A stretch of 29,556 nucleotides of DNA from Anaerolineales bacterium (lineage in GTDB: Bacteria > Chloroflexota > Anaerolineae > Anaerolineales > Villigracilaceae): NCBI GenBank assembly GCA_016928525.1, contig JAFGKO010000254.1, positions 1 to 29,556 of the forward strand, given 5' to 3'. A model generated the notes under the pieces. That model had not been told where the DNA came from. It saw nothing but the letters and a program-made list of their open reading frames with translations, and made no database searches. Both the position numbers and the translations under genes were made by a program. The first letter of the stretch is position 1; each line of letters starts with the position of its first letter. Positions 1-29,556 of this stretch are shown one piece after another.

Positions 1-2
1 TG

Positions 3-380
3 CAACGACACAACGGGCGCGTGCAAATGACCACCGCCCCCGAGACCGCCGAAGCGATCGAGCGCTTCCTGGGTTTGGAGGCCACCAGCCACCTGAGCCG
101 CGCCGCGCTGGAGACGCTGGCGATCATCGCCTACCAGCAGCCGGTCACGCGCCCACAGGTGGACTCGATCCGCGGCGTGAACAGCGACGGCGTGATGCGC
201 AGCCTGCTCAGCAAAGGACTGATCCAGGAAGGCGGCCGCGCCGAAGGCCCCGGTCGCCCGATCTTATACAGCACCACGCCCGAGTTTTTGCAACACTTCG
301 GATTGAATTCTTTGAATGAGTTGCCGCCGCTGGAGCGGGATGAGAGTAGCGAGCAAGATGTGACGCTGTTGAAGGGGTAG
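3..380 (+). CDS. scpB: Segregation and condensation protein B, 5' truncated by window edge
   Basis: This is the C-terminal part of ScpB, the winged-helix partner of the ScpA kleisin in the SMC condensin complex that compacts and segregates the chromosome. The frame is open from base 3 with no stop, so the gene begins left of the window; the internal GTG at 21 and ATG at 27 are unlikely to be the true start. Family signatures are the [10 protein letters not shown] segment, the [15 protein letters not shown] helix and the [17 protein letters not shown] / [18 protein letters not shown] blocks, which together make the second winged-helix domain. Base composition is GC-rich, unlike the AT-rich DNA that starts just after its stop. 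In many bacteria scpB is directly followed by an RluB-type pseudouridine synthase. Here that gene lies 2.7 kb downstream, behind an accessory insertion. Confidence 0.93.
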
Positions 381-926
381 ATTAGCCGGGAATGCAAAAG
401 ATTATTTTTGTATCGTAAAGTCCAGATAGGCACCGTATTTTTTCTGACTATGAAATCCTAAGCCCTCGATATAAATTCGCAACTCTTTATAAGGTAAAGC
501 CTCGAGCTCCCAATTTGGTATATCCCAAGTATTTGGAATTTTAGAATCTATTGTTTCTAGTTTTGCTGGAATTATTTTTTCATTGTTCGCAGGTATCATA
601 GAAAGTCTTACTTGTTCCCAATTACTTTCTAAAGGAGAAAAATGGAATAACTCTGCTGAAAAACCAACATTACTAAATATAATAGGTTCTTCTGTATGAT
701 TAAAAACCGTAAAAGACAGAAAGTTTGGAGATGGGGGAGGCATATTTAAAGGCTTTAAAAGGTAGGCTCTTTCAATTGTGACGCCATGATTTACATCGAT
801 TCCTTCTGCAATTGAGTTTAAAAATAATTCATTGGCAGGTTCAGTTATGGTGGGAGTAGGTGGAAATGCTACATATTCCGTTGAATGCGTGTCGGTTTGC
901 TCATTTTTACATCCAATAATTATTAA

Positions 927-942
927 AAATCTCGTGCATAAT
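927..942 (+). repeat. Left terminal inverted repeat of the IS
   Basis: AAATCTCGTGCATAAT, matching the right terminus at 13 of 16 positions; TGCATAAT is the perfectly shared inner block. The CATAAT hexamer lies 6 bases before the transposase ATG and could act as a -10 element, with the -35 supplied by flanking DNA (inference). Confidence 0.8.
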
Positions 943-948
943 TGAGAT

Positions 949-1905
949 ATGTTGACATACGAAAAACTTCAAAGAAAACCGAAACACTTCCAGGCCTTCA
1001 CAGGTGTCAGCGTTGCACAATTTGCAGAGATCCTGAACGCCCTTCGACCAGTATATGCTGAGCTAGAGGAAGAACGCCTGACCCGTCCAGACCGGAAACG
1101 CAAAATTGGTGGTGGACGAAACTTCACGTTAAGCCTGGAAGATCGATTACTGGTCACGTTGATGTACTTTCGTTTGTACATGTCGTATGCACTCTTGGGA
1201 TACCTGTTCAATTTGGATGGTACCAATGTTGGTCGTGAGATTAACCAGCGCATGTTGCCAGTCTTGTTGAGCATTCTGCCTGTACCGATGCAAGATGAAC
1301 TCTTGAGCGGGCATGATGAGCCACCCCAAATCGGTGGCGGCAAACGGATCAAGACCCTCAAAAAGATGATGGAAGCTCACCCTGAAATCAAGGAAGTCTG
1401 GGTGGATGCAACCGAACAACCGATCCAGCGTCCGAGCGAGAAATTGGCTCGCAAACAATATTACTCCGGCAAACAAAGTGAGCATACCATCAAGTCGCAA
1501 CTGTTGACCACCAAAACGTTGATCTTGCATGTTTCTGGCAATCTGCCGGGCAGTGTCAGCGATTCGACTGTCCTGGCTGGGTCTGGCATCATGCATTCCA
1601 TCCCGGAAGATGTGCAAGTCAACCTTGACCGTGGATATGAAGGTGCAGAAGATCGTTATCCTAACAACAAAGTCTACAAACCGAAGCGTGCTCAACGTAA
1701 CCATCCGCTGACTTTGTTTGAGAAACTCTACAATCACCTCATCAACAAAACTCGTATTCTTGTGGAGCATGTGATTGGACGATTGAAGAAATTTCGCATC
1801 GTGTCTGAACTGTATCGCAATCGGCGATCCGCTCATGCCGACTATCTTGTCGCTGTGGCTGGCTTGATCAATTTCAGGGCGCTCAATTCTCTCGATTGGG
1901 CATAA
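949..1905 (+). CDS. IS5-family transposase (DDE_Tnp_4 type)
   Basis: A 318-residue DDE transposase that cuts and pastes the surrounding IS. The N-terminal 100 residues form the helix-turn-helix region (LSLEDRLLVTLMYFRLYMSYALLGYLFNLD, the usual substrate-recognition block, is given here only by its position 61-90). The catalytic core shows the expected acidic triad: Asp153 in VDATEQPIQRP, Asp227 in NLDRGYEG and Glu273 in VEHVIGRLKKF, with the YYSGKQSEHTIKSQ motif at 171-184 typical of the IS1031/ISL2 group. Length and frame are intact. The ATG is only 22 bases inside the left inverted repeat, leaving very little room for a promoter. It is transcribed opposite to the lipoprotein gene it interrupts. 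Confidence 0.93.
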   Translation: MLTYEKLQRKPKHFQAFTGVSVAQFAEILNALRPVYAELEEERLTRPDRKRKIGGGRNFTLSLEDRLLVTLMYFRLYMSYALLGYLFNLDGTNVGREINQRMLPVLLSILPVPMQDELLSGHDEPPQIGGGKRIKTLKKMMEAHPEIKEVWVDATEQPIQRPSEKLARKQYYSGKQSEHTIKSQLLTTKTLILHVSGNLPGSVSDSTVLAGSGIMHSIPEDVQVNLDRGYEGAEDRYPNNKVYKPKRAQRNHPLTLFEKLYNHLINKTRILVEHVIGRLKKFRIVSELYRNRRSAHADYLVAVAGLINFRALNSLDWA

Positions 1906-1954
1906 GCCTGGGCAAATACCTTGCCTGATTGCGTCTGTCTGCCTTTCTCAAATT

Positions 1955-1970
1955 ATTATGCAGAAGGTTT
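1955..1970 (-). repeat. Right terminal inverted repeat of the IS
   Basis: Read inward it is AAACCTTCTGCATAAT, 13 of 16 identical to the left end; it is followed by the TAA duplication at 1971-1973. Confidence 0.8.
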
Positions 1971-2021
1971 TAATGATATTCCTACGAGAAAAAACAGTTT
2001 TGTTTTCATAGTGATCGTCCT

Positions 2022-3053
2022 TTAGGGATTCACCATTGGAAGTTCGTATGGCAAGAAAGCTCGCTGTGCAAAATAAGTGTCATTGCTTACTTGGATTGTA
2101 ATTGTGACCCACATATTTTTAGGGCGACTTTCCTCTCCAAAGAATAATACGTTGGTCTCTCTTTTTACGTACTCATCCGCTGATAAGGTAAAGTCCCCAA
2201 GCGGAACTTGATGTACGACATCATTCTTGCTCTTAACATTCAACGTTGAAAATGCCGTTGTATCAGAGTCGGGATCTGACATCCCAAAAGAATAATCTTC
2301 GATAATCGTTAGATTGGTCTGATACTCATAAAATTCTATTGCATATCGAGCAGAATATTCCACGCTTGACTGTCTTCCTCCAAATAATTTAACCCCTTTG
2401 TCCTCATCTGGGTAAAACCCGGCAGAATTATAAGGAACATTGGGAGCACCAGTACCACAATATCCAGTTATATAGCTCCCCCCCGTAACTAGATCTCCAA
2501 TCACAACTGTATTGGGCTTGGTTAATATAGAATCAACAGGCCTGCCACCTTTAGGAGCTACAAAAGTCCCATCTCCATCGCTATTTCCAACGCGCCTCCC
2601 AGACACAATTTTAAGGCCTGTATTCTTTTTCTTGTTAGAGGCAAAACCACCGCCTTCGTCTATCCAATGGCCGGTTGGGTCATTATAACGGATAGGATTA
2701 TTAAGCACATACGCATATCTGTTCCAACTTTGCGGGTTCGCCGGTCCCGGGACGAGGGAGTCGGGTTGAATGAATCTGGCCAGCCGCGGGGAGTAGAACC
2801 TGGCGCGATAATCCATCAGGCCAACGTCCGGCAAATTCCTTTGGAACGTAAAAGTGTAGTCGGCTAGTGCGATAGTTGAGTAGTCCGCTAGTTCGCGCGG
2901 TTCGCCAAAGGGCATATAACGCTGCTGTTGCGGGACAGCGGCCTGGTCATCCAGCACGGCCAGGGTCGAGCCGAGGCTTATGCTGCCTGTCCCTTCGGGA
3001 GGAGCCTGCTGTCTTGCACCGGCGTGCTCTCGGCACGAACGGTGTCGAAGCAT
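2022..3053 (-). pseudogene. Orphan RHS C-terminal fragment with variable tip
   Basis: This 343-codon frame is the distal end of an RHS/YD-repeat protein. Residues about 24-130 carry the end of the RHS core: GSTLAVLDDQ, QRYMPFGEPREL, LMDYRARFYSPRLARFIQPD and the hallmark NRYAYVLNNPIRYNDPTGH. After this conserved boundary comes a tip of about 210 residues (131-343) with no toxin or other family I recognise. Intact RHS proteins have cores of roughly a thousand residues; here everything upstream of about 110 core residues is missing, and the first 20 or so residues read like non-coding DNA, so this is probably a truncated or displaced tip and not an expressed protein. The core part is GC-rich and the tip clearly AT-richer, the usual mosaic pattern. 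A lipoprotein gene begins 12 bases after its stop on the same strand. Confidence 0.75.
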
Positions 3054-3091
3054 GGTCGGTGTGGAAATAGGTTCAACGTTCCAGGTGCGAG

Positions 3092-3097
3092 TATAAT
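3092..3097 (+). promoter_or_regulatory. Probable -10 box of rluB, leaderless arrangement
   Basis: TATAAT ends 8 bases before the rluB ATG at 3106, and no Shine-Dalgarno sequence lies in between (CATCTCCT). A transcript starting the usual 6-8 bases after the -10 would begin at or next to the start codon. No strong -35 hexamer is visible. Confidence 0.5.
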
Positions 3098-3105
3098 CAT
3101 CTCCT

Positions 3106-3837
3106 ATGGAAGAGCGATTACAGAAAATATTGGCCCAGGCCGGTCATGGCTCCCGCCGTTCGTGTGAGCAATACATCGAAGCCGGGCGCGTGCGCGTCAA
3201 CGGGCAGGTGGCGAAGTTGGGACAAAAGGCAGATGTCGCCAAAGATAAAATCACGTTGGATGGCAGGCCTGTGGCAGTCAATGTGGAGTATGTTTACGTA
3301 GCTTTGCACAAGCCGCGTAATGTTTTATCTACGGTTACAGCAGAACCGGGGGATAACCGCAAAACGGTGCGCGACCTGGTGGATTTGCCGGAGCGTTTGT
3401 ACCCGGTGGGCCGCCTGGACTTTGATAGCGAAGGCCTGATCCTAATGACCAACGATGGCGATCTGGCCAACAAGCTGACCCATCCGCGTTACGGGCACGA
3501 GAAGGAGTATCGTGTGCTCCTGGCGCGCCGCCCGGATGACAAACAGTTACAGGCCTGGGCGCGCGGAGTCGTGCTGGAAGATGGTCACCGTACTGCGCCC
3601 GCTCAGGTGCGTTTTGAGTCCACCTCGGGAAAGGGCGCCTGGATTCGGGTCATTATGGGGGAGGGACGAAAACGCCAGATACGCGAGATTGGTTTTTTGC
3701 TTGGGTTGCCGGTTGTCCGCATTTTGCGCATACGAATTGGCACATTGCGGCTGGACAATCTAAAGCCCCGGCAATGGCGCTATCTGACGACACAGGAAAT
3801 CACTGAATTGCGCAGGTTGGTATCGAAACAAAAGTAA
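3106..3837 (+). CDS. rluB: Pseudouridine synthase of the RluB/RsuA family
   Basis: Isomerises a specific uridine in ribosomal RNA to pseudouridine; RluB modifies 23S rRNA and RsuA 16S rRNA, and the sequence alone does not exclude the latter. The 243-residue protein has an S4 RNA-binding domain at about 1-60 (ERLQKILAQAGHGSRRSCEQYI), then the catalytic domain with the signature GRLDFDSEGLILMTNDGDL at 102-120, in which Asp105 is the catalytic nucleophile, and the late motif GRKRQIREIGFLLGLPVVRILR. Length is normal. Placement near scpB matches the common scpA-scpB-rluB order and favours RluB. Translation probably starts at 3106, on a leaderless or very short-leader mRNA. The gene ends at a strong bidirectional terminator shared with the convergent CBS-ACT gene. 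Confidence 0.92.
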   Translation: MEERLQKILAQAGHGSRRSCEQYIEAGRVRVNGQVAKLGQKADVAKDKITLDGRPVAVNVEYVYVALHKPRNVLSTVTAEPGDNRKTVRDLVDLPERLYPVGRLDFDSEGLILMTNDGDLANKLTHPRYGHEKEYRVLLARRPDDKQLQAWARGVVLEDGHRTAPAQVRFESTSGKGAWIRVIMGEGRKRQIREIGFLLGLPVVRILRIRIGTLRLDNLKPRQWRYLTTQEITELRRLVSKQK

Positions 3838-3838
3838 T

Positions 3839-3868
3839 AAAAAACGGCCTCAGAAGAGGCCGTTTTTT
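3839..3868. terminator. Bidirectional intrinsic terminator
   Basis: Perfect 12-bp stem (AAAAAACGGCCT at 3839-3850 and AGGCCGTTTTTT at 3857-3868) with a CAGAAG loop. It has T-runs on both strands and lies between the convergent rluB and CBS-ACT genes. Confidence 0.93.
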
Positions 3869-3885
3869 ATTATCGAAGCATATTG

Positions 3886-4527
3886 CTATATCTCACGAAT
3901 ATCCCAGATTTCCTTGGTGGCTTCTGCAACAACTTTCTTGACATCCTCTTTCTTCAATCCAGCTACTTTGAAAGTAACCAGCCGCGTGGACGGATCTTCC
4001 CCGGCGAATTGTCCGAAAGCAACGAAATTGCCGCCGGCTTCCGCAATCGCTTTTGTGATCTTTGCAAGTTGACCAGGCTTTTCTTCGATCAAGGCCGTAA
4101 CACGGGTGCCTTTTTCGCGCGCTCCCATCAATTCAATGAAGATCTTGAACAGGTCAGTTTCCGTAATGATGCCAACCACGTGGTTATCACGCATGACGGG
4201 CAAGCCGCCGATTTTGTTGTCAGCCATAATACGGGCAGCTTCCTCGATGGGTGTGTCTTCCGAAACCGTGATCACCTTTTTGGTCATAACTTCTGACACA
4301 GTGATCTTGCTGAGCAGGTAGTTCATCTCCCAGACGCTGAGACTGGAAGCAGGCGATGGGGAAGCGTTGAGCAGATCCTTGTCCGAAACGATGCCGACCA
4401 GTTTGCCTTCTTTGACAACCGGGGCGCGGCGGATGCGCTCACGCTTGAACATGTTGAGCGCGTCATGCACGGGCATGTCGGGGGCCATCGAGATAATAGG
4501 GTGAGACATTCTTTCACCGACTAACAT
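3886..4527 (-). CDS. Tandem CBS domain plus ACT domain regulatory protein (AcuB-like)
   Basis: A cytoplasmic 213-residue protein with two CBS motifs (about 5-60, PIISMAPDMPVHDAL to VGIVSDKDLL, and about 76-130, VITVSEDTPIEEAARIM to VVGIITETDL) followed by an ACT domain (about 142-213, TALIEEKPGQLAKITKAIAEAGG). CBS pairs bind adenine nucleotides and ACT domains bind amino acids, so a ligand-sensing regulator is expected; the domain order resembles AcuB, but the partner is not identifiable. Start choice: an ATG lies at 4539, but the ATG at 4527 has a perfect GGAGGT site 5-6 bases upstream, and that upstream ATG is part of this ribosome site region (ATGGAGG). I therefore use 4527. It is convergent with rluB and separate from the liv operon. 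Confidence 0.85.
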   Translation of the reverse strand: MLVGERMSHPIISMAPDMPVHDALNMFKRERIRRAPVVKEGKLVGIVSDKDLLNASPSPASSLSVWEMNYLLSKITVSEVMTKKVITVSEDTPIEEAARIMADNKIGGLPVMRDNHVVGIITETDLFKIFIELMGAREKGTRVTALIEEKPGQLAKITKAIAEAGGNFVAFGQFAGEDPSTRLVTFKVAGLKKEDVKKVVAEATKEIWDIREI

Positions 4528-4597
4528 TGAAACCTCCATTTTACTTGTGCGACGAATCGGCTTGCATATGGCGACTCGCGATAGTTTTTATAACCTA

Positions 4598-4603
4598 ATT
4601 ATA
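4598..4603 (-). promoter_or_regulatory. Possible -10 box for the CBS-ACT gene
   Basis: TATAAT on the minus strand about 70 bases before the start at 4527. No clear -35 is seen; assignment rests on position and the perfect hexamer. Confidence 0.4.
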
Positions 4604-4665
4604 CGCCTACATCATTCGAAAGAGGATAACGAGTTTGAAGTGAAAAAGATCACTTAATGTTCGCT

Positions 4666-5376
4666 CTATAATCCGAGGTAGGCTTCTCTGACATGCTCGT
4701 TCTTGATCAATTCGCGAGCTGGGCCTTGTAGTTCAACCTTTCCTTCAGCCAGGACGTAGCCATAGTCACTGATAGCCAGCGCCATTTGTACGTTTTGTTC
4801 CACCAGCAAGATTGTGATGCCCAATTCCCGCAGGGCCTTCAAGCTATCGAACAAGGCCAAAACCAGCACCGGAGCGAGGCCCAGGGAGAGTTCGTCGATC
4901 ATCAAAATGCTAGGGTCAGCCATGATGCCCCGAGCAACTGCCAGCATTTGCTGTTCTCCGCCACTGAGCGTACCTGCTTTTTGAGCCTGGCGCTCTTGCA
5001 GGCGGGGGAACATTTCATAGACACGTTCGAGGTTATTTCTAAACTTTGGGGTGGCTCTTTTGTTGGTGGCGCCCATCTCCAGGTTTTCGAAAACGGTCAT
5101 GTCTGTGAACAACTGGCGCCCTTCGGGAACCAGAACCAATCCCATCTCGGCTTTTGCATAGGCTGGCGCACGACTAACATCCTGGCCTTCAAAGGAGATG
5201 GTGCCTTTCCAAGGACGGATCAGTCCCATCACAGTTCGTAGCAGGGTAGTCTTGCCGACGCCGTTCCCGCCAACCAGGCAGGTCAACTTGCCTTTTTCCA
5301 AAGTCAGGCTGGAATCCCACAGGATTTGCACTTCTCCATATCCGGAGGAAATATCATTGATTTCTAAGATTGCCAT
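4666..5376 (-). CDS. livF: Branched-chain amino acid ABC transporter ATPase, LivF type
   Basis: One of two cytoplasmic ATPases that power a high-affinity amino-acid (HAAT) importer. The 236 residues show Walker A GGNGVGKT at 36-43, the LSGGEQQ signature with the helix MLAVARGIM, Walker B ILMIDELSLGLAP and the H-loop-region ILLVEQN, all in LivF-like form; length is standard. An AGGAGG ribosome site just before the ATG overlaps the 3' end of livG (2 bases between the genes), which points to translational coupling. It is the last gene of the livK-H-M-G-F run. Substrate cannot be read from the ATPase. Confidence 0.93.
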   Translation of the reverse strand: MAILEINDISSGYGEVQILWDSSLTLEKGKLTCLVGGNGVGKTTLLRTVMGLIRPWKGTISFEGQDVSRAPAYAKAEMGLVLVPEGRQLFTDMTVFENLEMGATNKRATPKFRNNLERVYEMFPRLQERQAQKAGTLSGGEQQMLAVARGIMADPSILMIDELSLGLAPVLVLALFDSLKALRELGITILLVEQNVQMALAISDYGYVLAEGKVELQGPARELIKNEHVREAYLGL

Positions 5377-5378
5377 GC

Positions 5379-6131
5379 TTATTCCTCCTGTAGTAATTTC
5401 TCTGCCAGTTTTGGATCGCCCAGGTAGGCTTCGATGACTTTTTCGTTTTTGGAAATTTCTTCGGGTGTGCCTTCCGCAATCTGTTCGCCGTAGTCCAATA
5501 CCAGGATACGATCCGAAACATTCATGACAGCTTTCATCACGTGCTCGATCATGATGATCGTGATACCCTGATTTCGGATTTTCTTGACGGTCTCAACCAT
5601 ATTTGCAATTTCAGATGAATTGAGACCGGCCAGCACCTCGTCCAGCAACAACAGATATGGACGGGCGGCCAGCGCCCGGGCCATCTCCAGACGCTTCTTT
5701 TGCGCGACGTTGAGGCTGCCTGCCAGTTGATCAGCGCGAACCTTCAATTCAACGAATTCCAGCACTTCGTCTGCAATGTCAACGGCATGCCTCAGGCTCT
5801 GGTTCTCTCGCCCGAAACAGGCGCCAACCATCACATTTTCCCGGACCGTTAGCTCGTTCAAAGGCTGAACGATCTGGTGGGTACGCGCCATCCCCATGTG
5901 GGCATGGTCATACGTTTTTAGCGTGGTGACATCCTTATCGCGGAAGATGATGCGACCTTCTTCTGGGGGATAAATACCGTTGATTGCGTTGAACAGCGTG
6001 GTTTTGCCTGCGCCGTTTGGCCCAATCAAACCAAGGATCTGGCCCTCGGGCAGGTCGAAGGTAACCTGTGTCAAAGCCTGCAAGCCGCCGAAGCGTTTGG
6101 TCACCCCTTGCACGGATAATAATACGGTCAT
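5379..6131 (-). CDS. livG: Branched-chain amino acid ABC transporter ATPase, LivG type
   Basis: Second ATPase of the importer, 250 residues. Walker A is GLIGPNGAGKTT near residue 36; the LivG insert region carries the FNAINGIYPPEEG and ARTHQIVQPLNELTVRENV blocks; Walker B is LLLLDEVLAGL, followed by the switch histidine in MIEHVMKAV. The ABC signature reads LNVAQKKRLEMARAL instead of LSGGQ; similar degenerate signatures (LTLAQQKRLE) are known in this LivG branch, so activity is not doubted. The start codon overlaps the livM stop by 4 bases (ATGA type). Confidence 0.93.
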   Translation of the reverse strand: MTVLLSVQGVTKRFGGLQALTQVTFDLPEGQILGLIGPNGAGKTTLFNAINGIYPPEEGRIIFRDKDVTTLKTYDHAHMGMARTHQIVQPLNELTVRENVMVGACFGRENQSLRHAVDIADEVLEFVELKVRADQLAGSLNVAQKKRLEMARALAARPYLLLLDEVLAGLNSSEIANMVETVKKIRNQGITIIMIEHVMKAVMNVSDRILVLDYGEQIAEGTPEEISKNEKVIEAYLGDPKLAEKLLQEE

Positions 6132-7099
6132 GCCAGTACCCTCCTGAACGACGGTATGCGGTGGCGCAACCAGCCAACTGCGCCCGCCGGGATGAAGAGC
6201 ACGATGAGCAGGAGCAAAACGCCAGAGACGGAAAGCTGAATGTTTTTGAAGATATCACTGGTTACAAGATACCCGCGCATTCCCTGGTAGGCAAATGCGC
6301 CCAGAATAGGCCCGAGAACTGTACCCTGACCGCCCAGCATTACCATCACCAGCAACTCGATGGATGAATGTAACGGAAAAGCAACGTGCGGTTCCACATT
6401 GCCGTTCTTGAAGAAGAACAAGACGCCGACCATGCCGGGGATGATGGCTGAGAGAACATATGCCCAGGTCTTGGCATCCGGGGCAGCGACACCCATCACT
6501 TCGGCAGCATCCTCGTTCTCGCGAATCGCCTGCAAGCCCAGCCCAAACTTTGAGGTGCGGACAAGATGACTGGTGATGAGCGCTGCAAAGGTCAACCCCG
6601 CCATGATGTAAAACGACATGCTCAAGGCCTGGGCTGCGCCGCCATAAGCCTTGTAGACCGAGAAGTTCAAGGTCATGCCGATGGGGCCGCCGAACAGTTC
6701 AAGGTTGTTGATCAAGGCTTTCATGGCTTCGTTAATGCCGATGGTTGCGAGTGCGAAGTAAGCTCCGCGCAAACGCAATATCGCTTTACCAAGCAAGAAA
6801 GCTAACAGGCCAGATGAAATTCCACCGACCAGCAAACCGGCCCAAATGGGCCAGCCTTGCTCGTTTACAAAGTACAGGCCAACATAGCCGCCAAATCCGT
6901 AGAAGACTATATGACCAAAGCTGACGTAGCCGGTATAACCGAGTAGAATATTCAGGCTGGAGGCCAGCGCAATTGCTTTCAATATCGTGAAGGCGCTTTC
7001 GCGGTTCGAGACATTTCCCGTGACCACCGGCCACAGAACCAGCCCTGCGACCACCAGCAACGGTAAGAAGAGACCAAGATGAGTTCGCCAATGTTTCAT
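6128..7099 (-). CDS. livM: Branched-chain amino acid ABC transporter permease, LivM type
   Basis: Polytopic membrane permease of 323 residues, about eight to ten hydrophobic segments. It carries the BPD_transp_2 hallmarks LNILLGYTGYVSFGHIVFYGFGGY (described by position about 47-70), the AIRENEDAAEVMGV coupling helix that contacts the ATPases, and the LLVMVMLGGQGTVLGPILGA block. It forms the translocation channel as a heterodimer with LivH. It overlaps livH upstream and livG downstream by 4 bases each, so the three genes are tightly coupled. Confidence 0.93.
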   Translation of the reverse strand: MKHWRTHLGLFLPLLVVAGLVLWPVVTGNVSNRESAFTILKAIALASSLNILLGYTGYVSFGHIVFYGFGGYVGLYFVNEQGWPIWAGLLVGGISSGLLAFLLGKAILRLRGAYFALATIGINEAMKALINNLELFGGPIGMTLNFSVYKAYGGAAQALSMSFYIMAGLTFAALITSHLVRTSKFGLGLQAIRENEDAAEVMGVAAPDAKTWAYVLSAIIPGMVGVLFFFKNGNVEPHVAFPLHSSIELLVMVMLGGQGTVLGPILGAFAYQGMRGYLVTSDIFKNIQLSVSGVLLLLIVLFIPAGAVGWLRHRIPSFRRVLA

Positions 7100-7962
7100 T
7101 GTTTTGCTCCGAAGAGTCCCTTTGGCCGTACCAGCAGGATAACGACGAACAAAGCAAATTCGATCACAGGCACCCAGGAAGTTTCCATAAAGGCAGGGAT
7201 AATGCCCTCAAGCACGCCCAAGATCAGGCCGCCGAGCAATGCGCCGATTGGATTGCCCAATCCGCCTAACACGCCAATGACGAAGCTTTTCAATTCATAG
7301 CTCCCGCCTGACAGGATGTTGAAGGGGAAAAAGGTGGCGATTAATGCGCCGGAAACGGCAGCAAGCATCGTTCCAAGCCCGAAGCTGAGCGCCAGAATGC
7401 GAGTGGACGGTATGCCCATCAATTCCGCAGCAGCCCGATTATTGGTCACAGCCCGGATGTGTTTCCCCGGGCGGGTTCTGTACAGGAAAAGATAGAGTCC
7501 GCCGGTAAATAGAACTGCGATCAATGCCGCGATCAGACGCGTTCCAAGGATCGTCGTCGAACCGAGCCGAAAACTTCCCATGTTGAAATCGACATTGTAG
7601 GGCGAGGTTGTAAAAACAGCGGTCCCGATGCCGATAATGATCATGTTTACAGAGAACGTTGCCAGCAGCGATGAGAGGTGAGGAGCATTGATCACCCTGT
7701 GTACTGCAATGAAATAGATCAAAATCCCCAGCAACAATCCCAGGGCGGCGATCAGGAACAAGCCTATGTAGGGGTTGATCCCCATGTTGATGAAAAGGAT
7801 GAAAGTCCCAAACATTCCCAGCGCAATGATGGGTCCGTGTGACAGATTGATGACATTCATTACGCCCCAGATCAGGGTCAATCCCATGGCCGCCACGCCG
7901 TACACGAACCCCAATAGAATGCCATCAGGAAGGGAGGTCAGGAGCAGGTTGAATTGTTGCAT
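7096..7962 (-). CDS. livH: Branched-chain amino acid ABC transporter permease, LivH type
   Basis: The other permease subunit, 288 residues. Family features are the N-terminal GVAAMGLTLIWGVMNVINLSHG segment (about residues 22-43), the AVTNNRAAAELMGIPSTRI coupling region and the C-terminal FVIGVLGGLGNPIGALLGGL block; eight or so membrane helices are evident. It overlaps livM by 4 bases. It is separated from livK by 79 bases that contain a 14-bp perfect hairpin, the likely point where expression of membrane subunits is reduced relative to the binding protein. Confidence 0.93.
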   Translation of the reverse strand: MQQFNLLLTSLPDGILLGFVYGVAAMGLTLIWGVMNVINLSHGPIIALGMFGTFILFINMGINPYIGLFLIAALGLLLGILIYFIAVHRVINAPHLSSLLATFSVNMIIIGIGTAVFTTSPYNVDFNMGSFRLGSTTILGTRLIAALIAVLFTGGLYLFLYRTRPGKHIRAVTNNRAAAELMGIPSTRILALSFGLGTMLAAVSGALIATFFPFNILSGGSYELKSFVIGVLGGLGNPIGALLGGLILGVLEGIIPAFMETSWVPVIEFALFVVILLVRPKGLFGAKQ

Positions 7963-7995
7963 ATCAACTCCCAGTCATATGGTTATTGAAGTGAC

Positions 7996-8026
7996 ACATC
8001 CCCTCAGAGTGTCTCTGAGGGGATGT
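7996..8026 (-). promoter_or_regulatory. Strong intercistronic hairpin between livK and livH
   Basis: A perfect 14-bp stem (7996-8009 with 8013-8026) and a 3-base loop, with no T-run on the minus strand. It is better read as an mRNA-stabilising or partial-attenuation hairpin at the 3' end of the livK segment than as a full terminator, comparable in role to structures after other ABC binding-protein genes (inference). Confidence 0.65.
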
Positions 8027-8041
8027 ATGGATGTTGCATAA

Positions 8042-9397
8042 TTACGGAGTCGAAGCTCCGTAGAGCGGGTCGGCTGTGGCGACGTCAGCGGGGGCGATGA
8101 TAACGCGGACCAATTCGCCCGCATCGTTTTTCTGCCATTGGGCCACGACCATCTTGTGGGCGATCTGCAAACCATGCGCTTCTTCGGATGTATCGAACTT
8201 TATGGCCCCGTAGAAGGTCATGATGTCCATGGCATTCAACGCGGCTTTGACGGCTTCAGGATCGACCGAGTCGGCATCCGTAATTGCTTTCTGCAACACT
8301 AACCCAGCCGCGTAACCGCCGGCTGCGTGGTAGGTGGGTTTGTCGCCGGTTGCCGCTTCGTATGAAGCTGCAAATTCTTCTCCGGTAGGTCCAAACCATT
8401 CCACTCCCATGTTAGCAGCTTCAGCTTCGGTGTGGGTAGCAGCGAGTTCCCACTGGCTGGAGGTGGCGACACCTAGGGCAGCGTCACCTAGTTCGGGAAA
8501 TTTGGAATCTGCCGGGGCGACCAGCAGGTAGACAAAGTTCAAGCCGATATTGCGGTCATAGAGCGCGCGGGCCAGGGCAGTGCCGTCATTGTAGTGGCCG
8601 CCGCCTAGCAGAACGGTTGCTCCAGAGCCAGAAATCTTATTGACAATTGGACCAAAGTCGGCAGTATCTGAAGCATAACCTTCTTCAAGTACTATTTCAA
8701 AGTCATTTGCTTCCAGATAGGGTTTGATGCCCTCTGCCACACTTGTGGAAAACTTGTCGCTTTCGTGTACAAGCGCAATTTTTGCTTCGGGATCCAATGT
8801 TTTGAGCATATCCACCGTGCTGGACATGTACAGGCTGGCGGGCGTGTATAGTTGGAACAGGCTGGTATTGCCGGTCTTGTAGGTGTCATCATCCGCTGCG
8901 CCGGTCGTGATCATGACTTTTCCATTCTGTTCGGCCACGATGGACGCAGCAGAGGTCAGGCCGGAGGAATACGGGCTGATCAGGAACTCGGCGTTATCCT
9001 CGGTGATCAGGCGCGTATACAGTTCCTGCACGCGTTCTGCGTTGGATTCATCATCATACGTATGCGCCGCAAACTTGATGACTGTTCCATCGCTCAATGT
9101 AAGGCCGCCAGCCTCATTGACCTGGTCCATCCACAGGTTGAGGCCGATCACCTGGCGCTTGGACAAAACTTCCTGCGAGCCGGTCAATGAAGAAGTAAAG
9201 CCGATCACAACGGTTTGCTCTTCCATCATTGGTTCGGCTGGCGCCTCGGTAGCCTCTGGCATAGCCGGCTCGGCGGGTTCAGCTGGGGCTGCTGGTTCAG
9301 CGGGTGCAGGCGCTTCGGTAGCGCCGCTTCCGCAGGCTGCCAGGAATAAACTGGCTACCATCAACAGGGCGAGCAATCTTACGATCTTACCTTTCAT
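8042..9397 (-). CDS. livK: Branched-chain amino acid ABC transporter substrate-binding lipoprotein
   Basis: Extracytoplasmic receptor of the importer, 451 residues. A signal peptide (MKGKIVRLLALLMVASLFLA) ends in lipobox LAAC with Cys22, then a flexible P/A/E-rich linker at about 23-60 (repeats of APAEPA), then a periplasmic-binding type 1 fold of the ABC amide/amino-acid class (VVIGFTSSLTGSQEVLSKRQVIGLN start, YAAGLVLQKAI near the end). Start is set by GGAGG 7 bases before the ATG. Lipid anchoring suits an envelope where the receptor is tethered to the cytoplasmic membrane. Ligand could be branched-chain amino acids, other amino acids or amides; residue-level specificity cannot be judged here. 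First gene of the liv run and probably the most highly expressed. Confidence 0.92.
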   Translation of the reverse strand: MKGKIVRLLALLMVASLFLAACGSGATEAPAPAEPAAPAEPAEPAMPEATEAPAEPMMEEQTVVIGFTSSLTGSQEVLSKRQVIGLNLWMDQVNEAGGLTLSDGTVIKFAAHTYDDESNAERVQELYTRLITEDNAEFLISPYSSGLTSAASIVAEQNGKVMITTGAADDDTYKTGNTSLFQLYTPASLYMSSTVDMLKTLDPEAKIALVHESDKFSTSVAEGIKPYLEANDFEIVLEEGYASDTADFGPIVNKISGSGATVLLGGGHYNDGTALARALYDRNIGLNFVYLLVAPADSKFPELGDAALGVATSSQWELAATHTEAEAANMGVEWFGPTGEEFAASYEAATGDKPTYHAAGGYAAGLVLQKAITDADSVDPEAVKAALNAMDIMTFYGAIKFDTSEEAHGLQIAHKMVVAQWQKNDAGELVRVIIAPADVATADPLYGASTP

Positions 9398-9464
9398 ACG
9401 TTCTCCTCCTTTGGCTAGGGGAAATAGAGTGGTGTGGGAGTAATACAGGACGCTCCCAACTCAT

Positions 9465-9479
9465 GGTCTCTATGAGACC
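9465..9479. promoter_or_regulatory. Short palindrome in the livK leader
   Basis: GGTCTC-TAT-GAGACC, a 6-bp perfect inverted repeat, lies 68 bases upstream of the livK start in the 188-base gap behind the response regulator gene. It could be an operator for that regulator or a small RNA hairpin; nothing else in the gap is convincing apart from A/T-rich stretches at 9510-9555. Confidence 0.3.
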
Positions 9480-9585
9480 TGTTGTTAGGATAATTGTATT
9501 GGGTTAGTGCAAATATATACTAAAAAGAGGGGGTATTGTCGTAAATATAATGTAAAAACAGGTTATCCTGCTATGTTAGACACCA

Positions 9586-10275
9586 TCAGCCGTCGAAGCG
9601 GTAGCCTACGCCGCGTTCTGTATAGAGATATGTGGGGTGTAGGGGGTCGACTTCGATCTTTTGCCTGAGCCTGCCTATATAAACACGCAAATACTCTGCT
9701 TCTTCCCCATATTCGGGTCCCCATACATGTTGCAGGATCGCCCGGTGGGGCAATACCTTTCCGGTATTTCTCATCAAGTAAATCAATAGGTTGAACTCGG
9801 TGGGCGTCAGGTCCAAGACTTCATTTCGTACCGTCACTTCGTGGCGCGCCAGGTCGGCACATATTTCCCCGCGGACGATGCGTTCATCCAGCGTGCTTGG
9901 CTCTGACCAACGCGCGCGTCGCAATACCGCTTTAATGCGTCCAAGCAACTCGCCAACCCCAAATGGCTTGGTCAGGTAATCATCTGCGCCATAGGCAAAG
10001 GCGCGGATCTTGTCAGCCTCCTCGCCTAATGCAGTCAAAACCAGGATAGGCACGATCGATGTCTGGCGGATACGTCGTGTTGTTTCTAGCCCGTCCAGGT
10101 GGGGCATCATGATATCGAGTATGACCAGATCGATCCTCTCGGTATTGAAAAGCGCCAGCGCTTCTAACCCGTTCGAAGCTGTCAGCACCTTGTAATTTCG
10201 AACCTCTAAATTTTTGCGAACAAAATCGCGCAGGGATTTTTCGTCATCGACCACAAGAACGATCGGATTGTTCAT
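9586..10275 (-). CDS. OmpR/PhoB-family response regulator (KdpE-like)
   Basis: DNA-binding output protein of the two-component system, 229 residues. The receiver domain (about 1-120) has the acidic pocket Asp10-Asp11, phosphoacceptor Asp54 in VILDIMMPHLDG, Thr81 and Lys103 (YLTKPF). The C-terminal winged helix (about 130-229) shows the LDLTPTEFNLLIYLMRN and YIGRLRQKIE / YTERGVGYRF signatures. It overlaps the kinase gene by 4 bases, so the two are co-expressed. The overall look is KdpE-like, but no kdp genes are present, so I do not assign a symbol. The nearest downstream target candidate is livK. Confidence 0.93.
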   Translation of the reverse strand: MNNPIVLVVDDEKSLRDFVRKNLEVRNYKVLTASNGLEALALFNTERIDLVILDIMMPHLDGLETTRRIRQTSIVPILVLTALGEEADKIRAFAYGADDYLTKPFGVGELLGRIKAVLRRARWSEPSTLDERIVRGEICADLARHEVTVRNEVLDLTPTEFNLLIYLMRNTGKVLPHRAILQHVWGPEYGEEAEYLRVYIGRLRQKIEVDPLHPTYLYTERGVGYRFDG

Positions 10276-13010
10276 TTCTGAGCTGCCTTTATTGAATCGT
10301 ATGGTTTTACATTACCAGCCCGTGTAGAGAGCGGGATAGAAAAAGCGATGCATGCGCCTTGTTTTTGATTTTCGACCCAGATCTCACCACCATGCGCGCG
10401 TATCAGTCCCTGGCAGATGGCCAGCCCAAGCCCGGCTCCGCTGGAAATGCGCGCCAGGCTGGCGTTCACCTGGTAATAGCTCTCGAAGATGCGCTGGCTT
10501 TCTTCTTCCGGGATGCCTGGGCCGTCATCACTGACACGGAAAATTATGTTCTCACTTTGACTCTTGATGTCGATGTGAATCATGGCGTGTTCCCCGGCAT
10601 ATTTTACGGAATTCTCGATCAAGTTCCTCAAGACAGTTTCCAGTCGGGGACGGTCGGCGAATAGTTTGGGTAAATTCGCTTCCATCTGGACCTCGAACCT
10701 GTTTCCCGGTTGCAATTGCGCTTGCCTGGCTGCCCGCTGGATAATATCATCCAGGTCGCATTCATCTCTAGACAGCATGAGTGAACCGGCTTCAATGCGC
10801 GATAAATCTAACAGGTTGTTGACCAGGTTCGACAGGCGGTCTGATTCGTCCGAAATGATCGATAAGAACTCTCGTTGCGATTCCCGGTCCCATTCCACGT
10901 CATCTGCCAGTAGGGTGGTTGCATATCCCTTAATAGCAGCTAATGGCGTGCGAAGTTCATGTGAAACTGTGGAAACAAGGCTAGATTTCATGCGGTCGAG
11001 TTCATGGTCTGCAGTGATGTCATGCAGGATCAGTCCACGCCCGATAGGGATGTTGTTTGTGTCGGTCACGTCGAATGTGTCGAGGCGCAGGTGTACTGTC
11101 CGACCCAGCACGAGGAGAGACAGTTCTACACGTTGGTTGCTTTTGCGTTCAAGTAAACTGTTTACCTCTTTGCGGATGCTATCTACGTCTGATGTTTTTT
11201 CAAGGATACGAGACAGAACCCGGTCTATCGGCGCGCCGGACAGCGCTTCGGGAGGTAGATCGGCAAGTTCGCCAATGCGCCGGTTAGCGTAGACAACAGC
11301 CCCTGACAAATTGCTCAGAATCAATCCGTCTTGCAGGGATTGGATCAAGGCCTCCAGTCGGCGGGTCTGCTCCTTCAGGCGCATGTCGCTTCTTTCGTAG
11401 AGCACAGCGTTTTCGAGCGCCATAGTAGCCTGGTTGGCAAAGTTCGAGAGTAACTGGATTTCGTTATGAGAGAACTCGTGCGGCTTTGGATGGAAGACGA
11501 GCAAGGCGGTGGGAGGGGCGTATTGTGTGTTGAGTGGAACGGCTAGAACCGCCCTGTATCCTTCAGCGCGTGACCGTGGACGTTGTGGCGTATAGGATGG
11601 ATCGGTTTCTGTATCACTGACCTGGATTGGTTCCCTTGAGTGAAGCGCGCGCATTGTGACCGAGCTTGGCTCGGTTGGCTGGATGGTCAATTGCTCAGCA
11701 AATTGACTGGACAAGCCGCGGCTGGCTCGGATACGGAATACGCCGACCTGTTCATCCAGGGCGATAATAGCGCTCATGCGCACATCCAGCAGGCGGCTGG
11801 CCTGCTCGAGAATTCGGTCGAGCACGGTTCGCAGGTCGAGGGATGAAACAACGGCGGTGCTGGTCTCCAGCAATGTAGCCTGCTCTTTCATGCGGTCTGC
11901 GATCAATTCCTCCAGCTTGAGAATGGAACGAGTCAGGTGGCCGACCTGGTCGCTTCGCCTGGCTTGAGCTTCGAGTATCACACGTTCTTCTGACCTGATA
12001 GGATTATTCAGGCCGATGGCTTCGCTGGTGGGTGCGAGCCGTTCAATCGGTGATATCACCCGTAGGATGAGCATTCTCCAGAAAAACAGGCCGATCAAAA
12101 CGAATGTTGCGGCTGCGACGATAACGACACGTCGCAGAAAGATTTGCGTAGAAAAGGCAGTTGCCGTTGGACGGCTGACTATTACACCCCAGCCAATCTC
12201 TGGGATAGGAGCGTACGTATAGAGCCGTTCTTCATGACTTGGATCCGTCTCTGTGACCGTACCGCTTTCTCCAGCCAGAACGTGCCCATAACTATTTGGC
12301 ATCAAAACGCTTGCTGGTTGTAAGAGCAGGGTGGGATCAGGGTAGGCAATAATCTGTGCGCTCGAATCCAAGATGACAAGTTGCAAGCCTTCTTCAGCCT
12401 GATGTTCCGAAACAATTGCAGAAAGGGTGTCGCTCAGGCTTTCCAGCCTGATATTCGTTCCTACCAAGCCGAGAAAACTTCCGTCTGCTGACCAGATCGG
12501 CATAACGGCGGTCGCAACGGCTTGTTCAGTCGTTGGCGAGATGCGCCCTTGAGATACAAGCGGTTGTGTCGATTTGAGCGCCCTTAGATAGTAATCTCTA
12601 AAAGAAAAGTCGGTACCAACCGTAGAGCCCGGCCCAACAGGATAATGGTAGAGCATGATGCCATCCGAATCGAGCCGGTAGACCAGATTGACATCCGGGC
12701 GCGTCCTCAGGAGGATGCTGAATGAATTTTCCATGGCAGTTGGGCTTGCAGCAATCACGCCCGGATATTTTGCCAACTCCTCTACAGCTTTGAGCGCATT
12801 GTTGATCGACAGTTCAGTTTCCTGGGCGATGGCGCGCGCCAGGGACAGGTCATTTGTAACAACATCATTTTGAATGCGTTCACCAACCACTGTATCAAAA
12901 AACCATAAGGTTGCCAGAAACGGAATGATGAGGAGCAGATAGAGCGCTAAGAGCTGCAGACCAAGGTCGCGGTGGAATCGGAACCAGCGTTGCATGAACT
13001 TATTTCGCAA
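10272..13010 (-). CDS. Membrane sensor histidine kinase: Cache-HAMP-GAF-PAS-HisKA-HATPase
   Basis: A 912-residue sensor. Membrane helices at about 18-38 and 294-314 enclose an extracytoplasmic double-Cache-like domain (FSFRDYYLRAL at 135-145, FLGLVGTNIRLESL at 179-192). A HAMP-like linker follows (about 315-375), then GAF (about 385-535), PAS (about 550-665), the HisKA H-box SHELRTPLAAIKGY with His684, the N-box RNLIENSVKY (796-804), the G1 box DDGPGIP (828-834) and the G2 box GAGLGL (858-863). All catalytic motifs are intact. The amino-acid-specific Cache motif is not obvious, so the ligand is open. The start overlaps the end of the upstream peptidase gene by 11 bases, and the 3' end overlaps the regulator by 4 bases. 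Confidence 0.93.
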   Translation of the reverse strand: MRNKFMQRWFRFHRDLGLQLLALYLLLIIPFLATLWFFDTVVGERIQNDVVTNDLSLARAIAQETELSINNALKAVEELAKYPGVIAASPTAMENSFSILLRTRPDVNLVYRLDSDGIMLYHYPVGPGSTVGTDFSFRDYYLRALKSTQPLVSQGRISPTTEQAVATAVMPIWSADGSFLGLVGTNIRLESLSDTLSAIVSEHQAEEGLQLVILDSSAQIIAYPDPTLLLQPASVLMPNSYGHVLAGESGTVTETDPSHEERLYTYAPIPEIGWGVIVSRPTATAFSTQIFLRRVVIVAAATFVLIGLFFWRMLILRVISPIERLAPTSEAIGLNNPIRSEERVILEAQARRSDQVGHLTRSILKLEELIADRMKEQATLLETSTAVVSSLDLRTVLDRILEQASRLLDVRMSAIIALDEQVGVFRIRASRGLSSQFAEQLTIQPTEPSSVTMRALHSREPIQVSDTETDPSYTPQRPRSRAEGYRAVLAVPLNTQYAPPTALLVFHPKPHEFSHNEIQLLSNFANQATMALENAVLYERSDMRLKEQTRRLEALIQSLQDGLILSNLSGAVVYANRRIGELADLPPEALSGAPIDRVLSRILEKTSDVDSIRKEVNSLLERKSNQRVELSLLVLGRTVHLRLDTFDVTDTNNIPIGRGLILHDITADHELDRMKSSLVSTVSHELRTPLAAIKGYATTLLADDVEWDRESQREFLSIISDESDRLSNLVNNLLDLSRIEAGSLMLSRDECDLDDIIQRAARQAQLQPGNRFEVQMEANLPKLFADRPRLETVLRNLIENSVKYAGEHAMIHIDIKSQSENIIFRVSDDGPGIPEEESQRIFESYYQVNASLARISSGAGLGLAICQGLIRAHGGEIWVENQKQGACIAFSIPLSTRAGNVKPYDSIKAAQK

Positions 13011-14358
13011 ACTCGCGAAGCACGCGCACCATATGTTTCGCGTGCTTTAGATATAGATCAAGGCGAATGTTTTCGTTGGGCGCATGGGCGCGCGTATCGG
13101 GATATCCCAGGCCTGCGGTTGCGACGGGCAGACCGAGATCGTGCACGAAAGGATAGTTCGGCCCGGAGCCGCCAGTCATAGGGACCTTTTGCATGGGAAT
13201 GCCATAAACGTCTTTGGCGGCGTCGACCACGATATTGATAAAGGGGTCGTCTGGGTCAGTGCGGGCAGGTGGTTCGCCGCCCAGGAAGTCGATTTGCACA
13301 TCGCTGAAACCTTCGGTGTCGAGGTGGGCGCGCAGCTTTTCGAGCACCTCAGCAGGCGTCTGGTCCGGGACGAGGCGGAAGTCCACTTTGGCGGAGGCAC
13401 GCGCGGGCTGTACCGTTTTGGTGCCGGGGCCCTGGTAGCCCGAACTCAGTCCGCAGATGGTGCAGGTGGACGAGAAAATTTCCTCAACCTTCAGGTTTGT
13501 GCCGCCGGTGAGGCCCTTGATAAATTCTTTGACGCCGTAGCGAGCTTTGTATTCGGGAGCCACGTCCGGGAGGGTGGCTAGCAATTCTCGGTCGCGGGCG
13601 GTGGGCGGCTTGACGTTGTCGTAGAAGCCAGGGATGCGGATTTTCTCGTCAGGTCCCTTGAGCGTGTTGAGCGCCCAGGTCAAGCGCCAGGCGGCGTTGG
13701 GAAAAATGGAGCCGCCCAGACCGGAATGCACGTCAGTGGAAAGCGATTCCACAGAAAGCTCGACATAGCAAATGCCGCGCAGTCCAAGGTATTGGATCGG
13801 CGTTTCGTTTTGGTCGACGCCGCCAAACTCCCAGATGCAGGCATCGGCAGCCAGGCGTTCTTTATGCTCCAGGACAAATTGGTGCAGGTGCACACTGGCG
13901 GTTTCTTCTTCGCCTTCGATTACAAACTTGATATTGCAGGGGAACTCTCCCTCGGTTTCGAGCAGGGCGTCCAGTGCAAACAAACGGGCGACAATGTGGC
14001 CTTTGTCATCGCTCACGCCGCGGCCATATAATTTGCCCTCGCGTACTTCCGGATCGAAGGGTGGGCTCTCCCAAAGCTCGAGCGGTTCGGGCGGCTGAAC
14101 GTCATAGTGGTTGTAGAACAGCAGCGTTTTGTTGCTCGCCCCTTTTCGTTCGGCGTAGACGACCGGTGCGCCATCAGTGGCCAGGATTTGTACCGTGAAG
14201 CCGCGCTTTTCCAGCATCTGGCCGACCAGGGTTGCGCACTCTTTCAGCCCCCAATCCTGCGCGCCGACCGATGGCTGGGCTACAAGCTGGGAGAGTTCTC
14301 GGACGCTGGCATCTAGGTTGTTCTCGAGATAGGTATCGTAGCGTTGGTAATCTGTCAT
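13000..14358 (-). CDS. M20-family metallodipeptidase
   Basis: Cytoplasmic zinc peptidase of the carnosinase/DapE-like M20 group, 452 residues. Metal and catalytic positions are visible: His84-Tyr-Asp86 in YNHYDVQPP, Asp117 in GRGVSDDKGH, the catalytic Glu151 and metal-ligand Glu152 in EGEEE, and a C-terminal histidine in RAHAPNENI. The lid/dimerisation domain lies between about 210 and 330 (SVESLSTDVHSGLGG at its start). Family members split dipeptides or deacylate amino acids; the long form with EGEEE fits the dipeptidase group. Its position at the head of the kinase-regulator-liv run fits amino-acid release from peptides, by context only. Confidence 0.9.
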   Translation of the reverse strand: MTDYQRYDTYLENNLDASVRELSQLVAQPSVGAQDWGLKECATLVGQMLEKRGFTVQILATDGAPVVYAERKGASNKTLLFYNHYDVQPPEPLELWESPPFDPEVREGKLYGRGVSDDKGHIVARLFALDALLETEGEFPCNIKFVIEGEEETASVHLHQFVLEHKERLAADACIWEFGGVDQNETPIQYLGLRGICYVELSVESLSTDVHSGLGGSIFPNAAWRLTWALNTLKGPDEKIRIPGFYDNVKPPTARDRELLATLPDVAPEYKARYGVKEFIKGLTGGTNLKVEEIFSSTCTICGLSSGYQGPGTKTVQPARASAKVDFRLVPDQTPAEVLEKLRAHLDTEGFSDVQIDFLGGEPPARTDPDDPFINIVVDAAKDVYGIPMQKVPMTGGSGPNYPFVHDLGLPVATAGLGYPDTRAHAPNENIRLDLYLKHAKHMVRVLREFAK

Positions 14359-14371
14359 TTGGATATGTCCA

Positions 14372-14959
14372 TTAGAATTTGTTCAGTAACCAATCGAGCG
14401 AATAAAAACCTGCGTAAGCAAACAGGGCCATTTTGACGAGCTGGCCAATCCAACAAGCGACCAGGAATCGGCGCAGAGACATTTTGGCAATGCCCGCGGC
14501 CACACCGGCAATATCGAAGAAAGGATTTGGAATGGCAGAGAGCACAAGGATAGCCCAACTCCCGTATTTCACTACCCAGGGATGAATGCGATCATATGCA
14601 CCCGTATTTTCGATGACAGCCTGGCCGCTAAACCCGGCCAGATAACCGGAAAGCTCACCGAGCGCGCCGCCGGTCCCGGCAGCCAGCGCCACTCCCAGTG
14701 GATTGAAAATGCTGCCCATGGCAAAAACGACTGCTACGCCCGGCGCAGGCAGAAAGATGGTGGCGTTTGCCATCAAAGCGACCAGGAAGATGCCTGGATA
14801 TCCATAGGTAGCAAACTCTTCGACGCGATTGCGGATGCTGTATATGTAAACTGTAATCGCAACCACCACTAACAGGGCAAGGATGCGCAGGATGTTGGTC
14901 AAAACACTGGAGCGCTTCGACCGCTTTTCATACTCTTTTTTTTCAGGCGCTTTCTTCAA
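14372..14959 (-). CDS. VTT-domain (DedA/SNARE-associated) membrane protein
   Basis: A polytopic membrane protein of up to 195 residues. A charged N-terminus is followed by a helix ([17 protein letters not shown]) and the VTT domain (about 60-180) with the reentrant-loop features [23 protein letters not shown] and the conserved [16 protein letters not shown] proteins are linked to lipid scrambling or transport and envelope homeostasis; the exact substrate here is unknown. The start is uncertain: the TTG at 14959 overlaps the cyclophilin gene by 17 bases and has no good ribosome site, and an ATG at 14930 or so is out of frame. The 3' end is 13 bases from the peptidase start. Confidence 0.8.
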
Positions 14960-15455
14960 TGCTTACTTTCAGGATTTTGACGCCGGGCGATTCCGGCTGC
15001 ATCGGATCGCGAGGGGGAATAGACATAAGCACATCCATGCCTTCACTGACCTGGCCAAACACGCTGTGTTTGCCGTCCAACCAGGGCGTGGGGACGTGCG
15101 TGATGAAAAACTGCGAGCCGTTTGTGTTCGGTCCGGCATTGGCCATGGAGAGCACGCCGGGCTTGTCGTGTTTCAGGTTGGGGTCGAACTCATCCTGGAA
15201 TTTGTACCCGGGGCCGCCCGTGCCTGTGCCGGTTGGGTCGCCGCCTTGTACCATGAAATTGGCGATCACGCGGTGAAATATCACGTTCTCATAGAAACCC
15301 TGACGGGCAAGGAAGACAAAATTGTTGACCGTTTTGGGCGCTTTGGCGGCAAAGAGCTCGATCACCATTTCGCCCTTGTCGGTTTCCATACGGGCTGTGT
15401 ACGCTTTCTTTGGGTCGATTTCCATTGCGGGTGGGGTATTCCATTTGTTTGCCAT
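14943..15455 (-). CDS. Cyclophilin-type peptidyl-prolyl cis-trans isomerase
   Basis: Catalyses proline cis-trans isomerisation during protein folding; 170 residues, no signal peptide, so cytoplasmic. The cyclophilin active site is complete: Arg62 in VIFHRV, Phe67 and Gln70 in NFMVQGGDP, the NGSQFFITH block (112-120), Trp125 and His130 in [11 protein letters not shown]. The [15 protein letters not shown] stretch is typical of bacterial cyclophilins. The frame is open further upstream, but the ATG at 15455 has AGGAG 6 bases before it and starts at the conserved domain, so I chose it. First gene of the long minus-strand run towards liv. Confidence 0.93.
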
Positions 15456-15480
15456 TTCAACTCCTAAATTAATTCGGTTT

Positions 15481-16104
15481 TCAACTGAGCAGGGATTCAA
15501 TGCGCGCGACGACCATATCCAGGGCGGCGGTGTTGAAGCCTCCCTCCGGGATGATGACATCGGCATAGCGCTTGGACGGTTCGACAAACTCCAGGTGCAT
15601 CGGACGGACCGTAGCCTGATAGCGTTTAATGACGCTTTCCACCGTTCGGCCGCGTTCCGTTATATCGCGTTGCAGACGCCGGATCAGGCGGACATCTGCA
15701 TCCGTATCGACGAACAGCTTCACATCGAAAAGAGATCGCAAAGCCGGATCAACGAAAATCAAAATGCCCTCCACGATGACCACGCCGCGCGGATTGACTT
15801 TGAAGGTCCTGTCTGTGCGGCTGTCGGAGGAGAAATCGTAGACCGGCACGTCGATCGAGTGCCCGGCTTTCAATTGTTCGATGTGAGAGATCAGCAATTC
15901 GGTTTCCAGGGAATTGGGGTGGTCGAAGTTGACTTCGGTGCGTTGCGTCGGTGGCAGGCCGGTCAGGTCTTTGTAGTACGAATCATGCTGAATGTAGGCG
16001 ATGCGGTCCGGGCCGACGCGTTGCAAGATCTCCTGGGCTACGGTGGTCTTGCCGGAACCAGAGCCGCCTGCGATGCCAATCACGAGGGGCGTAATATGCG
16101 CCAT
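15481..16104 (-). CDS. udk: Uridine kinase
   Basis: Phosphorylates uridine and cytidine to the monophosphates in pyrimidine salvage; 207 residues in the NTPase fold. Walker A GGSGSGKT lies at 13-20, [10 protein letters not shown] provides the catalytic aspartate region, the NFDHPNSLE nucleoside site follows, and the VIVEGILIF and [15 protein letters not shown] blocks are standard. The frame extends to a TTG at 16128, but a perfect TATAAT sits at 16119-16114, inside that extension, and the ATG at 16104 begins the family-typical sequence. The mRNA would then be leaderless or nearly so. A hairpin terminator for the upstream thioredoxin gene immediately precedes the promoter. Confidence 0.92.
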
Positions 16105-16113
16105 GATGGCCGA

Positions 16114-16119
16114 ATTATA
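16114..16119 (-). promoter_or_regulatory. Probable -10 box of udk, leaderless arrangement
   Basis: TATAAT on the minus strand, 9 bases before the ATG at 16104, with no Shine-Dalgarno sequence between. The layout is the same as before rluB. Confidence 0.5.
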
Positions 16120-16130
16120 CTCGTACAATC

Positions 16131-16160
16131 AAAAAAGACACCCGTCAGGATGTCTTTTTG
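16131..16160 (-). terminator. Intrinsic terminator after the thioredoxin gene
   Basis: A 9-bp stem (AAAAAGACA with TGTCTTTTT) and a 10-base loop, T-run on both strands. The thioredoxin stop codon lies inside the hairpin, and the udk promoter follows directly. Confidence 0.8.
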
Positions 16161-16657
16161 AGTTTCTTGAAATACGCGGTAATGGCCTTCCAGATGGGGC
16201 AGCGATCATAGACTCCGCTAAACAGGATCAACAATCCAAGCGCGAGCAGCCACCAGGTCGAGGCTTGAAACGCAAAAATGACGGTGACAGTGCCAACCCC
16301 CAGGCGCAGATAGCGGTCTATGGGCGAGATGGGGATTTGGATATCCCCTCCGCCTGCCAGCGCTTCGAACATTCGCCGGTAGGTATCTTCGCGTTGTGCG
16401 CCTGTAAATCTGCCCGCGATTTTTCCATCCTGGATGAGCAGGACGGTGGGGATGCCGTAGATTTTGAGTTCTTGCAACAGTCCCTGGTGCTCATCGGAGT
16501 TGACCGGCCAGAAGTCAACCTCATCTTTGTATTCCCCGGCCAGCTTTTCGAGCACAGGCTTGGTCATGCGACAGGGCGCACACCAGGGCGCCCAGAAATC
16601 GACAACGGTTGGTTTCCCGGAAGCTTTTGCTTTTTCTAAGAATTGTTTTTGATCCAT
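16145..16657 (-). CDS. Thioredoxin-like protein with C-terminal membrane (DUF2892-like) tail
   Basis: The N-terminal 105 residues are a thioredoxin fold with active site WCAPC (Cys26, Cys29; CAPC in place of the common CGPC) and the cis-proline segment YGIPTVLLIQDGK. There is no signal peptide, so the active site should face the cytoplasm. The last 60 residues (from PISPIDRYLRLGVG to RCPIWKAI) are two hydrophobic segments ending in a Cys-Pro, resembling the DUF2892 membrane hairpin found in YgaP-type proteins. This implies a membrane-tethered disulfide reductase. Two starts are possible, 16672 and 16657, neither with a good ribosome site; I chose the one nearest the domain. The frame is open further upstream through the degV terminator, which cannot be coding. 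The CxxC and tail are clear; the partner is unknown. Confidence 0.85.
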   Translation of the reverse strand: MDQKQFLEKAKASGKPTVVDFWAPWCAPCRMTKPVLEKLAGEYKDEVDFWPVNSDEHQGLLQELKIYGIPTVLLIQDGKIAGRFTGAQREDTYRRMFEALAGGGDIQIPISPIDRYLRLGVGTVTVIFAFQASTWWLLALGLLILFSGVYDRCPIWKAITAYFKKLKKTS

Positions 16658-16690
16658 GACACTTAGATGCATGTCCGGCTGAAATGGTGC

Positions 16691-16719
16691 AAAAAAACCC
16701 CTTCCGGTTTGGAAGGGGT
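16691..16719 (-). terminator. Intrinsic terminator of degV
   Basis: A 9-bp GC-rich stem (ACCCCTTCC with GGAAGGGGT, loop GGTTT) followed by seven U residues on the minus strand, 15 bases past the degV stop. Confidence 0.93.
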
Positions 16720-16733
16720 AGGTGATCTGGATG

Positions 16734-17588
16734 TTACATCCCAGCCATGTAGGCCAGGCCAACCGTCCCAGGCCCGGCGTGGGTGCCGACCACCGGACTG
16801 ACCGTAGACATAATGCTTTCTGTGGCGTTCATTTCTTTGGAGGCTTTGTCCAACAGCGCCTGTGCTTCTCCTTCGGCGGCGGCGTGGAGCGTCGCCAGGC
16901 GGATGGGTGTTTTGCCCTTGGTCTGCTCCATCACCAATTCGAGCACGCGCTCCAACGCCTTACCCTTTGTGCGGATGCGTTCTACGGCTTCGACGCGACC
17001 GTCGATAACTGCCAGCACGGGTTTCATGTTCAAGGCGGTGCCCAGGAAACGTTGTGCGCCGCCGATGCGCCCGCCACGATGCAGGAACTCGAGCGTGTCC
17101 ACCGCGAAGTAGACACCGGTGTGCTCGCGGGCTTTTTCGGCCAGGGCAACTGCCTCGGCCAGATTAGCCCCGTCTTCGACCGCGCGCGCGACCGTTATAA
17201 CCTGGAAGCCCATAGCCATCGATGTCGATTTTGAATCGATGAAGGTCACTTTATCGCCTGCGCTGCCCATCATTTCCTTGGCCTGGACCACAGATTGGAT
17301 GGTGCCGGAGAGCTTGGCTGAAAGGAAAATCCCCAACACATCGTAGCCCTTTTCGATAAGGCCCTCGAAGGTTGTTTTCATCGTAATGGGTGTCACCTGC
17401 GATGTGGTCGGCATCACTTTGGCCGTTTTGAGCCGGGCATAGAATTCATCAGGTTGGATGTCGACGCCGTCTTGAAAGGTTTCTTCCCCCCAAATCAAAA
17501 CCTGTGGCGTGACCGTCAGGTTGTGTTTTTGGATCAGATCGGATGGTATATAAGCGGTACTATCAGTTACGATTGCAATTTTGGACAT
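16734..17588 (-). CDS. degV: DegV family fatty-acid-binding protein (FakB-like)
   Basis: A 284-residue DegV protein. The family binds a fatty acid between two domains and, as FakB, presents it to the kinase FakA for phosphorylation into phospholipid synthesis. Visible signatures are KIAIVTDSTAYIP at the start, PTTSQVTP (the fatty-acid carboxylate-binding loop region), FLSAKLSGTIQSV and GRIGGAQRFLGTALNMKPVL, with the C-terminal THAGPGTVGLAY. Start at 17588 is fixed by GGAGGAGA just before the ATG, although the frame is open to 17642. No FakA-like gene is in the window. It is divergent from mreB and closed by its own terminator. Confidence 0.92.
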   Translation of the reverse strand: MSKIAIVTDSTAYIPSDLIQKHNLTVTPQVLIWGEETFQDGVDIQPDEFYARLKTAKVMPTTSQVTPITMKTTFEGLIEKGYDVLGIFLSAKLSGTIQSVVQAKEMMGSAGDKVTFIDSKSTSMAMGFQVITVARAVEDGANLAEAVALAEKAREHTGVYFAVDTLEFLHRGGRIGGAQRFLGTALNMKPVLAVIDGRVEAVERIRTKGKALERVLELVMEQTKGKTPIRLATLHAAAEGEAQALLDKASKEMNATESIMSTVSPVVGTHAGPGTVGLAYMAGM

Positions 17589-17681
17589 TTCTCCTCCCGC
17601 GGAGTTTGTGGAATAGACTTTTGACGTTTGTTGTAACCCCAATCTGCCGATTGAGTTTCAGGTGTTATCAAAATCTTCACA

Positions 17682-17690
17682 TGGTATAAT
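17682..17690 (+). promoter_or_regulatory. Extended -10 promoter of mreB
   Basis: TG-G-TATAAT is an extended -10 element 35 bases before the mreB start; the -35 region is weak (around 17662-17667), as is usual for extended -10 promoters. Confidence 0.6.
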
Positions 17691-17725
17691 AATTTTGGTT
17701 AGGAAATTGCATTGAGGAGCCCACA

Positions 17726-18796
17726 TTGGCTTTTAATCCCATCAACTGGCTTTTGGGCCTGTTTTCTCTGGACATTGCCATTGATCTTGGTACAGCAAAC
17801 ACCCTTGTCAATGTTCGCGGCAAGGGTATTGTGATTAACGAACCCTCATGGGTCACGATTGATAAAAGATTGCGCCAGCCGCTTGCCATTGGGTTGGAAG
17901 CGAAAGAAATGGTCGGTCGCACCCCAACCAATGTTATGGTGGTCCGTCCTCTTCGTGATGGTGTGATTTCTGAGTTTGATGTTACGCAAATTATGCTGGA
18001 ATATTTTATTGGTAAAGTTCACGAGCAGAGTGTCGTCCCATTACCGCGACCGCGTATCATAATCGGTATTCCTACCGGCGTTACCGAAGTGGAAAAACGG
18101 GCAGTCTATGACGCAACCATGGCAGCCGGAGCCCGTCAGACTTTTCTCCTGGAAGAGCCGATAGCCGCAGCGCTGGGAGCAGGCCTGCCGATTGGAGAGA
18201 TCCGGGGTAGCATGGTAGTTGATATCGGTGGTGGCACGACGGAGGTAGCGGTTTTGTCGATGAGTGGCGTCGTGGCTTCCCGTTCTCTGCGCGTTGCAGG
18301 CGACGAAATGGACGAAGATATTGTCCATTACCTGCGGAATAAATACAATCTGTTGATCGGGCAGGGCGTGGCAGAACAAGTCAAATGGAACATCGGCTCT
18401 GCCTTCCCGCTGCCTACCGAGAAGACGATGGAAGTGCGCGGACGCAACCTCGTCACGGGTTTGCCAGAGACGATTGAAGTTTCCTCGGTTGAAATCCGTG
18501 AAGCGCTTTCGGGATCAGTGCAAGTGATTGTCGATACGATTCGCGACGCCTTGGATGAAATCCCCCCGGAAATTGTCTCTGACCTGATGGATCTTGGCAT
18601 CTGCCTTGCGGGTGGCGGCGCAATGTTACAAGGGCTCGCTGATCGCTTATCTGATGAATTGAAACTGCGCGTTTGGGTTGCTGAAGATCCGCTGTCCTGC
18701 GTGGCACGTGGCGCAGGAATGATTTTTGATGACTTCGAAAGGTTAAGTCGATTGTTGGTTGGACTCGAGCGTGGTAGTACGCGCCATAGCGTGTAA
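17726..18796 (+). CDS. mreB: Rod-shape-determining actin homologue MreB
   Basis: Actin-like ATPase forming membrane filaments that orient lateral-wall synthesis. The 356 residues carry phosphate loop 1 DLGTANT (20-26), PTGVTEVEKRAV, EEPIAAALGAG, the second phosphate motif VVDIGGGTTEVAV with Asp166 and the adenosine motif LAGGGAMLQG near 291-301. The first 14 residues (MAFNPINWLLGLFS) form the amphipathic membrane-binding helix. The start is a TTG with GAGGAG 6 bases upstream; no in-frame ATG lies near. First gene of the shape block, with mreC 40 bases downstream. Confidence 0.96.
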   Translation: MAFNPINWLLGLFSLDIAIDLGTANTLVNVRGKGIVINEPSWVTIDKRLRQPLAIGLEAKEMVGRTPTNVMVVRPLRDGVISEFDVTQIMLEYFIGKVHEQSVVPLPRPRIIIGIPTGVTEVEKRAVYDATMAAGARQTFLLEEPIAAALGAGLPIGEIRGSMVVDIGGGTTEVAVLSMSGVVASRSLRVAGDEMDEDIVHYLRNKYNLLIGQGVAEQVKWNIGSAFPLPTEKTMEVRGRNLVTGLPETIEVSSVEIREALSGSVQVIVDTIRDALDEIPPEIVSDLMDLGICLAGGGAMLQGLADRLSDELKLRVWVAEDPLSCVARGAGMIFDDFERLSRLLVGLERGSTRHSV

Positions 18797-18836
18797 TTGT
18801 TTTGGGATCAGCCCGATCTAGCTACCGTATTTTAAA

Positions 18837-19682
18837 ATGAGAAATTTGTTCGGTCGTTATCTTCAAACGACGATTATCTTTTTGATCGTAGGCGGGATAC
18901 TTTTCTTAGCGTTCGGTGGGTATTTAGGTGGCGCCTCTCGTGGATTGGGTAGTTCCTTGGTTGGGATTCAAACCTGGCTTGCAACACGATACACGGCAAT
19001 TCAGGACTTTCTTGCCGCACCACGCGATATCGCTACGTTACGTCAACGGAATGCTGAACTCGAAGCCGAAGTCTCTCGCTTGCAAGGTCAGGTCATTGAA
19101 TTGCAGCAAAGAGTGGACGAGACAGAGATTCTGGCAGCCCTGGTAGATTTTTCACGCGCGAATCCTGAAAGCACCTATAAGGGAGCTGCGGTTGTAGGTC
19201 GAGACCCAAGCCCTTTTCTCCACTACATTATTATCAATCGCGGTTCGAACGATGACATCCTGCGTGGCATGCCGGTTGTAACCAATCAAGGCCTGATCGG
19301 CCGCGTGGATGCAGTTGTCGCTGATGCTGCTCGCGTGCAGCTGGTGACAGACCCCGGGTCAGCTATTAATGTTCGCTTACAAAATGCGGATACGGATGCG
19401 GTTCTCGTTGGCTCAGTAACTGGCGATTTGTCGCTGGACATGATTTCACAGGATGTGACCGTGGAAGCTGGCGATGTCGTATTGACGTCCGGGTTGGGAG
19501 GAGGCTATCCTCCTGATCTGATCGTTGGACAGGTGTTGAACGTTCGCAAACTTGACTTTGAGTTGTTTCAGCAGGCTGCGCTTCAACCAGCGGTAGATTT
19601 TGCTCGTCTTGAGATTGTGTTGGTCATAACGAACTTCAGGCCAGTCGATGTCGAGCCTTTAATTCCTATTACAAATCCCTGA
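18837..19682 (+). CDS. mreC: Rod-shape-determining protein MreC
   Basis: Bitopic elongasome protein that links MreB inside to PBP2 outside. A single membrane helix lies at about 12-30, a coiled coil at about 65-98 (LRQRNAELEAEVSRLQGQV), then the two-lobed beta domain with GAAVVGRDPSPFLHYIIINRG, MPVVTNQGLIGRV and VVLTSGLGGGYPPDLIVGQV. Length is 281 residues, as expected. There is no clear ribosome site before the ATG at 18837. The stop is 2 bases before mreD. Confidence 0.94.
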   Translation: MRNLFGRYLQTTIIFLIVGGILFLAFGGYLGGASRGLGSSLVGIQTWLATRYTAIQDFLAAPRDIATLRQRNAELEAEVSRLQGQVIELQQRVDETEILAALVDFSRANPESTYKGAAVVGRDPSPFLHYIIINRGSNDDILRGMPVVTNQGLIGRVDAVVADAARVQLVTDPGSAINVRLQNADTDAVLVGSVTGDLSLDMISQDVTVEAGDVVLTSGLGGGYPPDLIVGQVLNVRKLDFELFQQAALQPAVDFARLEIVLVITNFRPVDVEPLIPITNP

Positions 19683-19684
19683 TT

Positions 19685-20188
19685 ATGTTTCGCAACTTGA
19701 TCGCCTTTCCGTTGCTTGCATTGGTCGTTATTGTGCAGTCAGCGGTAATCAGTCATATGACACTTCTAGCAGGCTATGCCGATTTGATGCTGGTGATTTT
19801 GGCTGCCTGGGCGTTGAAAGCTGAGGCTTCATTTGCATGGTTGTGGGCCATTTTAGGTGGAGTTATGGTATCTTTTGTTTCTGGGTTGCCCTGGCCTGTT
19901 ACAATGTTCGGATATTTATTTGTGGTATTAATTGCTCAACTACTAAGAAGACGGGTCTGGCAGGCGCCTCTTCTTGCAATGTTCAGTGTAACCTTTATAG
20001 GAACTTTGATCATGGATCTGTTTACCTTAATAGTATTGAACTTGTTGGGAACACCGCTTCCGATGGGTGACTCGCTGGGATTGATTGTCCTTCCAAGCAT
20101 GTTGCTCAATCTGTTGTTTGCCATTCCCGTCTATGTGATGATACGCGATTTGGCTCAATGGGTTGGCCCAGCCCAGGAGGTTGAATGA
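19685..20188 (+). CDS. mreD: Rod-shape-determining protein MreD
   Basis: Small integral membrane component of the elongasome, 167 residues with about five hydrophobic helices and the family-like DLMLVILAAWALKAE and GLPWPVTMFGYLFVVLIAQLLRR (position about 60-82) stretches. MreD proteins are weakly conserved, and the call leans on the mreC-mreD-mrdA order as well as on the helix pattern. It overlaps mrdA by 4 bases. Confidence 0.88.
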   Translation: MFRNLIAFPLLALVVIVQSAVISHMTLLAGYADLMLVILAAWALKAEASFAWLWAILGGVMVSFVSGLPWPVTMFGYLFVVLIAQLLRRRVWQAPLLAMFSVTFIGTLIMDLFTLIVLNLLGTPLPMGDSLGLIVLPSMLLNLLFAIPVYVMIRDLAQWVGPAQEVE

Positions 20189-22353
20189 GTTCTACCACCG
20201 CGCCTCCCAGAACTTCACTTACCCCATGGCGTTTATGGGTTGTGTATGGCGTTGTCTCGCTCGTTATGGGTTCCCTCCTCTACCGCTTGATCAGTCTGCA
20301 GATATTACAAAGGACAGATTGGTTAGATCAAGCCGTGGAGAACTATACAACGACAATATCAGTTCCTCCAGCGCGAGGAATTATCTACGATCGCAACGGC
20401 TACATTCTGGCTAGCAATGTTGCATCCTATAATGTTGTTATTACACCGGCGGACTTACCGGATTCCGAGGCTGATATTCAAAATATCTACCGGTATTTGT
20501 CAGCTTTAATCGATGTTCCGGCATCACAAGGGACAATCGAGGATGCAAAGCTGGTCGCCGAATGTGTACCTGGACCTGGGATTTCGCAACTAGTTGCTCT
20601 GGGTGAATCTTTAGCTCCTTATCGCCCTGTTAAGATCCAATGTAATGTTGATGAAGAAGTCGCCCGCACGGTTCGTGAAAGAGCAGTCGATTGGCCGGGT
20701 GTCTCTGTCGAAATCGAACCGATTCGGGAATATCCAACTGGTTCGTTGACAGCAAACGTGGTCGGTTTTCTGGGTCCGATTCCGGCGGCTTTGGAGGAAG
20801 AGTACCGGGCCGATGGGTTTGTTCCCAACCGGGATAAAATCGGATATGCTGGTGTAGAGGCTGCGTTGGATGAAATCCTGACAGGCATACCTGGACGACG
20901 CACCGTTCAGGTAGATGTGGCAGGAGCGGAGTTGCGCAATCTTGAACCCCCCATCGCTCCCGTGCCGGGAAATAATCTCAAATTAACTATTGACACGCGT
21001 TTACAGACTGCTGCTGAAGCTGTTTTATTGACTGAAATTCAAGCCTGGAATGATTACTTTGGGCGGATTCGTATTTCCAGTGGCGTGATCATTGCCATGA
21101 ATCCGAGGACGGGAGAAATCCTGGCAATGGTTACGTATCCGACCTATGAAAACAATCGCATGGCGCGCTTTATTCCTGCCTATTATTATGAGCAATTGAG
21201 TCAGGACCCGCGGCGACCCTTACTCAACAATGCTATACAAGCTGAATACCCTCCAGGATCGGCATTTAAAATCTCCACAGCGACCGGCGCGATCAACGAA
21301 GGAGTTGTAAGGTTAGGACAAGAGATATTTGCGCCGGGGCAATTGTTGCTATGTGAGAAATTTTCCCCGAATGACCCGTGTACGCCTAATAATACCCGTC
21401 CATTCGTAGATTGGATCCTTGATACAAACCCGGAGGGATTTGGCATCATTGATTTCTATCGGTGTATTGCTTTTTCCAGTAATGTCTGCTTCTATAAACT
21501 GGGCGGTGGTTATGAGGATGAGATTGAAGAAGGGCTGGGCATTTTTCGCCTCGGCGAATACGCTCGCGCTATCGGCTATGGACGCCCATCCGGAATCCAG
21601 TTGATCGGTGAACAGGACGGCTTGATCCCCTCGCCACAGTGGAAACGTATCAATCAGGGTGAAAACTGGTCTACCGGCGATACTTATATCGCTTCTGTTG
21701 GGCAGGGCTATGTGCTTTCGACGCCTCTCCAAGTCTTGATGTCGGGGGCAACGATCGCGAATGACGGAAAGCTGATGCAGCCCACAATTGTCCGCGAGGT
21801 GACCGACAGCGAAGGGAAAGTCATTGAGCAGTGGTTCAACCCGGAAGATTTTACTGTTTCGGAACGACCGACAAAAGGTAGTTATCGGATATCCCCATTC
21901 ACTCCAAATATAAAATGGGATACTACAGTCGACCCTTTGATCAAAGGGTATAGTTGCGAAGCAGGTTATTGCTCTGAAACCGGTGAGATTAAAATAATTG
22001 AACCTTCCAGTATACGGGCTGTACAAACGGGTATGCGCATGGCTATCACGGATCCACGTGGAACACTTACCAGGATCTTTGCTGGTTTCCCGATTGCCGT
22101 GGCCGGAAAAACAGGGACCGCTGAATATTGCGATGATGTAGCGCTTGAAGCCAATCGTTGCCAGTTTGGTGAGTGGCCGACTCATTCCTGGACTATGGCT
22201 TATGCGCCATTCGATGATCCGGAGATCATCATTCTGGCTTTTGCCTATAACGGCGGAGAGGGCGCCAGTGTAGCCGGTCCGATGGTTGCACGCGTCATGG
22301 AAGCTTATTTCGAACTCAAGGCCATTGACATTGCACAGAGTGGGGGCGGGTAA
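20185..22353 (+). CDS. mrdA: Penicillin-binding protein 2, elongasome transpeptidase
   Basis: Class B PBP of 722 residues that crosslinks lateral-wall peptidoglycan. One membrane helix (about 17-40), then the PBP dimerisation/pedestal domain (about 60-260) with PPARGIIYDRNG at 61-72, then the transpeptidase domain with the three active-site motifs: S359-x-x-K362 (PPGSAFK), S431-S432-N433, and K642-T643-G644 (AGKTGTAEY). The extracytoplasmic part contains ten cysteines, many as spaced pairs (127/153, 390/399, 427/435, 591/596, 649/659), which is unusual for a PBP2. GGAGG 5 bases before the ATG, which overlaps the mreD stop. SEDS partner rodA lies downstream, past minCDE. Confidence 0.95.
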   Translation: MSSTTAPPRTSLTPWRLWVVYGVVSLVMGSLLYRLISLQILQRTDWLDQAVENYTTTISVPPARGIIYDRNGYILASNVASYNVVITPADLPDSEADIQNIYRYLSALIDVPASQGTIEDAKLVAECVPGPGISQLVALGESLAPYRPVKIQCNVDEEVARTVRERAVDWPGVSVEIEPIREYPTGSLTANVVGFLGPIPAALEEEYRADGFVPNRDKIGYAGVEAALDEILTGIPGRRTVQVDVAGAELRNLEPPIAPVPGNNLKLTIDTRLQTAAEAVLLTEIQAWNDYFGRIRISSGVIIAMNPRTGEILAMVTYPTYENNRMARFIPAYYYEQLSQDPRRPLLNNAIQAEYPPGSAFKISTATGAINEGVVRLGQEIFAPGQLLLCEKFSPNDPCTPNNTRPFVDWILDTNPEGFGIIDFYRCIAFSSNVCFYKLGGGYEDEIEEGLGIFRLGEYARAIGYGRPSGIQLIGEQDGLIPSPQWKRINQGENWSTGDTYIASVGQGYVLSTPLQVLMSGATIANDGKLMQPTIVREVTDSEGKVIEQWFNPEDFTVSERPTKGSYRISPFTPNIKWDTTVDPLIKGYSCEAGYCSETGEIKIIEPSSIRAVQTGMRMAITDPRGTLTRIFAGFPIAVAGKTGTAEYCDDVALEANRCQFGEWPTHSWTMAYAPFDDPEIIILAFAYNGGEGASVAGPMVARVMEAYFELKAIDIAQSGGG

Positions 22354-22381
22354 ACGTATCTGATCTCCTCATTGGAGTTCA

Positions 22382-22390
22382 TGCTATAAT
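22382..22390 (+). promoter_or_regulatory. Extended -10 promoter upstream of minC
   Basis: TG-C-TATAAT in the 86-base gap between mrdA and minC, the same extended -10 type as before mreB; it would give minCDE-rodA their own transcript with a leader of about 43 bases. Confidence 0.55.
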
Positions 22391-22439
22391 TCACCAACCT
22401 TTTCTAAAAGAGAGGCCAGGTTGTCTTTTTCGTGTAGCT

Positions 22440-23123
22440 ATGGATGAGCAAACATTTCCCATTCAAATCAAGGGTTTGCGCGATGGGCTACTCATCACAG
22501 TAGGAGATGGCGACTGGGCAGCACTGGAACCTGCTTTATTCGAGCAGATCCAATCCCAGCAAGCTTTTTTCCGAGGCGCGCGGGTTGCATTGGACGTCGG
22601 CACTCAAATATTACGGGTGAATGAACTGGTTTCATTACGAGATAAACTCTCTGAACAGGGGATTTCTCTCTGGGCCGTTTTGAGCGAATCTCCTACAACC
22701 GAAAAAACTGCGCAATTGTTAGGGCTGGCGACCCGTATTTCGAAACCTCGTCCGGAAGAAACGCGACAATTTTCTGTCGACGACCTGGGTGATGAGACGG
22801 CTCTTTTTTTAAGCAAGACGCTACGGTCTGGAACCAGGATTGAATTTCCCGGACATGTAGTAGTATTCGGGGATGTGAATCCCGGTGCGGAGATTGTAGC
22901 TGAAGGCAATGTGCTCGTTTGGGGGCGGGTACGCGGCATGATCCACGCCGGGGCAAAAGGAGATACGTCGGCTTATATCTGTGCGTTGGATTTATCTCCT
23001 ACGCAGTTGCGTATTGCGAATGAGGTTTCCGCCGCGCTCGAGCCGCAGAATGATCCGCGCCCGGAGGTCGCCAGTCTCAATGAAGATGGTAAGCTGCAAT
23101 CAGTTCCGTGGCAGCCAAGCTAA
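22440..23123 (+). CDS. minC: Septum site-determining protein MinC
   Basis: Inhibitor of FtsZ ring assembly, recruited to the membrane by MinD. The 227-residue protein has a divergent N-terminal FtsZ-inhibiting domain (about 1-100) and the well-conserved C-terminal beta-helix domain: RSGTRIEFPGHVVVFGDVNPGAEIVAEG, GNVLVWGRVRGMIHAGAKGD and ICALDLSPTQLRIA, the surface that binds MinD. The long strings are given only as landmarks at about 128-195. No Shine-Dalgarno is evident before the ATG and no other in-frame start exists nearby. It is followed 18 bases later by minD. Confidence 0.92.
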   Translation: MDEQTFPIQIKGLRDGLLITVGDGDWAALEPALFEQIQSQQAFFRGARVALDVGTQILRVNELVSLRDKLSEQGISLWAVLSESPTTEKTAQLLGLATRISKPRPEETRQFSVDDLGDETALFLSKTLRSGTRIEFPGHVVVFGDVNPGAEIVAEGNVLVWGRVRGMIHAGAKGDTSAYICALDLSPTQLRIANEVSAALEPQNDPRPEVASLNEDGKLQSVPWQPS

Positions 23124-23141
23124 GTACTTTGGGATGAAACA

Positions 23142-23939
23142 ATGAGTGCAAAAATCGTGACTGTAACAAGCGGCAAAGGCGGTGTGGGGAAAACGACCGC
23201 TGTTGCCAACATTGCTGTTGCCTTGGCCTCCAACGGCGCGAAAGTTTGCTGCATCGATGGCGATATTGGCCTGCGAAATCTCGATGTGGTCATGGGGCTG
23301 GAGAACCGAATCGTCTACGATCTCGTCGATGTGATCGAAGGTCGCTGCCGCCTGCGTCAGGCCATGATCCGTGACAAGCGCTTGCCTGAGCTTTATCTCA
23401 TCCCGGCGGCTCAAACGCGGGACAAAAGTGCTGTTTCTCCTTCTGATATGGTTCGCTTGGCCGACGAACTGCGTAGTGAGGTCGATTGGGTCCTGATCGA
23501 CTCTCCCGCTGGCATCGAACGCGGATTTCGTTACGCAATCGCCGCTGCCGATCAGGTACTGGTGATCACCAACCCGGAGGTGTCGGCTGTTCGTGACGCG
23601 GACAGGGTCATTGGCCTGCTTGAGGCGGAAGAGAAGGGTCCTGCTTCGTTGATTATCAATCGCCTGAATCCTAGCATGGTCAAAAACCATGACATGCTCT
23701 CGGCGGAGGATGTGCTCGATTTGCTGGCGGTGCGTTTGATCGGGATTGTCCCTGAAGACGAAACTGTCATTGTAGGCACGAATCGCGGTTCCCCGATCTC
23801 TTTCGAAGCAAAGAGCAAAGCCGGACAAGCTTTCCGTAATATTGCCCTGCGTTTGCAGGGACAGGAAGTGCCTTTCCTGGACCTGGACAGCCAGGGAACT
23901 CTGTGGGCTCGCATCCAACGGATAGCAGGGAGGAAATAG
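23142..23939 (+). CDS. minD: Septum site-determining ATPase MinD
   Basis: ParA-type ATPase that binds the membrane in its ATP form and carries MinC. 265 residues. The deviant Walker A GKGGVGKTT (11-19) has both signature lysines (Lys12, Lys17); CIDGDIGLRNLD is switch I, WVLIDSPAGIE is Walker B/switch II, and VITNPEVSAVRDADRV and NRLNP follow. The C-terminus (DSQGTLWARIQRIAGRK) is the amphipathic membrane-targeting helix. Length is normal; minE starts 1 base after the stop. Confidence 0.96.
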   Translation: MSAKIVTVTSGKGGVGKTTAVANIAVALASNGAKVCCIDGDIGLRNLDVVMGLENRIVYDLVDVIEGRCRLRQAMIRDKRLPELYLIPAAQTRDKSAVSPSDMVRLADELRSEVDWVLIDSPAGIERGFRYAIAAADQVLVITNPEVSAVRDADRVIGLLEAEEKGPASLIINRLNPSMVKNHDMLSAEDVLDLLAVRLIGIVPEDETVIVGTNRGSPISFEAKSKAGQAFRNIALRLQGQEVPFLDLDSQGTLWARIQRIAGRK

Positions 23940-23940
23940 G

Positions 23941-24207
23941 ATGGGCAGCTTTTTTGATCGCGTTACAGGCAGAAAGCGAAGCGCGCAAAGCGCCAAGGAA
24001 CGCTTGCAGCTGGTTCTCATTCATGATCGTACCGATATAACCCAGGTCGAACTTGAGGCGCTCAAGGACGATATCCTGGCGGTCATCTCCCGTCATATCG
24101 AGATTGAACCTGGCGCTGTGCGCATTGATGTGGAACGGGATGGGCGTGAACATCGACTGGTGGCTGATATTCCCCTCAGGAGTGTGACGCGCCGCCGTAG
24201 CAGGTGA
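23941..24207 (+). CDS. minE: Cell division topological specificity factor MinE
   Basis: Stimulates MinD ATPase and displaces MinC, creating pole-to-pole or stationary Min patterns. 88 residues: N-terminal membrane-targeting segment (MGSFFDRVTG), the MinD-contacting region (SAKERLQLVLIHDRTDI at about 17-33) and the C-terminal dimerisation domain (LKDDILAVISRHIEI). The ribosome site GGGAGGAAATAGG is perfect and overlaps the minD stop. Presence of MinE (not DivIVA) indicates a MinE-type spatial regulator. Confidence 0.94.
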   Translation: MGSFFDRVTGRKRSAQSAKERLQLVLIHDRTDITQVELEALKDDILAVISRHIEIEPGAVRIDVERDGREHRLVADIPLRSVTRRRSR

Positions 24208-25340
24208 GGCTGATGCTGCGCGACATTTCGTGGCGACATTTTGATTTTTGGCTTCTCGGCGCAATCGTTCTAGCGACTGCGTTTGGGACGACCATGATCC
24301 GCTCTGCGGTTGCCGGGAACGAAGAACTTATCCCGTTGATCAATCGCCAGATTTATTTTGCATTAGCCGGTCTGGTTGTTATTTTTGTGGTCGCTGCGAT
24401 TGATTACCGTTATTGGATCTCCCTGTACATCCCGATATTCATTGTTATGAGCATCCTTCTATTTTCGTTGTTCCTGAGCGCACAGGCGGTATTCGGCGCT
24501 GCCAGGTGGTTCACTGTTGGCGTGCTCTTCGTTCAACCCACGGAATTCGCTAAGATCGTTATCATTTTGATTTTGGCTCGTTATTTTGAAAAGAATCAGG
24601 AGCGCCCTCGTGACTTGCGTTGGATCGCCTTCAGTCTTACCTGGGTCTGGGGATTGACAATTTGGATTTTGTTACAACCGAACCTGAGCAATGTGGTTGT
24701 TATCACTGTCATCTGGTTTGTGCTTCTCTGGTTGAATGGCCTGCAACTTAAACATCTTTTTGCCTTTGGGGCTACCGGGATTGTCACCTTTGGCATTGTT
24801 GTCGTCCTGACATTTTTGGGGATTAGAATTCCTTTTCTTCAAGATTATCAACAACAAAGGATTGCGAACTTCATCCTGCCTGATCCAAATGCGACATTTG
24901 GCGCGACTTACAATGTGCAACAGGCCCTGGTTGCCATTGGTTCGGGTGGCTTGTTTGGCAAGGGGTATGGCCACGGCACACAGACCCAGTTGCGTTTTTT
25001 GAAGGTGCGTCACACGGACTTTATCTTTTCGGCGATTTCGGAAGAATTTGGCATGGTGGGCGGCATCCTGGTCATCCTTGTGTTGGCTTTTATCATCTGG
25101 CGCTGCCTGCGAGCCGCACAACGGGCCCGTGATGTATCTGGCGCTACCATCGCCTATGGCGTTGCTACCTTGATCTTCTTTCAGGGTGCGATCAACATCG
25201 GCGTTAACATGAACATTGTGCCTGTGTCTGGATTGCCATTGCCCTTCATCAGTTATGGCGGCAGCGGCCTCACGTCATTGATGTTGGGCATTGGACTTGT
25301 AGAAAGTGTAGCCTTGCGCCACAAATCTTTGGATTTTTGA
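24204..25340 (+). CDS. rodA: SEDS-family peptidoglycan glycosyltransferase RodA
   Basis: Polytopic (about ten helices) lipid II polymerase of the elongasome, 378 residues. Family landmarks: FGAARWFTVG (97-106), QPTEFAKI, IANFILPDPNATFGATYNVQQA, AIGSGGLFGKGYGHGTQTQL (a 20-residue block at 244-263), RHTDFIFSAISEEFG with the essential Asp272, and the C-terminal PVSGLPLPFISYGGSG. The position normally read QPDL is QPNL here (Asn160). RodA is favoured over FtsW by the HTDFIF and GYGHGTQTQL context and the mre/mrdA neighbourhood. Start: a GTG at 24204 overlaps the minE stop; the ATG at 24213 is an alternative, with AGGTGAGG upstream serving as its ribosome site. Confidence 0.9.
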   Translation: MRLMLRDISWRHFDFWLLGAIVLATAFGTTMIRSAVAGNEELIPLINRQIYFALAGLVVIFVVAAIDYRYWISLYIPIFIVMSILLFSLFLSAQAVFGAARWFTVGVLFVQPTEFAKIVIILILARYFEKNQERPRDLRWIAFSLTWVWGLTIWILLQPNLSNVVVITVIWFVLLWLNGLQLKHLFAFGATGIVTFGIVVVLTFLGIRIPFLQDYQQQRIANFILPDPNATFGATYNVQQALVAIGSGGLFGKGYGHGTQTQLRFLKVRHTDFIFSAISEEFGMVGGILVILVLAFIIWRCLRAAQRARDVSGATIAYGVATLIFFQGAINIGVNMNIVPVSGLPLPFISYGGSGLTSLMLGIGLVESVALRHKSLDF

Positions 25341-25418
25341 TACCGCAACCTCCAGACCTTGAACATGGTTGCAGTGCTGATCACTCAATCTCAGCTTGAG
25401 TTGGGATAAAGTGGTTGA

Positions 25419-25495
25419 GACACGGACAAACGGAATCCTATGACTTCCTTCCGTAAATACGGGCAAATCTCCGTTTTCTCCGCGAAATCCGTGTC
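25419..25495. repeat. 8-bp inverted repeat in the gap upstream of gltX
   Basis: GACACGGA at 25419-25426 pairs with TCCGTGTC at 25488-25495, enclosing 61 bases. It occupies the 170-base gap between rodA and gltX, which holds no gene and no T-box signature that I can find. It may be a leader structure or just intergenic repeat debris. Confidence 0.3.
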
Positions 25496-25510
25496 CAAAA
25501 TTGGAGAATC

Positions 25511-27004
25511 ATGACGAATTCATCGAAACCAGCTCGCGCTCGCATGGCGCCTTCACCAACCGGGCGTTTTCATCTTGGCTCGGCGCGTACGGCGCTGTAT
25601 AACTATCTCCTTGCCCGCAAGACGGGCGGGCAATTCATCCTGCGCATCGAAGATACCGACCAGAAGCGTTTTGTGGAAGGCGCCGAACAGGAAATTTTCG
25701 ACGGCCTGATCTGGCTTGGGATCATACCCGATGAAAGCCCCCAGGTCGGTGGAAATTATGGCCCATATAGACAGACCGAGCGACGGGAAATCTATTTTGA
25801 GCACGCCAATCTGCTGGTCGAAAAAGGCGCTGCCTTTCCCTGTTTTTGCACGCCCGAGCGCCTTGCCCAGGTAAGGGGAGAACAACAACAGCGCAAGGAA
25901 AAGCCGCGATATGACGGCCTTTGTCGTCGGATCGACGCGGCTGAGGCCGCTCGCCGGGTTGCCAGCGGCGAGAAATATGTCATTCGTTTCAAAATGCCGT
26001 ACGAAGGCTCAACCACCGCCCACGACCACTTGCGCGGCGATATCGTCACAGAAAACCGTTATCTGGATGATTACGTTCTGCTCAAGTCTGACGGCCTGCC
26101 CACTTACCATCTTGCAGCTATGGTCGATGATCACCTGATGGGCATTACGCACGTCTTCCGCGGCTCCGAATGGTTACCCACATTCCCGCTGCACGTGCAA
26201 GTTGTGCGCGCGTTTGGCTGGGACGAGCCGGTCTGGGTGCATCTCTCCGTTTTCCTCAAGCCTAGTGGCAAGGGCAAGATGAGCAAACGCGAAGACGCTG
26301 AAGTGCTCAAAGATGGCCACTCGGTTTTCGTCAAAGATATGCAGGACCTGGGCTACACTCCCGAAGGCGTTTTGAATTGGATCGCGCTGATGGGCTGGGG
26401 CGTGGCCGAAGATGACGTTTTGACTCTCGACCAGATGATCGAGCGCTTTGATGTGGATCGTTTAACGCCCTCACCCGCCGGAATAAACTTTGCGAAACTT
26501 GACCACTTCAACGGGGCGCACATCCGCCTCTTGCCGACCGAGGAACTGGCAGCGCGCATTAAACCGTTCTATCTCCGGGCCGGATACCGCGTGGACGACC
26601 CCACGCTTTTGGCCATCACCCCGCTCATTCAGGAACGCTTGGTCACACTCGATGACTGCCTCGCTTTTGGAGGCTTCTTTTTCCAGGAGAACGTTAGGCC
26701 CAACCCTGAAGAACTGGTCGCCAAAGGTCTGGACGCAAAAGGCTCCGCGGAAATTGCTAGCAAGGCATACGAAATCCTGGCTGCGCTGCCGGAGATTACC
26801 CATGCCTCAGCCGAGCCGCCTTTGCGCGAACTCGTAGAAAAGCTTGAATTGAAACCCAATCAGGTCTTTGGCATCCTGCGCGTGGCTGTGACCGGGCAAG
26901 CGGTCAGCCCACCGCTGTTCGAGAGCATGGAAGTGATCGGGCGCGAGAAGGTTTTGGAGCGTGTAAGAAACGCGATTGTGATTTTGGAGGGATTAGTCGG
27001 ATAA
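25511..27004 (+). CDS. gltX: Glutamyl-tRNA synthetase
   Basis: Class I synthetase that charges tRNA-Glu; 497 residues, normal length. The HIGH motif appears as HLGS (21-24) in MAPSPTGRFHLGSARTALYN (12-31), KMSKS as KMSKR (256-260), and the RIEDTD, DDYVLLKSDGLPTYHLAAMVDDHLMGI (about 186-212) and HVFRGSEWLPTFPLH blocks confirm the discriminating bacterial-type catalytic core, followed by the helical anticodon-binding domain. GGAG is 4 bases before the ATG. Since a GlnRS gene follows on the opposite strand, this enzyme need not misacylate tRNA-Gln. Confidence 0.96.
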   Translation: MTNSSKPARARMAPSPTGRFHLGSARTALYNYLLARKTGGQFILRIEDTDQKRFVEGAEQEIFDGLIWLGIIPDESPQVGGNYGPYRQTERREIYFEHANLLVEKGAAFPCFCTPERLAQVRGEQQQRKEKPRYDGLCRRIDAAEAARRVASGEKYVIRFKMPYEGSTTAHDHLRGDIVTENRYLDDYVLLKSDGLPTYHLAAMVDDHLMGITHVFRGSEWLPTFPLHVQVVRAFGWDEPVWVHLSVFLKPSGKGKMSKREDAEVLKDGHSVFVKDMQDLGYTPEGVLNWIALMGWGVAEDDVLTLDQMIERFDVDRLTPSPAGINFAKLDHFNGAHIRLLPTEELAARIKPFYLRAGYRVDDPTLLAITPLIQERLVTLDDCLAFGGFFFQENVRPNPEELVAKGLDAKGSAEIASKAYEILAALPEITHASAEPPLRELVEKLELKPNQVFGILRVAVTGQAVSPPLFESMEVIGREKVLERVRNAIVILEGLVG

Positions 27005-27095
27005 GTCTATAAGTTTTACAAGTCTGACAGGTTGTCTGGGTTGTAAACAGAGCATGTGGTTTCTGTGCGTGGAGCGGCGCACTAGCAGCTTATGA

Positions 27096-27132
27096 AAAAG
27101 TCTTACAGGTTTTATCGACCTGTAAGACTTTT
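27096..27132. terminator. Bidirectional terminator between gltX and glnS
   Basis: Perfect 15-bp stem (AAAAGTCTTACAGGT at 27096-27110, ACCTGTAAGACTTTT at 27118-27132) with a 7-base loop and T-runs on both strands, between convergent genes. A degenerate copy of one arm (AAGTCTGACAGGTT) occurs upstream at about 27020. Confidence 0.88.
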
Positions 27133-27145
27133 CAAACTCCTTGGA

Positions 27146-28816
27146 TTAACCAGGCTTCTGTTGTATCTTTGCCCAGCTATCTCGCAAGGGAACGGTGCGG
27201 TTGATGACCAGTTTGTCATCCGAACTGTCCTGGTCTACGCAGAAGTAGCCCTGACGTTCGAACTGTAGCAGGTAGCCGGGTCCCGCTTTTTCCAGGCCTG
27301 GTTCGACGAAAGCTTTTACCGCTTCCAGCGAGTTGGGGTTGAGATATTCCTTGAAGCTGTCGCTATCCGGATTCTCGACGGTAAACAGGCGGTCATACAG
27401 GCGGACTTCTGCCGGGATGGCGTGCCGCGCCGAAACCCAATGAATGGTGGCCTTGACACGGCGTCCATCGGGGGCGTCGCCGCCGCGCGAGGCCGGGTCG
27501 TAGGTACAATGCACCTCGGTTACCTCGCCAGTTTCCGGGTCTTTGACGACGCGGGTACAGGTCACAAAGTAAGCGTAGCGTAAGCGGACCTCGTTCCCCG
27601 GGTAGAGCCGGTAGAATTTTTTGTGCGGCTCTTCCTGAAAATCATCCTGTTCGATGTAAAGCGCCTTCGAGAAAGGCACCAGCCGTGTTCCGGCGTCCGG
27701 GTCTTCGGGGTTGTTGACGGCTTCCAGTTCTTCGACCTGGTCGTCGGGATAATTATCAATGACCAGCTTGAGCGGACGCAGCACGCCCATACGACGGGGC
27801 GCGCGTTTGTTCAGGTCGTCGCGGATGCAGGCTTCGAGCAGTGCGATGTCGACGATTGTGTTCGCTTTGGCAACGCCCACGCGACGGATGAAATCGAGGA
27901 TGGCTTCAGGAGTATAGCCGCGCCGGCGCAGCGCACGCAGGGTCGGCATACGCGGATCGTCCCAGCCGCTGACCAGGCCTTCATCCACCAGTTGCCTGAG
28001 ATAGCGTTTGCTCAGGATCGTATAGTTGAGCACTAGGCGAGAGAACTCGATCTGGCGTGGTTTGAACACTTCCAACTCTTCTAAAAACCATTCATACAAC
28101 GGACGATGGTTTTCGTATTCGATGGAACATAGTGAATGGGTGATGCCTTCCATCGAATCGTTCTGGCCGTGCGACCAGTCGTACATGGGATAGATCTTCC
28201 ATTTGTAGCCGGTGCGATGATGGGCCGGTTCGTGGATGATGCGGTACATGACCGGATCGCGCAGGTTCATGTTGGGATGCGCCATGTCAATTTTGGCGCG
28301 CAGGACGCGTGTGCCGTCGGGGAATTCGCCGTTCTTCATGCGCTCGAGCAGGTCCATATTTTCTTCTACATCCCGGTTTCGATAAGGGCTTTCCTGGCCG
28401 GGTTCGGTCAGCGTGCCGCGATTGGCGCTTACCTCTTCGGGGCTCTGGTCGTCCACATAGGCTTTGCCCATCATAACCAGTTTGACCGCCCACTCGTAGA
28501 GTTCGTCGAAATAGTCCGAGGCATAGGTTTCTTTGACCCACTCGATGCCCAGCCAGCGTGCATCCTCCTTGATGGCTTCCACGTATTCTACGTCTTCTTT
28601 GACCGGGTTGGTATCATCGAAGCGCAGGTATAACTCGCCGCCCTGCTCTTTGGCAACCAGGTAATCGATCAGGAAGGCTTTGGCGTGCCCGATGTGCAGG
28701 TAACCGTTGGGCTCCGGTGGCAGGCGGGTGCGCACGTAGTCGAAGCGTCCGCTTTCCAGGTCTTCGGCAACGGCTTCACGGATAAAGTCAGTAGGCTTGG
28801 GTTCGTCAGTAGTCAT
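27146..28816 (-). CDS. glnS: Glutaminyl-tRNA synthetase
   Basis: Class I synthetase that charges tRNA-Gln directly; 556 residues, close to the E. coli enzyme (554). HIGH is intact at 41-44 in [16 protein letters not shown], the KMSKS equivalent is ILSKR (267-271), and GlnRS-specific features are present: [30 protein letters not shown] (about 212-230), and the two C-terminal beta-barrel domains that read the anticodon ([14 protein letters not shown] onward, to VNRTV near the end). The start at 28816 is preceded by GAGG; the frame is open to 28870 but the extension contains the probable promoter. GlnRS is a minority route in bacteria, most of which use GatCAB. Confidence 0.95.
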
Positions 28817-28858
28817 GGATTGCGCCTCATTGGAACTTCTTTCAAAATAATTTCGTCT

Positions 28859-28864
28859 ATTATA
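28859..28864 (-). promoter_or_regulatory. Possible -10 box of glnS
   Basis: TATAAT on the minus strand, giving a leader of about 35 bases before the start at 28816. No clear -35 box. Confidence 0.4.
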
Positions 28865-28886
28865 TATCAAAGCGCCGCGAGGGCAG

Positions 28887-28892
28887 TATAAT
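28887..28892 (+). promoter_or_regulatory. Possible -10 box towards the small membrane protein gene
   Basis: TATAAT on the plus strand 130 bases before the start at 29023, just ahead of the palindromic repeat. Supported only by the hexamer and by the absence of other candidates. Confidence 0.3.
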
Positions 28893-28900
28893 TTTAGTAT

Positions 28901-28935
28901 TGCCCTGAGCAGAGCGATAGCGCAGTCGAAGGGCA
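28901..28935. repeat. Palindromic intergenic repeat (TGCCCT...AGGGCA type)
   Basis: A 35-base imperfect palindrome with 6-bp terminal arms and the core GAGC-AGAGCGA-TAGCGCAG-TCGA. Short elements of this wording recur in intergenic DNA of many environmental bacteria (recollection), which suggests a REP-like repeat. It lies between divergent glnS and the small membrane protein gene. Confidence 0.5.
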
Positions 28936-29022
28936 GATTTTATGCATATTTGCGCTTCGACTATGGGCCTCATTGCATTCGGCCCTCCGCTCAACGAGGA
29001 ATACAATAAAAAGGAGGCCGTA

Positions 29023-29358
29023 ATGAGTGAAAGTCAGGAAAGTAAAACCAGTTTTATGGGAACATTTTTCGATCGTTCCGTTGTGATGCGTATTGTGCGG
29101 GTGGCGGAAATATCAGCCTGGGTGGTTTTGGTGGTGTATGGCTTGCAGTTATTGCTTTCGGCAAGTGTATTTGTATTGTCTTACCTGCGCGGATTTATGC
29201 AGTGGGCCGGCTTTACTGATCTATTACAGCAAATTTTATTTGTATTGGAGCAGCCTTTTCGCGGCATTGTCTACTTCATTGGCTTGCAGGCGGTTGCCAA
29301 GATTTTGTTGATGTTCATGGACATCGAGGAAAATACCCGCCGCGCCGCTCGAAAATAG
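29023..29358 (+). CDS. Small hypothetical membrane protein, two to three helices
   Basis: A 111-residue protein I do not recognise. A charged N-terminus (MSESQESKTS) is followed by hydrophobic segments at about 30-58 (AWVVLVVYGLQLLLSASVFV) and about 72-100 (around FRGIVYFIGLQAVAKILLMF), then a basic C-terminus (ENTRRAARK). The start is set by GGAGG 6 bases before the ATG; a longer frame to 28942 runs through the palindromic repeat and is unlikely to be translated. Helices separated by a loop containing QQILFVLEQP suggest a small hairpin membrane protein. It stands alone between two different intergenic repeats, with no neighbour to hint at a role. Confidence 0.75.
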   Translation: MSESQESKTSFMGTFFDRSVVMRIVRVAEISAWVVLVVYGLQLLLSASVFVLSYLRGFMQWAGFTDLLQQILFVLEQPFRGIVYFIGLQAVAKILLMFMDIEENTRRAARK

Positions 29359-29369
29359 TTTGCATATAT

Positions 29370-29473
29370 GTCATTGCGAGACCGAAGGTCGAAGCAATCT
29401 CATGTTCCAGCGGGGAGATTGCTTCGCACACCTGCCCTAGCGGGCGGTGCTAGGGAAAAGCGCTCGCAATGAC
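29370..29473. repeat. 104-bp nested palindromic repeat
   Basis: Terminal inverted repeats GTCATTGCGAG (29370-29380) and CTCGCAATGAC (29463-29473) enclose a second perfect pair GAAGCAATCTC / GAGATTGCTTC (29391-29401, 29415-29425) and a third CCCTAG / CTAGGG (29435-29440, 29450-29455). The nested hairpins without any coding frame suggest a non-autonomous, MITE- or BIME-like element; the wording resembles repeats known from several environmental phyla (recollection). The remaining 83 bases to the window edge show no gene I can support. Confidence 0.75.
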
Positions 29474-29556
29474 ATCAGCAATTCTCAATATGGGAGAAGT
29501 AGGGATGTCAGCAGGCGAAAAGGGGAAACGGGGCTTGGCAAAATGAGCCACCAGAA

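Follow-up and report, generated by a model that had tools for sequence, protein, structure and literature searches.

An IS5-type insertion in the signal-peptide part of a lipoprotein gene beside an RHS-core reading frame in a Chloroflexota-like genome

Which gene was interrupted by the transposable element near the left end of this contig, and what was its relation to the RHS-core reading frame next to it? The window, meaning the whole stretch of 29,556 nucleotides analysed here, carries an IS5-type insertion sequence of 1044 bp (927..1970, plus strand), placed by its ends, its target-site duplication and its exact fit to an uninterrupted homologue, P0001. Its target was the stretch encoding the signal peptide of a lipoprotein gene of 186 codons on the minus strand. 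The TAA duplications that a sequence-only reading had placed around the element (924..926 and 1971..1973, without strand) are borne out. The 16-bp inverted ends of that reading are present but imperfect: the left terminal repeat (927..942, plus strand; AAATCTCGTGCATAAT) pairs with the right one (1955..1970, minus strand; AAACCTTCTGCATAAT) at 13 of 16 positions. At a match rate of 0.27, any one pair would reach 13 matches in 16 or more with a probability of about 1e-5, and many pairs are possible. A second pair, internal to the first, came up in an ungapped scan at 943/1950; it is flanked by AAT, agrees at 13 of 18 positions and, by eye, extends the same ends beyond a slight shift. Because of this pair and the many possible pairings, the ends are not decisive by themselves. 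A 4-bp TTAA duplication (923-926 and 1970-1973) would yield an identical empty site; judging from the sequences of relatives of the element, the 3-bp TAA reading is preferred.

The 3′ piece of the lipoprotein gene (402..923, minus strand; 173 codons and a stop) begins IIIGCKNEQ and includes the lipobox IIGC, while the 5′ piece (1974..2009, minus strand) supplies 12 codons of the signal-peptide start, MKTKLFFLVGIS. Both lipobox and signal peptide were assigned by eye. When the 3′ piece alone was searched against 5.8 billion proteins, with a method that reaches only relatives sharing short exact words, two of 22 candidates stood at E<=10: the window's own 113-residue remnant and P0001. The latter, represented by two member sequences and five contigs of up to 3372 bp, has 186 residues and matches the 3′ piece over its full length at 76% identity (E 1.1e-87). 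P0001 starts MKTKLFTLVGISLIIVGC (in a longer stretch, MKTKLFTLVGISLIIVGCKSEQ), and the 5′ piece equals this start except at one residue. With the duplicated codon read as L, 12 + 1 + 173 gives 186, the length of P0001; the frame agrees and no residue is gained or lost at the junction, so the insertion site is exact to the residue. The reconstructed empty site, a gene of 186 codons in frame, is borne out in this way, and the uninterrupted homologue named beforehand was found. Compared as a protein, this single close homologue is the decisive evidence for the insertion. Homologues of the 3′ piece lacking the start MKTKLFFLVGISL were also sought, and the one close homologue, again P0001, shows this start and departs from it at one residue. 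A distant relative at locus L039, 25% identical, has another hydrophobic start and no lipobox Cys, a difference that is as expected at this identity. Eight stretches of viral contigs matched the pattern of P0001, none of them a relative. Among 317 genomes the lipoprotein profile matched one, with E 0.0085 and 63 positions covered in a 637-aa frame, and this was judged to be chance.

An assembly artefact, in which a repeated copy of the element bridged two unrelated contigs and the split gene is illusory, would draw on the fact that near-identical transposases are common in metagenomes, mostly on short contigs. It is nevertheless extremely improbable, given that the flanks carry matching halves of one 186-codon gene and a target-site duplication, and that the genes on the two sides, scpB and rluB, are neighbors in four of eight related loci. 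The insertion that split the lipoprotein gene is almost certainly real. As an event it is routine, one more copy of an already known type of element; the recent origin claimed for it earlier is plausible. The insertion left 12 codons of the gene on one side and 173 on the other, and the secretion signal was lost. Read upstream, the 3′ piece enters the element and reaches a stop with no in-frame ATG, GTG or TTG before it. Among the listed predicted proteins of the window, the gene survives as a remnant of 113 codons from an internal ATG (P0002; 402-743, minus strand) without a signal peptide. Selection for the insertion, by way of a surface trait altered through the missing lipoprotein or through expression newly driven from the ends of the element, is very unlikely: beyond the position in the signal peptide nothing was found that speaks for this, and the 3′ piece is left with an internal start only, with an in-frame stop inside the element.

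The element encodes an intact transposase of 318 codons (949..1905, plus strand). Three Pfam models score above their cut-offs: PF13359 DDE_Tnp_4 (94 bits against 24.8; E 9.4e-27), PF01609 DDE_Tnp_1 (48 against 23) and PF13613 HTH_Tnp_4 (41.8 against 27; E 7.9e-11). The search for homologues yielded 353 at E<=1e-3 among 2655 candidates. Residues D153, D227 and E273, which we take to be the catalytic D, D and E, are unchanged in all of the best 120 of these 353, the window's own sequence included. The NCBIfam IS5 models fall below their curated cut-offs (the best, NF033581, at 81.7 bits against 140), and the element is therefore named IS5-type and not filed under the curated IS5 equivalog. The same best 120 are 82-100% identical to the transposase, 17 of them at 98-100% with the window's own counted, and for some 110 of the 120 no contig exceeds 3 kb. 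Short contigs of this sort are read as what a repeated insertion sequence leaves in assembled metagenomes, and by this reading the element is probably frequent in its habitat.

Searches for close copies of the element returned none of at least 80% identity with readable flanks. Genome contigs gave 48 pattern matches and three distant loci without a close copy, and viral contigs and phages gave none. In a draw of 400 Chloroflexota genomes the transposase was matched in 15, the best full-length match being 38% identical. None of 251 genomes from the order of the closest relative matched at E<=1e-40, a result that shows little as it had no positive control. Among plasmids, the protein search gave 251 records, every one below 60% identity to the transposase. 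A DNA search with positions 1-3500 of the window gave 25 plasmid records; the 20 of these that are listed match in the scpB part only.

More distant relatives bear on the target rule. Plasmids of Deinococcus carry transposases 34-37% identical to that of the window, and six copies were scanned, one from each of six records holding 15 places in all, with no bonus for a duplication and with both ends required to start AGA. All six show a TNA duplication (TCA in five, TGA in one) and ends starting AGACC, one right end reading AGACT; an earlier scan that favored duplications gave the same ones for four of the six. Two D. grandis copies have different flanks. A scan of ends and duplications at 13 loci, the window included, whose ranking gave a bonus for a duplication, covered Chloroflexota and cyanobacterial relatives. 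The best readings were AAT (L006, L019), ACT (L005), ATT (L002) and ACA (L004), with ends agreeing at 15-18 of 18 bases in all five. Four of these relatives are thus of ANT type, and L004, with ACA, is not TNA. The best-ranked readings of L032 and L044 showed no 3-bp duplication, and L027 runs to the contig end. Related transposases may accordingly differ in target choice, with TNA in Deinococcus and AAT, ACT, ATT or ACA in the five other loci.

The IS1031 group prefers 5′-TNA-3′ and makes a 3-bp repeat, according to the available text of one report (PMC12016507), and the likeness of the window's element to that group rests on its 3-bp TNA duplication and size class. ISDge6 is described in the available text as 'IS5 (ISL2)-like', with ends AGACCtGCTGCGAAA..., a TCA direct repeat and reported transposition (PMC7674623); ISDge6 itself is likened to the window's element by these printed ends, repeat and size only, and the 14 plasmid records at E<=1e-30 included none of D. 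geothermalis. The Deinococcus IS5-type elements and, as far as that text goes, ISDge6 share with the element a DDE transposase, ends of the form A(G/A)A(C/T)(C/T) with an inner TGC, a 3-bp duplication (TCA or TGA, where the window has TAA) and a similar size (1075-1125 bp, where the window's element has 1044 bp). The ends of the window's element are more AT-rich than those of the Deinococcus elements. TGA, TAA and TCA duplications are also given for IS630 elements in the accessible part of another report (PMC10017437), so the duplication type by itself names no family. Elsewhere, in the portions of the reports available, one element is placed between the IS427 and IS1031 groups (PMC2516522), and ANT duplications are said to agree with bacterial IS5 (PMC4482050).

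From these sequences, the neighborhood of the element seems to hold both TNA and ANT members, and a subgroup name within IS5 should therefore not be fixed. The earlier step from a TNA duplication to the IS1031/ISL2 subgroups is consistent with the TAA found here and with TCA or TGA in the six Deinococcus copies; ANT in the Chloroflexota and cyanobacterial relatives and TNA in IS630 qualify it. The expectation that other copies would share the termini and TNA flanks met with a similarly divided answer, given by relatives of about 30-38% identity only: TNA held in Deinococcus, and the five others had ANT or ACA.

The interrupted gene lies in a stretch of 2.7 kb (381-3105) bordered on the left by the 3′ part of scpB (21..380, plus strand; PF04079, E 7e-40) and on the right by an RluB-like pseudouridine synthase gene recognized by domain searches (3106..3837, plus strand). 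The host is Chloroflexota-like: of 400 genomes drawn from this phylum, 129 gave a match to the protein of window positions 22440-23120, and the best of them, G388, has a counterpart with 75% identity. In related genomes, rluB was present in eight of the nine searched, and the best rluB locus per genome was taken with 1.5 kb on either side. scpB directly abuts rluB in four of the eight loci (L046, L050, L051, L052); the other four (L047, L048, L049, L053) have no scpB within this stretch. None of the eight gave an RHS or lipoprotein match. Since scpB and rluB are direct neighbors in half of these loci and neither match occurs there, the 2.7 kb between them is most likely accessory.

Inside this region, the lipoprotein gene follows directly downstream of a 343-codon reading frame (2022..3053, minus strand) on the same strand, a neighbor that the sequence-only reading had not noted. 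A gap of 12 bp separates the end of that frame from the lipoprotein start, and the frame begins 52 bp from rluB. This frame contains an RHS-associated core (TIGR03696 at about 2667-2918; E 2.4e-18) and a tip of about 180-200 residues. Searches of Pfam and NCBIfam found TIGR03696 as its sole domain, with no RHS repeats and no toxin domain. It is, like orphan rhs-CT sequences, an RHS core without N-terminal repeats or an export part. Core and linker are common to this frame, P0124, P0125 and P0127, the last labelled Chloroflexota, and the tips are unlike; in those three proteins the linker reads HWIDEGGGFA.NKKKN...KIVSGRRVGNSDGDG and divergent tips follow it. G+C declines along the two genes: the RHS core has 0.575, the tip 0.415 and the 3′ piece of the lipoprotein gene 0.347. 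Fold models were poor (mean pLDDT 61 and 42), and fold searches gave generic beta-rich matches with TM below 0.5 among the 50 listed for each.

The tips of the window and L039 are weakly alike, at BLASTP E 0.052 in one comparison; their score was reached by 13 of 1000 shuffles, the window tip ranks third of 114 RHS tips by shuffle Z, and it was the top phmmer match at E 0.045. A single family uniting the tips of P0127, L039 and the window was considered and dropped, as a three-row profile brought in no other tip at E<0.1 and the scores against shuffles are weak. A tip profile matched three of 251 genomes. One of these is G403, itself a row of the profile, and the other two matches (E 0.03), which are confined to the initial part of the profile and contain stops, were judged to be chance. 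At L039 (429-2936, minus strand), the distant lipoprotein relative lies between two frames that resemble RHS cores and carry different tips, an order like that of stacked RHS-tip/partner modules.

The lipoprotein may quite possibly have no functional tie to the RHS frame, the two being chance neighbors and the split gene a decaying accessory lipoprotein. The arrangement of RHS core and lipoprotein is known from two loci only, the window and L039, whose tips are at best weakly related. Against this, a relative of the lipoprotein is rare, occurring in one of 251 genomes, yet there it again follows directly downstream of an RHS-core frame on the same strand. An orphan cassette of RHS tip and partner likely entered between scpB and rluB, and the insertion sequence likely broke the partner gene afterwards. 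The element, IS5-family-like and of TNA type, has ends and a target like those of ISDge6 and the IS1031 group, and it jumped into TAA at codon 13. Loss of the partner would be tolerated, because the RHS fragment has no export or delivery part.

By analogy, the module of RHS tip and partner on balance resembles the orphan rhs-CT/immunity modules of enterobacteria. As described in the available text, orphan rhs-CT/rhsI modules likewise have a displaced RHS C-terminus without a long N-terminal part and a small gene close behind (PMC3967940); the window differs in having no known toxin domain, a predicted lipoprotein as partner and a Chloroflexota-like host. A main rhs gene was looked for at the ends of the region within the window. 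Polymorphic toxin systems, in the portion of their description available, show the same combination of a common RHS core and linker with unlike tips that is seen in P0124, P0125 and P0127, while the window tip is without a recognized toxin domain (PMC3482391). A precedent for an anchored partner is the pair SARI_02726/SARI_02727, in which, per the accessible text, a small exported immunity lipoprotein (by annotation) lies beside an effector matching a type VI Rhs protein; the likeness is one of annotation (PMC12992299). The partner lipoprotein might, tentatively, be a membrane-anchored immunity-like protein. RHS tip and lipoprotein could then perhaps form a Chloroflexota effector-immunity pair with an immunity protein tethered outside the cell membrane, of which no earlier description was found in the available text of the literature searched. 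The window may conceivably show such a pair after an insertion inactivated the immunity gene, with the orphan effector-tip frame still open.

With its ends, target and uninterrupted homologue all pinned, the insertion provides a reliable reference copy of an insertion sequence common in metagenomes. The RHS neighbor matters more than the insertion and deserves the follow-up: should the partner prove to be an immunity protein, this locus would be a natural immunity knock-out beside an open effector tip.
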